Shown: positions 1 to 64,000 of the stretch, piece by piece
Numbering within the stretch: position 1 is the first letter of the stretch
Layout of the letters: each line of letters begins with the position of its first letter
Source: Beijerinckiaceae bacterium
GTDB taxonomy: Bacteria > Pseudomonadota > Alphaproteobacteria > Rhizobiales > Beijerinckiaceae
DNA length: 64,000 nucleotides
Assembly (NCBI GenBank): GCA_027532775.1
Contig: JAPZTO010000001.1
Coordinates: 930,001 to 994,000 of the forward strand
Reading direction: 5' to 3'
Notes under the pieces: model-generated
Database searches by the model: none
What the model saw: only the letters and a program-made list of their open reading frames with translations
Told to the model about the DNA's origin: nothing
Translations under genes and position numbers: made by a program

Positions 1-1
1 G

Positions 2-301
2 GGCGCCTCGTTCCGCAATCTCGGCGAGATCGAGGCGCTGGCCGGCTGCGACCGGCTGACCATCGCCCCCGCCCTGCTTGACCAGCTCGCGCAGGATCAG
101 GGGCCACTCACCCGGGCCTTGTCCCCTGACGGCAGCGGGGCACCCGCCCCGGCGCGGATTGCCGTCGACGAGGCCTCGTTCCGCTGGGCGATGAACGAGA
201 ATGCCATGGCCACCGAAAAGCTGGCCGAGGGCATCCGCCTCTTCGCAGCCGATCTCGGCAAGCTCAAGGCCATGCTGGCGCCGATGGTGGAAGCGAGCTG
301 A
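2..301 (+). CDS. tal: Transaldolase, C-terminal part (gene enters from the left edge)
   Basis: Only the last 99 codons are in the window and the 5' part lies outside it. The translation begins [20 protein letters not shown] and continues to [23 protein letters not shown], the C-terminal end of the TalB-type transaldolases of the pentose phosphate pathway. The residues that form the Schiff base are upstream and cannot be checked. The gene ends about 115 bp before lepA. Family assignment rests on the conserved C-terminal helices (FRW[17 protein letters not shown]). A transketolase gene lies later in the window but is not in the same operon. Confidence 0.85.
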
Positions 302-416
302 AACCGTCCGCATCACGACCGGAGCGCCCCCGGGCTGCCCGTTTTGTTTTGTCGCAGGGGCCGTCCGGGAAGCAATTTCCTTGGACATTTGCGCCAGCTT
401 CGCTATCTCCCGCGCC

Positions 417-2222
417 ATGAGCACGGAACCGATCAGCAATATTCGCAACTTCTCCATCGTGGCGCATATCGACCACGGGAAGTCCACCCTCGCCGATCGC
501 CTGATCCAGAAAACGGGCGGGCTGACCGAGCGCGAGATGGTGGAGCAGGTGCTCGACAGCATGGAGATCGAGCGCGAGCGCGGCATCACCATCAAGGCGC
601 AGACCGTCCGGCTGAATTACCGGGCGAATGACGGCAAGGATTACATCCTCAACCTCATGGATACGCCGGGCCATGTCGACTTCGCCTACGAGGTCTCGCG
701 CAGCCTCGCGGCCTGCGAGGGCTCGCTGCTGGTGGTCGATGCCAGCCAGGGCGTCGAGGCGCAGACGCTGGCGAATGTGTATCATGCGCTCGATGCCAAT
801 CACGAAATCGTCCCCGTCCTCAACAAGGTGGACCTGCCTGCCGCCGAGCCGGACCGGGTTAAGGAACAGATCGAGGAAGTGATCGGGCTCGACGCCTCCG
901 AGGCGGTGCCGATCTCGGCCAAGACCGGGCTCAATATCGAAGGCGTGCTCGAGGCGATCGTCACCCGTCTGCCGCCACCCAGGGGCGATCTCTCGGCGCC
1001 GCTCAAGGCCCTGCTGGTCGACAGCTGGTACGATGTCTATCTCGGCGTTGTCGTGCTGGTCCGGATTATTGACGGCAAGCTGAAAAAGGGCATGCGCGTC
1101 AAGATGATGGGCACGGATGCGGTCTATGATATCGACCGGGTCGGCGTGTTCACGCCGAAGATGATCGACCTGCCGGAACTCACCCCCGGCGAAGTGGGCT
1201 TCATCACCGCCTCGATCAAGGAAGTGGCGGATACCCGCGTCGGTGACACGATCACCGAGGAGAAGAAGCCGACCGCGCAGGCTTTGCCTGGCTTCAAGCC
1301 GGTCCAGCCGGTGGTGTTCTGCGGCCTCTTCCCCGTCGATGCAGCGGAGTTCGACGAACTCCGCGCCGCGATGGGCAAGTTGCGCCTCAACGATGCGAGT
1401 TTCACCTACGAGATGGAATCCTCCGCCGCACTCGGCTTCGGCTTCCGCTGCGGCTTCCTCGGCCTGCTCCATCTGGAGATCATCCAGGAGCGGCTGACGC
1501 GCGAGTTCAACCTCGACCTGATCGCCACCGCGCCGAGCGTCGTCTACCAGATCGCCCTGCGCGACGGCACCGAGATCGACCTGCATAATCCGGCGGACCT
1601 GCCGGATGTGATGAAGATCACGGAGATCCGCGAGCCCTGGATCCGCGCCACGATCCTTACGCCGGATGATTATCTCGGGGCGATCCTCAAGCTCTGCCAG
1701 GAGCGGCGCGGCAACCAGATCGACCTGACCTATGTCGGCAAGCGCGCGATGGTGGTCTATGACCTGCCGCTCAACGAGGTGGTCTTCGATTTCTATGACC
1801 GGCTGAAATCGATCTCGAAGGGCTATGCCTCGTTCGATTACACGATCACCGATTACCGCGAGGGTGACCTCGTGAAGCTGTCGGTTCTGGTCAATTCCGA
1901 GCCGGTGGACGCGCTCTCGATGCTCGTCCACCGCAACCGCGCCGAAGGCCGGGGCCGGGTGATGTGCGAGAAGCTGAAGGATCTGATCCCGCCGCATCTC
2001 TTCCAGATCCCGATCCAGGCGGCGATCGGCGGCAAGATCATCGCCCGAGAGACGGTGCGTGCCCTGCGCAAGGACGTGACGGCCAAGTGCTATGGCGGCG
2101 ATATCAGCCGCAAGCGCAAGCTTCTGGACAAGCAGAAGGAAGGCAAGAAGAAGATGCGGCAATTCGGCAAGGTCGAAATTCCGCAGGAAGCCTTCATCGC
2201 CGCCCTGAAGATGGACAGCTAG
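417..2222 (+). CDS. lepA: Elongation factor 4 (LepA), ribosome back-translocating GTPase
   Basis: A 601-residue protein, the normal length for LepA. It is a cytoplasmic translational GTPase acting on stalled or mistranslocated ribosomes. The G1 loop (AHIDHGKST) is near residue 15, followed by the G3 motif DTPGHVD and the G4 motif NKVD. The C-terminal LepA-specific domain ends with [19 protein letters not shown]. The frame is open far upstream, but the family N-terminus ([20 protein letters not shown]) starts at 417, so this ATG is chosen. The next gene starts 2 bp after the stop. Confidence 0.97.
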
Positions 2223-2224
2223 GG

Positions 2225-2638
2225 ATGGCCGGCTCGCCATTCTTCGTCCGGATCAAGACGGACGTTCTGGCGATTGTTGCTGCCATTCCTCCGGACCGCG
2301 TCACCACATTCGCGCAGATCGGCCGTCATCTCGATGTCATGCCGCGGCATGTGGCCTATATTCTCGCCCGGCTCGATCCGGTCGAGTTCGACATTTACCC
2401 GTGGTTCCGCGTGATCGGGCAGGTGGGGGATATCGGGATTCCCAAAGCCAATCACCGGGGCGAGAGCCAGCGCCAGCTTCTTGCTTCGGAAGGGCACATG
2501 TTTGACGCGGCCGGCTGCCTTATCGGCTGGGCTGGAGCTGAAATCGCGATCGAGGCCCTCACATGCGGCGTGCCGCAGCAAAAGCGCCCTGCCGATGCAC
2601 CGGCCGCTTCCAGACGCAGCCGGGCAAAACTCGCCTGA
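2225..2638 (+). CDS. Alkyltransferase-like (ATL) DNA lesion-binding protein, MGMT family
   Basis: A 137-residue protein with the DNA-binding fold of O6-alkylguanine-DNA alkyltransferase (VAAIPPDRVTTFAQIGRHLD, then the recognition helix MPRHVAYILAR). In true MGMT/Ogt enzymes the active site is PCHRV; here it reads PWFRVIG, so the acceptor Cys is Trp. That replacement is the hallmark of ATL proteins, which bind alkylated guanine without repairing it and hand it to nucleotide excision repair. Start codon follows lepA by 2 bp, suggesting co-transcription. The last 30 residues (KRPADAPAASRRSRAKLA) look like a disordered basic tail. Confidence 0.8.
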   Translation: MAGSPFFVRIKTDVLAIVAAIPPDRVTTFAQIGRHLDVMPRHVAYILARLDPVEFDIYPWFRVIGQVGDIGIPKANHRGESQRQLLASEGHMFDAAGCLIGWAGAEIAIEALTCGVPQQKRPADAPAASRRSRAKLA

Positions 2639-2902
2639 CGGCCCGCCCATCCCGCCCTTGCCCGATAAAGCCCGGCCGGCTCCCCCGCTGATCTTCGGGG
2701 CGTTCTGCGCAGCAGGCCAGCGCTGCCATTGACGATAATCAGGCGTCGGCGTTCTTCATTTATGAACAGCGTTGTCCGAAACTGCCGGGCTGACGCGGCG
2801 GCGATGGCTTGTCATTCCGTTGGGCATGACGCCACATTCTCCCGACCCGCAATCCGCGAATCCCGTTTCCCAGCCCCCTCCTGCGAAGAACGATCTCCTG
2901 GC

Positions 2903-3877
2903 ATGGCTGACAATGTTGATCCGACCGGTGCCGCCAGCGCCTCCACCTCCCCGGGAGGGGCGGAGCTCCGGCTCTCCTGGAACGACCTCCGAGCCTTTCT
3001 GGCCGTATCTGTTCATGGATCGATGAACCGGGCGGCCGCCGCGCTGGGGGAAAGCCAGCCGACGGTCGGGCGCCGCATGCGACGGCTCGAGGAGGTGACC
3101 GGGCTGACGCTGCTCCTGCGCAGCACGAACCGGACCGACCTTACGGAGGCGGGCGAGGCGCTGCTTCAGGCAATCCGGCCGATGGGCGAGACTGCCGGTC
3201 GCCTGCCGGCACTCCTGCGCCAGTACCGCGTGCTCGACCGGCCCCCGATCCGGATCACGGCGACGACCTCGCTGGCCTTGTTTCTCTCGGAGAACGTGAC
3301 GCAGCTGCGCGCCGCCGCGCCCGCCCGGGAAATCGTGCTGATGCCGACGCGCCAGCGCATCGACCTCCGGCAGGGCGAGGCCGAGATCGCGCTGCGGATG
3401 AATGCCGTGGAACCGGAAGCCGGCCTGCTGGCGCGCAAGGTCGCAACGCTTTCCTTCGCGCTTTATGGCCTGCGCGGCGCGGGGCTGCTCCCCGTCATCA
3501 TGCCCTCCGGGCACGGCACGATGTCACGCCAGCTAGCGCTGGCGCAGCGCGCGCTGGCGGGCCGCAGCCAGGGCCCGCTGATCGACGAGTTGCACCTGCG
3601 CTATCAGGCTGTCCGGGCCGGTGCCGGAATCGGCAGCCTGCCCTGCTGGCTGGGCGATGCCGATCCGCAGCTGGAGCGGTTCTGCGCCCTGCCGCAGCCC
3701 TTCATCCATGAGGATGTCTATCTCGTCCGCACGGAACGGACGCGGAGCGACGGCGATATCGAAGCGGTTATCCGCGCGCTGGCGCGGGTTTTCAGGGCGA
3801 ATCGCAGGCGGCTGGATGCCCGGCAGGCAGCTGTTATTCCGCCTGAACCGGTTCCCGCTTCTTCGGCGCCACGATGA
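2903..3877 (+). CDS. LysR-family transcriptional regulator
   Basis: A 324-residue LTTR. The winged helix (WNDLRAFLAVSVHGSMNRAA then SQPTVGRRMRRLEE) spans about residues 30-90, followed by a periplasmic-binding-protein-like effector domain with a GAGIGSLP segment near the C-terminus. The ATG at 2903 is chosen because the frame upstream (to 2729) encodes low-complexity sequence unlike LTTR N-termini. The 3' end overlaps the convergent ABC exporter gene by 44 bp. Target genes are unknown; no divergent partner is present, so autoregulation cannot be inferred from layout. Confidence 0.85.
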   Translation: MADNVDPTGAASASTSPGGAELRLSWNDLRAFLAVSVHGSMNRAAAALGESQPTVGRRMRRLEEVTGLTLLLRSTNRTDLTEAGEALLQAIRPMGETAGRLPALLRQYRVLDRPPIRITATTSLALFLSENVTQLRAAAPAREIVLMPTRQRIDLRQGEAEIALRMNAVEPEAGLLARKVATLSFALYGLRGAGLLPVIMPSGHGTMSRQLALAQRALAGRSQGPLIDELHLRYQAVRAGAGIGSLPCWLGDADPQLERFCALPQPFIHEDVYLVRTERTRSDGDIEAVIRALARVFRANRRRLDARQAAVIPPEPVPASSAPR

Positions 3878-5696
3878 AGCCGCCGGACTGGCGGGCCCAG
3901 AGATCGGCATAGAGCCCGCCGGCCGCCAGCAATTCGGCATGGGTGCCCTGTTCGAGGATGCGGCCCTGATCCAGCACCACGAGGCGATCCATGATCTGCA
4001 GCGTCGAGAGGCGATGGGCGATGGCGATCACGGTCTTGCCGGCCATGAGCGTGCCGAGATTTTCCTGGATCGCCGTTTCGACCTCGCTGTCGAGGGCACT
4101 GGTGGCTTCGTCGAGCACAAGGATCGGCGCATCGCGCAGGATCACGCGGGACAGCGCAATGCGCTGGCGCTGGCCACCGGACAGCTTGACGCCGCGTTCG
4201 CCGACATGGGCATCCAGCCCGCGGCGGCCAAGCCAATCCTGCAGGTTCCCGACGAAATCGGTGGCCTGTGCCCGCGCGAGCGCGGCATGCAATTCGGCCT
4301 CGGAGGCATCCGGACGGCCATAGAGCACATTGTCGCGGATCGAACGGTGGAGCAGGGCAGTATCCTGCGTGACCATCGCGATCACCCGCCGCAGCGATTC
4401 CTGCTTCAGGCCGGCAATATCCTGGCCATCGATGAGGATGCGCCCCTCGGTGACGGCATTGAAGCGCAGGAGCAGGTTGACGAGGGTCGACTTGCCGGCG
4501 CCGGAGCGCCCGACAAGGCCGATTTTCTCGCCGGGGCGGATCACAAGGTCGATGTCGCGCAGGATGGGCAGCCGGTCATCATAGGAGAAGGAGACCTTCC
4601 GGAAGGCGATCTCGCCACGTTCGAAGCGCAGCGGCACCGCATCCGGGCGGTCCTGCATCGTGACCGGGGCCGTCAGGCTTTCCATGCCCTCCTGGACGAT
4701 GCCGATATTCTCCATGATCCCGGAAATTTCCCACGCGATCCAGCCCGAGGCGCGGACCAGCGAAAGGACCAGCGTCATCGCCATGGTGAAGCCGCCGACC
4801 TCGATGGCGCCGCGGCTCCAGAGCCAGAGTCCTATGGCGCAGGTGGTGCAGACCGTGGTGGCGCTGAGGATGGAGAGACAGCCCGAAAAGCCGATCTGCA
4901 GCCTCTGCTGGGCCTGGAACAGGCCGTTGGCCTCGCGCACGGCCGCCGCCATATAGGCATCGTCCCGGGCCTTCTCGCCGAAGAGCTTCAGGGCCTGGAT
5001 GTTGCCGAAGGCATCGACGACCTTGCCCATCAGCATCGAGCGCCCCTCCGAGGCCGCCTGGGCCCGCTGGCGCTGCTGCGGCAGGAAGAGCCGCAGGATG
5101 AGCAGGTAGGCGCAGAACCAGAGCGCGACGGGGAGAGCCATGCGCCAGTCCTGCGCGGCAATCAGCCCGACCGAGCCGAGGCCGTAGCAGGCGATGTAGA
5201 TGATGGCCTGGATGAAGGAAATCGTCGCCTGGCGCACCGCGCCGCCTGTCTGCATGACCCGGTTGGCCAGCCGCCCCGCAAAATCATTGTGAAAGAACCG
5301 GAGGCTCTGGCCGATCAGGCGGCCATAGAACTGCCAGCGCATCCGGCTCTGCCAGCCCGGCTCGATGCCGAGCCTCCCCAGCGAGAAAGCGGAGAGGAAG
5401 ACCAGCGGGCGCAGCACGAGCACAACGGCCAGCATGGCGAGGAGCGTCGGCATGGCTTCGGCGAAGAAGCGGTCGCGCGGGGTCGTCGCCAGCAGCCCGA
5501 CAAGATGCCCGATGAAGAACGGCACCACTGTGTCGAGCAGCGCGTCGATCATGGTCAGCGCGGTCAGGACGGCCAGGGGCCCCCGGACCTGCCGGATCTG
5601 CTGCCCGAGAAACGGGAACAGCGAAGTAGGCTCGCCCGGCGGAGCGGGCACAACCGGAGGGATCAATCCCTCCAGCCAGGCAAGGAAGCGGTGCAT
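3834..5696 (-). CDS. ABC-type exporter, fused permease and ATPase (MsbA/Atm1-like)
   Basis: A 620-residue half-transporter that should work as a homodimer in the inner membrane. The N-terminal half holds six predicted helices (for example LTMIDALLDTVVPFFIGHLV, LLAMLAVVLVLRPLVFL). The C-terminal ATPase carries Walker A GRSGAGKST, signature LSGGQRQRIALS, Walker B ILVLDEATSAL and the H-loop AHRLST. Start is placed at 5696 (MHRFLAWLEG) because the open frame upstream lacks membrane or family sequence. Substrate is not evident from sequence. The gene stands alone, convergent with the LysR gene and upstream of nothing obvious on the same strand. Confidence 0.9.
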   Translation of the reverse strand: MHRFLAWLEGLIPPVVPAPPGEPTSLFPFLGQQIRQVRGPLAVLTALTMIDALLDTVVPFFIGHLVGLLATTPRDRFFAEAMPTLLAMLAVVLVLRPLVFLSAFSLGRLGIEPGWQSRMRWQFYGRLIGQSLRFFHNDFAGRLANRVMQTGGAVRQATISFIQAIIYIACYGLGSVGLIAAQDWRMALPVALWFCAYLLILRLFLPQQRQRAQAASEGRSMLMGKVVDAFGNIQALKLFGEKARDDAYMAAAVREANGLFQAQQRLQIGFSGCLSILSATTVCTTCAIGLWLWSRGAIEVGGFTMAMTLVLSLVRASGWIAWEISGIMENIGIVQEGMESLTAPVTMQDRPDAVPLRFERGEIAFRKVSFSYDDRLPILRDIDLVIRPGEKIGLVGRSGAGKSTLVNLLLRFNAVTEGRILIDGQDIAGLKQESLRRVIAMVTQDTALLHRSIRDNVLYGRPDASEAELHAALARAQATDFVGNLQDWLGRRGLDAHVGERGVKLSGGQRQRIALSRVILRDAPILVLDEATSALDSEVETAIQENLGTLMAGKTVIAIAHRLSTLQIMDRLVVLDQGRILEQGTHAELLAAGGLYADLWARQSGGFIVAPKKREPVQAE

Positions 5697-5824
5697 GACG
5701 GGCTCTGCAGGCGTGAAGCGGGCATGCCCGCCTCCGGCCTCAAGCAACGAAGGCGGCGGGCCAGTCCCGGCATTGGTGATCAATTGATCGCCAATGAACC
5801 GGATTCGCTGGCCCGCATCAAGCC

Positions 5825-6814
5825 TCAGCCGGCGGTGGCACCGATCTCCCGGATCAGCGCGCCCCATTTGTCGCTTTCCGACTTCAGGAAGGCGGCCAGT
5901 TCCTGCTGGCTCGAGCCGACAATCTCGCCGCCGAGCTTGCCGAGCTTGCTCGCCACCTCTGCCTCGGCCAGCACGGTCTTCACATCGGCATTCATGCGGG
6001 CGACGATGGCCGGCGGCGTTTTCGCCGGAACGAACAAGGCGAACCAGGACGAGACATCGAAGCCGGGCACGGTCTCGTTGATCGGCGCGAGATCGGGCGC
6101 GAGTTGCGAACGCTTCGCCGTGGTGATGCCGAGAGCCTTGATCGTGCCGGCCTGCGCCTGCGGCAGGGCCGCGGTGATGTTGTCGAAGATGCAGTCCAGG
6201 CGGCCGGCGATGAGGTCGTTCTTGGCTTCCGCCGTTCCCTTGTAGGGCACATGGATCATCTTGGTGCCGGTCAGCTTCTGGAACAGCTCGCCCGAGAGAT
6301 GAACCGAGGTGCCGATGCCCGACGAGCCGAAGGACATGGTGCCCGGCTTGGCCTTCGCCAGCGCAATGAAATCAGCGACCGATTTCGCCGGGTGGTTGGG
6401 TGGCACGACCATGATGTTCGGCACCATCGCCATCAGGCTGACGGGCTCGAAATCCTTCACCGGGTCATAGGGCAGCGACTTGTAGAGATAGGGGTTGGTG
6501 GCCATACCGACCGAGACGACAAGCATCGTATTGCCATCCGGCGCGGCCTTCGCGGCCTGGTCTGTGCCGATATTGCCGCCGGCGCCGCCCTTGTTCTCGA
6601 CGACAATCTGGTTGCCCCAGATGGCGCCCAACCGCTCGGCGACGATGCGGCCGATCACGTCGGTCGCGCCGGCCGGCGGGAAGGGAATGACCATGCGGAT
6701 CGTTCCGGCTTTCGGCCAGGCGGCCTGCCCGCGCGCGCCGGATGCAAGAAACGGCGTCGCCACAAGGCCGGCCAGCACGGCACGGCGGGGAATTGGCCTG
6801 TTCGGGTCGCTCAT
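5825..6814 (-). CDS. Tripartite tricarboxylate transporter substrate receptor (Bug family)
   Basis: A 329-residue periplasmic binding protein of the Bug/TctC family. Features seen: an N-terminal twin-arginine-like signal (IPRRAVLAGLVATPFLASGA), the family start of the mature protein (WPKAGTIRMVIPFPPAGATD), and the conserved GGAGGNIGTDQAAKAAPDG loop. Start is the second of two adjacent ATGs because GGAGG then lies 4 bp upstream. No TctA/TctB membrane genes are next to it, so it is an orphan receptor, common in this family. Ligand is probably a carboxylate but is not determinable here. Confidence 0.9.
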   Translation of the reverse strand: MSDPNRPIPRRAVLAGLVATPFLASGARGQAAWPKAGTIRMVIPFPPAGATDVIGRIVAERLGAIWGNQIVVENKGGAGGNIGTDQAAKAAPDGNTMLVVSVGMATNPYLYKSLPYDPVKDFEPVSLMAMVPNIMVVPPNHPAKSVADFIALAKAKPGTMSFGSSGIGTSVHLSGELFQKLTGTKMIHVPYKGTAEAKNDLIAGRLDCIFDNITAALPQAQAGTIKALGITTAKRSQLAPDLAPINETVPGFDVSSWFALFVPAKTPPAIVARMNADVKTVLAEAEVASKLGKLGGEIVGSSQQELAAFLKSESDKWGALIREIGATAG

Positions 6815-6923
6815 CATTCCTCCTCGCATCCCTCTTTTCACACGGCAGCATCGGGCGGCCCGTCCGGGATTTGCGGCCAGCCTATCCAAGACCGGCGGAT
6901 TGAAAAGCGAAAATGTCTGGCTT

Positions 6924-7043
6924 TCAGGCCTGCCGGATGATGTGAGGCGGCTCGCTCCGGGCGAAGCTGGCCTGGGTCTGCACCAAGATGCCGAGAAAGA
7001 TCACCAGAAGCGGCAGGAGCCGGCGGGCGCAGGATCGGGACAT
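6924..7043 (-). CDS. Possible small exported or membrane peptide (39 aa)
   Basis: A short frame in the gap between the Bug receptor and mepA. It encodes MSRSCARRLLPLLVIFLGIL followed by VQTQASFARSEPPHIIRQA. The pattern is a basic N-region, a hydrophobic stretch of about 14 residues and a possible signal-peptidase site after SFA. A purine-rich GAAGGGGAA lies upstream of the ATG. I recognise no family. It could be a real small secreted protein or a chance frame; the signal-peptide-like order of residues is the only argument. Confidence 0.4.
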   Translation of the reverse strand: MSRSCARRLLPLLVIFLGILVQTQASFARSEPPHIIRQA

Positions 7044-7189
7044 GGGCGATTCCCCTTCGTCTTCACCGTCCCATCCTGCTCCCCGGACACAGCGAAATCC
7101 TGAATCCTTTCCCTCGAAATGTGCAGGTCCGGCTGGTCTGGTTAACCCTTTGCTGCCATGCTCCGCCCACCAACACGAGGGTCGAATCG

Positions 7190-8194
7190 ATGCTGGGCAG
7201 AGCCTTGGCGATGCAAGAGCGGCAGGGAATGGCGAGGGTCAGGCCGGGGATTGCCGCCCTTGTCCTCGTTACCTTGGTCCTCGCGGTCATGGCCATGGCA
7301 GGGCCGGCCCTCGGCCAGCAGACCCAGACCGAGGAAATGGAACGGCGGGCGAAGGTCCTTTCGCTGCTTCCCAACAATGCCGCCAAACGCATTTTCGGCA
7401 CGACGCCGGGCCCGGCCAATCTTGAGCCGCGCGCCATCGGTTCGTTTGCCCGCGGCTGCCTTGCCGGCGCGAAGGCGCTCCCCGTCGATGGGGAGACCTG
7501 GCAGGTGATGCGCCTCTCGCGCAACCGCAACTGGGGCCATCCCGACCTTATCGCCCTGATCGAGGGGCTGGCGCGCAAGGCTCCGCGCGAGGCCAAATGG
7601 AACGGCCTGCTTGTCGGCGACATTTCCCAGCCGCGTGGCGGGCCGATGCTGACCGGCCATGCCTCGCACCAGATTGGCCTCGACGCGGATATCTGGCTGA
7701 CCCCGATGCCGGACCGGACGCTGAGCCGGGCGGAGCGGGAAACCATGAGCGCGACCAATGTCGTCCGAGCCGACTGGATGGATGTGGACCCCGCCGCCTA
7801 TACCCGCAGCCATCTCGCGCTGATCCGCCTTGCGGCGCGCGAAGGCAAGGTGAGCCGGATCTTCGTCAACCCCGCCATCAAGGTCGCCTTGTGCCGCGAT
7901 GCCGGCGCCGACAGGGCCTGGCTCTCCAAGGTGCGGCCGATGTGGGGGCACAATTACCATTTCCACATCCGCATGGCCTGCCCGAAGGACGACGCCTCCT
8001 GTGTCGATCAGCCGCTGCCGGCAGACGAGGATGGCTGCGGTACGGAACTCCAGGACTGGCTGAAGAAGCAATATGCGGCGATGAACAAGCCCATGCCGCC
8101 GCCCGGGCCGGCTGGAAAGCCGAAGCCGCCGCCCAAACCCTGGACGCTTGACGACCTGCCGGATGAGTGCCGGCAGGTTGCCGTGTCGCGCTAG
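7190..8194 (+). CDS. mepA: Penicillin-insensitive murein endopeptidase (MepA, LAS metallopeptidase)
   Basis: A 334-residue periplasmic peptidase that cleaves D-Ala-meso-DAP cross-links in peptidoglycan. The metal site is seen as TGHASHQIGLDADIW (about residues 160-175) and the downstream MWGHNYHFHIRM. Several Cys residues could form the disulfides typical of MepA. The signal anchor is PGIAALVLVTLVLAVMAMAG. Start at 7190 is favoured by GAGGG with 8-bp spacing; an ATG at 7229 is possible and would give a shorter signal peptide. The C-terminal tail is Pro/Lys-rich (PPPGPAGKPKPPPKPW). Confidence 0.92.
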   Translation: MLGRALAMQERQGMARVRPGIAALVLVTLVLAVMAMAGPALGQQTQTEEMERRAKVLSLLPNNAAKRIFGTTPGPANLEPRAIGSFARGCLAGAKALPVDGETWQVMRLSRNRNWGHPDLIALIEGLARKAPREAKWNGLLVGDISQPRGGPMLTGHASHQIGLDADIWLTPMPDRTLSRAERETMSATNVVRADWMDVDPAAYTRSHLALIRLAAREGKVSRIFVNPAIKVALCRDAGADRAWLSKVRPMWGHNYHFHIRMACPKDDASCVDQPLPADEDGCGTELQDWLKKQYAAMNKPMPPPGPAGKPKPPPKPWTLDDLPDECRQVAVSR

Positions 8195-8197
8195 CGA

Positions 8198-9361
8198 TCA
8201 ACCTTTGCGCAGCACGCCGGCGAGTCGCTCCAGCGCGGCATCGAGCGTCGACTGGCGCTTGGCGAAGCAGAGCCGCACCACCGTCCGCACCGGATCCTCG
8301 GCGTAGAAAGCCGAGACCGGAATCGCGGCGACCCCGTGTTCCGCCACCAGCCGCTGGCAGAAGGCGGCATCGTCCGTCTCTCCAAGCGGGGCGATGTCGA
8401 TGTTGAGGAAATAGGTCCCGCGCGAATTCAGCACCGGGAAGCCGAGATCCTGAAGCCCGCCGGCCAGATAATCCCGCGCCTGCTGGAAATCGGCACGCAT
8501 CGCGTCGAAGAAGCTGTCTTCCTTGCCGAGGCCATAGGCTACCGCAGCCTGCAGGTTCGGCGGCGTCGTGAAGGTGAGGAACTGGTGCGCCTTGGCAAGA
8601 ACCCGCATCAGCGAGGGCGCGGCCATGACCAGCCCGACCTTCCAGCCGGTCAGGGAAAAGATCTTGCCTGCCGAGCTGATCTTCACGACGCGCTCGCGCA
8701 TGCCCGGCAGGCCGATCAGTGACTGGTGGCGGATGCCGTCGAAGACCACATGCTCCCAGACCTCATCGCAGACGGCGATGGCATCATTCGCCATGCAGAA
8801 ATGCGCGAGCATCGAGAGATCTTCGAGCGGGCAGACCGTGCCGGCGGGATTGAGCGGATCATTGAACAGGACAAGCTTGGTGCGCGGCGAGAAGGCCGCC
8901 GCCAGATCCTCGGCCGTGAACCGCCAGTGCGGGGGCCGGAGCGTCACGAATTTCGGCACGCCCCCCGCCCGGAGTACGAGCGGCAGGTAGGCATCATACA
9001 TCGGCTGGAAGAGCACGACCTCGTCGCCCGGGTTGATCAGCGAGAAGAGCGCGCCCGCCAGAGCCTCGGTCGCGCCCGATGTCACCATGATCTCGCTGTC
9101 GGGATCGAAGGCGAGGCCCTGATGGCGGGCGAAATGGACGGAGACGGCCTGCCGCAATTCGGGGATGCCCATCATGGGCGGATACTGGTTCCAGCCCGAT
9201 ATGACGGCTTCCGCCGCCTTGGCGCGGATATCCTCGGCCCCCGGGTCATCCGGGAAGCCTTGCCCGAGATTGACGGCCTGATGCTCGCGGGCCAGGCGGG
9301 ACATGGTCTCGAAGATCGTGGTCGGCAGACCGGCATAGACCGGATTCATGGGTTTGGACAC
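8198..9361 (-). CDS. PLP-dependent class I/II aminotransferase (methionine/kynurenine aminotransferase-like)
   Basis: A 387-residue fold-type I aminotransferase. Visible family marks: VNLGQGFPDDPG near the N-terminus, the N-x-P motif (FNDPLNPAGTV), D and Y positions in AVCDEVWEHV, and the PLP lysine in SSAGKIFSLTGWKVG. The closest recognisable subgroup is the YbdL/KAT-like aminotransferases that act on Met and aromatic keto acids; the exact amino donor is inferred only. GTG at 9361 is preferred because GAGGG sits 6 bp upstream; an in-frame ATG follows at 9349 without a good ribosome site. Convergent with mepA, 3 bp apart. Confidence 0.88.
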   Translation of the reverse strand: MSKPMNPVYAGLPTTIFETMSRLAREHQAVNLGQGFPDDPGAEDIRAKAAEAVISGWNQYPPMMGIPELRQAVSVHFARHQGLAFDPDSEIMVTSGATEALAGALFSLINPGDEVVLFQPMYDAYLPLVLRAGGVPKFVTLRPPHWRFTAEDLAAAFSPRTKLVLFNDPLNPAGTVCPLEDLSMLAHFCMANDAIAVCDEVWEHVVFDGIRHQSLIGLPGMRERVVKISSAGKIFSLTGWKVGLVMAAPSLMRVLAKAHQFLTFTTPPNLQAAVAYGLGKEDSFFDAMRADFQQARDYLAGGLQDLGFPVLNSRGTYFLNIDIAPLGETDDAAFCQRLVAEHGVAAIPVSAFYAEDPVRTVVRLCFAKRQSTLDAALERLAGVLRKG

Positions 9362-9501
9362 GCGGCACCCTCGTCGGAAACTGGCTCTGGAGCGGTTCTT
9401 TAGCCGCAGCCCCGGGACTTTGCCAGCCCGGCCCGCCGGCAGGCTCACGGGCCGGCCATGCCTCAGCGGATCCCTTCCTTCACCACACTCTGACCTCCCT
9501 C

Positions 9502-9529
9502 TTGACTGACACATGATTCCTGATAAAAT
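9502..9529 (+). promoter_or_regulatory. Sigma-70-like promoter upstream of the TetR-efflux operon
   Basis: TTGACT at 9502-9507 and TAAAAT at 9524-9529 are separated by 16 bp. This AT-rich patch is unusual in the high-GC surroundings and lies 36 bp upstream of the tetR start. Confidence 0.55.
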
Positions 9530-9543
9530 TCGAAAATCATCAG
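9513..9543. promoter_or_regulatory. Candidate TetR operator (inverted repeats overlapping the -10 box)
   Basis: Two nested dyads cover the promoter: ATGATT (9513-9518) with AATCAT (9535-9540), and CTGAT (9520-9524) with ATCAG (9539-9543). A repressor bound here would occlude the -10. Autoregulation of the operon is the expected arrangement for a first-gene TetR, but binding is inferred. Confidence 0.4.
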
Positions 9544-9564
9544 TTATCAATCGTAACGAATGCC

Positions 9565-10161
9565 ATGAACATCCGTCAGCGCCTTACTGCAGAAGCCACG
9601 CGGGAACGCATCATCGCCGTCGCGGAGGAGCATTTCCGGCGTGTCGGCTATGCGAAGACCGCCGTGGCCGACATTGCCGCCGCACTCGGCATGTCGCCGG
9701 CCAATGTCTACCGCTTCTTTTCGTCCAAAAGCGCCATCAACGACGCGATCTGCGCGAAGATGATGCATGAAATCGAGGATATGGCGCGCGAGATCCTGGC
9801 GCGTCCGCTTCCTGCGCCGGAAAAGCTGCGCGTCTACCTTCTCGAGCTGCACCGCCGGAACAAGTCCATGCTGACGCATGAACACCGCATCCACGACATG
9901 GTCGAGGTTGCGATGGCGGAGAACTGGCCGGCTATCGAGGCCCATTGCGCCTCGATTGTCGGCGTTCTCGCGGAGATCATCGGCGAGGGGATCCGTTCGG
10001 GTCATTTCCGGGCCGTGCCCCTGCCGGAATTCGCCCAAACAGCCTTCGAAGCCTCTGCCAAGATTATCCACCCCACCCTCATCGCCCATTGCGCGGACCA
10101 GGACCAGGAGGAGCAGGCCGGCCGCCTGACCGACCTGATCCTTGCCGCCCTGCGCCCGTAA
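9565..10161 (+). CDS. TetR/AcrR-family regulator of the adjacent RND efflux operon
   Basis: A 198-residue repressor. The TetR helix-turn-helix is seen at about residues 10-55 (ERIIAVAEEHFRRVGYAKTA, then DIAAALGMSPANVYRFFSSK). The C-terminal part, about residues 60-195, should bind the inducer. It is the first gene of a tetR-HlyD-RND operon; the adaptor gene starts 15 bp after its stop. Position and the dyad over the promoter suggest it represses its own operon. The inducer is unknown. Confidence 0.9.
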   Translation: MNIRQRLTAEATRERIIAVAEEHFRRVGYAKTAVADIAAALGMSPANVYRFFSSKSAINDAICAKMMHEIEDMAREILARPLPAPEKLRVYLLELHRRNKSMLTHEHRIHDMVEVAMAENWPAIEAHCASIVGVLAEIIGEGIRSGHFRAVPLPEFAQTAFEASAKIIHPTLIAHCADQDQEEQAGRLTDLILAALRP

Positions 10162-10176
10162 CCCGTTGAGCTCCCC

Positions 10177-11379
10177 ATGACCGATCCAGCCCCCGCCTCC
10201 GAGACCCCGCCCGCCGAGACCCCGCCCGCCGCCGAACCGCGCCAGCCGAAGACCCGGCTGGGTGCGAGAGCGCGCCGCTTCGTTCCGCTTGCCGTGATCC
10301 TTCTGGCCGGAGCCGGCGCCGCCGGCTGGGCACTGACCGGGAAGCCGCCCGAAAAGACGGTTGCGGCCTCCCCCGATCTCATTGTCCGCCCGGTTCAGGT
10401 GCAGGCCGTCCGGCTGCAGGAAATTGCCCAGCCGAAGGTTCTCGTCGGAACCCTGAGGGCTCGCATCGAAACAGACCAGGGTTTCCGCGTCGCCGGCAAG
10501 ATCGCCGCACGCAAGGTGCAGGTCGGCGACCGGATTTCCGCCGGCACGATCCTCGCCAGCCTCGACGACACCGATTTCCGGCTCAACCGCGAGAGCGCCG
10601 AGGCCGAGCTTACGGCGGCCCGGTCGGCCGCCCGGCAGGCCGAGCTGGAATTCGACCGGATCCTCGACCTCCGCGGGCGGGGCTGGTCCACCGAACAGGC
10701 CAGCGACCGCCAGCGCACAACGCGTGACGAGGCGATCGGCCGGGTCCGGCGCGCCGAACGTCAGGTCGAGCTGACCACCAATTCGCAATCCTATGCCGAT
10801 CTCCGGGCTGAATCCGACGGGATCGTGATCAGCGTCGCGGCAGAAGTCGGCCAGGTGGTCGCCGCCGGCCAGACCATCGTCCGCATTGCCCGCGACGGTG
10901 ATCGCGAGGCGCTGGTCGCGCTGCCGGAACAGGAACTGGCACTGGCCCGGCAGGGCCGCGCCGAAGCGGAACTCTGGTCGGAGCCCGGAAAGCGCTATCC
11001 CGCCACCTTGCGGGAATTGTCGCCCAGCGCCGATGCCGGAACGCGCACTTTCGCGGCGCGGTTCACGCTGGCGGGCATCGCGCCCGACGCCCCGCTCGGC
11101 ATGACCGCCACGATCACGCTCTCCCCGCCGGAAGCGGCTCGCATGGCCCGGATCCCGCTTTCTGCGGTGCTGAACGAAGGTCAGGGAACCGAAGTCTTCG
11201 TGGTCGAGGCAGGAACCGGCCAGCTGGTCCGCCGGAAGGTGGAGCTCCTTGCGACCGATGGCCGGCTGGCCACGATCCGCTCGGGCCTCGCCGAAGGCGA
11301 ACAGGTCGTCACGATGGGAGTCCACACCTTGCGCGCCGGCCAGAAGGTCCGGGTGCTGACGGACGCACGGCAGGGGTAA
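10177..11379 (+). CDS. RND efflux periplasmic adaptor subunit (HlyD/AcrA family)
   Basis: A 400-residue membrane fusion protein. A Pro/Ala-rich cytoplasmic N-terminus (SETPPAETPPAAEPRQ) precedes one transmembrane anchor (FVPLAVILLAGAGAAGWAL). The lipoyl halves (FRVAGKIAARKVQVGDRISA and LRAESDGIVISVAAEVGQVV) flank a short coiled-coil hairpin (about residues 145-200), followed by beta-barrel and membrane-proximal domains. It joins the RND pump to an outer-membrane channel; no TolC-like gene lies nearby. The pump gene begins 4 bp after its stop. Confidence 0.92.
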   Translation: MTDPAPASETPPAETPPAAEPRQPKTRLGARARRFVPLAVILLAGAGAAGWALTGKPPEKTVAASPDLIVRPVQVQAVRLQEIAQPKVLVGTLRARIETDQGFRVAGKIAARKVQVGDRISAGTILASLDDTDFRLNRESAEAELTAARSAARQAELEFDRILDLRGRGWSTEQASDRQRTTRDEAIGRVRRAERQVELTTNSQSYADLRAESDGIVISVAAEVGQVVAAGQTIVRIARDGDREALVALPEQELALARQGRAEAELWSEPGKRYPATLRELSPSADAGTRTFAARFTLAGIAPDAPLGMTATITLSPPEAARMARIPLSAVLNEGQGTEVFVVEAGTGQLVRRKVELLATDGRLATIRSGLAEGEQVVTMGVHTLRAGQKVRVLTDARQG

Positions 11380-11383
11380 TCAC

Positions 11384-14300
11384 ATGCGCGGCATCAATCT
11401 TTCGGCCTGGGCCGTCCGGCACCAGACGCTCGTGCTCTTCCTGATCCTGCTGATCGGCGCGGTCGGAACCCTGTCCTATATGCGCCTCGGCCGGGCCGAG
11501 GACCCGTCCTTCACGATCAAGGTCGGCGTGATCACCGTGGCCTGGCCGGGCGCGACCGCGTTCGAGATGCAGAACCAGGTGACCGACCGGATCGAAAAGA
11601 AGCTGCAGGAACTGCCATATTTCAACCGCGTCCTGACCTACAACAAGCCGGGCTTTGCGGCCCTGCAGATGGAGTTCAAGGATTACACGCCCGCGCGGCA
11701 GGTGCCGGAACTCTTCTACCAGATGCGGAAGAAGCTGACCGACCTCAAGCCGGAGCTGCCTTCCGGTGTCCTCGGGCCGACGGTCAATGACGAGTTCGGC
11801 GATGTCGATTCCATCCTGACCATGATCACCGGCGACGGCGCCGATTATGCCCAGCTCAAGCGGGTCGGCGAGGATCTGAAGCGTGCCCTGCTGAAGGTGC
11901 CGAACGTTACCAAGGTGACACTGTACGGCGCGCAGGACGAGCAGATCTTCGTCGAGTTCAGCCATACCAAGCTGGCAACCCTCGGCATTTCCGCAAGTGC
12001 GATCTTCGACGCGATCGCCCGCCAGAACGCCGTAACGCCCGCCGGCACGTTCGAGACACAGGCCCAGCGCATCCCTGTCCGCGTCACGGGCGCGCTCTCC
12101 GGCACGGAAGCCGTGGCGGCGATCCCGGTCGAAGCGAATGGCCGGACGATTCGGCTTGGCGATATCGCCAACGTGACGCGCGGCTTCGAGGATCCGAGCG
12201 ATTTCCTCATCCGACAGGATGGCAAGCCCGCGATCGGCGTCGGCGTCGTCATGCTCAAGGGCGCGAATATCCTGACTCTCGGGAAGGATATCGAGAAGGC
12301 GCTGTCCGAATTCCAGGAAACGATGCCGGTCGGGTTCCAGATCGACCGGATCGCCAACCAGCCCAAGGTGGTCGGCGATTCCGTCTACGAGTTCGTGAAG
12401 GCTTTCATCGAGGCGCTTGTGATCGTCCTCGGCGTCTCCTTCCTGACCCTCGGCTGGCGGACAGGCATCGTGGTGGCCACCTCGGTGCCGCTCGTGCTCG
12501 GTATCGTGTTCACCGTGATGGATTTCGCCGGGATCGACCTGCACCGCATCTCGCTCGGCGCCCTCATCATTGCCCTCGGCCTTCTCGTCGATGATGCCAT
12601 CATCGCCGTCGAGATGATGATCGTGAAGATGGAGGAAGGCTGGGACCGGATGAAGGCAGCCGCCTATGCCTGGGATTCCACGGCCTTCCCGATGCTGACC
12701 GGCACCCTGATCACCGCGGCGGGCTTCCTCCCCGTAGGGCTCGCGAGTTCAGCCGTCGGCGAATATACGGGCAGCATCCTCTACATTGTCGGGATCGCGC
12801 TCGTCGCTTCCTGGTTCGTCGCCGTGATCTTCACCCCCTATCTCGGCGTGAAGATCCTGCCCGATTTCAAGAAGGGTCATGGCGAAGGTCATGCCTCCAT
12901 GTACGAAGGTCGCTGGTACTCGCTGCTCCGCCGGATTGTCACCTGGTGCGTCACGCATCGGGTCAAGGCGCTCGGGGCCACGGCTGCTGTCTTCGCGATC
13001 GCAATCGTCGGCTTCACACGGGTGCCGCAGCAATTCTTCCCGCTTTCGGAGCGGCCGGAGCTGTTTCTCGAGATGCGCCTGCCGGAAGGCTCCTCGATCA
13101 CCGCGACCAATGCTGTCGCCCGCGAGGCAGAGGCGTTGCTCAAGGGTGATCCCGACATCCTCCACGCCACGACCTATATCGGCCAGGGCTCACCCCGGTT
13201 CTGGCTCGGCCTGAACCAGGTCCTGCCGAACGAGGCCTTCTCACAGATCGTCATCCTCTCGAAGGATGTCCCCGCGCGGGAACGGATCAAGGCCCGGCTC
13301 GAAACCCGGATCCGGGAGGGCGCGCTCGCGGCAGCCCGGGTGCGCGTCGACCGGTTCAATTTCGGCCCGCCAGTCGGGTTCCCGGTGCAATTCCGCATCG
13401 TCGGCACCGATCCGGCCGAGGTGCGCCGCATCGCCTATCAGGTCCGGGACACCATGCTCCGGAACAACAAGGCGATCGACCCGCATCTCGACTGGAACGA
13501 GTTGATGCCATCCCTCCGCCTCGTGGTCGATCAGGACCGGGCCCGCGCCTTCGGGCTCGACCCCAGCGCGATCGCGCAGACGTTGCAGACGCTGATTTCG
13601 GGCGTCACGGTGACGACGATCCGAGACGGAACCGAACAGGTGCAGGTTGTCGCCCGCGCCGTGCCGGGCGAGCGGCTCGATCCGACCCGGCTGGGCGATT
13701 TCACGCTCACCGCCCGCAATGGCGTGCCGGTCCCGCTCGCGCAGGTGGCCCGGATCGCGCAGGATTACGAGGAGCCGATCCTCTGGCGGCGCAGCCGGGA
13801 CATGTCGATCACCGTCCGCGCCGACATTGTCGACGGCGTGCAGGCACCGGATGTCACCACCGAGATCTGGACCGCGCTGAAGCCCATCCGCGATGCGGTT
13901 CCGCTCGGCTACCAGATCCAGATTGGCGGCGCGATCGAGGAATCGGCGAAGGCGAATGAATCGATCTTCAAGCTGTTCCCGGTCATGTTCATGGTCATGT
14001 TGCTGCTCCTCATGGTGCAGTTGCAGAGCTTCACCAAGGTCTTCCTCGTGCTGATGAGCGTTCCGCTCGGCGTGATCGGCGCCTCGCTGGCGCTCAACCT
14101 GTCGGGCATGCCCTTCGGCTTCGTGGCCCTGCTCGGCCTGATCGCGCTCGGCGGGATGGACATGCGCAACTCGATCATCCTTGTCGATCAGGTCCAGCAT
14201 GACATGGACCGTGGCCTGCAGATGCGGGAAGCGATCGTCGAATCGGTGATCCGGCGGGCGCGACCCGTGATCCTCACAGCCATGACGGCCATCCTGGCGA

Positions 14301-14524
14301 TGATCCCGCTCTCGCGCAGCGCCTTCTGGGGCCCGATGGCGGTCACGGTGATGGGCGGATTGTTCGTGGCCACCTTCATGACGCTGCTCTTCCTGCCGGC
14401 CCTCTATTCCTTCTGGTTCCGGAAACGGATCCGGGAGGAGGAAAAGGCCAGCCGGCGCGCGGCCGAGATCACGCCGGCCAATGACCGCGAAGGAACGGCA
14501 CCGAGCACGCAGGCGGCAGCCTGA
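11384..14524 (+). CDS. RND-family multidrug efflux pump, inner-membrane permease
   Basis: A 1046-residue AcrB-type permease, the usual length, with 12 helices and two large periplasmic loops. The TM4 proton-relay pair is present in LGLLVDDAIIAVEMM, and the TM10/11 signature LGLIALGGMDMRNSIILVDQ matches the family. The start MRGINLSAWAVRHQTLVLFL is a standard RND N-terminus. The sequence resembles the HAE1-like VexF/MdtB-type pumps rather than heavy-metal CusA, since the Met relay and the CusA motif are absent. Substrate range cannot be read from sequence. Confidence 0.93.
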   Translation: MRGINLSAWAVRHQTLVLFLILLIGAVGTLSYMRLGRAEDPSFTIKVGVITVAWPGATAFEMQNQVTDRIEKKLQELPYFNRVLTYNKPGFAALQMEFKDYTPARQVPELFYQMRKKLTDLKPELPSGVLGPTVNDEFGDVDSILTMITGDGADYAQLKRVGEDLKRALLKVPNVTKVTLYGAQDEQIFVEFSHTKLATLGISASAIFDAIARQNAVTPAGTFETQAQRIPVRVTGALSGTEAVAAIPVEANGRTIRLGDIANVTRGFEDPSDFLIRQDGKPAIGVGVVMLKGANILTLGKDIEKALSEFQETMPVGFQIDRIANQPKVVGDSVYEFVKAFIEALVIVLGVSFLTLGWRTGIVVATSVPLVLGIVFTVMDFAGIDLHRISLGALIIALGLLVDDAIIAVEMMIVKMEEGWDRMKAAAYAWDSTAFPMLTGTLITAAGFLPVGLASSAVGEYTGSILYIVGIALVASWFVAVIFTPYLGVKILPDFKKGHGEGHASMYEGRWYSLLRRIVTWCVTHRVKALGATAAVFAIAIVGFTRVPQQFFPLSERPELFLEMRLPEGSSITATNAVAREAEALLKGDPDILHATTYIGQGSPRFWLGLNQVLPNEAFSQIVILSKDVPARERIKARLETRIREGALAAARVRVDRFNFGPPVGFPVQFRIVGTDPAEVRRIAYQVRDTMLRNNKAIDPHLDWNELMPSLRLVVDQDRARAFGLDPSAIAQTLQTLISGVTVTTIRDGTEQVQVVARAVPGERLDPTRLGDFTLTARNGVPVPLAQVARIAQDYEEPILWRRSRDMSITVRADIVDGVQAPDVTTEIWTALKPIRDAVPLGYQIQIGGAIEESAKANESIFKLFPVMFMVMLLLLMVQLQSFTKVFLVLMSVPLGVIGASLALNLSGMPFGFVALLGLIALGGMDMRNSIILVDQVQHDMDRGLQMREAIVESVIRRARPVILTAMTAILAMIPLSRSAFWGPMAVTVMGGLFVATFMTLLFLPALYSFWFRKRIREEEKASRRAAEITPANDREGTAPSTQAAA

Positions 14525-14615
14525 CGGTCTCAACCAGCGCAGAACGGGGCGGCAAAATCGAACCTTGCCGCCTTCCCGGGGCCTGCCTAAACCTGTTGCC
14601 GGGGGAGAACGAGCA

Positions 14616-16241
14616 ATGGGCACAATCCCGGCAGATCCGGCAGGGGAATTCGACGACATCATCGTGGGCGCCGGCACGGCCGGCTGCCTGCTGGCGAACC
14701 GGCTGAGCGCCGATCCGGCGCGCCGCGTTCTCCTTCTCGAGGCGGGGGGAAACGATCGCTACATCTGGTTCCATATCCCGGTCGGCTATCTTTTCCTGAT
14801 CGGGAACCCGCGGGCCGACTGGCTGTTCAAGACCGCGCCTGTCGCCGGGCTCAATGGCCGATCTCTCCTCTACCCAAGGGGCAAGGTGCTGGGCGGCTGC
14901 TCGGCCATCAATGGCATGATCTATATGCGCGGCCAGTCCACCGATTATGATGGCTGGGCACAGCTGGGCCTTTCAGGCTGGAGCTGGGAGGATGTGCTGC
15001 CCTATTTCCGCCAGCACGAGGATTTCTTCGCCGGGGCCGATGCGCTGCATGGCGCGGGCGGCGAGTGGCGTGTCGAGCCGCCCCGCGTGCGCTGGGACAT
15101 TCTCGACCGGTTCCGCGATGCGGCCGAGCAATGCGGCATCCCCAAGGTCGAGGATTTCAACCGCGGCTCTAACGAAGGCTCGGCCTATTTCCAGGTCAAC
15201 CAGAAAAAGGGCCTGCGCTGGAGCGCCGCCCGCGGCTTCCTCGACCCGGTCCGGAACCGTCCGAATCTCACGATCCTCACCGGGGCCGAGGCCGAGCGCA
15301 TCCTGTTCGAGGGGAACCGCGCTTCCGGCCTCGCCTTCCGCCAGGATGGCCAAAGCCGGGTCGTCCGGGCGCGGCGGAGCGTCGTGCTGGCAGCCGGAGC
15401 TGTTGCCTCGCCGAAATTGCTGATGCTCAGCGGTATCGGAAGGGGCGAGGCCCTTCGCAGCTTCGGCCTCGAAGTCGTGGCGGATCGCCCCGGCGTAGGC
15501 CAGAACCTGCAGGACCATCTCCAGATCCGGCCGATCTACAAGGTCCGCAACGTCCGGACACTGAATGCCGATTATGCCAACCTGTTGAAGCGCGCCTGGA
15601 TGGGCGTGGAATTCGCGCTGTTCCGCAGCGGGCCCATGACGATGGCGCCTTCGCAGCTCGGCGTCTTCACGCGATCGGATGCCCGCTACGCCATGCCGAA
15701 CCTGCAATTCCATGTGCAGCCGCTCTCGCTCGACAAGTTCGGCGAGGGGCTGCACCCCTTCCCGGCCTTCACGGCCTCGGTCTGCAATCTCCGGCCGACA
15801 AGCCGGGGCGAGATCCGGCTGGCCAGCGCCGACCCGTTCGAGGCTCCGGTGATCGACCCGAATTACCTCGCCACCGAGGAGGACCGGCAGGTAGCGGCGG
15901 ATTCGCTGCGACTGGTGAGGCGGATCGTGGCCTCCGAGGCTATGCGTCCCTTCGAGCCCGAGGAATACCGCCCCGGCCCGGACATCAGGAGCGAGGCAGA
16001 CCTGATCCGCGCGGCGGGCGATCTCGGCACGACGATCTTCCACCCGGTCGGCACGGCACGGATGGGCCGCCGGGACGACCCGCAGGCCGTGGTCGATGAG
16101 CGCCTCTCGGTGATCGGCGTGGAGGGGCTGCGGGTGATCGACGCCTCCGTGATGCCGACGATTACCTCCGGCAACACGAATTCGCCCACGCTGATGATTG
16201 CCGAAAAGGGCGCGGCCATGCTGATGGCCGACACGCGATGA
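14616..16241 (+). CDS. GMC-family FAD-dependent oxidoreductase (choline dehydrogenase-like)
   Basis: A 541-residue flavoprotein. The FAD dinucleotide fold is at the N-terminus (DDIIVGAGTAGCLLANRLS), GMC signature 1 is in PRGKVLGGCSAINGMIYMRG, and signature 2 in AAGAVASPKLLMLSGIG. The C-terminal catalytic pair is represented by the His of FHPVGTARMG and the Asn of SGNTNSPTL. Substrate is an alcohol, probably primary, but choline specificity is not established and no bet genes lie nearby. Start at 14616 follows GGGGGAG. The stop overlaps the mmcB start by 4 bp. Confidence 0.92.
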   Translation: MGTIPADPAGEFDDIIVGAGTAGCLLANRLSADPARRVLLLEAGGNDRYIWFHIPVGYLFLIGNPRADWLFKTAPVAGLNGRSLLYPRGKVLGGCSAINGMIYMRGQSTDYDGWAQLGLSGWSWEDVLPYFRQHEDFFAGADALHGAGGEWRVEPPRVRWDILDRFRDAAEQCGIPKVEDFNRGSNEGSAYFQVNQKKGLRWSAARGFLDPVRNRPNLTILTGAEAERILFEGNRASGLAFRQDGQSRVVRARRSVVLAAGAVASPKLLMLSGIGRGEALRSFGLEVVADRPGVGQNLQDHLQIRPIYKVRNVRTLNADYANLLKRAWMGVEFALFRSGPMTMAPSQLGVFTRSDARYAMPNLQFHVQPLSLDKFGEGLHPFPAFTASVCNLRPTSRGEIRLASADPFEAPVIDPNYLATEEDRQVAADSLRLVRRIVASEAMRPFEPEEYRPGPDIRSEADLIRAAGDLGTTIFHPVGTARMGRRDDPQAVVDERLSVIGVEGLRVIDASVMPTITSGNTNSPTLMIAEKGAAMLMADTR

Positions 16242-16696
16242 GCGGCGGGCCGGCCCGTGACGGGCTCGCCCGGCTGCTGTCGCGGGGCCTCGCCCGGCAT
16301 TTCGCCCAGAGGGGCCTTTCCGTATTCCCGGAAATGGCCCTGCCGAACGGACGCCGGGCTGATCTCGTGGCCCTTTCGGACCGCGGCGCGATCCACATCA
16401 TCGAGATCAAGTCCTCGGTGGAGGATTTCCGGGCTGACACCAAATGGCGGGACTACCTGCCCTATTGCGAGCATTTCTACTTCGCAACCCATCCCGATAT
16501 GCCGCTGGCGATCTTCCCGGAGGAAACCGGCCTGATCCTCGCCGACGGGTTCGGGGCGGAAATCCTGCGCGAAGCTCCCCCCCGCCCGCTCGCCGCCGCG
16601 ACCCGGAAGGCACTCACGATCCGGCTGGCGCGCGTGGCATCCGCCCGCCTCAGCAGCCTGCTCGACCCCGAGGGTCGGTACCCGGACATGATGTAG
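16238..16696 (+). CDS. mmcB: MmcB-family DNA repair protein (PD-(D/E)XK nuclease fold)
   Basis: A 152-residue protein matching the alphaproteobacterial MmcB family, known in Caulobacter as SOS-associated. The nuclease core shows as RRADLVALSDRGAIHIIEIK with the E-x-K pair, then SSVEDFRADTKWRDYLPYCE. The ATG overlaps the stop of the GMC oxidoreductase gene (ATGA), which implies translational coupling. I see no LexA box immediately upstream because the promoter would lie before the oxidoreductase. The 3' end overlaps the convergent adenylate-forming gene by 47 bp. Confidence 0.88.
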   Translation: MSGGPARDGLARLLSRGLARHFAQRGLSVFPEMALPNGRRADLVALSDRGAIHIIEIKSSVEDFRADTKWRDYLPYCEHFYFATHPDMPLAIFPEETGLILADGFGAEILREAPPRPLAAATRKALTIRLARVASARLSSLLDPEGRYPDMM

Positions 16697-18182
16697 CTGC
16701 CTCGCCAAAAAGGCCCGCATAACGAAGCCGGAAATGGTGCCGGCCGGATCGGGCCAGCGACTGGACCGGCAGACGGGCATGCAGCTCGATCCGGTGCGGC
16801 ACCATGAAATCCGGAAGCGTCCGGCGGCAGAATTCGCGCAGCAGATGCGGCGTCACGCGTGGACGGGCCACAGCGACGAGTACGACAGCCTCTTCGAGAA
16901 CCGGGTGGGGGACACCGAAGGCGAAGGCCTCATCGACAAGGCCGCTGTCGAGAATCTGCTGTTCGAGTTCCTCCGGCGCGAGGATGCGCCCGGCCGTGCG
17001 GATGAGATCCTTCGGGGAGGGCAGCCGGAACAACCGCCCGTCAGCCTCCCGCCAGCCGATCTCGCCCTGATCGTATGGCGAATCCGGCGCCGGCCGCACC
17101 GGATCGCTGCCACAAGGCCGGCAGGACATGCCGCTGCCGCCGGAATGCACCAGATAGCCGGCCTGTCCGGGCCGGGCCTCCCGCAGAGGCCGGCGCATGA
17201 CGCGGATTTCAGTCTCCGGCAAGGGATAGCCGATGCAGCCGGGTGGCGGGGGCTCCGAGCCGATGCGAAGCCGTGCTGCAGCCAAATGAAAAGGCGTTCC
17301 GTGGACACAATCGATGGGTGAGGCATCGATCCGGCTGCGGGTCTGGCCGAGCATGGCCCGGCCGAGGCTTCCCGACATTGCGACCAGATGCCGGATGGAG
17401 CCGCCTTCCCCGGACCCGTCCGGCCGGGCGAGCCAGCGCCGCCATGCCTGCACGGTTGTGAAACAGGCCACGGGACCGCATCCTTCGGGGACCAGTGCGG
17501 CACGCTCCGGATCGGCCAGCCAGACAGGCCGGCCCGCATCGAGAAGGCCCAGCCCGGCGACGAGGCCGGCCCAATGCGTCATCGGCATGGCAAGAAGACC
17601 GGAGAGAGCGGGCGCCAGATCGAGGGACCGTACCAGACGCCGCGCATTGGCGAGGATCGACCCGATGCCATGCAGGGTTCCGGCCTCGCCCGCCAGGGTT
17701 TCCGATGCCAGCAGGACCTGCCCGCGCATGGCGAAGCGCAACGGGCTCTCCCGTTCGACCTCCCCCGGAGGCCTGTTCCGCGGCCATTTCCGCGGCAGCG
17801 TTTCAATGAAATGGATCCGCTCGGGCGGCAGCCCGATCTCCTGGCGGCCAGCCAGGCCCGACTCGAAGGACAGGCAGGCGGAGGGACGCCAGAGACGGAC
17901 GATCTGCCGGAGATCGGTGCCGGGCAGATCGGGCGGGAAGGGCATGGCGGTTGCCCCGAGCGCCAGCACCGCCAGCAAGGCCACCCAGCCATCCATGCCC
18001 TGTGGAGGGAGGAGAAGGATGCGATCCCCCGGCAGGAGGCTCCGCCTGGCGAGGATTGCCGCCCAGAGCTTGACCCGCGCATCGAGATCGGCGCGGGACA
18101 GATCACCGGAGGCATCCGCGAGCGCGAGGGCGCCGCCGGTTGTGGCGAGGTCACGGGAGAGCAAGGCAGGCCATTCGGCCAT
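16650..18182 (-). CDS. Divergent AMP-binding (adenylate-forming) protein, possibly inactive
   Basis: A 510-residue protein with the overall plan of acyl-CoA synthetases (LLPGDRILLLPPQGMDGWVALLAV at the N-terminus, GYLVHSGGSG in the middle, a C-terminal lid FRLPSPKDLIRTAGRILAPE). Key motifs are weak. The phosphate loop (YTSGTTGxPKG) is not recognisable in the region around residues 150-180. YGxTE appears as VHGTPF, the adenylate-binding YRTGD as YDQGEIG, and the catalytic C-terminal Lys of PxxxxGK is replaced (LARSGRHHFRL). It could be a pseudoenzyme or a divergent synthetase. Overlaps mmcB at the 3' end. Confidence 0.7.
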   Translation of the reverse strand: MAEWPALLSRDLATTGGALALADASGDLSRADLDARVKLWAAILARRSLLPGDRILLLPPQGMDGWVALLAVLALGATAMPFPPDLPGTDLRQIVRLWRPSACLSFESGLAGRQEIGLPPERIHFIETLPRKWPRNRPPGEVERESPLRFAMRGQVLLASETLAGEAGTLHGIGSILANARRLVRSLDLAPALSGLLAMPMTHWAGLVAGLGLLDAGRPVWLADPERAALVPEGCGPVACFTTVQAWRRWLARPDGSGEGGSIRHLVAMSGSLGRAMLGQTRSRIDASPIDCVHGTPFHLAAARLRIGSEPPPPGCIGYPLPETEIRVMRRPLREARPGQAGYLVHSGGSGMSCRPCGSDPVRPAPDSPYDQGEIGWREADGRLFRLPSPKDLIRTAGRILAPEELEQQILDSGLVDEAFAFGVPHPVLEEAVVLVAVARPRVTPHLLREFCRRTLPDFMVPHRIELHARLPVQSLARSGRHHFRLRYAGLFGEAATSCPGTDPRGRAGC

Positions 18183-18227
18183 GAACCCCTCCGGCTATCG
18201 GAAATTTTGGGCTGACGGGAGAGAAGA

Positions 18228-18265
18228 GCGCCCTGCCTGTCAGCAGGGGGTGACAGGCAGGGCGC
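18228..18265. repeat. Perfect 15-bp inverted repeat (hairpin) in the leader of the AMP-binding gene
   Basis: GCGCCCTGCCTGTCA at 18228-18242 pairs with TGACAGGCAGGGCGC at 18251-18265 across an 8-base loop. It ends 46 bp upstream of the AMP-binding start codon. No T-run follows on either strand, so a simple intrinsic terminator is unlikely; an operator or an RNA control element is possible. Confidence 0.75.
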
Positions 18266-18594
18266 GAGGCGCGATGGAGGGGCAGGAAACCCGCCATGCG
18301 CCTACATTCCGGCTCGTCCTGTAGCGGGGGCGAAGTGAGCGAGCCGAAAGGGAGAACAGGCCGCCGGACAATCCGGGTACAGCCTGCAGGAAGTGGTTGA
18401 TCAGTTTCGCAGATCAGGCGAGCCGGAAGCCGGCAACAGCCCTGTCAGCGGCTGTGCCGGCCGGCAGTGCCGATCCGGAAGAATGCGGAACTCACGGAAT
18501 ACAAAGGCCTGCGCCATTACGCCCTCCCCGGGGCTTGGAAAAATGCAATGGAAACGCTTGATCAAACAAAAAACACAAAAACAGGCGACGAACC

Positions 18595-18613
18595 TGTCCT
18601 ATGGTTGTCCTAT
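18595..18613. repeat. Tandem TGTCCTAT direct repeat, 11-bp period
   Basis: TGTCCTAT occurs at 18595-18602 and again at 18606-18613, one helical turn apart, in an AT-richer patch of the 542-bp gap between the AMP-binding and actR-like genes. A regulator site is possible. Apart from this repeat and the hairpins at 18228 and 18698 I see no gene in the gap. Confidence 0.4.
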
Positions 18614-18697
18614 CTTTCAGGAGCTGTCAAGCCTCCGCACAGAGACTGCGTCAAATCAGTCGCTGCGCATGAATCCGGGCAAGGAAGGGGAAGAGGC

Positions 18698-18718
18698 GGG
18701 GCCGGTCTTTCCGGCCCC
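18698..18718 (-). terminator. Hairpin downstream of the actR-like gene
   Basis: GGGGCCGG (18698-18705) and CCGGCCCC (18711-18718) form a perfect 8-bp stem with loop TCTTT, 6 bp after the stop of the actR-like gene. On that strand it is followed by a pyrimidine-rich run rather than pure T, so it is a moderate terminator. Confidence 0.55.
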
Positions 18719-18724
18719 TGATGC

Positions 18725-19315
18725 TCAGCGCGGCGCGCGTTTCGCGAGGATGCGCTGGAGTGTCCGCCGGTGCATGTTCAGCCGGCGCGCGGTTTCGGAG
18801 ACATTCCGGTCGCACAATTCGAAAATCCGCTGGATATGCTCCCACCGCACGCGATCGGCCGACATGGGATTTTCCGGCACGGCAATACGGACCCGCTCCT
18901 CGCCGACAAGGACGGCGAAAACATCCTCGATATCGGCCGGCTTCGGCAGATAATCGGCAGCGCCACGCTTGATGGCCGCGACGGCGGTCGCGATATTGCC
19001 GTAGCCGGTCAGGACCACCGCCCGCGCATCCGGGCGATGCCGCTTCAGCGCGGCGATGACATCCAGCCCGTTCCCATCGGGCAGGCGTGACTCCACGACC
19101 AGGCAATCAGGCGGGTTCCGGCTGATTACGGCGATCGCCTCGCCGATCGACTCGATGACCTCGACATCGAAGCCGCGGGGTTCCAGCCCCCGCAGCAGCC
19201 GCGACACGGCGAGCCGGTCATTGTCGACGATAACAAGGGTGCGACGGCCTGCTGCCGCCATCCCGCCAGTGCTTCCGCCTATTCCGGTCGGATCGGTTCC
19301 AATGCGCAACGACAT
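18725..19315 (-). CDS. ActR/RegA-type response regulator with altered phosphorylation site
   Basis: A 196-residue two-domain regulator. The C-terminal Fis-type helix-turn-helix (SADRVRWEHIQRIFELCDRN, then SETARRLNMHRRTLQRILAK) is essentially the ActR/RegA/PrrA consensus, so it should control redox or energy genes. The receiver keeps the Thr (VVLTGYG) and Lys (DYLPKPAD) switch residues. However, the phospho-acceptor Asp is Glu (VVESRLPDG, codon at 19091-19093) and the second acidic metal ligand is Asn (IVDNDR, codon at 19220-19222). No ActS/RegB kinase gene is adjacent, although the pair is normally together. The ATG at 19315 has GGAGG 4 bp upstream; a GTG precedes it directly. Confidence 0.88.
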   Translation of the reverse strand: MSLRIGTDPTGIGGSTGGMAAAGRRTLVIVDNDRLAVSRLLRGLEPRGFDVEVIESIGEAIAVISRNPPDCLVVESRLPDGNGLDVIAALKRHRPDARAVVLTGYGNIATAVAAIKRGAADYLPKPADIEDVFAVLVGEERVRIAVPENPMSADRVRWEHIQRIFELCDRNVSETARRLNMHRRTLQRILAKRAPR

Positions 19316-19641
19316 CACGCCTCCACGTCGATGTCCCGGTGCCTTCAGGGCAAGATTCCGGTGTTCGATGCGGTTTACGGCGAATGGTCCGGTTTGGATG
19401 AGTCCAGCCTCCCGAAAGACGCGGATTCTTGTCGGTCACCCGCCGGAGACAGGGAACCGAGGCCTGATCCGGCACTGCACGGAGAAAAAACGAGGCCGCC
19501 CCGGTGACGGAAGCAGCCCTTGCCGGCCCGAAATCGGGGCGCGTGCCGTCAACAGGCATTGACAATGACGCCAACAGATTCTCCGATCCTAACATAAGCC
19601 GAACGCGCTCAAGCGCCCGGCCCAATTCGGGAGCGTCTGTC

Positions 19642-21255
19642 ATGAAAATCAACCTGTCCCGCCGCCATGCGCTGGGCCTTTCCGCTGCCCTGATGGCGGC
19701 TTCTTCCCTGACCGCGATGGTCCCGGCCCTCGGCCAGACGCCGAAGGATACGGTCGTCATGGCCAAGCAGATCGACGATATCATCTCGCTCGACCCCGCC
19801 GAGGCCTTCGAGTTCTCGGGCGTCGAGGTCGGTGCCAATGTCTATGACAAGCTGATCGGCGTCGACATCACCAAGGGTAACGCCCTGGTCGGCGACCTCG
19901 CCCAGAGCTGGACCGTGTCGGATGACAACCTGACCTACACGTTCAAGCTTCGGCCGGGCGTGAAGTTCCATTCGGGCAACCCGCTGACGGCGGCTGACGT
20001 GGTCTATTCGTTCCAGCGCGCGATCGTGCTCAACAAGTCGCCGGGCTTCATCCTCGCGCAGTTCGGGTTCACCAAGGACAATGTGCTCGAGAAGGTGAAG
20101 GCGGTGGATGACAGCACCGTCAGCATCACGGTGTCGAAGCCCTTCGCGCCGACCTTCTTCCTCAATTGCCTGACCTCGGGCGTGGCCTCGATCGTCGATT
20201 CGAAGACCGTGAAGGCCAACGAAAAGGATGGCGATTTCGGCAATGCCTGGCTGAAGGCCAATTCGGCCGGCACCGGCGCCTATATCGTGCGCGCCTGGCG
20301 ACCGAACGAGCAATATGCCCTCGAGGCCAATCCGAACTGGTTCAAGGGCGCGCCGAAGAACCGCCGCGTCATCGTCCGGCATGTCGCGGAGCCGGCCTCG
20401 CAGCGCCTCCTGCTCGAGAAGGGCGACATCGATTTCGCGCGGAACCTCTCGAAGGACCAGCTGGCGGCCGTGAAGGGCAACCCGCAGGTCACAACTGTGC
20501 AGGGCGACAAGGGCTATATCCTCTATCTCGGTCTGAATACGAAAAACCCGAATTTCGCCAAGCCGGAAGTGCGCGAGGCGGTGAAGTGGCTGGTCGATTA
20601 CGACGCCATCGAGAAGAACATCGTCCAGGGCACGTTCCAGCAGCACCAGAGCTTCCTGCCGAAGGGCTTCCTCGGCGCGATCACCGACAAGCCGTACAAG
20701 TTCGACGTGGCGAAGGCGAAGGAACTGCTCGCCAAGGCCGGCCTGCCGAACGGCTTCACCGTGACGATGGATGTCCGCTCGACCTCGCCGATCACCGATA
20801 TCGCGCAGGCGATCCAGGCAAGCTGGGCGCAGGCCGGCATCAAGCTGGAACTGATCCCCGGCGATGGCCGCGCCACGCTGACCAAGTACCGCGCCCGCAC
20901 GCATGACATCTATATCGGCCAGTGGGGCCCGGATTATCTCGATCCGCATACCAATGCCGAGACCTTCGCGATCAATGTCGACAACAGCGATGACGCGAAG
21001 TCGAAGACGCTGGCCTGGCGCAATGCCTGGGACATCCCGGACATGACCAAGGCGACTCAGGCCAACGTGCTCGAGCGCGATGCCGACAAGCGCAAGGCGG
21101 TCTACGAGGCGCTGCAGCGCGAGCACCAGAAGACCTCGCCCTTCGTGATCATGTTCCAGCAGGTCGAGGTGGCGGCGGCGCGGTCCAACGCGAAGGGCTT
21201 CGTCGTGGGTCCGACCTCGGACACCAACTTCTACCACACGATCTCGAAGGAATGA
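19642..21255 (+). CDS. ABC transporter periplasmic peptide-binding protein (DppA/OppA family)
   Basis: A 537-residue SBP_bac_5 protein with a twin-arginine-like signal (LSRRHALGLSAALMAASSLT) and the family core (LVGDLAQSWTVSDDNLTYTF, then LRPGVKFHSGNPLTAADVVY). It is the first gene of a five-gene importer. GGGAG lies 8 bp upstream of the ATG. Downstream genes encode D-glutamate-type enzymes and a D-amino-acid aminotransferase, so di- or muropeptides or D-amino-acid peptides are plausible ligands; this is inferred. The 323 bp upstream (19319-19641) contain no gene I can support. Confidence 0.92.
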   Translation: MKINLSRRHALGLSAALMAASSLTAMVPALGQTPKDTVVMAKQIDDIISLDPAEAFEFSGVEVGANVYDKLIGVDITKGNALVGDLAQSWTVSDDNLTYTFKLRPGVKFHSGNPLTAADVVYSFQRAIVLNKSPGFILAQFGFTKDNVLEKVKAVDDSTVSITVSKPFAPTFFLNCLTSGVASIVDSKTVKANEKDGDFGNAWLKANSAGTGAYIVRAWRPNEQYALEANPNWFKGAPKNRRVIVRHVAEPASQRLLLEKGDIDFARNLSKDQLAAVKGNPQVTTVQGDKGYILYLGLNTKNPNFAKPEVREAVKWLVDYDAIEKNIVQGTFQQHQSFLPKGFLGAITDKPYKFDVAKAKELLAKAGLPNGFTVTMDVRSTSPITDIAQAIQASWAQAGIKLELIPGDGRATLTKYRARTHDIYIGQWGPDYLDPHTNAETFAINVDNSDDAKSKTLAWRNAWDIPDMTKATQANVLERDADKRKAVYEALQREHQKTSPFVIMFQQVEVAAARSNAKGFVVGPTSDTNFYHTISKE

Positions 21256-21287
21256 GCCGGCGCCTGACGGCGTAACGCCCCCCGAAT

Positions 21288-21318
21288 CGCCGTCCGGCCC
21301 CGTGCCGGGCGGCGTTTT
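21288..21318 (+). terminator. Hairpin with T-run between the binding protein and permease genes (attenuator)
   Basis: An 11-bp stem (21288-21298 with 21304-21314, one T-G wobble) with a 5-base loop is followed by TTTT. Its place after the binding-protein gene and before the permeases fits partial termination, a common way to make more binding protein than transporter. Confidence 0.65.
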
Positions 21319-21344
21319 CCCTTCCGCCCATCGCGAGACATCCC

Positions 21345-22370
21345 ATGTCCCATGCCCTCAGCCGGGGTGCCCGAACCGTCGCCAGGGAACTGATCACCGT
21401 GATGGTGACGATCCTTGGCCTGCTTGCCGTCACCTTCTTCATCGCCCGGGTCATGCCGGTCGATCCGGTCCTCGCGGTCGTGGGGGACAATGCCCGGCCG
21501 GATGTCTACGAGAAGGCGCGGCAGGATCTGGGCCTCGACAAGCCGCTGCTCGTCCAGTTCTGGCTCTATCTCCAGAAGGTGGTCCAGGGTGATTTCGGCA
21601 AGTCGGTCCTGACCTCCAACCTCGTTATCGACGATATCAAGCGCGTCTTCCCGGCCACGCTGGAACTGGCGACGCTGGGCACGCTGATCGGCATCTGCCT
21701 CGGCATCCCGCTCGGCGTGCTGGCCGCCACGAAGCAAGGGCGATGGCCGGACCATATCGCCCGGTTCATCGGGCTTTTCGGCTATTCCATCCCGATTTTC
21801 TGGCTCGGCCTGATGGGCCTGCTGATCTTCTACGCCAAGCTGGGCTGGGTTTCCGGCCCGGGGCGGATTGCGGTGTCCTACCAGGATTTCGTGCAGCCCA
21901 TTACCGGCGTTCTCTTGCTGGATTGCGCGTTGCAAGGCGAATGGGAGGCCTTCCGGAATGCGGTCTCGCATCTCGTCCTGCCGTCGGCCGTGCTGGGTCT
22001 GTTCTCGACGGCTTATATCAGCCGGATGACACGCTCCTTCATGATCACCGAGCTGCAGCAGCCCTATGTGATGACCGCCCGCGTCAAAGGCCTGAGCGAG
22101 CGCCGCGTGGTCTGGGGCCATGCGCTGCGCAACGCGATCGTGCCGCTGCTGACGGTAATCGCGCTGTCCTATGCCAACCTGCTCGAGGGCTCGGTGCTGA
22201 CGGAAACCGTCTTTGCCTGGCCGGGTCTCGGCCGCTACATCACCAATTCCCTGCTCAATGCCGACATGAATGCCGTGCTCGGCGGCACGATCGTTGTCGG
22301 ACTGATCTTCGTCGGCATCAACCTGCTGAGCGATATCATCGGGCGGGCCTTCGACCCGCGGGCGAGGTAA
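21345..22370 (+). CDS. Peptide ABC transporter permease, DppB/OppB-type
   Basis: A 341-residue inner-membrane permease of the BPD_transp_1 family. The N-terminal helix reads LITVMVTILGLLAVTFFIAR, and the DppB/OppB signature is RVMPVDPVLAVVGDNARPDV. The EAA-like loop is YVMTARVKGLSERRVVWGHA, which docks on the ATPases. A segment of about 40 residues (VSGPGRIAVSYQDFVQPITG and on) is the periplasmic insert usual for DppB. The next permease gene starts 3 bp downstream. Confidence 0.93.
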   Translation: MSHALSRGARTVARELITVMVTILGLLAVTFFIARVMPVDPVLAVVGDNARPDVYEKARQDLGLDKPLLVQFWLYLQKVVQGDFGKSVLTSNLVIDDIKRVFPATLELATLGTLIGICLGIPLGVLAATKQGRWPDHIARFIGLFGYSIPIFWLGLMGLLIFYAKLGWVSGPGRIAVSYQDFVQPITGVLLLDCALQGEWEAFRNAVSHLVLPSAVLGLFSTAYISRMTRSFMITELQQPYVMTARVKGLSERRVVWGHALRNAIVPLLTVIALSYANLLEGSVLTETVFAWPGLGRYITNSLLNADMNAVLGGTIVVGLIFVGINLLSDIIGRAFDPRAR

Positions 22371-22373
22371 GTC

Positions 22374-23264
22374 ATGGCAGGTCTCTATGCCTATCTGACG
22401 ACAGAAACCCCGGCCTCGCGCCGACAGGCCCGGATCGGGCAGGCCTACCGGCAATGGCTGGCGCTGCGCAAGAACCCGCTGGCACTGATCGGGCTGATCA
22501 TTGTCGTTGCGCTGCTGCTCATCGCCGCCTTCGCGCCGCTGATCGCACCCTATGATCCGCTGGCACAGAACCTCTCGCAGCGTCTGCTGCCGCCCTCGTC
22601 AAGGCACTGGTTCGGCACAGATGCGCTGGGGCGCGACATTTTCAGCCGGATCGTCCATGGCGCGCGGATCACCCTTGCCATCGTCGTGCTGGTGGTGATC
22701 TCGGTCGGGCCTGTCGGGCTGCTGATCGGCACTGTGGCCGGCTATTTCGGCGGATGGGTCGATACCGTGCTGATGCGCGTGACCGACGTGTTCCTTGCCT
22801 TCCCGCGGCTGGTGCTGGCGCTGGCCTTCGTGGCGGTGCTGGGCCCGGGCATCGAGAATGCCGTCATCGCGATCGCATGCACGGCCTGGCCGCCCTATGC
22901 GCGGGTGGCGCGAGCGGAGACGCTGGTCATCCGCAATGCGGATTACATCGCCGCGGTCCGGTTGCAGGGCGCCGGCCACGGGCGGATCATCCTCGGGCAT
23001 GTCGTGCCGATGTGCCTCTCGTCGGTGATCGTCCGGACGACGCTGGACATGGCCGGCATCATCCTGACGGCGGCCGGCCTCGGCTTTCTCGGCCTTGGCG
23101 CGCAACCGCCCCTGCCGGAATGGGGCGCGATGATCGCCACAGGGCGCGAATTCATCTTCGACCAATGGTGGGTCGCGGCCTTTCCGGGCATCGCGATCTG
23201 TCTTGTCGCGCTTGGCTTCAACCTGCTCGGGGATGGCCTGCGGGATGTTCTCGATGCCCATTGA
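22374..23264 (+). CDS. Peptide ABC transporter permease, DppC/OppC-type
   Basis: A 296-residue permease. The OppC N-terminal domain (RQWLALRKNPLALIGLIIVV and FAPLIAPYDPLAQNLSQRLL) is followed by FGTDALGRDIFSRIVHGARI, a hallmark of the DppC group. The coupling loop is DYIAAVRLQGAGHGRIILGH. It pairs with the upstream DppB-like protein to form the channel. The ATPase gene begins 10 bp after its stop. Confidence 0.94.
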   Translation: MAGLYAYLTTETPASRRQARIGQAYRQWLALRKNPLALIGLIIVVALLLIAAFAPLIAPYDPLAQNLSQRLLPPSSRHWFGTDALGRDIFSRIVHGARITLAIVVLVVISVGPVGLLIGTVAGYFGGWVDTVLMRVTDVFLAFPRLVLALAFVAVLGPGIENAVIAIACTAWPPYARVARAETLVIRNADYIAAVRLQGAGHGRIILGHVVPMCLSSVIVRTTLDMAGIILTAAGLGFLGLGAQPPLPEWGAMIATGREFIFDQWWVAAFPGIAICLVALGFNLLGDGLRDVLDAH

Positions 23265-23274
23265 GGAGCGGCGA

Positions 23275-24123
23275 ATGACCGAAGAACCGCCTCTCGTCGA
23301 GGTCAGCAATCTCCGGGTCCGGTTCCATACGCCGACCCGGATCGTCGAGGCCGTGCGCGGCCTGTCCTTCAGCCTCGGGCGCGAGAAGCTGGCGATTGTG
23401 GGCGAATCCGGTTCCGGCAAGTCGATGACCGGCCGGGCCCTGCTCGATCTCGTGCCCTGGCCGGGTGAAGTGCAGGCCGATGCGATGCGTTTCAAGGGGC
23501 AGGACCTGCTCGGCATGTCCGGCGAGGCGCGGCGGCGCCTGCGGGGCCGCCATCTCTCCATGGTGATGCAGGATCCGAAATTCTCGCTCAACCCGGTGAT
23601 GACCGTCGGCCGGCAGATCGCCGAGGCCTACCAGTTGCATCACAAGGCGGGCAGGAGCGAGGCGCGGGACCGGGCGCTGGCCATGCTCGAGGATGTGCTG
23701 ATCCGCGAGCCCGCGCGGGTCTTCGACCTTTACCCGCATGAAGTATCCGGCGGGATGGGGCAGCGCGTGATGATCGCGATGATGCTGATCGGTGAGCCGG
23801 ATGTCCTGATCGCGGACGAACCGACCTCCGCCCTCGATGTGACGGTTCAGGCGCAGATCCTCGATATTCTCGAGAAACTGGTGACCGATCGCGGCATGGG
23901 GCTGATTTTCATCAGCCATGACCTGCCGCTGGTTTCCGCGTTCTGCGACAGGGTGATCGTGATGTATGGCGGCCGGGTGATGGAGAGCTTGCCGGCGCGG
24001 GAACTGGCAAAGGGACAGCATGCCTATACGCGCGGGCTGCTCGGTTGCCTGCCGGATCTCGACCGCCCGGTCCGGCGGCTGGCCACGCTCCAGCGTGACG
24101 ATTCCTGGCTGCAGGGAGGCTGA
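23275..24123 (+). CDS. Peptide ABC transporter ATP-binding protein, DppD/OppD-type
   Basis: A 282-residue ATPase with Walker A GESGSGKSM, signature VSGGMGQRVMIAMM, Walker B VLIADEPTSALDVT and H-loop ISHDLPLV. It ends at YTRGLLGCLPDL plus about 20 residues and lacks the longer Cys-rich oligopeptide-binding C-terminal extension of many DppD proteins, so it is slightly short. The start at 23275 follows GAGGAG. The DppF-like gene starts 1 bp after its stop. Confidence 0.92.
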   Translation: MTEEPPLVEVSNLRVRFHTPTRIVEAVRGLSFSLGREKLAIVGESGSGKSMTGRALLDLVPWPGEVQADAMRFKGQDLLGMSGEARRRLRGRHLSMVMQDPKFSLNPVMTVGRQIAEAYQLHHKAGRSEARDRALAMLEDVLIREPARVFDLYPHEVSGGMGQRVMIAMMLIGEPDVLIADEPTSALDVTVQAQILDILEKLVTDRGMGLIFISHDLPLVSAFCDRVIVMYGGRVMESLPARELAKGQHAYTRGLLGCLPDLDRPVRRLATLQRDDSWLQGG

Positions 24124-24124
24124 G

Positions 24125-24880
24125 ATGGGTCCCGGCTCGATTGTCGTTCGCAATCTCAACGTGCGCTTCGGCGAGGCGCATGTCCTCAAGGATGTGTCCT
24201 TCATGGTCGGATCCGGCGAGAGCTTCGGTCTTGTCGGCGAATCCGGCTCAGGCAAATCCACCGTTCTACGCGTCCTGTCGGGCCTCAACCGCAACTGGGA
24301 CGGGGTTGTCGAGGTTGACGGGATGCCGTTACCGCAAAGGCCGGGCAAGGCCTTCTTCCGCTCGGTGCAAATGGTGTTCCAGGATCCGTTCGCCAGCCTG
24401 CATCCCCGCATGACGATCGACGCGATCCTCGCCGAGCCGCTGGCCATCCACGGGCTTGACCAGCCGGACCGGCGGATCGAGCGCGCGCTGGCGGAAGTCG
24501 GGCTGGATGGCGGCTTCCGGTTCCGGTTCCCGCATCAATTGTCGGGCGGGCAACGCCAACGCGTGGCAATTGCGCGGGCGCTGATCCTCGAACCGCGGAT
24601 ACTGTTGCTGGACGAGCCGACCTCGGCGCTCGATGTCTCGATCCAGGCCGAGGTGCTGAACCTCCTGCAGGATCTCAAGCTGCGGCTGGGCCTGACCATG
24701 CTGCTGGTGAGCCATAACCTCGCCGTGGTCGGCCATATGTGCAGCCGCGTGGCGGTGATGAAGCTCGGCAGGATTGTCGAGGAAGCCGATATCGAGTCCC
24801 TGCGCAAGCGAGGCGGACAGGATGCCTACACGCAGGAATTGATCGCCGCGTCGCGGCGTGTCGCCCTCGCCTCCGCCTGA
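24125..24880 (+). CDS. Peptide ABC transporter ATP-binding protein, DppF/OppF-type
   Basis: A 251-residue ATPase: Walker A GESGSGKST, a Q-loop in MVFQDPFASLHPRMT (the DppF-type wording), signature LSGGQRQRVAIARA, Walker B ILLLDEPTSALDVS and H-loop VSHNLAVV. It forms the second ATPase of the importer. The protein stops shortly after YTQELIAASRR, as in short DppF forms. It ends 3 bp before the convergent epimerase gene. Confidence 0.92.
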   Translation: MGPGSIVVRNLNVRFGEAHVLKDVSFMVGSGESFGLVGESGSGKSTVLRVLSGLNRNWDGVVEVDGMPLPQRPGKAFFRSVQMVFQDPFASLHPRMTIDAILAEPLAIHGLDQPDRRIERALAEVGLDGGFRFRFPHQLSGGQRQRVAIARALILEPRILLLDEPTSALDVSIQAEVLNLLQDLKLRLGLTMLLVSHNLAVVGHMCSRVAVMKLGRIVEEADIESLRKRGGQDAYTQELIAASRRVALASA

Positions 24881-24883
24881 GCC

Positions 24884-25873
24884 TCAGGGCGGGTTGGCGC
24901 CGACGGCCCCAAGCGGCGGCACCAACTGGCTGCCCTGGTAGATCAGGCCGGGCTCGCGATCCTTCGCCAACAGGAGCGGCCCGTCGAGATCGACGAATTC
25001 AGCACCCTGCGCCAGCAGGATCGCCGGCGCCATGGCCAGCGATGTGCCGAGCATGCAGCCGACCATGATCTTCAGGCCCCGCGCCCGGGCGGCATCGCGC
25101 AGTTCCAGCGCATCGGTCAGGCCACCGGTCTTGTCGAGCTTGATGTTGATCGCAGCATACCAGGGCGGCAGATGGCCAAGGCTGGCGGCATCATGGATGC
25201 TCTCGTCGGCGCAGATGACGATCGGCGAGCGGATATCCGCCAGTGCGGCATCCTCTCCAGCCGGCATGGGCTGCTCGATCAGCGCGACGCCGGCTGTTTC
25301 ACAGGCCGCGAGATTGGCGCCAAGCGTGTCCCGGCGCCAGGCCTCGTTCGCATCGACGATGAGGGTTGAATCCGGCGCGCCGGCGCGCACGGCGGCGAGC
25401 CGTTCCGCATCGCCCTCGCCGCCGAGCTTGATCTTCAGCAGCGGGCGGGCGGAGGCCTTGCGCGCGGCCTCGAACATGGTTTCCGGCGTGCCGAGACTGA
25501 GCGTGTAGGCGGTGGTCACAGGCTGGGGCGGCGGCAGGCCGGCAAGCCGGTGGAGCGGAAGGCCGGCCTGGCTCGCCTCGAGCTGCCAGAGCGCACAATC
25601 GAGCGCGTTGCGCGCCGCGCCGGCCGGCAGGAGCGTGCGGATTCCGGCGCGGGTGACGCCAGCCTCGATCTGCGGGCGCAGGGCCTCGAGGGCCGCGACA
25701 ACCCCGTCAATGCTCTCGCCATAGCGCGCATAAGGCACGCATTCGCCATGCCCGATGGCCGGGCCCTCCTGCAAGGCAACGACCACGACCACCGCTTCGG
25801 TGCGGCTGCCGCGCGAGATGGTGAAGGTGCCGGCGATTGGCCAGCTTTCCACGCGGATATCGAGTTTCGGCAT
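24884..25873 (-). CDS. dgcA: DgcA-like racemase / dipeptide (L-Ala-D/L-Glu) epimerase, enolase superfamily
   Basis: A 329-residue enolase-superfamily enzyme of the muconate-lactonizing subgroup. Catalytic features are all visible: the KxK pair in LLKIKLGG, metal ligands in IVDANEAW, ALIEQPMP and ICADES, and the opposite base Lys in NIKLDKTGG. Proteins of this type are annotated as L-Ala-D/L-Glu epimerases. When paired with a DUF1611 protein they act as N-acetyl-D-glutamate racemase (DgcA) in a D-glutamate pathway. Its start overlaps the dgcN stop (ATGA), so the pair is coupled. The neighbouring importer and D-amino-acid aminotransferase support a role in D-Glu or muropeptide use. Confidence 0.85.
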   Translation of the reverse strand: MPKLDIRVESWPIAGTFTISRGSRTEAVVVVVALQEGPAIGHGECVPYARYGESIDGVVAALEALRPQIEAGVTRAGIRTLLPAGAARNALDCALWQLEASQAGLPLHRLAGLPPPQPVTTAYTLSLGTPETMFEAARKASARPLLKIKLGGEGDAERLAAVRAGAPDSTLIVDANEAWRRDTLGANLAACETAGVALIEQPMPAGEDAALADIRSPIVICADESIHDAASLGHLPPWYAAINIKLDKTGGLTDALELRDAARARGLKIMVGCMLGTSLAMAPAILLAQGAEFVDLDGPLLLAKDREPGLIYQGSQLVPPLGAVGANPP

Positions 25874-26904
25874 CAGCCGGCCTTCCTGTTCGCAGAATGC
25901 GGAAACTCCGCAAGAACCCGATTGATGATCGATTCCACGCCGAAGCGGATCGGATCTGTCGCCGGCAGTTTATGGCGATCGGCGGTTTCCGCAATCAGCG
26001 CGCGGGCCTCGGCATCGCCGAGCTTCTCGGTATTGATCGCAATCCCCACCGGGCGGATGCCCGGATTGGTCAGCGATCCGCAGCGGATCGTCAGGTCGAT
26101 CACGTCGTCAATACCCGGCAGCGGATGCTTAACGCCGCGCATCGTGGTGCGGGTCGGCTCGTGGCAAACCACGAAGGCATCCGGCTGGGCGCCGTGCAGC
26201 AGGCCGAGGCTGACACCCGCGAAGGAGGGATGGAACAGCGAGCCCTGCCCCTCGACGAGATCCCAATGGGTCTCGGCTGCGGCCGGGCAGATCCATTCGA
26301 CCGCGCCGGAAATGAAATCCGCCACGACAGCGTCGATCGCAACACCGCGGCCGGAGATGAAAACCCCGGTCTGGCCCGTCGCGCGGAAATCCGCATCCAG
26401 GCCGCGCGCCCGCATGCCACGTTCCAGCGCCAGCGCAGTGTATTTCTTGCCGACGGAGCAATCCGTGCCGACGGTCAGCAGGCGCAGGCCGGGCCGCTTC
26501 GTGCCCTTGCCGGTGTCGAAACGCTGATCCGAATGGCGGACATCCAGCAGCTGACGACCGTGCCGGGCTGCCGCCTCGCGGATCTCCGGCTTGGAGCCAA
26601 GCCGCGTATGCAGGCCGCTGGCCACATCCATCCCCGCCTCGATGGCCGCAACGATCTCGGCCGTCCAGTGATCCGGCAGGACGCCGCCGGCATTGGCCAC
26701 GCCGACGATGAGCGTCCGGGCGCCTTTTTCGGCCGCCTCGGCGATCGACATCTCGGCAATGCCGAGATCAGCCTTGCAGCCCGGCAGGCGCCACTGGCCG
26801 AGGCACCATTCGGGTCGCCAGTCGACGATGCCATGCGCGGTCTTGGCGGCAAGCTGGTCGCCGACATCGCCGAGGAACATCAGATAGGGAGGGGTGACGA
26901 GCAT
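25873..26904 (-). CDS. dgcN: DgcN, DUF1611-family D-glutamate N-acetyltransferase
   Basis: A 343-residue DUF1611 protein. A P-loop-like element is seen in LLTVGTDCSVGKKYTALALE (about residues 145-165), along with DFRATGQTGVFISGRGVAID and the WDLVEGQGSLFHPSFAGVSL block typical of the family. In the pathway described for marine proteobacteria, DgcN acetylates D-glutamate and DgcA racemises the product to the L form. The assignment follows the family and the tight dgcN-dgcA coupling. Two LysR-type palindromes lie upstream, in front of the divergent regulator gene. Confidence 0.85.
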   Translation of the reverse strand: MLVTPPYLMFLGDVGDQLAAKTAHGIVDWRPEWCLGQWRLPGCKADLGIAEMSIAEAAEKGARTLIVGVANAGGVLPDHWTAEIVAAIEAGMDVASGLHTRLGSKPEIREAAARHGRQLLDVRHSDQRFDTGKGTKRPGLRLLTVGTDCSVGKKYTALALERGMRARGLDADFRATGQTGVFISGRGVAIDAVVADFISGAVEWICPAAAETHWDLVEGQGSLFHPSFAGVSLGLLHGAQPDAFVVCHEPTRTTMRGVKHPLPGIDDVIDLTIRCGSLTNPGIRPVGIAINTEKLGDAEARALIAETADRHKLPATDPIRFGVESIINRVLAEFPHSANRKAG

Positions 26905-26963
26905 GGGTCCGATCCTTGCTGGAACATGGCCGGATCATGCTCGCGACCCGCTTCGGAGGCCAA

Positions 26964-26976
26964 TGCAAGTTTCGCA
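26964..26976. promoter_or_regulatory. LysR-type palindrome, copy 1 (TGCAAGTTTCGCA)
   Basis: A 13-bp T-N11-A dyad with arms TGC-AA/TT-GCA, 60 bp upstream of dgcN. It closely matches the palindrome at 27059-27071 in the same divergent intergenic region, which strongly suggests a shared regulator. Confidence 0.6.
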
Positions 26977-27058
26977 AGGCCCCGGGGGCGGAAGGCCCGC
27001 GCACCTGCCCAGTCCGGCGCCATCGAGCCCGGCAGGGCGATGAGGCTCCCGCAATCGA

Positions 27059-27071
27059 TGCAAATTTTGCA
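27059..27071. promoter_or_regulatory. LysR-type palindrome, copy 2 (TGCAAATTTTGCA)
   Basis: A near-perfect dyad, part of ATGCAA-ATT-TTGCAT, lying 84 bp upstream of the lysR start and centred 95 bp from copy 1. Spacing by about nine helical turns would allow a looped LysR tetramer to control both divergent promoters. Confidence 0.65.
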
Positions 27072-27154
27072 TTGGCCATAGCGAGACCCGCGCTCCTACG
27101 ATAAAGGGGAAAGGACAGGGCCGTCCCGCCCGTTCGAGCACGGAGACGACGTGG

Positions 27155-28120
27155 ATGGAAATCCGCTGGCTTCAGGATTTTCTGGCGGTGGCGGAAACCG
27201 GGAACTTCACCCGGGCCGCGGCGCTGCGGAATACGTCGCAGGCGGCGTTCAGCCGGCGGATCCAGCAACTGGAATCCTGGTTCGGCGTGCCGCTCATCGA
27301 CCGGTCGATCCTTCCGACGCAGCTCACCCGCGAGGGCGAGCAGTTCCGCATAATGGCGAGCCGGCTTCTGGCCGAGATCCTCGATGCCCGGGCTGACCTG
27401 CAGGGCATGCCGGACCAGCGGCCGGACCATCTCCGGATCGGTCTGCCCTTCGCGCTGGCCACCGCGCGTTTTCCGGCCTGGTGGTCGGAATGGGGCCGCG
27501 ATCTCCGGCTCACCGCCGCGCTCACAGTCGGCAATGTGCATGATCTCGGCATCGGGCTGCTGTCGGGCGCGACCGAGTTGATGATCTGCTTCCATGCCGC
27601 GCAGCAGCCGATCCATCCCGAGCCGGAACGGGTCGATGCGATCGAGATCGAGACCGATTTCCTGCGTCCCTTCATCAGCCCGGCCTTGCTGCGCCGCGAG
27701 GGTTATGCCCTTCCGGGTGAGAAGCAGACACCGTTGCCGCTTCTGATGTATTCAAGCGGGGTTTATTTCTCGCGCCTGGTCGATCTGATCATCGAGAATG
27801 CCGGCGGCCTCCCCAACGGACACCGGGTCGTCGAGAGCGACATGGCCGATGTGCTCCGGGATATGGCGATTGCGGGGCATGGCATTGCCTGGCTGACGGA
27901 GAGCACCGTGGCGGCCGGCCCGGCGGATTCGTTGGTGCCGATCGGCGGGGCGCGCTGGTCGATGCCGCTCTCGGTGATGGCGTTCCGGGATCGGGCCAAT
28001 CCGAATGCCGCCGTGGCCCGCCTCTGGAGCCTGCTGAGCCGGAAGCGGGTGGGCCCGGCCCAGACCCGGTCGCGGCCCAACCTCGTCGCCCTGCGTCCCA
28101 GACAAGGGCCATCGCCATGA
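27155..28120 (+). CDS. LysR-family regulator of the D-glutamate locus (DgcR-like)
   Basis: A 321-residue LTTR. The winged helix is WLQDFLAVAETGNFTRAAAL then SQAAFSRRIQQLESWFGVPL, followed by an effector-binding domain to about residue 290 and a basic tail (SRKRVGPAQTRSRPNL). It is divergent from dgcN-dgcA across 250 bp holding two matching T-N11-A palindromes, the usual layout for a LysR activator and its target. A LysR protein (DgcR) controls the homologous operon in other proteobacteria; equivalence here is by context, not by sequence comparison. Confidence 0.85.
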   Translation: MEIRWLQDFLAVAETGNFTRAAALRNTSQAAFSRRIQQLESWFGVPLIDRSILPTQLTREGEQFRIMASRLLAEILDARADLQGMPDQRPDHLRIGLPFALATARFPAWWSEWGRDLRLTAALTVGNVHDLGIGLLSGATELMICFHAAQQPIHPEPERVDAIEIETDFLRPFISPALLRREGYALPGEKQTPLPLLMYSSGVYFSRLVDLIIENAGGLPNGHRVVESDMADVLRDMAIAGHGIAWLTESTVAAGPADSLVPIGGARWSMPLSVMAFRDRANPNAAVARLWSLLSRKRVGPAQTRSRPNLVALRPRQGPSP

Positions 28121-28178
28121 CCTGCCCTCCATTCCGGATCGTCTGCCTCACCAATCCCGCCTGCCCGAAGGACCTGCC

Positions 28179-29066
28179 ATGACCCGCCCGCACGCCCCCC
28201 GCATCGTCTATGTCAACGGGGCTTTCCTGCCCTTCGAGGAAGCCCGGATCCCGATCATGGATCGCGGCTTCCTGTTCGGCGACGGCATCTATGAGGTGAC
28301 GGCCGTGCTGGAGGGACGGCTGATCGACAACGACCCGCATCTCCTCCGGCTTGACCGCTCCCTCGCAGGGATCGGGATCCGCAACCCCTATTCGCTGGCG
28401 GAATGGACGACCATCCAGCGCCAGTTGATGCGCGACAACGCGCTCGAGGAGGGGCTCATCTATATCGAGGTGACCCGGGGCGTCTACGAGCGCGAATTCA
28501 CCTGCCCGCCGGATATTCCGCCGACAGTGGTGATGTTCACCCAGGTCAAGCCCGTCCGGGACAACCCCAACCTGACGCGGGGCGCGGCGATCATCACCGT
28601 GCCGGATCTCCGCTGGGCCCGGCGTGACATCAAGTCCACCGCCCTGCTTGCGCAGGTGCTGGCCAAGCAGGAGGCCAAGGCCGCCGGCGTGGCGGAGGCA
28701 TGGATGGTGGAGGACGGCTTCGTCACGGAGGGCGCCTCCTCGACGGCCTTCCTCGTGACCGAGAATGACGAGATCGTCACCCGGCCGCTGTCACAGGCTG
28801 TCCTGCCCGGCATCACCCGGATGGCCATCATCGAGGTGGCCAAGGCCATGGGGCTGCGGCTTGTCGAGCGACCTTTCGCCGTCGAGGAAATCGCGACGGC
28901 GCGCGAGGCCTTCTTCACCAGCGCCTCGACCATCGCCATGCCCGTGGTGCAGGTTGATGGCCGGCAGGTCGGGGGAGGCCAGCCGGGGCCGGTGGTGCGG
29001 GCCCTGCGCGAACGCTACCTCGCCGCGGTGATGGAACAGCCGCGCGAGGATGCCCGCCAGTCCTAG
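28179..29066 (+). CDS. dat: D-amino-acid aminotransferase (fold-type IV PLP enzyme)
   Basis: A 295-residue class IV aminotransferase. It shows FEEARIPIMDRGFLFGDGIY at the N-terminus, the PLP Lys in RRDIKSTALLAQ, and the conserved Glu in FVTEGASSTAFLV. The motif ITRGVYERE-like segment (EVTRGVYEREFTCPP) matches D-alanine transaminases better than branched-chain ones. It interconverts D-Ala and D-Glu with their keto acids, linking D-Ala to the D-Glu enzymes next door. It lies 58 bp after the LysR gene on the same strand. Its stop shares a CTAG tetranucleotide with the stop of the convergent transketolase. Confidence 0.88.
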   Translation: MTRPHAPRIVYVNGAFLPFEEARIPIMDRGFLFGDGIYEVTAVLEGRLIDNDPHLLRLDRSLAGIGIRNPYSLAEWTTIQRQLMRDNALEEGLIYIEVTRGVYEREFTCPPDIPPTVVMFTQVKPVRDNPNLTRGAAIITVPDLRWARRDIKSTALLAQVLAKQEAKAAGVAEAWMVEDGFVTEGASSTAFLVTENDEIVTRPLSQAVLPGITRMAIIEVAKAMGLRLVERPFAVEEIATAREAFFTSASTIAMPVVQVDGRQVGGGQPGPVVRALRERYLAAVMEQPREDARQS

Positions 29067-31063
29067 CCAAGGCGTTTCCGCGCCTCGGCGGCCACAGCCT
29101 CGGCGGTGATGCCGAAATGGCGGTAGAGCGCCTCTGCCGGGCCGGAAGCGCCGAAGCCCGTCATGCCGACAAAGCCGCCTTCCTCGCCGATCCAGCGCTC
29201 CCAGCCGAATTTCACCGCCGCCTCGACGGCAACGCGAACCGTGCCGGGGCCGAGCACCGCCTGCCGGTACGCGCGGTCCTGTGCCTCGAACAGGCTCCAG
29301 CAGGGCATGGAAATGGCGGCGGTGCCGATGCCTTCCGCCTCGAGCATGGCCCGGGCTGCCATCGCAATCTGCACTTCCGAGCCGGTCGAGAGCAGGGTGA
29401 CGCGGCGCGGGCCTGCCCCGGCCTCGGCGAGGATATAGGCGCCGCGCGCCGAACGGTTTTCCGGGCCGCCATCGCGGCGAAGCTGCGGCAGGCTCTGCCG
29501 GGCAAAGACCAGCGAGACCGGGCCGGTGCGGTGCTCCAGCGCGATCTCCCAGGATTCCGCCGCCTCCACGGCATCGCAGGGGCGGAGCACCAGCATGTTC
29601 GGCATGGCCCGGAGCGAGGCGATGATTTCGACCGGCTGGTGGGTCGGCCCGTTCTTGCCGATGCCGATGGAATCATGGCTGAAAACGAAACGGACGGGCA
29701 GGCCCATCAGCGCCGCCATCCGCATGGCCGGCCGCTCGTAATCCGAGAAGGGCAGGTAGGTTACGGCCAGCGGGATGAAGCCACCATGCGCCGCCATGCC
29801 ATTGGCCAACGCGCCCATGGCATGTTCGCGTACGCCACAATGGATGTAGCGGCCAGCCGGATCTTCCGCCGTGAAGGCCACGAGCTGGCGCTTGTGGTTG
29901 GTTGGAGCCTCGAGATCGGCGCAACCCGTTACCATCTCGGGCAGGACATCATAGAGTGCACCGGCGATCGTGCCGGAAGCGGCGATCGAGAATTCCGGCT
30001 GGCCGGCGGAGGCTGCCTCGGCCTTGAGCCGGAGCAGCGCCTCGCGCCAGCCCGGCTGCAGCCGGCCCTCGGTGCGGCGGGTGAACTCTTCCCGCAAGGG
30101 CGCGGGGGCTAGGTCGAGCCGGGCCTGCCAGTGGCGTGATGCCTCGGCACCACGAAGCCCGGTTGCGCGCCAGGCCTCCGCGACGGGGGCGGGAATGTCG
30201 AAGCTGCCTCCCTCCCAGCCGAACCGGGCCGCCATCGCGGCGCGATCCTCGGAAAAGAGCTTGCCGGAATGCCCTCCGCGCTGGCCCTCCAGCCGCGGCA
30301 CGCCACGGGCAATCACCGTGCGGCAGGCGATCATTGAGGGCCGGGGATCGGCCTTGGCCGCCGTGATGGCTGCATCGATGGCTGCCATGTCATGGCCGTC
30401 GATCTCCACCACATGCCAGCCGGCCACACGAAAGCGCTCGGCGACATTCTCGGAAATCGAGAGCGCGGTGGCCCCGTCATCGGTGATGGCATTGTCGTCC
30501 CAGAAGAAGGTGAGATGGCCCAGCCGGAGATGGCCAGCCAGCTGGATCACCTCCTGCCCCACACCTTCCTGCAGGCAGCCATCGCCCACAAAGGCCCAGG
30601 TCCGGTGGTTGACGAGATCCCCGCCGAACCTGGCGCGGAGATGGGCCTCGGCAATCGCCATGCCGAGGGCATTTGCGATGCCCTGGCCCAGCGGACCAGT
30701 TGTCGTCTCGATCCCGGCCGGCGGGTCATATTCGGGATGGCCGGCGCAGGGCGAGCCCAGCTCGCGGAAGCGCTTCACCGCGTCCAGCGAGATGTGGTGA
30801 TAGCCCGAGAGATGGAGCAGCGCGTAGAGCAGCATCGAGCCGTGGCCGTTCGACAGGACCACGCGGTCGCGGTCGGGCCAGAGCGGGTTGGCGGGGTCGA
30901 AGCGGAGATGCCGGGCATAGAGCACGGTGGCGATCTCCGCCATGCCGAGCGGCACGCCCTGATGCCCCTCGCCCGCCGCAAGAATCGCATCGACCGCGAG
31001 GAAGCGGATGGCATGCGCCATGGCCTCGGAGGGGAGGGAACGGGCATCCGGCTGGGGCTTCAT
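29063..31063 (-). CDS. tkt: Transketolase
   Basis: A 666-residue thiamine-diphosphate enzyme, full length. Domain 1 has GHQGVPLGMAEIATVLYARH, VLSNGHGSMLLYALLHLSGY and the cofactor motif GDGCLQEGVGQEVIQLAGHL ending at WDDNAITDDG. The pyrimidine domain has THQPVEIIASLRAMPNMLVL, and the C-terminal domain follows. Start at 31063 (MKPQPDARSLPSEAMAHAI) with GAGG upstream; the open frame before it is not family-like. The gene is the last chromosomal gene before the genomic island. It acts in the non-oxidative pentose phosphate pathway with the transaldolase seen at the left edge. Confidence 0.95.
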   Translation of the reverse strand: MKPQPDARSLPSEAMAHAIRFLAVDAILAAGEGHQGVPLGMAEIATVLYARHLRFDPANPLWPDRDRVVLSNGHGSMLLYALLHLSGYHHISLDAVKRFRELGSPCAGHPEYDPPAGIETTTGPLGQGIANALGMAIAEAHLRARFGGDLVNHRTWAFVGDGCLQEGVGQEVIQLAGHLRLGHLTFFWDDNAITDDGATALSISENVAERFRVAGWHVVEIDGHDMAAIDAAITAAKADPRPSMIACRTVIARGVPRLEGQRGGHSGKLFSEDRAAMAARFGWEGGSFDIPAPVAEAWRATGLRGAEASRHWQARLDLAPAPLREEFTRRTEGRLQPGWREALLRLKAEAASAGQPEFSIAASGTIAGALYDVLPEMVTGCADLEAPTNHKRQLVAFTAEDPAGRYIHCGVREHAMGALANGMAAHGGFIPLAVTYLPFSDYERPAMRMAALMGLPVRFVFSHDSIGIGKNGPTHQPVEIIASLRAMPNMLVLRPCDAVEAAESWEIALEHRTGPVSLVFARQSLPQLRRDGGPENRSARGAYILAEAGAGPRRVTLLSTGSEVQIAMAARAMLEAEGIGTAAISMPCWSLFEAQDRAYRQAVLGPGTVRVAVEAAVKFGWERWIGEEGGFVGMTGFGASGPAEALYRHFGITAEAVAAEARKRLG

Positions 31064-31215
31064 GCGTATCCTCGGCGTAGAGGCCGGAAGTTGGGCTCCC
31101 GCCGGCGGCAGGGCCATGGCCTTTCCTGTTGCCGTATCGTGCAACCCGGATTCGCCGAGAACAAGGGTCTTCGAGACCCGGCAGGGCGATGATGCGCGCC
31201 GCTGCTGCAAACGGG

Positions 31216-31300
31216 CCCCAAACAGCAAAAAACCGGCCTTTCGGGCCGGTTTTTGGGTACTAACGGTTGGTGCCGAAAGTCAATTTGGTGCCAGGAGAGG
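31216..31300. repeat. attL: left direct repeat of the island
   Basis: 85 bp nearly identical to 47880-47965 (one substitution in the T/G run, one missing C in GGTGCC-AGGAGAGG). It contains the terminator hairpin and the last ~17 bases of the tRNA-Leu 3' end, so it is the displaced tRNA tail. Confidence 0.85.
31227..31254. terminator. Terminator hairpin inside attL
   Basis: AAAAAACCGGCC pairs with GGCCGGTTTTT around loop TTTCG. It is a copy of the tRNA-Leu terminator at 47891-47919 and can act on both strands. Confidence 0.75.
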
Positions 31301-31361
31301 CAACGAATGATTGCTCTAAAATTCTGATTTCAAACCCAAGTTTTCCTAAGCAGTTTGATTG

Positions 31362-31384
31362 AGGCCCACATTTTGGCCCACAAA
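31362..31384. other. Candidate integrase arm-type sites, left end
   Basis: Two tandem GGCCCACA units (AGGCCCACATTTTGGCCCAC followed by AAAA) lie 62 bp inside attL. The same double unit occurs at 47818-47840 by the integrase gene. The rest of the gene-free stretch 31301-31714 shows nothing I can name. Confidence 0.55.
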
Positions 31385-31714
31385 ATTTATGGTTGCCGGC
31401 GAAAATCGGCGAACATTAGCGGTCGTCGAGTTCTTAAGCAGAGTTGCAGGGAGGTCACACAAGGGGTGCTCGCCGGATGGGAGCTCGGAAGCAAAGGTTT
31501 GGGACGGTCCGCTTCGCGCCCCCATTCCCGTCGTTCAGGCAAACTTTGCCTGCGCTTGAAAGCAGACTTTGCGGCTCGACAACGGACACGACCGCGTCGC
31601 TGCCTCGTTACAGACGTTCGAACGGTGCGCCTTTAGCTTGCTTAAACTGACGGGCAGGGAAGTTTCCGCGCTTGGGGCGCGCTGTAGGCGTGGAACGCGC
31701 GTGCGGTCGAAATA

Positions 31715-34700
31715 CTACGCGTTTGGCTCCTGCCAAGCGGCCTCGCCGCGGCCAATACGGAATATCTGTGTTGTCTGTCGATCAGCGGAAAAACTGACAT
31801 GCATCAGGCTCGGCGTATGCTGTCGAAGCCTGTGTCGGATCGAGGTGATGTGGCGATAGTCCGGTGTTGCAACGGAAACCGCGCCGCTGTTAGCGTCAAT
31901 CTCTATCCGTCCTGGAATATCAGGATCGACCAAGGTCGGGATCGGACCGTTGAGGCGCCAGTCCTGCGCCTCCCACTTTACTGTTCCGCCAATGAGAGCA
32001 TCTTCTCGGAACTTCTTCCAAACTGAGGCGGTCATCAGCGTCGGCCAATCTGGCTGATCGGTCAAAGCTGCAATCTGGTTGCTTGCAAGCCATTGGTTCA
32101 TTTCCGCCACCGTGACAAATGCGGGCCTAGTGTCGCGTATAGCGGTCATGGCGGCGACGCGTGACGGTAGGCCATTCCTGATCAACATCGCCATCATCGC
32201 CTGCGGAACGCCTGTCTCAAGTGTCGCGGCCGCGCTTCCCTCAATCATCTCGGACTCACCGCCATTGGCGCGCCGCCGCATTCGGATGGCTTCGATCGCC
32301 CACACCAGGCGGTAGACGAACGCGTCCTCAACGACGCGCATTTTGTCCACGCCAAAGGCTACGACGTCTACGCCGCCAAGCCAGGAGCGAAGCAGATCTT
32401 CCCAATTGGCTGGGAGGTCCTCGTCAGGTCGGAACGGACGTATCGCGAAGAGATGCCGCCCCATGGCTGCTAAGGACGCGCTCAACACATCTAGGTTCCC
32501 GCCAAGCGCGGCGCCGTCCGCTTGGTCGAGAAGTGCGGTCAACTCGTCCGCGACGGCGTCGATAGCAAGCCCGGACTCAAGACCAATCCCCATAGCGAAC
32601 GTCGCTCGCCTCTGCGCCGGTGTCGACTTGTTCCAGATCAGCCGCGCCCGTGCCTGTAGGAGCCAAAGTTCGTCGTTCCGCAGCTGCGGCGCCAGTCGCG
32701 CGATTTGACGCGACCACAACGAACCGGTCAAAGCTTCGTCGAGAAGGCGGGGAAGGTCGACGCTCTCGGCGTCGAGCGCTTCGACGAGACCGAACACAGT
32801 CGCATCGAGCTTCTCGATCAGGCTTTCAATCGTCTCGGTGTCGCCCGCTTGATCCGGCGGGAACCACGCCGGCTGCGAGTTGGCTAGGTATTCCATCGCG
32901 TCAGCGCGCATGAACATGTTCACGCGCCGCAGGCGGTTCAGCACCTCCGCTACGATGGTGATGATGCCGCTCAGCAGCGCCCGCGCCTTTGCTGACCGAA
33001 CAAGATCGCGCCATGCCTGAAGCCGCCACTCTTCGGGCTCGTACATGACATGAAGGATTAGCCCCTCGAGGTCGACGAAGGCGCGACCCGCGCGACCTGC
33101 CACGTTCGCAAACTCCTCCCCGGACAACGGGATGCCGGCCCGGTACAAGTTCGGAATCAGAAGCACTGCGGCATTTAGGTTCAAACCCTGTGCGAGCGTC
33201 GGCGATGCGATCGTCACCCTCAATATTCCAGCCGAAAGCAGCGCTTCGACCTCGCGCAGGAAAGGCCCGGGCAGTCGGCCGTGATGGATGGCCACGCCGA
33301 GCCGCAGACACTGCACAGCAGGATGGTTTTCACCCAGCCATTCCCGGCCGATGGCCATGGCGCGCTCTACCTGGCCTTCATCATCGAGAAGAGCCGGCAG
33401 ATAGCCGCGACGGTTGAGATCGACGATCGCTTCTGCATACCCCTCCACATGATCGCGCTGCGTGCAGAAGACAAGCGAACGTTTCCCCTGCACAGAGAAC
33501 TTCCAGGCAGCCGCAAGCGTCAGTTCCCTCGTGTTGCGAGGGAAGGGCGTACGACGTGGTCGCCGAGCGGGCTCTTCTTGTACAAAATGCCGAATGAAGG
33601 GACCTCTAGCCTCGAGGTCGAAGCTCAGTCGAGCGGAATGTCCCATCCAAGCGAGAGTTCCGAAGCGCTGACGCGTGGGTCGCCAACTCGATTGGATCGG
33701 AGCACCCGGAGTGTCGCTGCGGATCCAGGAATTGAGGTCGTTGAGCTGATCACCTTCGGGCAGAATAGCGGAAAGACAAACGATCCGACGCGCGGCATTG
33801 TCGGGACGACGAAGCAGCCTTTGAACAAGGTTTTCGAATCTGATCTCACGCTCGCTCGGGCCGATCAGATGGCCTTCATCCAACACGACCAGCCCGATAT
33901 CGTCGATAATCGACGCATCGTTTCGCAAAGCGAAGTCCAGCTTCTCGGGCGTGGCGATGACAATGTTCCGCGACCGTAGGGCGTCCTCATCACCAAGCGC
34001 CGCGCCACTCGCGCCGTATAGAGATGAGACCGTAAACCCGAGGCTGCCGAACGTCTTCCGGAAAGACCTTTCGGTCTGCGCCGAGAGCGCACGCAACGGT
34101 GTGACGATCAGCACGCGACGTCCGAGCGACAGGGTCATGAGGGCAGCGATTTCTGCGATCCTAGTTTTCCCCGCGCTCGTAGGAAGCGCGACGACCAGAT
34201 CGTCGGTCATATCTGTCGCCCGGCGAGCTGCTTCTGTCTGGGAAGGCCAGAGCTCGACCTCGGCAATCGCGCGACTGTAGAGCTCGCCGACAAAAAGCCG
34301 CCTGAGCGCTGCGTAGTTCTCCGATCCGGGCGGGCCTTCGACCGGGAGAACCTGATGGAGGCTGCTCGACCAAAGATCATCGATCAGATTGAGCGCGATG
34401 CGCGCCATCCACCACATGGAAACGGATCCGGCATTTCCGGCGAGGGAGACGGCGCGCTGGAGCAGGGATCGCGCCTCCTCGATAAGCACGGCCATGCCTG
34501 TTTGAAGTCCGAAATCGAAGAAGGCCAGCGCGCGGTAAACGGTTGAGGTCAGCACAATCTGGATGACGTCGTCAGGATCGATCTCGCCCTGTTGAGCGAG
34601 TTGGACAACTTGTTGGTCGCTGTTGACAGGATTGCGGAGCCAGCCCCGCGATCGCGCACTCAAGGTCGTGAGGTCTCGCAGGATCAGCAGCGCGATCGCT

Positions 34701-35122
34701 TCCTCGACCGGTGAAAAGTTGGGATCTTCCGGTCGTTGCGCAATCAAGGAAAACGCCAAAGCGGAGTATCCCGCCAGATGATACCCTGCTGCTCCCGCAA
34801 TTCGGTAAAATCCCCTCATAACGTCATTGGGCAATCCATTCTGAACGAGCGCCTCGAGTGTATTGCCCGCCTGTACAAAGCCGCGCCGCCATACCTCCGG
34901 CTCACCGTTTGCCTCACGAAGCGCCATCGCCGCTCGCAAAAGCGACAGCCCGTACTCGGCGAGATCGGTATCGATGGTATCGCCGAATGGCGGCGCATCT
35001 TCGGGCAAAAGGCCCTCACGGCGGATGATTGCCCTCGCTTCTCCGCGGGCGCGCAACCGTCCACGCGCCCCATCAGCCGTCACAGCATTCAGAAATATCG
35101 TCAGCTCCTCAACCGATTCCAA
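31715..35122 (-). CDS. hamB: HamB, SF2 DEAD/DEAH-box helicase of the Hachiman anti-phage system
   Basis: A 1135-residue helicase. An N-terminal helical domain of about 290 residues precedes a Ski2-like core: Q-like LWPSQTEAARRA (292-302), Walker A PTSAGKT (314-320), motif Ia TPLRALSAQTE, Walker B VVLDEGH (412-418), motif III LSAIL, and in the second RecA domain TIASPTLAQGLN and NVAGRAGRA. About 400 C-terminal residues follow. The start is a TTG at 35122: a stop lies 8 codons upstream, no ATG or GTG intervenes, and AGGGAG is well placed. It overlaps the hamA stop by 14 bp, so the two are translationally coupled. In Hachiman, HamB senses DNA ends or damage and releases HamA. Confidence 0.9.
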   Translation of the reverse strand: MESVEELTIFLNAVTADGARGRLRARGEARAIIRREGLLPEDAPPFGDTIDTDLAEYGLSLLRAAMALREANGEPEVWRRGFVQAGNTLEALVQNGLPNDVMRGFYRIAGAAGYHLAGYSALAFSLIAQRPEDPNFSPVEEAIALLILRDLTTLSARSRGWLRNPVNSDQQVVQLAQQGEIDPDDVIQIVLTSTVYRALAFFDFGLQTGMAVLIEEARSLLQRAVSLAGNAGSVSMWWMARIALNLIDDLWSSSLHQVLPVEGPPGSENYAALRRLFVGELYSRAIAEVELWPSQTEAARRATDMTDDLVVALPTSAGKTRIAEIAALMTLSLGRRVLIVTPLRALSAQTERSFRKTFGSLGFTVSSLYGASGAALGDEDALRSRNIVIATPEKLDFALRNDASIIDDIGLVVLDEGHLIGPSEREIRFENLVQRLLRRPDNAARRIVCLSAILPEGDQLNDLNSWIRSDTPGAPIQSSWRPTRQRFGTLAWMGHSARLSFDLEARGPFIRHFVQEEPARRPRRTPFPRNTRELTLAAAWKFSVQGKRSLVFCTQRDHVEGYAEAIVDLNRRGYLPALLDDEGQVERAMAIGREWLGENHPAVQCLRLGVAIHHGRLPGPFLREVEALLSAGILRVTIASPTLAQGLNLNAAVLLIPNLYRAGIPLSGEEFANVAGRAGRAFVDLEGLILHVMYEPEEWRLQAWRDLVRSAKARALLSGIITIVAEVLNRLRRVNMFMRADAMEYLANSQPAWFPPDQAGDTETIESLIEKLDATVFGLVEALDAESVDLPRLLDEALTGSLWSRQIARLAPQLRNDELWLLQARARLIWNKSTPAQRRATFAMGIGLESGLAIDAVADELTALLDQADGAALGGNLDVLSASLAAMGRHLFAIRPFRPDEDLPANWEDLLRSWLGGVDVVAFGVDKMRVVEDAFVYRLVWAIEAIRMRRRANGGESEMIEGSAAATLETGVPQAMMAMLIRNGLPSRVAAMTAIRDTRPAFVTVAEMNQWLASNQIAALTDQPDWPTLMTASVWKKFREDALIGGTVKWEAQDWRLNGPIPTLVDPDIPGRIEIDANSGAVSVATPDYRHITSIRHRLRQHTPSLMHVSFSADRQTTQIFRIGRGEAAWQEPNA

Positions 35123-35927
35123 TGGCGAGTGCTCCCTCGTACGTCACCCGAATGAAGTTCTGATGGTCCTCGATGCGAAGATGAACGACCGTCTGGCCCC
35201 GATCTGCACCGGCGGCCTGAAGGTCCACTTCAAGGGCGCGCGGCGCGGCATTGCCCGATAGGGTGAAGATCGCGTGATCGATACGCGCGGCGGGTACGGC
35301 GCGGTTGGCAACCTCATTGCGGATCGTCCGGCCCAGCTGAGTTCCATGACCCTCGACTTCCATCAACCGATCGGCAACGAAGAGTAGCGACGTGGCGGTA
35401 GGCCTGCCGCCGTCGCGGGACAACGCAGCGCGAGCCTCGGCGATGGCGGCGGCGGCGAGATTTGCCCGACTTTTTGCTTCACCCTTCAGCAGGCCGAGCT
35501 CGCCGTCGGCGCCGAGGCGCACACCGATGAAGTCATCGCCGCGCAGCGCCATTTCGCGACCGTCCTTGTAGCGCAGCCTGCGGACTGGAACAGAGTAGCC
35601 GAGATGCTGCTCGACGAGTTCACTGGCAAGTATCTCGCCAAGCTCTCCGGATCGCGCTCGGGCAGCCCGCGGCAATCGCTCTGCCAGCAATGCGGCCGCC
35701 CCCGCGTACCCTAGAGCTGCGATGTCTTCGGCCACTCGCTGCATGTCGTCATAGTGAGAGCGCACAAGATTGGGCAGGCGCCCGGCGATGGCGGCTCTGC
35801 CGTTTTGTCTCTCTGTGTATTTGAGCAAGCGCTTTCGACCATTTTGGTTGGCTTCGCACTCGCACCATTCGTCGAAAAGCGACATAGCCTTCGCCAATTC
35901 CCCTGCAGACCTGCCTAGTGTGGTCAC
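35109..35927 (-). CDS. hamA: HamA, DUF1837-family nuclease of the Hachiman anti-phage system
   Basis: A 272-residue protein upstream of and overlapping hamB. The PD-(D/E)XK-type core is visible: Glu residues in SGELGEILASELVEQHLG (about 93-110), Asp in ALRGDDFIGVR (131-132) and the E-x-K pair in GLLKGEAKSR (Glu150, Lys152). DUF1837 followed by a DEAD/DEAH helicase defines Hachiman, in which HamA is the DNase effector that clears phage and host DNA. The start is GTG at 35927 with GAGG 8 bp upstream; an internal ATG at 35885 is an alternative. The assignment rests on motif, size and gene order, since no search was run. Confidence 0.85.
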   Translation of the reverse strand: MTTLGRSAGELAKAMSLFDEWCECEANQNGRKRLLKYTERQNGRAAIAGRLPNLVRSHYDDMQRVAEDIAALGYAGAAALLAERLPRAARARSGELGEILASELVEQHLGYSVPVRRLRYKDGREMALRGDDFIGVRLGADGELGLLKGEAKSRANLAAAAIAEARAALSRDGGRPTATSLLFVADRLMEVEGHGTQLGRTIRNEVANRAVPAARIDHAIFTLSGNAAPRALEVDLQAAGADRGQTVVHLRIEDHQNFIRVTYEGALAIGIG

Positions 35928-36290
35928 TTAAACTGCCTCAACAGCACCTCCCCAGTCGAGGTCAATTCTTCGACCTATCTTCTACCCTCAGGATCTAGAG
36001 GCCGTCTCCGCTGTCGCGGTGGAAGAAAGTAAGGTTTGACAAGCGTTCAGCAATTCTGCTTGCCGGCTTTATTGGATATCATTCACAGCGATGAACGACG
36101 GCAATCGTGTCGCAAGCGGACAAGCAAACATTGCCTGACGAGTCTGCCGCTGAGCGGTAGCTTATCCCCACGCGGTCGCCAGAACCGGACGGGCAGCGAA
36201 CGGCCCCCAAATCGGACGATGCCTCGTTACCGGAGCGTGCCTTTTCTCAGTTTTGCATTCTGGCGCGCTGAATGACGGCTTTGGGGCCGT

Positions 36291-36830
36291 TTGCGGTCTG
36301 GCGGCTTTCGGCTCGCGTCCAGCGAGGTCAACGAGGCGATGGTCCATCAGTTGCTTGCCGGCGCCGACAACATCGTCTTGATTGGTGGCCCGGGAGCCGG
36401 CAAGACCGACATTGCATCGGCGCTTGGCATCCAGGCTGTCGAGCATCCCCGCAAAAAGGCGCGGTTCTTCTTGACCTTCGATCTGGTCAATGCGCTCGAG
36501 TAGACGAAGGCTGCGAACAAGGCCGGACAATTGGCCGAGCGTCTTATCCGCCTTGATCTCGTGATCCTCGATGAGCTCGGATAACTGCCCTTCAGCCCAT
36601 CCGGCGGCGCGCTCCTGTTCCAGTTGCTCTCCAAGCTCTACGAGCAGACCAGCGTCGTTATTACCACGAACCGCAGCTTCGCCGAATGGGCCGGCGATGC
36701 CACAATGACGACGGCATTGCTCGATCGGCTGACCCATCATTGCCATATCGTTGAGACCGGAGATGACAGCTTCTGCTTCAAGGCCAGCGCCGCAACCCCG
36801 AAAACGCGAAAGGAAAAAGCACGCGCTTGA
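36291..36830 (+). pseudogene. istB: Broken IS21-family istB (transposition ATPase)
   Basis: One frame carries the IstB core: Walker A GGPGAGKTDIASALG, AVEHPRKKARFFLTFDLVNA, then [40 protein letters not shown] and TTNRSFAEW. It is interrupted by stops at 36501-36503 (after NALE) and 36582-36584 (after DELG). The usual Ser-Val-Phe after the Trp is missing and the N-terminus is absent. No istA remains. Sequence resembling an IS21 end follows (about 36870-36920). The 363 bp before it (35928-36290) contain no gene I can support. Confidence 0.85.
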
Positions 36831-36950
36831 CGACCCGCCAATACCGCGGGAAACATCTTCAACCTGGGTCACTCCTCCACGAAAAACTTGGGTCAAATCT
36901 CAGCGGTAATTAACACTTGGCGGGCGGATTGAGTGCCTGAGGAGGTAGTG

Positions 36951-37499
36951 GTGAAGAACGCGGGCTTCAAACGGTTGTGGTCGGAGACGTTTTTCGATTG
37001 GATGGATATTCTTGTCTTTAGAATTTTTTATTCTAGAGAAAGATTTGAAATTGAACAGAAATTGATAATTGATAATGCAAAAAGGGCTGGTTCAGATGAA
37101 ATAAATGTAATATTTGGATTGATGGACTCTATTGACAATAAAGCGTCTGCATTACTTACTCACGTATCGCTTGTAATTGCAACTATAGCCATATTTTTTC
37201 AGGGACTAAAGAGCGAAGAGATTTTTTTTAGGTGGGTATATATTTTTGAAATGGCGGGATGTATTGCAGTCGCCCTGGTTTGCTTGAGGTGTATACGAAT
37301 GTCATCGGGTTCGGCGATGCAGTCTGGGTTGCCTGAGATGTTGGGCGCTACTCTTCCATCTGCGGAAGATAAAGAGTTGGTCCAAAGGCTTGGCTATGAG
37401 ATGTTTTGCAGGCGAATTCTTTATAATTTTGCATCTTCAGTATCAGCGTTATTGACCATAATTTTCTCTTTGTCGGTTGTCATGCACCAACTTATTTAG
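36951..37499 (+). CDS. AT-rich membrane protein with a Pycsar-effector-like (PycTM) pattern
   Basis: A 182-residue protein, much more AT-rich than its surroundings. An amphipathic N-terminus is followed by MDSIDNKASALLTHVSLVIA, where D-x-KAS-x-LL directly precedes the first helix. That is the pattern of PycTM and related 2-3TM effectors (helices at about 67-84, 94-113 and 158-182). Such proteins kill the infected cell by damaging the inner membrane. No cyclase gene is adjacent, so the Pycsar label is tentative; it could be another membrane toxin. The start is a GTG at 36951 with GGAGG 5 bp upstream; GTGs at 36948 and 36933 are in frame. Confidence 0.55.
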   Translation: MKNAGFKRLWSETFFDWMDILVFRIFYSRERFEIEQKLIIDNAKRAGSDEINVIFGLMDSIDNKASALLTHVSLVIATIAIFFQGLKSEEIFFRWVYIFEMAGCIAVALVCLRCIRMSSGSAMQSGLPEMLGATLPSAEDKELVQRLGYEMFCRRILYNFASSVSALLTIIFSLSVVMHQLI

Positions 37500-37552
37500 A
37501 ATTATTGGGTATAAATCGCTATTGAGGCGGCAAGAACAGGTGGAATGTTAAC

Positions 37553-37833
37553 ATGAAATTCACCCTGTTCTGGCTCAAAGCGCATTTCACCACCGACGCC
37601 TCGCTCGACCAAATCGTCGAAAACCTCACCCGCATCGGGCTCGAGGTCGAGTCGGTCGATGATCCCGGCAAGAAGCTCGGGGCCTTCACCATCGCCCACG
37701 TTGTTTCCGGCGAGCAGCCCCGAATGCGGATCGCCTCAGGTTCTGCTGGGTCGATGGCGGCGCGCCGGTGCAGGTGGTCTGTGGTGCGCCCAACGCAAGC
37801 ACCGGAATGAAAAGCGTGGTCTCGCCGCCCTGA
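37553..37833 (+). pseudogene. pheT: Fragment of pheT (phenylalanyl-tRNA synthetase beta chain), frameshifted
   Basis: The first 56 codons read [20 protein letters not shown] and on to HVVSGEQP, the N-terminus of PheT. A one-base loss at about 37718-37720 shifts the frame. The family sequence resumes in the new frame ([33 protein letters not shown]) and stops at 37831-37833. About 93 of roughly 800 codons remain. It is not functional and was presumably carried in with the island or left by an earlier insertion at pheT. Confidence 0.85.
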
Positions 37834-37895
37834 CATTGCCGCATTAGCCTAATCCAGCTTGAATTTCGTTCTGGCCGTGTTTGAGCCTGCCTCCG

Positions 37896-38246
37896 ATGTT
37901 GGACCGGCTCGTTGGCCGCTGGTTTGCCCTCTGCCCGCGCCTTAGGACGCCTGTAGCCAAGGTCTACCTGCCGCCGGGTGGCAAGCGCTTCCTTGCCGGC
38001 AAGGCGTGGCGCGTTGCCTATCTCTCGCAGAATGCCAGTTTGACCTTTGACCGGCTCTGCATCACCCGCGACCGGCTTCTCGCGCGAAAGCTGAAATCAC
38101 GGGATCCGGATTGCCCGCTGAAGCCGAAATGGATGCGCAACCGGACCCGTGAATCCCATCTCGACCGGCTGGAGCATTTGCATGTCCGTATGGATGTGGA
38201 AATGATGCGGCGCTTTGCCCCAGCTTTGTTGGCGGGGATCGTCTAG
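37896..38246 (+). pseudogene. Degraded zinc-ribbon-like hypothetical protein common in alphaproteobacterial mobile regions
   Basis: A 116-codon frame with VYLPPGGKRFLAGKAWRVAY, then FDRLCITRDRLLARKLKSRD and PKWMRNRTRESHLDRLEHLH. I recall similar short proteins in mobile alphaproteobacterial DNA in which two C-x2-C pairs flank LPPGG. Here the second pair is gone (LAGKAW) and the first is reduced (LCPRLRTP), and the N-terminus seems truncated. It is probably a remnant. No function is known to me. Confidence 0.45.
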
Positions 38247-38428
38247 GGCGGGTTAGGCAGGGAATTTCGGGCAGAAAAGGGGGCCGGAAGCGGAAGTTCT
38301 GCCAATGGGCATGAACCTGCTTCTTTCGGTCATCGTACGCAAATTACGAGTCATAGATTGTGTTGTCTGTGGCCTGCCACTCGACGGAATTCACTCCCTC
38401 ACCAAGCGCGAAGGTGTTGACGGAACAC

Positions 38429-38713
38429 CTAGCCTCCCTGTTGTTTTCGCCAGATGGTCAAGCCCACGATAAGGCCGCAGGCGGTAGCGTTGCCAAGGAA
38501 AACGATCGCCATGGCAGCGTCGCGCACAATGATGGCTGCATAGGCCACCGTGGCGATATGGGAGGCGAAGAACATCAGCCAGGTCGAACTTGCGACCCCA
38601 TGAGCCGCCAATGGTTCACGGGCAATCCGCAGGATCTGGGGAATGTAAGCGACAATCCGGAACGCATTGGTGATCGAGAAAATACCGGCAACCAGTGTCT
38701 CGAGCATCGTCAT
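38429..38713 (-). CDS. Small PQ-loop / SemiSWEET-like membrane protein
   Basis: A 94-residue protein with three predicted helices: LVAGIFSITNAFRIVAYIPQ, SSTWLMFFASHIATVAYAAI and AIVFLGNATACGLIVGLTIW. The Pro-Gln in AYIPQILR and the three-helix size fit PQ-loop or SemiSWEET proteins, which dimerise to move small solutes. The ATG at 38713 has GAAGG 7 bp upstream; the longer open frame before it is not membrane-like. It is divergent from the response regulator gene (206 bp between starts). Substrate is unknown. Confidence 0.65.
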   Translation of the reverse strand: MTMLETLVAGIFSITNAFRIVAYIPQILRIAREPLAAHGVASSTWLMFFASHIATVAYAAIIVRDAAMAIVFLGNATACGLIVGLTIWRKQQGG

Positions 38714-38919
38714 GATCAAACCTTCCGCAAGCATCGACAAGGGAGTTCGCACCTTCGAAGAAGAGTTGCCTCCGCTGCGCCGAGGCTGGCAAAACTGGGG
38801 TGGATCTTCCATCCTCCAGAAGGATCGCCCAGCCGATTGCAGGATCATCCAAATGTCTGGGCCATTCCAACGCAGCGCTCTTGCATGCTAACCTCTCACT
38901 CGTCCTGGAGACCTTCCCG

Positions 38920-39585
38920 ATGCGCGTTCTAGTCGTCGATGATCATGCCCTGATCCGGGAGGCCATGGTCTCGATCCTGCGCGAGATCAGGCCGGGCGCC
39001 GAGATCGAGACGGCCGCCGATGTGCGGTCCATGTACGAGATCCTGGACAAGGGAGCCGTTTTCGAACTGCTGCTGCTGGACCTAAACTTGCCTGATGGAC
39101 ACGGTCTACCCCTGCTGGAGGGGGTCATCCAGCGCTATCCTGCCCTGCCAATCGCGGTTCTCTCCGCCGAGCGCGATCCATCGGTGATGCGACGAACAAT
39201 CGAGGTCGGCGCACAGGGCTATATCGCGAAAACAGAGCCGCGCGACTTGCTCATCAGAGCGATCGAACTCATCCTCGCCCATGGAGTTTATGTCCCGCTC
39301 GCCGCGCTCGGGCCTACCCTAAAGCCGTCAGGGCCGACTGAAGATGACGTTCCCCGTGTAGCAACTCCATCGCCGGTCTCGCTCGGCCTGACAGACCGGC
39401 AAGTGGAAGTGCTGGCACTCCTCATGCAGGGAAAGAGCAACAAGCACATCTGCCGGGATCTTTCTCTCGCAGAGCCGACTGTAAAAAATCACATATCGGC
39501 GATCCTGCGAGCCCTGAACGTCAACAGTCGCACCGAGGCCGTGCTGGCTGTCACGAAGTATGGCTGGTCTCTGGGGAAGCCCTGA
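38920..39585 (+). CDS. NarL/LuxR-type response regulator
   Basis: A 221-residue regulator. The receiver has acidic residues Asp7-Asp8, phospho-acceptor Asp54 (LLLDLNLPDG), Ser/Thr in AVLSAERD and Lys in YIAKTEP. The LuxR helix-turn-helix is GLTDRQVEVLALLMQGKSNK then SLAEPTVKNHISAILRALNV. Start at 38920 (MRVLVVDDHALIREAM) with GGAG upstream. It is convergent with the hybrid kinase gene and overlaps it by 35 bp; the two are presumed partners. Its targets may include the PQ-loop gene across the divergent gap. Confidence 0.92.
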   Translation: MRVLVVDDHALIREAMVSILREIRPGAEIETAADVRSMYEILDKGAVFELLLLDLNLPDGHGLPLLEGVIQRYPALPIAVLSAERDPSVMRRTIEVGAQGYIAKTEPRDLLIRAIELILAHGVYVPLAALGPTLKPSGPTEDDVPRVATPSPVSLGLTDRQVEVLALLMQGKSNKHICRDLSLAEPTVKNHISAILRALNVNSRTEAVLAVTKYGWSLGKP

Positions 39586-41821
39586 GCGCGGAACTTCTCA
39601 ACCGGACGAGGACCGTCCTGAGCCGAAGCGGTGAGATCGGTTTCTCAAGAAGCAGGAGACTGGCGGCCTGCGCACGCGCACGAGCTTCATCGCGGACATC
39701 CCCGGAAATGATCACGGCCGGGATCTCGCAAAGGAACCGGTTGCGCAGGGCCTCGATCACGGTCGGTCCTTGAGGCCCGCCCTCGATATGCAGATCGGCA
39801 AGGATCATGTCGGGCGCTTTGTCTAGCAGCCTGGCGATCGCCTCGTCCTGCGAACGCGCCGTCAGGACCTCACAACCCCATTCACGCAGCAGGCCAGCCA
39901 TACCCGCGAGAATAGCCTCGTGATCATCGATCACCAGAATCCGGGCCCCGGCAAGCCGTTGATCAGCACCACCATGGGCGACTTTCGGCTGCATGACGGC
40001 AGGAACGACAGGAACGACAATGCGGAAGCACGATCCTTGGCCGGGCCGCGAGCAGACGGCCACATCAAGGCCGAGAATGCTGGCGAGGCGCGCCACGATC
40101 GCTAGCCCGAGGCCAAGGCCCTCATTCCGAGCGTCTTGACCTGCATACCCGGATCGATGGACCTGGTAGAAATCCTCGAAGATCCGGGCTTGCTCCTGTT
40201 CCGGGATGCCGATGCCGCTATCCCAGACTTCAATGCGGACAGCGTTGCCACGGGGGCGAACGCCGACGACAACCCGTCCGCGTTTTGTGTAGCGAACCGC
40301 GTTGCTTACAAGGTTGAACAGGATGCGCTGGAGGAGGATCGCGTCTGACCGAACCCAGAGATCGGTTGGACGACACCGCAAGGCCAGATCCTTTCCCTTT
40401 GCTTCCTGTAAAAATGTCGCCTCGACATGGTCAAAGACCGATTGCAGCGGGAAGTCCCGGATATCCGCCCGCACCGCGCCGGCTTCAAGCCGCGACACAT
40501 CCAGGAGATTGTCGAAGAGCCCGTTTATCGAAGCCATGGCTTGCTCGATGCGCGATCTCAGCAAGATGTCGGGCTGCTTCCCGTCAGACGCGGATAGCTG
40601 CGCGACGAGCAGGTTCAGGGCGTGCAGGGGCTGCCGGAGATCATGGCTTGCGGCGGCAAGAAACCGTGACTTGGCAAGACTGGCCTCTTGCAGCTTCCGG
40701 GTCCGGTCCTCGACTTGTTCTTCGAGCCCGGTCCTCGCGCGCTCGAGTTCCGTCGCCATCACGTTGAACTCATTCCCGAGCGCAGCCAGTTCATCATCGC
40801 CTTCGATCCGGATCCGATGGGCCAGCTCGCCACGTCCGATCCGCGCTGCACCGTCCGAAATGGCCTGGATTGGCCGCACCATCCGGTAGGCGAGGATCGA
40901 GGCGATGCCGAGCGCCGCGAGGAAGCTCAGAACGCCGATTGCCGATGACCGCCACAAGGTCCGGATCAGCGGCTCCCTGGCCTCCTGTTCGGGAATTTCG
41001 AGAACAAGGTTCCAATCCGGAACCGGGATGTTCTGATAGGACAGAACGGCCCTTTGCCCGGCAAGTCCCTCAGCGACCTGAATGGCTCCATCTGACTGTG
41101 TACGTAACAGCGAAAGAATTCGCGACGCGTCCGTGTTGCGCAGGACAACTGCGATATCCGGGTGGGAAATAACGCGGCCGGCCCGGTCGATAACATAGGC
41201 CTGTCCTTGCCGTCCGACGCGTGTTTCCGAAATGGTGTCCTGGGCAAACGTAATGTTGATTTCGGCGAGGATCACGCCGGCTTCCGGCCGTGCTCCGGAG
41301 AGGGCCATAATCATCAGGGGTTCACCGGCCTGTTCGAAATAGACCGGGCCGTAGAAGTGGCTATCCCGTCTGGCTGTTTGAACGGCGGGTTCGGTGGACC
41401 GGTTCGCCTGCGAATCCTGTTGATCAACGCCAGTCCGTGAAACCACGAGGCGTTCCCGGCCATCCTTGTCGATGAACGCTACATGGTTGATTGCCGGAAC
41501 TTGCTTCATGACCCGTAGTGCATCGAGGCGATGCTGTGCTGCGTCGCCGTGATCCCAGCCCAGATGGGTCAAGAACCGCAACTGTCCTTCAATACCTTGC
41601 AGGAAACTGGCAATCCGGTTCGCCGCCGATGCTGTGTTGGCCCGCTGGATCTCAATTTGCGAAGCCTGCTGTTCCTGGGCTGCAAGCCATACACCCATCA
41701 GGGTGTAGCCAATCAGCGGAACACCGACGGCGGCGATGAAGAAAGCGATGTATTTCCCGAGGAGTGACCGCAAGCGCACCGGCATGAATTTACTGGAGCG
41801 AACTTGCCCTCCGTCAATCAT
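39551..41821 (-). CDS. Hybrid sensor histidine kinase with periplasmic Cache-like domain
   Basis: A 756-residue kinase. One helix at about 24-47 and another at about 291-314 bracket a periplasmic region of about 240 residues resembling a double Cache sensor (VAFIDKDGRERLVVSRTGVD, AYVIDRAGRVISHPDIAVVL). HAMP follows (RPIQAISDGAARIGRGELAH), then HisKA with His393 in ASHDLRQPLHAL, ATPase boxes N (NLVSNAVRYT), G1 (DSGIGIP) and G2 (GLGLGLAIV), and a C-terminal receiver with Asp676 (ILADLHIEGG). The ATG at 41821 lacks a clear ribosome site; 41785 is an alternative. The binding-protein gene at 41961 is divergent from it. Confidence 0.9.
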   Translation of the reverse strand: MIDGGQVRSSKFMPVRLRSLLGKYIAFFIAAVGVPLIGYTLMGVWLAAQEQQASQIEIQRANTASAANRIASFLQGIEGQLRFLTHLGWDHGDAAQHRLDALRVMKQVPAINHVAFIDKDGRERLVVSRTGVDQQDSQANRSTEPAVQTARRDSHFYGPVYFEQAGEPLMIMALSGARPEAGVILAEINITFAQDTISETRVGRQGQAYVIDRAGRVISHPDIAVVLRNTDASRILSLLRTQSDGAIQVAEGLAGQRAVLSYQNIPVPDWNLVLEIPEQEAREPLIRTLWRSSAIGVLSFLAALGIASILAYRMVRPIQAISDGAARIGRGELAHRIRIEGDDELAALGNEFNVMATELERARTGLEEQVEDRTRKLQEASLAKSRFLAAASHDLRQPLHALNLLVAQLSASDGKQPDILLRSRIEQAMASINGLFDNLLDVSRLEAGAVRADIRDFPLQSVFDHVEATFLQEAKGKDLALRCRPTDLWVRSDAILLQRILFNLVSNAVRYTKRGRVVVGVRPRGNAVRIEVWDSGIGIPEQEQARIFEDFYQVHRSGYAGQDARNEGLGLGLAIVARLASILGLDVAVCSRPGQGSCFRIVVPVVPAVMQPKVAHGGADQRLAGARILVIDDHEAILAGMAGLLREWGCEVLTARSQDEAIARLLDKAPDMILADLHIEGGPQGPTVIEALRNRFLCEIPAVIISGDVRDEARARAQAASLLLLEKPISPLRLRTVLVRLRSSALRASPETSHTS

Positions 41822-41960
41822 GGATCTGTTGCCGTCTGCCGATCAAGTGGTCCAAAAGTATCGCCTTCAGCAGGCGCATTTGGGCCTCCTGGATGATTGA
41901 GACCCTTGGCGTCGAGCGTGCATTGTTCCTGATATCGAAGCAAGATTTCGGAGCGCACCC

Positions 41961-42755
41961 ATGATTGCCAATCGTATTCATCGTCTTGGCTTCCTGTTGT
42001 TGGCAGGCCTCGGCGTGTCCACCATGCCGGTGGTTTCGCAGGCCGCCGAGCTTCGGGTCATCGCCCCCAACGCCGTCAAGCACGCCGTGGAGGATGTCGT
42101 CGAGCCCTGGGCACGGCAGAACGGGGTCAAGCTCAATTTCACCTGGACGGGCTCGGAAGCGATCGGCCGTCGCGTTCTTGAGGGCGAGGTATTTGACGTT
42201 GTGATCACCACGGATCGCGGCATTGACGCACTTCTCAAGGCCGGGAAGATCGCGGTTCACACCAAGATGCCCTTTGCCCGCTCGGCTGTCGCGGTGGGGG
42301 TCGGACCCGGAATTGCCAAGCCGGACATCTCGACGGTCGAAGGGCTAAAGGCCGCCATTCGCAACGCGAAGACCATCGCCATCTCCTCAGGCGCCAGCGG
42401 ACGATATCTTGAGCAGCTGTTTGAGCAGTTGGGCGTTGCGAATGAGATCAAGTCGAAACTCCGGCAGCCACCATCAGGAGCCCAGATCGGTGAACTCCTC
42501 GCCCGTGGCGACGCCGAGCTCGGCTTCCAGCAAGTTACCGAACTCATTGGGGCCGAAGGCTTCCAATATGTGGGCCCCCTGCCATCCGAGGTCCAGAATT
42601 ATACGGTCTGGGCAGCAGGATTGCATTGGACCGGGGTCATGTATTCCCAGATGTCCGAGATCGATCTTTCAACAGAACTGGTGAAGCAGTTGACGAAACC
42701 TGCATCGGACGCCGTTCTCAGAAAAACGGGTCTTGATCCTGTCCGCAATCCTTGA
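41961..42755 (+). CDS. ModA-like periplasmic binding protein, no permease nearby
   Basis: A 264-residue protein with a signal peptide (LGFLLLAGLGVSTMPVVSQA) and a type II binding-protein fold of the molybdate-binding kind (LRVIAPNAVKHAVEDVVEPW, FDVVITTDRGIDALLKAGKI, ISSGASGRYLEQLFEQLGVA). It is close to the ModA-like proteins annotated as substrate-binding without permease partners. It is divergent from the hybrid kinase gene with only 139 bp between starts. A role as a ligand-binding partner of the kinase is possible, as is simple co-regulation. Ligand is unknown. Confidence 0.75.
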   Translation: MIANRIHRLGFLLLAGLGVSTMPVVSQAAELRVIAPNAVKHAVEDVVEPWARQNGVKLNFTWTGSEAIGRRVLEGEVFDVVITTDRGIDALLKAGKIAVHTKMPFARSAVAVGVGPGIAKPDISTVEGLKAAIRNAKTIAISSGASGRYLEQLFEQLGVANEIKSKLRQPPSGAQIGELLARGDAELGFQQVTELIGAEGFQYVGPLPSEVQNYTVWAAGLHWTGVMYSQMSEIDLSTELVKQLTKPASDAVLRKTGLDPVRNP

Positions 42756-42822
42756 ATTGGCCGAAAGAGCGGTGAAGACCGGGCCTTTCGTTCGATCTTC
42801 ACCTCCACCAAGGAGGCAGACA

Positions 42823-43830
42823 TTACCGGACCATGCGGTCGATCCGAACGGCAGCCGTTGCGGGAATGGTGATGCCAATCTGACTGGCAGCCCCGGAATG
42901 AAGAATAAACTCGTAGCGCGAGGGCTGTTCGACGGGGATATTGCGGGGATGGTGGCCGCGCAGGATCCGGTCCACGAATTTCGCGGCCTGCCGCCAAGTC
43001 GAACGCAGGTTCGGACCATAGCTGAACAGGCAACCGGCATCCACAAACTCTGACCAGCCTGAGACAATCGGAACACGGTGTGTATTCTGAAACTCGGCAA
43101 GTGCTACAGCCCGGCTCAGCAGCAGGGCATCCGGGAAGGCGATCACGCCGCCAACCTTGTCGCCGAGCAGTTTGGCAAAGGCGGGATCAAAATCGGCCGC
43201 TGAATAGACCGGGCAGTAAGTGACCTTGAGTCCGAGCTTGCCTGCCGCCTCGCTGGACGCCTTGAGCTCCAGCTGTTCGCCGGGATGGGCGGGGTTGGCA
43301 AGAATGCCGATTGTCGTGATGTCAGGTAGCAGTTCCTTCAGGATTTCGATGCGCTTCCCCACCAGTGAGAGGCTCTGCATCGCGATCCCGGTTGCATTGC
43401 CGCCCGGTCTCGAAAAGCTGCTGACGAGTCGTGCCTCGACGGGATCGCCGGAAAAGCCGAAAACAATGGGTACTTTCGGGTCGAGTTCGCGAATGCCAAG
43501 AATCATAGCCCCCTGTGCCACAAGAACGTCGGGCTGGTTTTGAAGGAGCTCGGCGGCCAATTTTGGCGCTTGGTTCCTGTCTCCCCACCGTTGATCAATC
43601 CGAATGTTCTGCCCTTCACGCCAGCCGAAGTCGCGCAGCCCTGCTTGAAGTGCTTCGAGGTAAGCCGGTGTCGGAAGTGGCCCTGCCGTACCGGCAAGCC
43701 ACCCGATCTTCCGGATCGTCTGCGCGTCCGCCCTCTGCACAGCGCCGGGAACCATGCCAGAGATGGACGTTGCTGCGACAAGCGACAGGAAAGTCCGTTT
43801 ATTCAAAACACGCGTCGATCGTGCGGACAT
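42823..43830 (-). CDS. ABC-type periplasmic binding protein (ABC_sub_bind family), orphan
   Basis: A 335-residue protein with a signal peptide (FLSLVAATSISGMVPGAVQR-ADA) and the ABC_sub_bind core (RKIGWLAGTAGPLPTPAYLE, QNIRIDQRWGDRNQAPKLAA, PIVFGFSGDPVEARLVSSFS, PGGNATGIA). These resemble tryptophan or other amino-acid binding receptors. There is no permease or ATPase next to it. Start at 43830 has GGGATGA upstream; the in-frame ATG at 43899 is less likely because it would bury the signal. It is convergent with the ModA-like gene; the two flank the sensor region together. Confidence 0.82.
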   Translation of the reverse strand: MSARSTRVLNKRTFLSLVAATSISGMVPGAVQRADAQTIRKIGWLAGTAGPLPTPAYLEALQAGLRDFGWREGQNIRIDQRWGDRNQAPKLAAELLQNQPDVLVAQGAMILGIRELDPKVPIVFGFSGDPVEARLVSSFSRPGGNATGIAMQSLSLVGKRIEILKELLPDITTIGILANPAHPGEQLELKASSEAAGKLGLKVTYCPVYSAADFDPAFAKLLGDKVGGVIAFPDALLLSRAVALAEFQNTHRVPIVSGWSEFVDAGCLFSYGPNLRSTWRQAAKFVDRILRGHHPRNIPVEQPSRYEFILHSGAASQIGITIPATAAVRIDRMVR

Positions 43831-44182
43831 GTGCCAATCATCCCGACTTCGGTTCAGCGCTTGGCAAACGACCACCGCGCCAGATTTCAGTGTCGCCATC
43901 ACGTCCCCGAATAGCAAGGTGCAGAACACCGCAGGAGCCCTTAGCGATCTCAGAGATCTGCTCGCTCTAAGGAGGCCGGCTGTCTTGAGATAGAGGCTTT
44001 GGTAGGGTGCAATTGCTCTTGGAGCATTGGAAGGGCCGCTATCGGGTGGCGGTCAAGGACCCATAAGTGACCGTTTTGAGGGCGCGAAGTCGCCATTCGG
44101 GGAACGAATTGAGAGGCACACGACTGGCGTCGTGATTTACATGAACCTGATGCCCATGGGACCGATAGCAAGCCACGAGGCG

Positions 44183-44212
44183 CCCCTGCCCCCGAAAACG
44201 GGCGTAGGGGCT
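44183..44212. repeat. Imperfect hairpin, GCCCCTGCCCCCG / CGGGCGTAGGGGC
   Basis: Arms with one bulge enclose AAAA. Related C-run/G-run hairpins follow at about 44546-44566 and 44640-44665, so three similar structures lie in the 791-bp gap 43831-44621 and the end of the next gene. No gene is supported in that gap. Confidence 0.4.
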
Positions 44213-44371
44213 CGAGAGGGCAGCCGCAAAGTCGTTTCTTCGGTCGACAAGGAGGCTTAGAGCGGCTGAGCTGGCAATTCAGGCCGAAACCATTCGCCGG
44301 TTCCAGGCGCCCAAAAGTGCGGGCTTGATCAGACTGTCAGCTGAGTAGACCCGTGAGAGCGAAAGCGACCC

Positions 44372-44417
44372 GCGCTCAGCCCGGCTTGCAACCCCGACCA
44401 GCCGCCGGGCTGAGCGC
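44372..44417. repeat. Perfect 14-bp inverted repeat with 18-bp spacer
   Basis: GCGCTCAGCCCGGC (44372-44385) pairs with GCCGGGCTGAGCGC (44404-44417). It lies downstream of the replication-like winged-helix gene, with no T-run, so an origin, operator or recombination site is as likely as a terminator. Confidence 0.6.
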
Positions 44418-44621
44418 TAATCCTGAGAGCGTGCGAAACCCGGCCGTTGGCAGCAGCGTGGCGGGTCGTGTCGAAGAACATCGCACTGCAGTGAGATAGA
44501 GCATGCTCCTCATCCGAAGCACCACCTCCCCCAAGATATATAAAGGTCCCCCGTTTTTGGGGGCGGGGAATTCCATTTTCAACGACGTTCGGTGGCAGGG
44601 ACGCTGTCAAAGCGAGTGGAT

Positions 44622-45143
44622 TCATGTGCCAGACTGTTCCCCTGCCCCCGCTTTCGGGGGTAGGGCGCACCCGTTTTCGAGTGCGGGGATTTTCTTTTCC
44701 GAACGCTTCCAGTCATTTGTAGGCGCTATGCCTTCCGCAGTTGGAAGCCACGTCAGACAAAATCGCGACGGTCGCTTGGCACAGCCGTAACTCCGTCCGC
44801 CTTGCACCGTCATCAGCACGAAGCCTGCCTGCTCCAATTCGCGGAGAGCGCCAGGGATTGAACTCTCCCTGACACCAAACGACTTGAAGTCCGAGTAAGT
44901 CACTGCAAGGAACCCATTCTGGCGACCGGCATGAGCCATGTGCTCGTCGATCAACCGAAAGAGACAATGCAGTGCTGCCCGGGATAGCAAGCGAAACGCC
45001 TGAGAAGTAATCATTTCTCGGGTGAGCCAAAACCAGGCTTGCCCTTCCGGCGGCCCCAGCATTTTTCGCAGTTTCTGGTCCGCCGGTATCGATGTCGTTC
45101 TTCCCTTGGCATCATGCCGGCATCCGGTATGGCGCACTGGCAT
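44622..45143 (-). CDS. Winged-helix replication/regulatory-like protein of integrative elements
   Basis: A 173-residue protein. DQKLRKMLGPPEGQAWFWLT, REMITSQAFRLLSRAALHCL and FRLIDEHMAHAGRQNGFLAV resemble a conserved family I recall near integrases in alphaproteobacterial islands, with a winged-helix fold (SIPGALRELEQAGFVLMTVQ). The C-terminus (PALENGCALPPKAGAGEQSG) looks like one of the Pro-Lys-Asn-Gly type repeats seen at the end of such proteins. A second unit (MEFPAPKNGGPLYI, about 44582-44541) lies in the same frame beyond the stop, so the tail may be truncated by a stop. GAGG lies 8 bp before the ATG. It is the last gene of a three-gene set with 45180 and 45474. Confidence 0.6.
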   Translation of the reverse strand: MPVRHTGCRHDAKGRTTSIPADQKLRKMLGPPEGQAWFWLTREMITSQAFRLLSRAALHCLFRLIDEHMAHAGRQNGFLAVTYSDFKSFGVRESSIPGALRELEQAGFVLMTVQGGRSYGCAKRPSRFCLTWLPTAEGIAPTNDWKRSEKKIPALENGCALPPKAGAGEQSGT

Positions 45144-45179
45144 TACAGCGTCCTCAATTCCAGCCGAGGACGATTGGGG

Positions 45180-45401
45180 CTAGTCATAATCGGCACCGCT
45201 CAGGAACCCAGCCTGCTCAGCTATGAGGCGCGCAACATGCGGGGAGAATCCAAAGCGCTTTGCGATCAGGCGTGCGGCCATGTTTGTTCTTGGGTGGACA
45301 TCGGCCGCTTGTTCTAAGGCCCATGCGAAGAGCGGCAGGGTCGAGGAAGGCAGTTCTTCCCCGTTGCGGCGCGAGGCCAGTTTGTGCAATGCTTTTGGCA
45401 T
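45180..45401 (-). CDS. Small HTH-like hypothetical protein of integrative elements
   Basis: A 73-residue protein, LPLFAWALEQAADVHPRTNM then AARLIAKRFGFSPHVARLIA. The RLIAKRFGFSPHVARLI part looks like a helix-turn-helix. Similar short proteins occur beside the winged-helix family of the next gene in other islands. AGGA lies 7 bp upstream of the ATG. Function is unknown; DNA binding is inferred from the helical pattern. Confidence 0.6.
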   Translation of the reverse strand: MPKALHKLASRRNGEELPSSTLPLFAWALEQAADVHPRTNMAARLIAKRFGFSPHVARLIAEQAGFLSGADYD

Positions 45402-45473
45402 TGGAAAATCCTGTCGTGGGGGTTTCTGATAAAGGCCCGGCTTGGCGCTGACACGCCTGCCGGGCCGCTTCGG

Positions 45474-45683
45474 TCAAATCGCACGGTCGGCGCGCGGCGA
45501 AGTTTCTTGATCCAAGCTGTCAATGAAGCGCCGCAACTCGGAGCTGCGGACAAAGGTCCGGCGACCAAGCTTCACGACCCGAAGGCGGCCTGCCCTCACC
45601 AGCGCATGGCCCCAGGTTGGCCGCACCCCTAAGATTTTGATCGCTTCAGAAAAGGTGCGAAGTTGGTCGAGGTCGTTGTGCAT
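45474..45683 (-). CDS. Excisionase-like helix-turn-helix protein (AlpA/Xis type)
   Basis: A 69-residue protein: RTFSEAIKILGVRPTWGHAL, VRAGRLRVVKLGRRTFVRSS, ELRRFIDSL. The order helix-turn-helix, beta-wing (V-V-K-L-G-R-R) and a final ELRRFI is the MerR-like excisionase/AlpA plan. AGGAGG is 8 bp before the ATG, the best ribosome site in this cluster. It probably directs integrase excision or regulates it. The integrase is about 0.9 kb away on the same strand. Confidence 0.75.
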   Translation of the reverse strand: MHNDLDQLRTFSEAIKILGVRPTWGHALVRAGRLRVVKLGRRTFVRSSELRRFIDSLDQETSPRADRAI

Positions 45684-45756
45684 CGTTGGTCCTCCTTTGA
45701 CACCACACCAATGTGCGTGGGTTGGACCGACGATTGACGGGTTCGAGAAGAGCTGC

Positions 45757-45799
45757 ACGTCCCCAATTAGCGAATTATTTTTCCTGCAATTGGGGACGT
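45757..45799. repeat. Perfect 12-bp inverted repeat spanning the stop of the AT-rich gene
   Basis: ACGTCCCCAATT (45757-45768) pairs with AATTGGGGACGT (45788-45799) across 19 bp. The stop codon of the gene at 45775-46566 lies in the spacer. It may end that transcript or serve as an operator for the excisionase-like gene downstream; no T-run follows. Confidence 0.6.
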
Positions 45800-46566
45800 A
45801 TCTTCGGCATGGCAGAGGCGACCTGCTTGCGGGTAGGTTTTGGGCCGCCGCCAAGCGTCACCAATTGTTGAATGAATTGAACGAATGGAGGGTCCGAATC
45901 TCCCGCTGGAATGTTCCTTGGGCTTATACTTGCCGCTCGCCCTGAAAGGCCTGTCCAAGCCGGTATTGCCATAAACACGAGAGCGGTAAGTGCAGGGTCT
46001 TTTGGAGCTCCTGTTTTTCTAGCAAGAAGGTTTTTATTTAATTTTTGTTCTCTTATATAGCGTGAAGTGGCTTCTAAATTTTTTAACTTCTGACAAAATA
46101 TTTGTGATTTTTTGAAAGAAACTCGTGCTGTTTGAGCAAAATCCACGTTTCCTGATGCTTTTAAGAACTCGTCATCATAGAGAAAATCACTGGCAATCGA
46201 ATTTCTTAAAAAGCGGTCTACCCAAGCAATATGCTTGTTCTTTTCTACCTCCAGCGGATCGCTGCTTGAAAATGCCGAATTGTGTAATTTTTCTAATCCA
46301 TAAACAATTTTTTTGCATGAATTTTCTATCTCTAGAATCATGCGATTAATTTCTTGTGGGTTTGGAAGACTTGCAAATTCTGTTATTTTGTTTCTACGCT
46401 CAGAATAGGCCCAAATTATTTTCATTATTACAAATATATGATTGTATTTTTCTTTTTCATTGCAACTCCATTTCTCAATGACGGATTTTATTTCACTGCT
46501 TTTGTTAAAAATTTCTGCAATCCCAATTTGATTTGATTTTGACGATACGCCACCATCGCGCGACAT
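45775..46566 (-). CDS. Unknown AT-rich protein, start overlapping the integrase stop
   Basis: A 263-residue protein I do not recognise. The first ~200 residues are Lys/Asn/Ile-rich and AT-rich (IFNKSSEIKSVIEKWSCNEK, RMILEIENSCKKIVYGLEKL, VSFKKSQIFCQKLKNLEATS), mostly alpha-helical. The last ~65 residues (LTALVFMAIPAWTGLSGRAA, TLGGGPKPTRKQVASAMPKI) return to high GC, a composition break inside one frame near 46000. Its ATG overlaps the integrase TAA (TAATG), so it is translated with the integrase. It could be variable cargo fused to a conserved integrase-linked tail. Confidence 0.6.
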   Translation of the reverse strand: MSRDGGVSSKSNQIGIAEIFNKSSEIKSVIEKWSCNEKEKYNHIFVIMKIIWAYSERRNKITEFASLPNPQEINRMILEIENSCKKIVYGLEKLHNSAFSSSDPLEVEKNKHIAWVDRFLRNSIASDFLYDDEFLKASGNVDFAQTARVSFKKSQIFCQKLKNLEATSRYIREQKLNKNLLARKTGAPKDPALTALVFMAIPAWTGLSGRAASISPRNIPAGDSDPPFVQFIQQLVTLGGGPKPTRKQVASAMPKIRPQLQEK

Positions 46567-47786
46567 TACCTCATTCTCCCTTCAGAATTGTCTTTTTTGT
46601 CGATACGGAGCTCATCAAGATAATCCGCCCACCACTGGGCCATGCGCTGACGTTCCTCGAAAAAATCAGAACGCGAATAGATGGCTCGCACCGCGTTCTT
46701 GTCCTTGCGCGATTGGGCGATCTCGATTGCGTCCGCTGAAAAGAGCCCGCTCTCATTCAAGATGGTGGAGGCCGTCGCACGAAAGCCATGCGAGGTCATT
46801 TCATCCGCACCAAAGCCCATGCGGCGCAAGGCGATGTTCAGGGTGTTTTCGCTGATCGGCTTCCTGGCGGAAACGATGCCCGGGAACACCAGGTCTCCGC
46901 GCCCGGTGATCGTGTGCAACTCGCGCAGGATGGTGACGGCTTGACGAGCCAGCGGCACACGCTGGTCGCGGCGCATCTTCATTCGAGATGCGGGAATGCT
47001 CCAAAACGCCTTGTCCAGATCAAACTCGCGCCATTCGGCTTTGCGTAGCTCGCCCGGCCGCTGGTAAACGAGCGCCATCAACTTGAGCGCTGCAACGGTT
47101 TCGGGTTGGCCTCGGAAGCCGTCGACCGCGCGAAGCAACTCGCCAAAGCGGGCCGGTTCAAGAATGGCGGCGCGATGCTTCACTTGCGGCTTTGCCAGTG
47201 CACCGCGCAGGGCGAAGGTCGGATCATTGGTGGCGCGCCCTGTGGCCACGGCAAAGCGGAAAACCTCGCCGATGCTCGAGCGCATCCGCCTTGCGGTCTC
47301 CAGCCGCCCGGTGGACTCCACCGCCTGCAGCACTTTCAGCACCTCCGGTGGCGTGATCCCAGCAATCGGCCGCCTGCCAAACGCGTCGCCTGCAAGACTG
47401 TAAAGCCACTCGCGCTTGCCGATCGTGTTGGAGGCCTTGCCCTCGCGCTTCTTCTTGGCCAGCAACTCGGCAGCGACGGATGCAAATGTGTGGGCCTCGC
47501 TGTCGAGTTTGTGGGCCTTTGCCGCTTTCTCGTGATCAAAGGGATCAATGCCATCGGCCAACAGCGTCTTGGCTTCACTGCGCTTGGCTCGGGCCTTTTC
47601 CAATGTGACGGTCGGATAGGCCCCGAATGACAGCTTGCGCTGGATGCCTTTGGCGTTCCGATACATCAGTACCCAAAGCTTGGAGCCAGACGGCATCACC
47701 CGAAGCTGCAATCCGCCACCATCCGACTTTTTATAGGGCTTTTCCGCCGGCTTGAATCCGCGAATGGCTAGGTCGGTCAACGGCAT
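46566..47786 (-). CDS. int: Tyrosine-type integrase (P4-like)
   Basis: A 406-residue integrase. The N-terminal DUF4102 arm-binding domain is MPLTDLAIRGFKPAEKPYKK, with LSFGAYPTVTLEKARAKR. The catalytic residues are Arg in YQRPGELRKAEW, His and Arg in SHGFRATASTIL, and Tyr in VRAIYSRSDFFEERQRMAQW. Such integrases use tRNA 3' ends, and the intact tRNA-Leu lies 164 bp upstream of its start. The ATG at 47786 is chosen from the family N-terminus; the frame upstream runs through the arm sites and attR. All functional residues are present, so it could be active. Confidence 0.93.
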   Translation of the reverse strand: MPLTDLAIRGFKPAEKPYKKSDGGGLQLRVMPSGSKLWVLMYRNAKGIQRKLSFGAYPTVTLEKARAKRSEAKTLLADGIDPFDHEKAAKAHKLDSEAHTFASVAAELLAKKKREGKASNTIGKREWLYSLAGDAFGRRPIAGITPPEVLKVLQAVESTGRLETARRMRSSIGEVFRFAVATGRATNDPTFALRGALAKPQVKHRAAILEPARFGELLRAVDGFRGQPETVAALKLMALVYQRPGELRKAEWREFDLDKAFWSIPASRMKMRRDQRVPLARQAVTILRELHTITGRGDLVFPGIVSARKPISENTLNIALRRMGFGADEMTSHGFRATASTILNESGLFSADAIEIAQSRKDKNAVRAIYSRSDFFEERQRMAQWWADYLDELRIDKKDNSEGRMR

Positions 47787-47787
47787 T

Positions 47788-47840
47788 TGTGGGCCTCGCG
47801 CCTGTGGGCTTTCGCCAAGGCCCACATTCAGGCCCACAAA
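47788..47840. other. Candidate integrase arm-type sites, right end
   Basis: AGGCCCACATTCAGGCCCAC at 47818-47837 (then AAA) matches the left-end double unit, and two inverted units (TGTGGGCC near 47788-47795 and TGTGGGC near 47803-47809) precede it, just upstream of the integrase start. Confidence 0.55.
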
Positions 47841-47879
47841 CCACACGACTGTCAACGGAGGCGCCCGAACGCCAACGAA

Positions 47880-47965
47880 CCCCAAACAGCAAAAAACCGG
47901 CCTTTCGGGCCGGTTTTTTGGTACTAACGGTTGGTGCCGAAAGTCAATTTGGTGCCCAGGAGAGG
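47880..47965. repeat. attR: right direct repeat of the island
   Basis: 86 bp matching 31216-31300. It contains the tRNA terminator and runs 16 bases into the 3' end of the intact tRNA-Leu (including its encoded CCA), which marks the insertion point. Confidence 0.85.
47891..47919 (-). terminator. tRNA-Leu terminator (inside attR)
   Basis: A perfect 12-bp stem, AAAAAACCGGCC with GGCCGGTTTTTT and loop TTTCG. On the tRNA strand it ends in TTTTTT, a classical intrinsic terminator 31 bp after the tRNA. Confidence 0.85.
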
Positions 47966-48034
47966 ACTCGAACCTCCACGGCTTTCACCACTGGTACCTG
48001 AAACCAGCGCGTCTACCAATTCCGCCACCTGGGC
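47950..48034 (-). tRNA. tRNA-Leu (anticodon CAG)
   Basis: Reverse strand begins GCCCAGGTGGCGGAATTGG. The acceptor stem GCCCAGG pairs with CCTGGGC, the anticodon loop is TT-CAG-GT on a CTGGT/ACCAG stem, and a long variable arm is present as in Leu tRNAs. The T-arm contains GGTTCGAGTCC, and CCA is encoded. It decodes CUG, the main Leu codon in this genome. Its 3' end is the island's insertion site and is kept intact. Confidence 0.95.
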
Positions 48035-48167
48035 ATTGGCGCCTCAATGCCGGCCTCCGGCGCGATTGTCAACCGGCTCTGTTCTTCTTGATGAGGTCGT
48101 TGTGATTGATCGACGACGATGAAAGGACTAGAGCAGCGAAGCACCCGGGAGAACAAGGTTGGCATCC

Positions 48168-49139
48168 ATGACGCACGGTTCGCGGCTCGTCACAATTTTC
48201 GGTGGTTCCGGCTTTGTCGGCCGGCATCTGGTCCGGGCGCTGGCCCGCGAGGGCTGGCGGATCCGGGTTGCCGTGCGCCGGCCGGACCTTGCCGGCCATC
48301 TCCAGCCGCTGGGCGCTGTCGGGCAGATCCACGCGGTACAGGCCAATTTGCGCTACCGTGATTCGGTCGCGCGGGCGCTGCAGGGCGCCGATGCGGCGGT
48401 AAATCTTGTCGGCATCCTCGCGGAGAGCGGCCGGCAGAGCTTCAATGCGGTTCAGGCGCAGGGTGCAAGGGCCGTGGCGGAGGAGGCGGCGAAAGCCGGC
48501 ATCACCCGGTTTGTCCAGCTATCGGCCATCGGGGCCGATGCCGATTCGGCGGCAGCCTATGCGCGCACCAAGGCGCAGGGCGAGGCCTTCGTCCGGGCCG
48601 CCATTCCGGAGGCGGTGATCCTGCGGCCCTCGATCGTGTTCGGGCCGGAAGACCAGTTCTTCAACCGCTTCGCGCGCATGGCGCAGTTCCTGCCGTTCCT
48701 GCCCCTGATCGGGGGCGGCGAGACGCGGTTCCAGCCTGTTTTCGTGGGTGACGTGGCCCTTGCAGCGGCGAAGGCGCTGGATGGCGGCGCCCGTGAAGGC
48801 ACGACCTACGAACTCGGCGGGCCGGATATCCGGAGCTTCCGCGCCCTGCTCGAATATATCCTCACGATCACCCATCGCCGCCGCCTGCTGCTCTCGGTGC
48901 CGTTCCCGCTGGCACGCCTTCAGGCGAGCGTGCTCGAGGTTCTGCCGGGCAAGATGCTCACGGTCGACCAGGTGACGATGCTGGAGACCGACAATATCGT
49001 CAGCGCGGCGGCAGAAACAGAGGGCCGCACCCTGGCCGGCCTCGGTATCAGCCCGGCTTCCTTCGAGGCGATCGTCCCGACCTACCTCTATTCGTTCCGG
49101 CCGCATGGCCAGTTCGACAGGCCGGAATCGGCAGGCTGA
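48168..49139 (+). CDS. Complex I NDUFA9-family NAD(P)-binding protein
   Basis: A 323-residue atypical short-chain dehydrogenase/reductase. The Rossmann motif is at the N-terminus (LVTIFGGSGFVGRHLVRALA), with VNLVGILAESGRQSFNAVQA, VQLSAIGADADSAAAYARTK and VILRPSIVFGPEDQFFNRFA. That set matches the bacterial NDUFA9-like family linked to respiratory complex I assembly or quinone metabolism. The Tyr/Lys pair (YARTK) is kept. Start at the ATG 48168; a TTG lies 9 bp before. The stop abuts the stop of the convergent dehydrogenase. Confidence 0.88.
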   Translation: MTHGSRLVTIFGGSGFVGRHLVRALAREGWRIRVAVRRPDLAGHLQPLGAVGQIHAVQANLRYRDSVARALQGADAAVNLVGILAESGRQSFNAVQAQGARAVAEEAAKAGITRFVQLSAIGADADSAAAYARTKAQGEAFVRAAIPEAVILRPSIVFGPEDQFFNRFARMAQFLPFLPLIGGGETRFQPVFVGDVALAAAKALDGGAREGTTYELGGPDIRSFRALLEYILTITHRRRLLLSVPFPLARLQASVLEVLPGKMLTVDQVTMLETDNIVSAAAETEGRTLAGLGISPASFEAIVPTYLYSFRPHGQFDRPESAG

Positions 49140-50135
49140 TCAGCCCGGCAGGGCCAGCACGCGATCCGGCGGGGTGTGGCCGTCGATGAAGGTCTTGATG
49201 TTGATGATGACCTTCTCGCCCATCTCGTTCCGGCTTTCGACCGTGGACGACCCCATATGCGGCATCAGCGCGACCTTGCCGAGTTCAGCGAGCCGGATCA
49301 GCCGCGTCGAGACGGCAGGCTCGCTCTCGTAGACATCCAGCGCGGCGCCGGCGAGCAGATCCTGTTCGAGCATATCCGTCAGCGCTTCGGTATCGACGAT
49401 CTCGCCGCGGGCCGTGTTCACGAGGATCGCATCCGGCTTGAGCAGGCGCAGGCGACGGCCGGAAAGCAGGTGGAAGCTTGCCGGCGTGTGCGGGCAGTGG
49501 ACGGTGACAATGTCCATCCGCGCGAGCATGCGATCGAGCGAGTCCCAGTAGGTGGCCTGCAACTCCTCCTCGACGCGTTTCGCGGCCGGGCGGCGGTTAT
49601 GATAATGCACCTGCAACCCGAAGGCGCGGGCGCGCCGGGCGACCGCCAGGCCGATGCGGCCCATGCCGATGATCCCCAGCCGCTTGCCATGGATGCGATG
49701 GCCGAGCATCCAGCCCGGCGACCAGCCATGCCATTGCCCGCCGGGAATGACCCGCACGCCCTCGACAAAGCGCCGCGCGACCGCCACGATCAGCGCCATC
49801 GTGAAATCGGCCATGTCCTCGGTGAGGACGCCGGGCGTATTGGTGACAGTGATGTGCCGCTTCATGGCGGCGGCGACATCGATATTGTCAGTGCCATTGC
49901 CGAAATTGGCGATCAGCTTCAGCTGGGGGCCGGCCTCGGCGATCAGTTCGGCGTCGATCCGGTCCGTGATGGTCGGCACAAGGACCTTCGCCCGCCGGAC
50001 AGCCGCCACAAGCGCCTCGCGCGACATCGGCTCGTCGGTTTCGTTCCGGACGAGATCAAACAGCTCGGCCATCCGCGTTTCGATGCCCTCGGGCAATCGG
50101 CGGGTCAGGATGACAAGCGGTTTCTCCCGGTTCAT
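49140..50135 (-). CDS. D-2-hydroxyacid dehydrogenase (glyoxylate/hydroxypyruvate reductase-like)
   Basis: A 331-residue NAD(P)-dependent enzyme. The nucleotide fold is RLGIIGMGRIGLAVARRARA, the substrate Arg is in NTARGEIVDTEAL, Glu in LDVYESEPAV, and the catalytic His in VALMPHMGSSTVESR. Residues NFGNGTDNIDVAAAMKRHI match GyaR-type glyoxylate reductases, so reduction of glyoxylate to glycolate is the best guess. GGGAG lies 6 bp upstream of the ATG at 50135. The frame is open further upstream but has no family sequence. Confidence 0.9.
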   Translation of the reverse strand: MNREKPLVILTRRLPEGIETRMAELFDLVRNETDEPMSREALVAAVRRAKVLVPTITDRIDAELIAEAGPQLKLIANFGNGTDNIDVAAAMKRHITVTNTPGVLTEDMADFTMALIVAVARRFVEGVRVIPGGQWHGWSPGWMLGHRIHGKRLGIIGMGRIGLAVARRARAFGLQVHYHNRRPAAKRVEEELQATYWDSLDRMLARMDIVTVHCPHTPASFHLLSGRRLRLLKPDAILVNTARGEIVDTEALTDMLEQDLLAGAALDVYESEPAVSTRLIRLAELGKVALMPHMGSSTVESRNEMGEKVIINIKTFIDGHTPPDRVLALPG

Positions 50136-50304
50136 GAGCGCTCCCGTCCAGTGGCGGCCCGTCAGGCTCGCTGCCGTTTCGATCTGATTAGCGTGCAATA
50201 AACGGGACGTTAACGCGCGTCGACAAAAAACGAAGGGTGACAGGCGGCGCATGCCCCGGACTTGCCGCATTGGCGGGCGAAGCAGGCGCAGGATGAGGAA
50301 CGGG

Positions 50305-50847
50305 ATGATGCGTCATATGGGGTCAGGATCGGTCCGACTTGCCTTCGGCCTCGGGATTGCCGCGTTCGCCTTCGCCACCGCGCCGGTGCGGGCCGAGGAT
50401 CCGGCGACGACAGGCTCGGTGACCAAGCTGCCGATCCCGCGTTTTGTCAGCCTCAAACCGTCCGATACCCCGATGCGGGAGGGGCCGAGCAAGGACCACC
50501 GGATCAAGTGGGTCTTCAAGCGAGAAGGCCTGCCGGTGGAAGTGATCGGCGAGCATGATCACTGGCGCCGCGTGCGGGATTCCGAAAGCACGGATGGCTG
50601 GGTGTATTTCGGCCGGCTGTCCAACCGCCGCACCGTAATTATCCGGGCGGGCAAGACCTCGACCGAGCAGAACCTCTATCGTGACGACCGCGAGACCAGC
50701 GCGGTGGTTGCGCGGTTACAGCCGGGCGTGATCGCGAATGTGCAGAACTGCTCGCGCGACTGGTGCAAGGTCAGCGTCGAAAGCTATTCGGGCTATGTGC
50801 GGAAGGATGCCGTCTGGGGGGTTTATCCGGACGAAACCGTCAAGTGA
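50305..50847 (+). CDS. Exported SH3-domain protein
   Basis: A 180-residue protein with a signal peptide (VRLAFGLGIAAFAFATAPVR-AED). Two bacterial SH3-like repeats follow: FVSLKPSDTPMREGPSKDHR to DGWVYFGRLS, and RAGKTSTEQNLYRDDRETSA to VESYSGYVRKDAVWGVYP. Such proteins sit in the periplasm and may bind the cell wall or partner enzymes. The start at 50305 has GAGGAA 6 bp upstream; an ATG at 50293 is also in frame. Confidence 0.85.
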   Translation: MMRHMGSGSVRLAFGLGIAAFAFATAPVRAEDPATTGSVTKLPIPRFVSLKPSDTPMREGPSKDHRIKWVFKREGLPVEVIGEHDHWRRVRDSESTDGWVYFGRLSNRRTVIIRAGKTSTEQNLYRDDRETSAVVARLQPGVIANVQNCSRDWCKVSVESYSGYVRKDAVWGVYPDETVK

Positions 50848-50869
50848 AGGCCCGGACGTCCTGAAAGAA

Positions 50870-50902
50870 TTCAGGAGGCCTTGAAGCGTTCAGGAGGCCT
50901 TG
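50870..50902. repeat. Tandem 19-bp repeat covering the end of irr
   Basis: TTCAGGAGGCCTTG at 50870-50883 recurs at 50889-50902, and AAGCG separates them. The second copy contains the irr stop, so the first is a duplicated tail of irr. Confidence 0.7.
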
Positions 50903-51399
50903 CGCCGCAGCCGGACGACGACTTCCACGCGGGCGATTTCCATTCCCTCCGGCGGCTCCGGCAGATTGCTGACCGCGAGATCGCGGCCGGGAATATCCAC
51001 CAGCGTATCGCCACCCTCGACGAAGAAATGGTGGTGGTCGGACGTGTTGGTGTCGAAATAGGTCCGACCGCCATCCACCGCGATCTCGCGCAGCAGCCCG
51101 GCCTGGGTGAACTGGTTCAGCGTGTTGTAGACCGTGGCGAGGGATACCGGCACGCGGGCGCGCTGGGCCTCCTCGAACAGGGTTTCCGCCGCGAGATGAC
51201 GGTCGCCGCGGCCGAAGAGCAGCCAGCCGAGGGCAACGCGCTGGCGCGTCGGGCGCAGGCCCGCATCGCGCAGGCGCTCCTTGAGGTCATGGACAGGGCA
51301 TCCGGCAAGGTTCGCCGGCAGGCGTGCCGCCTCGGACGCCGCCCTCCCGCCGTCCAGACCCCGGATCACATTGACCATTCGCGCCACAGGTCGCTCCAT
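50890..51399 (-). CDS. irr: Irr, heme-responsive Fur-family iron regulator
   Basis: A 169-residue Fur-family protein. The N-terminal Cys-Pro motif is AGCPVHDLKERL (the heme regulatory motif of Irr), then the winged helix LRPTRQRVALGWLLFGRGDR and VSLATVYNTLNQFTQAGLLR, and a His cluster SDHHHFFVEGGD that forms the second heme/metal site. In Rhizobiales, Irr senses heme and represses or activates iron genes when iron is low. It is divergent from fabA, an arrangement I recall from other Rhizobiales. The Trp usual after CP (CPWHD) is Val here. Confidence 0.9.
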   Translation of the reverse strand: MERPVARMVNVIRGLDGGRAASEAARLPANLAGCPVHDLKERLRDAGLRPTRQRVALGWLLFGRGDRHLAAETLFEEAQRARVPVSLATVYNTLNQFTQAGLLREIAVDGGRTYFDTNTSDHHHFFVEGGDTLVDIPGRDLAVSNLPEPPEGMEIARVEVVVRLRRKAS

Positions 51400-51628
51400 C
51401 TGGTTGTCCTTCCTACCTATCGCTTTAACCCCGTCGAAACAAGGTCGTCCGGCCCATCCTGCCCCAAAGGCCTAACGAACCCGTATTCCCGCGCGGCTTT
51501 GAGGGCAAAAATGCAGCGGATTCCAAAAATCGATTCAGTGCGGCACGAATTTGCACTAGACGGGAGCGGGTTTGACCGATTTATGACGTCAAAGGCCTTG
51601 CATGGCCGGGACGCAGCGAAGGGCGACA

Positions 51629-52150
51629 ATGAGCAACGAGACTGGCGAGCGGCAATCGAGCTTTTCCTACGAAGAGCTTCTGGCATGCGGGCGTGGCGAG
51701 CTGTTCGGCATGGGCAATGCCCAGCTTCCCGCACCGCCGATGCTGATGTTCGACCGGATTGCCCTGATCTCGGAGACCGGTGGCGCCTATGGCAAGGGCG
51801 AGATCCGTGCCGAACTCGATGTCCGGCCCGATCTCTGGTTCTTCCCGTGCCATTTCAAGGGCGACCCGGTCATGCCGGGCTGCCTCGGGCTCGACGCGCT
51901 ATGGCAGCTGACCGGCTTCTACCTCGGCTGGCTCGGCCTGCCGGGCCGCGGCCGTGCGCTGGGCGTGGGTGAAGTGAAATTCGCTGACCAGGTCCTGCCA
52001 AGCGTGAAGAAGGTCGTGTATGGCGTCGATGTGAAGCGGGTCTTCAAGGGCAAGCTGGTTCTCGGCATCGCCGATGGCTGGCTTGAAGCCGATGGCAAGC
52101 GTATCTACACGACGACCGACATGCGGGTCGGGCTGTTCCAGCCAACCTGA
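51629..52150 (+). CDS. fabA: FabA, 3-hydroxydecanoyl-ACP dehydratase/isomerase
   Basis: A 173-residue hot-dog-fold enzyme that dehydrates 3-hydroxyacyl-ACP and isomerises the C10 trans-2 to cis-3 product, the branch point to unsaturated fatty acids. The active-site His is in [15 protein letters not shown] (about His75) and the Asp in [10 protein letters not shown] (about Asp89). Start at 51629 with GAAGGGC upstream. It is first in a fabA-fabB-DUF3303-fabI operon. The 229-bp gap to irr should hold both divergent promoters, but I see no box I would stake a claim on. Confidence 0.95.
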
Positions 52151-52240
52151 CCGCCTCTTGCGGAACGGCACCAGACGGGCCACTTGAACCGGGGCGTGAC
52201 ACGGATCGCGGCCCTGATGGCGAAAGACGGAGTGAGCAGA

Positions 52241-53461
52241 ATGAGACGCGTTGTCGTCACGGGCATGGGCATCGTTTCGTCCATCGGCAACAATACGCAG
52301 GAAGTCCTGGCCTCGCTGCACGAGGCGAAATCGGGCATCACGCCGGCCGCCGAGTTCACCGAACATGGTTTCCGCAGCCAGGTCTATGGCAAGCCGACGC
52401 TTGATCCCGCGACCATCCTCGACCGCCGCGCGATGCGCTTCCATGGCGGCGGCTCAGCCTGGAACCAGGTTGCGATGGAGCAGGCGATCCGCGATGCGGG
52501 GCTCGAGGAGAGCGAAGTCTCGAACGAGCGCACCGGCATCATCATGGGGTCGGGCGGGCCTTCGACGCGGACCCTGATGGAGGCGATCGACAAGGCGCGC
52601 GAGAGCGGCAACTCCAAGCGCGTCGGCCCGTTCGCGGTGCCGAAGGCGATGTCCTCGACAGCCTCCGCGACGCTGGCGACCTGGTTCAAGATCAAGGGCG
52701 TGAACTATTCGATTTCCTCGGCCTGCGCGACCTCGAACCATTGCATCGGCAATGCCTATGAGATGATCCAGTGGGGCAAGCAGGACCGCGTCTTCGCGGG
52801 CGGCTGCGAGGAACTCGACTGGTCGCTATCGGTCCTGTTCGACGCGATGGGCGCGATGTCCTCGACCTACAATGATTCCACCGCCTCGCGCGCCTATGAC
52901 AAGAACCGCGACGGGTTCGTCATTGCCGGCGGCGCGGGCGTGATGGTGCTCGAGGAATACGAGGTCGCCAAGGCCCGCGGCGCGCGGATCCTCGCCGAGA
53001 TTGTCGGCTATGGCGCGACCTCGGACGGCTATGACATGGTTGCCCCGTCGGGCGAGGGTGCGGTCCGCTGCATGAAACTGGCCCTCGGGGACCTCAAGGC
53101 GCCGATCGACTATATCAATCCGCATGGCACCTCGACGCCGGTCGGCGATATCAAGGAGATCGAGGCGGTGCGCGCGGTGTTCGGCGCGAAGGCCCAGTCG
53201 GTCCCGATTTCCTCGACCAAGTCGCTGACCGGACACAGCCTCGGCGCGACGGGCGTGCAGGAGGCGATCTATTCGGTTCTCATGATGCAGAACGGTTTCG
53301 TCTGCGAGAGCGCCCATATTACCGAGCTCGACCCCGACATGGCCGATATGAACATCGTCCGGAAGCGGATCGACAATGCGAAGCTGGGTCATGTGATGTC
53401 GAATTCCTTCGGGTTCGGCGGCACGAACGCGACCATCATCCTGAAACATCCGGAGGCGTGA
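52241..53461 (+). CDS. fabB: FabB, beta-ketoacyl-ACP synthase I
   Basis: A 406-residue thiolase-fold condensing enzyme. The catalytic Cys is in [10 protein letters not shown] (about Cys162), and the two His residues are in [11 protein letters not shown] and [10 protein letters not shown]. With FabA it elongates unsaturated fatty acids. Start at the ATG 52241 ([16 protein letters not shown]), the family N-terminus, with GGAG about 9 bp upstream; the frame is open to an earlier start codon without family sequence. It lies 90 bp after fabA. Confidence 0.95.
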
Positions 53462-53495
53462 GGCCTTCGGGCCCCGGCCAGCAGGGGAGACGCTG

Positions 53496-53768
53496 ATGCT
53501 GTTCATGGTGATCGAGCATTTCGACCAGGCCCGGGTGAAGGAGATCTATGCCCGTTTCCACGAGAAGGGCCGGATGATCCCGGATGGCCTTTCCTATGTG
53601 AGCAGCTGGATCTCGGCAGATTTCTCGCGCTGTTTCCAGGTGATGGAAACCGACGACGTGACCAAGCTGCAGGAATGGGTTCTCGCCTGGGGCGATCTCG
53701 CCCGGTTTGAAATCGTGCCGCTGGCCGGGTCGAAGGAGACCTATGCCGCGGTGCAGAAGCATCTCTGA
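53496..53768 (+). CDS. DUF3303-family small protein between fabB and fabI
   Basis: A 90-residue protein, MLFMVIEHFDQARVKEIYAR, FHEKGRMIPDGLSYVSSWIS and CFQVMETDDVTKLQEWVLAW, matching the short DUF3303 family with a ferredoxin-like fold. Its place inside the fab operon suggests a minor role with the pathway, but none is known. GGGGA is upstream of the ATG. fabI begins 30 bp after its stop. Confidence 0.8.
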   Translation: MLFMVIEHFDQARVKEIYARFHEKGRMIPDGLSYVSSWISADFSRCFQVMETDDVTKLQEWVLAWGDLARFEIVPLAGSKETYAAVQKHL

Positions 53769-53798
53769 GCCTCGTCAAGAACAAGGAGCCTGGCGCGC

Positions 53799-54608
53799 AT
53801 GACGTCGCTGATGGCAGGAAAGCGCGGCCTCATTATGGGCGTCGCCAACCAGAATTCGATTGCCTGGGGCATTGCCCGCACGCTGGCCGAACATGGCGCG
53901 AGCCTGGCCTTCACCTATCAGGGCGAGGCCCTCGGCAAGCGCGTGAAACCGCTGGCGGAAAGCCTCGGATCCAGCCTGGTCCTGCCTTGCGATGTCGAGG
54001 ACATTGCCTCGGTCGATGCGGTGTTCGACGCGCTCAAGGCCGAATGGGGCGGGCTCGACTTTGTCGTCCATGCCATCGGCTTCTCGGACAAGAACGAGCT
54101 GAAGGGCCGTTATGCCGATACGACGCGCGAGAATTTCGTGCGGACCATGGTGATCTCCTGCTTCTCCTTCACCGAGATTGCACGGCGGGCAGCCGCGTTG
54201 ATGCCGCCGGAAGGCGGAACGCTTCTGACGCTGACCTATGGCGGTGCGAACCGCGTGTCGCCCAATTACAACGTGATGGGCGTGGCCAAGGCAGCACTGG
54301 AAAGCTCCGTCCGCTATCTCGCCGCCGATCTTGGCCGGGACAATATCCGCGTCAACGCGATCTCGGCCGGCCCGGTCCGGACGTTGGCCGGCGCCGGCAT
54401 CACCGATGCGCGCTTCACCTTCGCCTACCAGACAAAGCATTCGCCGCTGCGGCGGCCGATCACGCTCGAGGAACTGGGCGGCTCGGCGCTCTACCTGCTC
54501 TCCCCGCTTTCGGGCGGCGTGACAGGCGAGATCCATTATGTCGATTCCGGCTATTCGATCATGAAAATGCCAAGGGCCGAGGACATGAAGGCCGAAGCCG
54601 AGGGCTGA
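53799..54608 (+). CDS. fabI: FabI, enoyl-ACP reductase
   Basis: A 269-residue NADH-dependent SDR that completes each elongation cycle. The N-terminal nucleotide loop is GLIMGVANQNSIAWGIARTL, and the Tyr/Lys active site is in TLTYGGANRVSPNYNVMGVA-KAALESSV. NSIAWG and SAGPVRTLAGAGI are FabI hallmarks and the region of triclosan contact. It closes the fabA-fabB-DUF3303-fabI operon. Confidence 0.95.
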   Translation: MTSLMAGKRGLIMGVANQNSIAWGIARTLAEHGASLAFTYQGEALGKRVKPLAESLGSSLVLPCDVEDIASVDAVFDALKAEWGGLDFVVHAIGFSDKNELKGRYADTTRENFVRTMVISCFSFTEIARRAAALMPPEGGTLLTLTYGGANRVSPNYNVMGVAKAALESSVRYLAADLGRDNIRVNAISAGPVRTLAGAGITDARFTFAYQTKHSPLRRPITLEELGGSALYLLSPLSGGVTGEIHYVDSGYSIMKMPRAEDMKAEAEG

Positions 54609-54632
54609 GCCCGGCACATCAGGAAGCAGGTC

Positions 54633-55286
54633 ATGATCTCGCGTCGAATCCTCGTGGCCGGCCTTGCCGGCGTTTCTGCTTCAGGCCTGCCCGCTTTGGC
54701 CATCGCACAGGCGAACCAGCCGGAATTCTACCCGGTTCCGGTCGAACTCATCGCCAATCTCGAGCGGTTGCAGGGGGCCGTCACGCTTGGCCCGCGCAAT
54801 GCCGATATCCGGCTGTATGAATTCTTCGACTATAATTGCGGCTGGTGCCGGCGGACATCGGTCGATTCCCGCGCCCTGATCAAGGCGAACAAGGACCTTG
54901 CGGTCGTGCTGGTGAATTATGCCGTGCTGGGCATTCCCTCGATCAGCGCGACGCGGGTGGCTCTCGCCTTCTCGCGCCAGAAAGCGGACCGCTATCTCGA
55001 TTTTCATGAGGCCCTGTTCAGGCGACGCGGCACGATCGACGGCCAGATCGCGATGGATGTCGCCGGCACGTTCGGGGTCGACAGGAAGCGCCTGCTTGAC
55101 GATGCGGATTCCGATGCCGTGACGGCTGCCATGCGCGCGGCGTCGCAGCTCGGCTCGACCCTCGGCTTCCAGGCGACGCCGTCCTATCTTGTCGGGACGG
55201 AGGGGTTCACCGGTTTTCTCGATCGTGCGGCCAAGCAGAAGGCCATCGAGGCCTGGCGCCAATGCGAGAAGACGCGCTGCGCCTGA
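54633..55286 (+). CDS. DsbA-family exported thiol oxidoreductase
   Basis: A 217-residue thioredoxin-fold protein. An RR-containing signal peptide (MISRRILVAGLAGVSASGLP-ALAIAQA) is followed by the Cys-x-x-Cys active site in DYNCGWCRR (Cys69-Cys72) and cis-Pro region GFQATPSYLVG. The arrangement resembles DsbA/DsbG-like proteins such as ScsC or BdbD. It should oxidise or isomerise disulfides in the periplasm. It follows fabI by 24 bp, and its stop abuts that of the convergent TauE gene. Confidence 0.9.
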   Translation: MISRRILVAGLAGVSASGLPALAIAQANQPEFYPVPVELIANLERLQGAVTLGPRNADIRLYEFFDYNCGWCRRTSVDSRALIKANKDLAVVLVNYAVLGIPSISATRVALAFSRQKADRYLDFHEALFRRRGTIDGQIAMDVAGTFGVDRKRLLDDADSDAVTAAMRAASQLGSTLGFQATPSYLVGTEGFTGFLDRAAKQKAIEAWRQCEKTRCA

Positions 55287-56048
55287 TCAGAAGCCCGGAA
55301 ACCGGAGGCCGGCCGCGCGCCGCAACAGGTCGATCGCGATCAGGGTCAGCACGATTTTCAGGATCGTCTGGAACAGGCGCTCCGGCATTTTCTCCAGAAG
55401 CCGTGTGCCCATCACTGTGCCGATGAAGCCGCTGACGATCATCGCTGCAATCAGGGGCAGCCAGGCGACGAGCGCGATGCCGATCAGGCTGAACGCGATC
55501 ACCTTGAAGAGATGCTGTGCCGTCATCATCACGGCATGCGTGGCGATCAGGCCCTTCCGGTCGAGCTTGAGCGGCAGCAGCAGGGCCTGGACGAAGGGCC
55601 CCGTCGCCCCGACGAACATGGTGAGGACCGAGGCGACACCGCCACCCAGCACCAGCCCGGCCGAGGAAAGGCCAGGAATCTGCGGCTTCGGCACCCAGAC
55701 CATTGCGAGGATGAAGAGGCCGAGCATGCCGAGGAGGATGCGTTCGGGCAGGCTGACGAAGAGCCAGGCGCCGAGAGCCACGCCGGCCAGCGCGCCGATC
55801 AGGAACCGCGCAACGGCGGGCCAATGCGCATGCTTGCGCTGGAGGATCGCCCGGCCGAGATTCGAGCCGACCTGCACCACGCCATGAACCGCGATCACGA
55901 CATTCGGTGCGACCGTGCCGGCAAGGGCACCAAGCATCGCCACCCCGCCGCCGATGCCGAAAGCCGCCGTCAGCGCAGAGGTGAAGAACGAAACGCCGAT
56001 CAGCAGCAGGGCCGTGGCCAGATCGATGCCCGGCGGCAGGAAGATCAT
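55287..56048 (-). CDS. TauE/SafE-family membrane transporter (sulfite/sulfonate exporter-like)
   Basis: A 253-residue polytopic protein of COG0730, with GIDLATALLLIGVSFFTSAL, AFGIGGGVAMLGALAGTVAP and repeated hydrophobic stretches (about seven helices). The family moves sulfite, sulfoacetate or other anions outward. Its start overlaps the stop of the upstream SAF-domain oxidoreductase gene by 4 bp, so it may export or import a compound tied to that enzyme. Substrate is not evident. Confidence 0.85.
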   Translation of the reverse strand: MIFLPPGIDLATALLLIGVSFFTSALTAAFGIGGGVAMLGALAGTVAPNVVIAVHGVVQVGSNLGRAILQRKHAHWPAVARFLIGALAGVALGAWLFVSLPERILLGMLGLFILAMVWVPKPQIPGLSSAGLVLGGGVASVLTMFVGATGPFVQALLLPLKLDRKGLIATHAVMMTAQHLFKVIAFSLIGIALVAWLPLIAAMIVSGFIGTVMGTRLLEKMPERLFQTILKIVLTLIAIDLLRRAAGLRFPGF

Positions 56049-57382
56049 GCGCCCCCCCAGATGAGCGCATCCATCTCGGAGCGCATCTGCACGAGCACGG
56101 AATCCGCCGGCAGACTGACCTTCTCCCGCGTGATCAACTCGCCCTTGGCGATCGGGGCGAGCACAGTGCCGCCATGGAGCATGCCGACGGGCCAGGCGCG
56201 CGCCGCGCGGGCATCGGTGACGGTCAGCGTGAAGGAGCGGTAGCAGGTCTCGCCGATGGCATCGAGCCGTTCGCCGGGCGCCAGCGCGCGCTTGGCACGG
56301 GCACAGACCTCTGCGCTCGGCGTGGGGAGCGGGAACATCTCCGCCTGACCATAGAGCACGGCCCGCGCAGCCGAGAGCGGCACTTCGAGGCTGGTCAGGT
56401 GATGCGGGCGGTAGAAGGTGTAATAGGGCCCCTCGCCGCCCATCCTGAGATCATGCATGCGCTCGCAAAGGCGGGGATGGTCCATTTCGACCACGATGAA
56501 GACGCCGGGCGCGACACCCTTGCCCACCGTGTAATCCACCACGCCCTTGCGGCTGAGGATGCCGCCATCGGCCTTGGGCACCAGCACCTTCTCGAGCATG
56601 GCGAGCGTGGCTTCCGGCCCGTGCATGCCCGGCACGTCGACGGTGAGCCCGGTGGCATTGGCGATGGCCGCCATCTCGACCATGGTCTTGGAGCCGTCGA
56701 TGAACTCGACCAGCATGCGCGGATTCATGTTCCGCCGTTCGGCCTCGGCGCGGTAATCATCCGGCACCGCATCCGGGTTGAACGGGTTGTTCTTGCCCTT
56801 GCCGGCGGCAATCACGGGATAGCCGAGGGCCGTGGCAAAATTGATCAGCTCCATCGTGGCGGTCGGCTCGTCCCCGGCGCCGATCGTATAGACGATCCCC
56901 GCCTGATCGGCCTCGCGCTTGAGGAGCGGGCCGATCGTCACGTCTGCCTCGACATTCATCATGACGAGGTGCTTGCCCTGGCGGATCGTGGCGCGGCCGA
57001 GTTCAGCCCCGGCGGCCGGGCGACCGGTCGCGTCGATGACCACATCGATGAGGCCGCTGCGCAGCATGGTATGGGCATCATCGATGATCGCGATCCCCCC
57101 GGCCTCGATGGCACGGTCAAGCGCCGGCAGGCCGTCGACGGGAATGCCGAGCGTCTCGGGAAGCCGGGCGATTCGGATCGCCTCCTGCGCGTTCCGGCCG
57201 GAACGATCGACGATCGCCCCGATCCGCATGCCTTGCATCCGGGCAATCTGGGTGACGAGATCAGTCCCCATCTCGCCGCAGCCGATCACACCGACGCGGA
57301 TCGGCTGGCCGGATTGCTCCCGGGCCGCGAGATCCGCCGCCAGCCCGCGCGCCGCGATTGCCGGCGCCTGTCGCATCGTCAT
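56045..57382 (-). CDS. Homoserine-dehydrogenase-like oxidoreductase with C-terminal SAF domain
   Basis: A 445-residue protein. The N-terminal Rossmann domain (RVGVIGCGEMGTDLVTQIAR, DVVIDATGRPAAGAELGRAT) resembles homoserine and related dehydrogenases. The C-terminus is an SAF domain (HGGTVLAPIAKGELITREKV), as in some sugar-acid enzymes and antifreeze-like proteins. The reaction is not known to me. It is co-transcribed with the TauE/SafE gene (ATGA overlap), so a small acidic metabolite is plausible. Start at 57382. Confidence 0.75.
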   Translation of the reverse strand: MTMRQAPAIAARGLAADLAAREQSGQPIRVGVIGCGEMGTDLVTQIARMQGMRIGAIVDRSGRNAQEAIRIARLPETLGIPVDGLPALDRAIEAGGIAIIDDAHTMLRSGLIDVVIDATGRPAAGAELGRATIRQGKHLVMMNVEADVTIGPLLKREADQAGIVYTIGAGDEPTATMELINFATALGYPVIAAGKGKNNPFNPDAVPDDYRAEAERRNMNPRMLVEFIDGSKTMVEMAAIANATGLTVDVPGMHGPEATLAMLEKVLVPKADGGILSRKGVVDYTVGKGVAPGVFIVVEMDHPRLCERMHDLRMGGEGPYYTFYRPHHLTSLEVPLSAARAVLYGQAEMFPLPTPSAEVCARAKRALAPGERLDAIGETCYRSFTLTVTDARAARAWPVGMLHGGTVLAPIAKGELITREKVSLPADSVLVQMRSEMDALIWGGA

Positions 57383-57468
57383 GATATCCCCAAGCGTCCC
57401 CGGGCATTGTTGTCGCCCTTTCCTGCCGAGGGACGGTTTTTTCCCAGCGCTGTCAATCGCAAAAAGGG

Positions 57469-60942
<3,474 letters not shown>

Positions 60943-61093
60943 GAGCAACTCCCCCGGGACGCGCAGCATGATTGCGCGTTTTTTGCAGCGCGTCATGCCT
61001 CTTCGCGAAGGAAGGGGGCGGAGTCGACCCGGTCAGCCTTGTGGTTTCGGCATGCAATGCATGCGGAAACCCGATGGCTGGGATGAATCCGGA

Positions 61094-62278
61094 TCAGATC
61101 ACATTGCGTTCGAGCAGCGGGCGGTTCTCGCCAAGCCGGGCAAAACCGAGATCGCCGAGATCGAGGCTGCGGTAGCTGCCCTCGACGATCAGCTCGGCCA
61201 GACCGCGCCCGACCGCCGGCGATTGCTGCAAGCCATGGCCGGAAAAGCCACAGGCGAGATAGGCATTCGCAAGGTCGCCCAGCCGGCCGACAACCGCGTT
61301 GTGATCCAGCAGGTTCATGTCGTAATGGCCGGCCCAGGCCCGGCCCGGCCGGATCGCCTCGAAAGCCGGGATGCGCGTGGCGAGGGCGGGCCAGATCACT
61401 TCCTCGAAGAGCGGCCAGTCGACCTCGAAATCATGCGCGAAATCGACCGGTTCGGGCTCGTCCGGCGAATAGCCGGTGATGAAGCCGGTGCCTTCCGGCC
61501 GCCACCAGACGCCCGTCGCGTCGATGACCAGCGGATGGGCGGGAAACGTGCCTTTCGCGGCGAAGGAAAAGACCGAGCGCTTTTTGGCATAGACCGGCAC
61601 GGGACACCCGGCCTGCTCGCACAGGAGGCGCGCGCCGGAGGCACCGGCCGCGTTGACGAAGGCGCCGCAGGCGATGCTTTCGCCGGAATCGAGCATGACC
61701 GCCTCGATCCGGTCGGCTTTCCTCTGAATGTCAACCACGCGGGCCTTGCGGTATTCAACGCCGGCGGCGCGGGCTGCCTTGCGGAAAGCCTGCATCAGGC
61801 CGTAACCGTCGAACCAGCCCTCGCCGGCAAGGCCCAGCGAGCCGATGGCGACATCCTCGATCGAGAGATAGGGGAAACGCGCCGCCAGAGCCGCAGGATC
61901 GAGCAGGGCGATATTGGCACCAAGGCGGGACTGATCGGCATTGTTGGCCTCGAAAACGCCCCGCGCGGCCTCTGTGCCGAGATAGAGGTAGCCGCCCTCG
62001 TGCAGGCCGATCTCGGGGCGTTCACCCTCCACCGCGAGCCGCTCGCCGATCTCGCGCAGGAAGCCGATGCCATAGAGCGAGATGGCGATATTCACCGGCT
62101 GGGAGAATTGCTGCCGGATGGACCCGGCCGAAAGGGCCGAGGCCGAGAACTGGTAGGTCGGGTCGGGCTCGACCACGACGATCCGGCCCCGGAATCCGGG
62201 ATGGGTAGCGAGGTGCCAGGCAATGGAGGAGCCGATCACGGCGCCCCCGGCAATCACGATATCGGCTGTATCCGTCAT
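61094..62278 (-). CDS. FAD-dependent amine/amino-acid oxidase of the DAO family
   Basis: A 394-residue flavoprotein. The nucleotide fold is ADIVIAGGAVIGSSIAWHLA, with the DAO-type continuation VVEPDPTYQFSASALSAGSI. Near the C-terminus is ACGFSGHGLQQSPAVGRGLA, the FAD-contact motif of sarcosine oxidase, DadA and pipecolate oxidases. Substrate is a secondary or cyclic amine, or an amino acid. It is divergent from an antiquitin-type aldehyde dehydrogenase, so L-pipecolate oxidation in Lys breakdown is a possible role (inferred). Start at 62278. Confidence 0.8.
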   Translation of the reverse strand: MTDTADIVIAGGAVIGSSIAWHLATHPGFRGRIVVVEPDPTYQFSASALSAGSIRQQFSQPVNIAISLYGIGFLREIGERLAVEGERPEIGLHEGGYLYLGTEAARGVFEANNADQSRLGANIALLDPAALAARFPYLSIEDVAIGSLGLAGEGWFDGYGLMQAFRKAARAAGVEYRKARVVDIQRKADRIEAVMLDSGESIACGAFVNAAGASGARLLCEQAGCPVPVYAKKRSVFSFAAKGTFPAHPLVIDATGVWWRPEGTGFITGYSPDEPEPVDFAHDFEVDWPLFEEVIWPALATRIPAFEAIRPGRAWAGHYDMNLLDHNAVVGRLGDLANAYLACGFSGHGLQQSPAVGRGLAELIVEGSYRSLDLGDLGFARLGENRPLLERNVI

Positions 62279-62508
62279 GGGAATTCCGCCCGGGACTCTT
62301 CGCCCGGCAGGGCCGGGCCGATCGGGATGGAGGGATGATTCCCCGTTTCTTCGCGTGTTTCGCCGGGGTTTCAAAGTGAATTCTCCTGCTGCGGTGCGAA
62401 AATCCGCGAAAGAAGGCATTCCCCTGCCCGGGGGCTTGGTCTAGCGTCGGACCAAATCACGATCCGCCGGCAGCGCCGAGCCGCGCCGGCCATTCAGGGA
62501 AAACCCGC

Positions 62509-64000
62509 ATGTCCAACTTTCTGGCCCAGGAATTCGCGTCCATGGTCTCCGCCCCGAAACAGGAAGCGGAGATCCTGCTCGAGGGTTTCGGCATTCCGGC
62601 TGCCCGGCTGCATGGCGGGACGCTGAAGGTCCGCTCGCCGATCAACGGCGACACCCTCGCGGAGATCGCGGAGAATTCGCCAGAGGATGTCCGCGCCGCG
62701 ATCGGACGGGCGAGCCAGGCCTTCCTCGCGTGGCGGCAGGTGCCGGCGCCGAAGCGTGGTGAATTCGTCCGGCTGATCGGCGAGGAACTGCGCAAGGCCA
62801 AGAGCCAGCTTGGCCTGCTCGTCACGCTCGAGGCCGGCAAGATCACATCCGAAGGCCTCGGCGAAGTGCAGGAAATGATCGATATCTGCGATTTTGCGGT
62901 TGGCCTCTCGCGCCAGCTCTACGGGCTGACCATTGCCACCGAGCGGCCCAACCACCGGATGATGGAGACCTGGCACCCGCTGGGTCCGGTCGGGGTGATC
63001 ACCGCGTTCAACTTTCCCGTCGCGGTCTGGGCCTGGAACGCGGCGCTCGCCTTCGTGTGTGGCGATCCGGTGATCTGGAAACCCTCGGAGAAGACCCCGC
63101 TCACGGCGCTGGCTGTCGGCGAGATCTTCAAGAGGGCTGCGCAGCGTTTCGAGGCGGAGGGCAACGGCGCCATTCCTGCGGGCCTGTCGGAAATTGTGAT
63201 CGGCGCCGCCCCGGTCGGCGAGGCCCTGGTCTCGGATGCGCGGGTGCCACTCGTCTCTGCAACCGGCTCGACGGCGATGGGCCGCAAGGTCGGCCCGAAG
63301 CTGGCCGAGCGTTTCGCCCGGGCCCTGCTGGAACTCGGTGGCAACAATGCCGCCATCGTCACGCCAAGTGCCGATCTCGATCTCGCGCTGCGCGGCATCG
63401 CCTTCGCGGCGATGGGCACGGCCGGCCAGCGCTGCACGACCTTGCGGCGGCTGTTCCTGCACCGTTCGATCGCCGATGCGCTGATGCCGCGGCTGATCAA
63501 GGTCTGGGCTTCGGCGAAGATCGGTGATCCGAGGGTTACAGGAACACTGATCGGGCCGCTGATCGACGAGGCTGCCTTCCAGGGGATGGAGCGGGCGCTG
63601 TCCGAGGCGCGGGCGCTCGGCGCCACCGTGCATGGTGGCGGCAAGGCCGAAGGCGTGGCCGGCGGCATCTATGCCCGGCCGGCTCTGGTCGAGATGGCCG
63701 GACAGGCCGGACCGATGCTGCACGAGACTTTCGCGCCGATCCTCTATGTCACGCGCTACGACACGATCGAGGAGGCCATCGCGCTCAACAATGCCGTCGG
63801 GGCGGGCTTGTCCTCGTCGATCTTCACCCGCGACATGCGCGAGGCGGAACTGTTCGTCTCGGCTGCCGGCTCGGATTGCGGGATCGCCAATGTCAATATC
63901 GGGCCTTCCGGCGCCGAGATCGGCGGGGCCTTCGGCGGCGAGAAGGAGACCGGGGGCGGGCGCGAGGCCGGTTCGGATTCGTGGAAGGCCTATATGCGGC
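62509..64000 (+). CDS. Antiquitin-type aldehyde dehydrogenase (alpha-aminoadipic semialdehyde/P6C), cut by the window edge
   Basis: 497 codons are visible and no stop is reached. The family marks GVITAFNFPVAVWAWNAALA, LVSATGSTAMGRKVGPKLAE, ELGGNNAAIV (catalytic Glu) and GTAGQRCTTLRRLF (catalytic Cys) match ALDH7/antiquitin proteins, which oxidise piperidine-6-carboxylate or aminoadipate semialdehyde in lysine catabolism. It would pair naturally with the divergent DAO-type oxidase. AGGGAA precedes the ATG at 62509. Confidence 0.85.
   Translation, partial: MSNFLAQEFASMVSAPKQEAEILLEGFGIPAARLHGGTLKVRSPINGDTLAEIAENSPEDVRAAIGRASQAFLAWRQVPAPKRGEFVRLIGEELRKAKSQLGLLVTLEAGKITSEGLGEVQEMIDICDFAVGLSRQLYGLTIATERPNHRMMETWHPLGPVGVITAFNFPVAVWAWNAALAFVCGDPVIWKPSEKTPLTALAVGEIFKRAAQRFEAEGNGAIPAGLSEIVIGAAPVGEALVSDARVPLVSATGSTAMGRKVGPKLAERFARALLELGGNNAAIVTPSADLDLALRGIAFAAMGTAGQRCTTLRRLFLHRSIADALMPRLIKVWASAKIGDPRVTGTLIGPLIDEAAFQGMERALSEARALGATVHGGGKAEGVAGGIYARPALVEMAGQAGPMLHETFAPILYVTRYDTIEEAIALNNAVGAGLSSSIFTRDMREAELFVSAAGSDCGIANVNIGPSGAEIGGAFGGEKETGGGREAGSDSWKAYMR

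Follow-up and report, generated by a model that had tools for sequence, protein, structure and literature searches.

The window, the whole 64,000-nucleotide stretch of Beijerinckiaceae DNA under analysis, harbors the nuclease gene hamA and, directly downstream of it, the helicase gene hamB, both on the minus strand and overlapping by 14 bases. Their features, numbered from the first base of the window, are:

31715..35122, minus strand: hamB, Ski2-like DEAD/H helicase, 1135 aa, TTG start (PADLOC, PDB)
33869..33880, minus strand: HamB DEGH helicase motif, residues 415–418 (motif position; aligned with degh of 8vx9_B)
35109..35122, minus strand: hamA/hamB overlap, 14 bases, TTGGAATCGGTTGA, containing the HamB TTG start and the HamA stop
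35132..35138, minus strand: GAGGGAG, likely hamB ribosome-binding site, within hamA, 9 bases before the TTG
35109..35885, minus strand: hamA, DUF1837/HamA nuclease, 258 aa from the likely ATG (Pfam, PADLOC, PDB, AF2)
35472..35480, minus strand: HamA E-A-K catalytic residues, 136–138 from the ATG, 150–152 from the GTG

A first-pass annotation had called this pair a Hachiman anti-phage system, with ORFs on the same strand at 35109–35927 (272 aa, counted from GTG 35927) and 31715–35122 (1135 aa, from the TTG). Both ORFs and their 14-base overlap were recovered. The DUF1837 profile check that it suggested scored HamA against PF08878 at 56.1 bits, above the cut-off of 25. In PADLOC, its other suggested check, HamA matches the HamA1 model PDLC00159 (E 2.4e-93), and the HamB1 model PDLC00174 covers HamB residues 1–1131 (E 0, 1490 bits). 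These are the top-scoring models by a wide margin, and no difference from them was noticed. Sequence search of the PDB returned 8vx9_A for HamA (E 9.1e-41) and 8vx9_B for HamB (E 8.2e-245). None of these matches could plausibly arise by chance.

The catalytic motifs are intact in both proteins. HamA carries KGEAK at residues 148–152 in GTG numbering, which puts the E-x-K at E150 and K152, as first annotated; counted from the ATG they are E136 and K138. In the latter numbering GDDF is found at residue 116 and KGEAK at 134, leaving the D-GExK motif intact. D117, D118, E136, and K138 are invariant among 28 aligned sequences, the window's own included, and the E-A-K aligns with the residues mutated in 8vxy (HamA E138A,K140A). 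The SF2 helicase motifs of HamB, TSAGKT (Walker A), DEGH, and GRAGR, stand intact at residues 315, 415, and 676, and D415 pairs with residue 431 of 8vx9_B.

The AF2 model of HamA alone has a pLDDT of 89.1. Foldseek places 8vx9_A at the top (TM 0.82), followed by weak matches to EcoO109I and FokI. The annotation had asked that the E-x-K lie inside a nuclease fold; in the model, E136 and K138 sit on predicted strand 130–140. The nearest solved structure is thus that of E. coli ECOR31 HamAB (PDB 8VX9; PMC12278908), which has the same two proteins, E-x-K, and DEGH, but whose HamA is only 34% identical to that of the window, with an rmsd of 4.1 Å in the structure search. Pfam, PADLOC, the PDB sequence matches, the predicted HamA fold, and the catalytic motifs all agree with the earlier call. 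Judged by its sequence, the pair is a genuine, intact Hachiman HamA-HamB, and it adds a clean alphaproteobacterial example of the system.

Two Hachiman variants with the same helicase family were considered. In the AbpAB type an extra, N-terminal Cap4-like nuclease accompanies a dead HamA; in the HamMAB type a trypsin-like protease is fused to a dead HamA, with an MBL nuclease upstream. HamA does have weaker HamA2 matches in PADLOC (best E 7.3e-07), yet it is highly improbable that the pair is of either type. HamA is short (258–272 aa), its sole Pfam match is HamA, and its D-GExK is intact, which speaks against AbpAB. As for HamMAB, HamA has no second Pfam match, and the first ORF of 80 aa or longer upstream of hamA on its strand (36162–36896) has no Pfam match. 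A HamA-SAVED fusion named in a plasmid annotation (H11) was also set aside; the annotated product is only 252 aa, and the name therefore looks like an artefact.

The pair is carried by a 16.7-kb island at tRNA-Leu that has an integrase and repeats at its ends:

31207..31300, plus strand: left attachment repeat, 90 of 95 aligned columns matching 47871–47965
31509..36218, no strand assigned: shared block of 4,710 bp (blastn, sister species G002 contig C2, 99.4% identity)
46566..47885, minus strand: tyrosine integrase, adjoining the right attachment site (Pfam Arm-DNA-bind_3, Phage_int_M, Phage_integrase; PHROG 1 integrase)
47871..47965, plus strand: right attachment repeat, extending into the tRNA-Leu 3′ end (repeat comparison)
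47950..48034, minus strand: tRNA-Leu (CAG), likely integration target (ARAGORN)

Empty sites of the island were found. The shared block, which holds HamAB, sits at another place in the sister species, where its 99.4% identity compares with 91–93% for the backbone shared by the two species. From these identities the block is judged to have moved recently, which is direct evidence of HamAB moving between places in two related species. No HamA relatives were found in the phage collection. The two copies show 21 coding differences, 15 of them synonymous and none creating a stop; of the 5 that fall in HamA, 3 alter the amino acid.

It is very likely that the pair is an intact Hachiman on an integrative island, one that would work as E. 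coli HamAB does. According to PMC12278908, E. coli HamB binds HamA and holds it inactive on intact DNA. When the helicase meets a free single-stranded DNA end, it spends ATP and HamA is activated, and the activated HamA degrades phage and host DNA, resulting in abortive infection. By analogy, the window HamB would bind HamA and silence it on intact DNA, and DNA with a free single-stranded end would lead HamB to use ATP in activating HamA. The latter, as a PD-(D/E)xK-type nuclease, would then degrade phage and host DNA, making the response of this host abortive. HamB would be translated from the TTG 14 bases inside hamA, behind the likely ribosome site. Since the hamB start and this site are both within hamA, production of the two proteins is probably coupled. 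The TTG may also affect the level of HamB protein.

The first-pass annotation took both starts to be weak. This holds for the TTG of HamB but probably not for HamA, which most likely starts at ATG 35885 rather than GTG 35927. The PADLOC HamA profile and E. coli HamA both align from residue 15 of the 272-aa reading, which is this in-frame ATG. Among the ten nearest loci (L043–L052, an identical copy left out), no in-frame start codon precedes the aligned start region in six (L043, L046, L047, L050, L051, L052), and one does in the other four (L044, L045, L048, L049). Predicted ribosome-site strengths are −5.6 kcal/mol for GTG 35927, −6.7 for TTG 35897, and −5.5 for ATG 35885; because they fail to separate the candidates, the GTG is called only unlikely.

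For a wider comparison 97 loci were examined, and L144, whose HamA is cut off by the sequence end, was left out to give 96. Some genomes are probably present twice, from two collections, hence the additional use of thinned sets. HamA starts were called by applying a rule near the aligned position, with L105 lacking any in the range searched. GTG is the commonest before thinning (59/96), and thinning at 70% identity leaves 15 ATG and 3 GTG among 18.

Of the 96 related loci, 88 keep the HamB TTG and its 14-base overlap, as do 13 of 18 after thinning at 70% identity. L073, which shows the TTG, was assigned to this class by hand; its HamB matches over residues 1–45 only and seems broken. The TTG start first annotated for HamB is, on this comparison, right. 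Loci of this class come from Pseudomonadota, one Pedobacter, and two metagenome bins, one labelled Eremiobacterota and one Nitrospinota; 31 of the 88 have another start codon near the TTG. In the window, GAGGGAG forms a duplex of −7.7 kcal/mol with the anti-SD. The relatives in Bradyrhizobium, Mesorhizobium, and Shinella (L043, L044, L045), with HamA 72–75% identical, share the HamB TTG and the overlap, but at the aligned HamA start L043 has TTG and L044 and L045 have GTG, where the window has ATG.

A sister group of six loci has a HamB ATG with a 17-base overlap. The homologue of E. coli strain H15 has this ATG and 17-base overlap, in contrast to the TTG and 14 bases of the window. The solved E. 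coli homologue probably belongs to the group too, since the group includes an E. coli HamA that is likewise 259 aa long. In L041, one of the six, an ATG also occurs exactly at the 14-base position, which leaves the class of this locus unsure.

In the main-text passages covered, our literature searches turned up no report of a conserved HamB TTG or of Hachiman start codons. Neither 'start codon' nor 'overlap' nor 'operon' appears in the main text of PMC12278908; PMC12799240 likewise lacks 'start codon' and 'overlap', as well as 'TTG' and 'UUG'. In the portion of PMC9581028 covered, nothing on Hachiman starts was noticed. The fixed TTG is thus the one feature of which we did not find a description. 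Together with the 14-base overlap, it gives a specific, readily testable handle on how this nuclease-helicase pair may be balanced.

Why the TTG stays can be explained without any translational purpose. Its two T bases are bases 2 and 3 of a hydrophobic HamA codon, CTT in 84, ATT in 2, and GTT in 1 of 87 TTG loci (a count that omits L073 and L063), so that conservation is explicable without throttling. An ATG or GTG start for HamB would change the usual HamA Leu (CTT) to His or Arg. The HamA starts are free of this constraint, and on a 48-row tree they require no fewer than 14 changes, versus three for the HamB start states, one of these three falling within the 41-row 14-base clade. We lean slightly toward such a lock by dual coding. 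However, L063 has a GTG with Arg in HamA, and the sister group carries Asp or Asn at that place with its ATG. The HamA tail (residues 251–258) ends a helix with a mean pLDDT of 71, the joint lowest block together with 111–120, so a strict need for the tail Leu is not obvious.

Alternatively, selection could favor the TTG for its weakness as a start, which together with a good ribosome site in hamA would set the HamA:HamB ratio, limit levels, and avoid self-damage. The constancy of the TTG fits this as well, as does the unthinned excess of HamA GTG, and Hachiman expression is described as mildly toxic in PMC12278908. In 33 of 41 loci the hamB ribosome site is stronger than synonymous recodings are on average, but the margin is modest (mean rank 0.295), the other 8 show none, and the test counts related loci as separate. 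The mostly ATG starts of HamA in the thinned set and the ATG of the sister group also argue against it, and selection for a weak start appears rather unlikely. Somewhat more doubtful still is the proposal that this widespread subfamily uses its near-invariant UUG, which follows an internal ribosome site and lies 14 bases within hamA, as a conserved translational set-point. If true, it would fix the helicase:nuclease ratio and the self-destruction threshold.

The other Hachiman families also tell against a selected weak start, with an ATG candidate for the downstream start in 10 of 11 loci, where the downstream frames are HamB candidates only (open for 306 and 342 bases in L122 and L123). In L128 and L129 of these families, a GTG candidate comes first.

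The pair occupies two minus-strand open reading frames, recovered as the first-pass annotation had described them, with 14 bases in common:

35109-35927, minus strand: hamA, 272 residues from GTG
31715-35122, minus strand: hamB, 1135 residues from TTG

The assignment to Hachiman holds. When HamA was searched against the Pfam and PADLOC models, it matched HamA (PF08878) at 56.1 bits (cut-off 25), and residues 15-267 of the 272-residue reading matched PDLC00159 (E 2.4e-93). HamB matches PDLC00174 at 1490 bits over residues 1-1131. Among PDB sequences, each protein comes closest to its counterpart in the Hachiman complex 8VX9 from E. coli, HamA at E 9.1e-41 and HamB at E 8.2e-245. The window HamAB is an intact Hachiman system that moved recently and is ordinary in other respects; the one feature for which we found no description in the Hachiman literature searched is the fixed TTG start of HamB in its subfamily.

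The E-x-K motif lies at HamA residues 150-152 of the 272-residue reading, as annotated. In numbering from the in-frame ATG 35885, an alignment of 28 sequences shows no variation at D117, D118, E136 or K138, and HamB retains TSAGKT, DEGH and GRAGR. A structure prediction for HamA, built from 27 sequences, gave a model with pLDDT 89.1 and a TM of 0.82 to 8vx9_A. Three PDB chains match this predicted fold at E 0.001 or better, all from E. coli Hachiman (8vx9, 8vxy, 8zue); the next, weak matches are the restriction enzymes EcoO109I (TM 0.21) and FokI (TM 0.27). The E. coli study reports that HamB holds HamA back on intact DNA and activates it when DNA is damaged, and that defence is lost with HamA E138A,K140A or HamB D431A (PMC12278908). 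Because the matching residues are present in the window pair, a shared mechanism is the most reasonable reading by analogy: HamB would restrain HamA on intact DNA and activate it on DNA damage.

HamA had been annotated as starting at GTG. However, residue 15 of that reading, ATG 35885, is where the PADLOC profile as well as E. coli HamA begins, and this ATG is therefore taken as the likely start. Across 96 loci the HamA starts are 59 GTG, 34 ATG, 2 TTG and one not found; thinned at 70% HamA identity, 15/18 are ATG and 3/18 GTG.

The TTG start of HamB stands. TTG with an overlap of exactly 14 bases occurs in 88 of 96 loci, the set left after one of the 97 examined was dropped (L073 was set by hand). 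The others are one GTG/14, six ATG/17 (L041 unsure) and one ATG without overlap. The thinned set (n=18) comprises 13 TTG/14, no GTG/14, 4 ATG/17 and 1 ATG without overlap. The 14-base class spans Alpha-, Beta- and Gammaproteobacteria, a Pedobacter, and single bins labelled Eremiobacterota and Nitrospinota. An E. coli homologue has an ATG and a 17-base overlap. Eleven loci from other Hachiman families, in which the downstream frame is a putative HamB, were compared: close to the HamA stop, 10 offer an ATG as one of the candidate starts, and one offers a GTG alone. As a yardstick, 39 other genes of a Sinorhizobium plasmid stretch, a small sample, have 3 TTG, 5 GTG and 31 ATG starts. On a 48-row HamA tree, whose weak deep branches and long rows leave the split between the two groups not firmly placed, the HamB start needs 3 changes, one of them (the GTG locus L063) within the 41-row 14-base clade; the HamA start needs 14.

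Among 88 loci of the 14-base class (L073 left out), 57 have no alternative start codon within 60 bases upstream or 30 bases downstream of the TTG, and 31 have one. The HamA codon carrying both T bases of the TTG is CTT in 84/87 loci, versus 15% among the other 2313 Leu codons of the same genes. Thus, as far as codon usage can tell, the third-base T is probably retained because HamB starts there, and a hydrophobic HamA residue may account for conservation of the first T. A freeze imposed by such dual coding accounts for the conserved TTG more plausibly than selected throttling of HamB does. The ribosome site upstream of TTG beats the mean of synonymous recodings in 33/41 loci (mean rank 0.295), a modest excess.

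The pair lies on an island running from one repeat to its copy:

31207-31300: left repeat, 90/95 columns identical to the right copy
46566-47885: integrase, beside the right repeat
47871-47965: right repeat, adjoining tRNA-Leu and integrase
47950-48034: tRNA-Leu

In two genus-mates (G013, G015), which have one copy of the repeat and the same tRNA-Leu, the backbone up to 31300 continues into that starting at roughly 47870-47880; this is the empty site of the island. In two other genomes, G012 and that of the sister species G002, other DNA separates the repeat from the transketolase side. Short repeats AGGCCCACATTnnGGCCCACAAA at 31362-31384 and 47818-47840, just within both ends, may be integrase arm sites. 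Three further island regions were observed:

36933-37499, plus strand: 188-residue protein, low G+C, with no Pfam match and weak PADLOC PycTM matches (E 0.00038), hence perhaps a membrane effector
37553-37810, plus strand: broken pheT piece; its match to TIGR00472 (phenylalanine-tRNA ligase beta) covers model positions 1-55 and, at E 2.7e-08, falls far short of the cut-off
38800-41821: response regulator (plus) and hybrid sensor kinase (minus), 3' ends overlapping; a search of 16 other genomes of the genus at E 1e-150 gave no match to the kinase

HamB matches at E 1e-60 or better occur in 3/61 genomes: the window's own, G002 and G005. The G002 copy sits at another locus, where window 31509-36218 is 99.4% identical; the backbone common to both genomes is 90.9% identical over 10.2 kb and 93.2% over 4.8 kb. 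Integrase-like frames adjoin that copy, one with 67% DNA identity over 548 bases to the window's integrase and a second called by eye. Between the two copies 15/21 coding differences are synonymous; in HamA alone, 3/5 change the residue. Relatives of HamA were not found in the phage collection; 57 plasmid records carry them, 42 typed conjugative. DNA near-identical to the ATG/17 type occurs in 26/5426 E. coli genomes. On a Sinorhizobium fredii plasmid typed conjugative (L146, region 11870-14273), the HamAB pair has as neighbours a DUF6088 gene and one for an AbiEii-type toxin.
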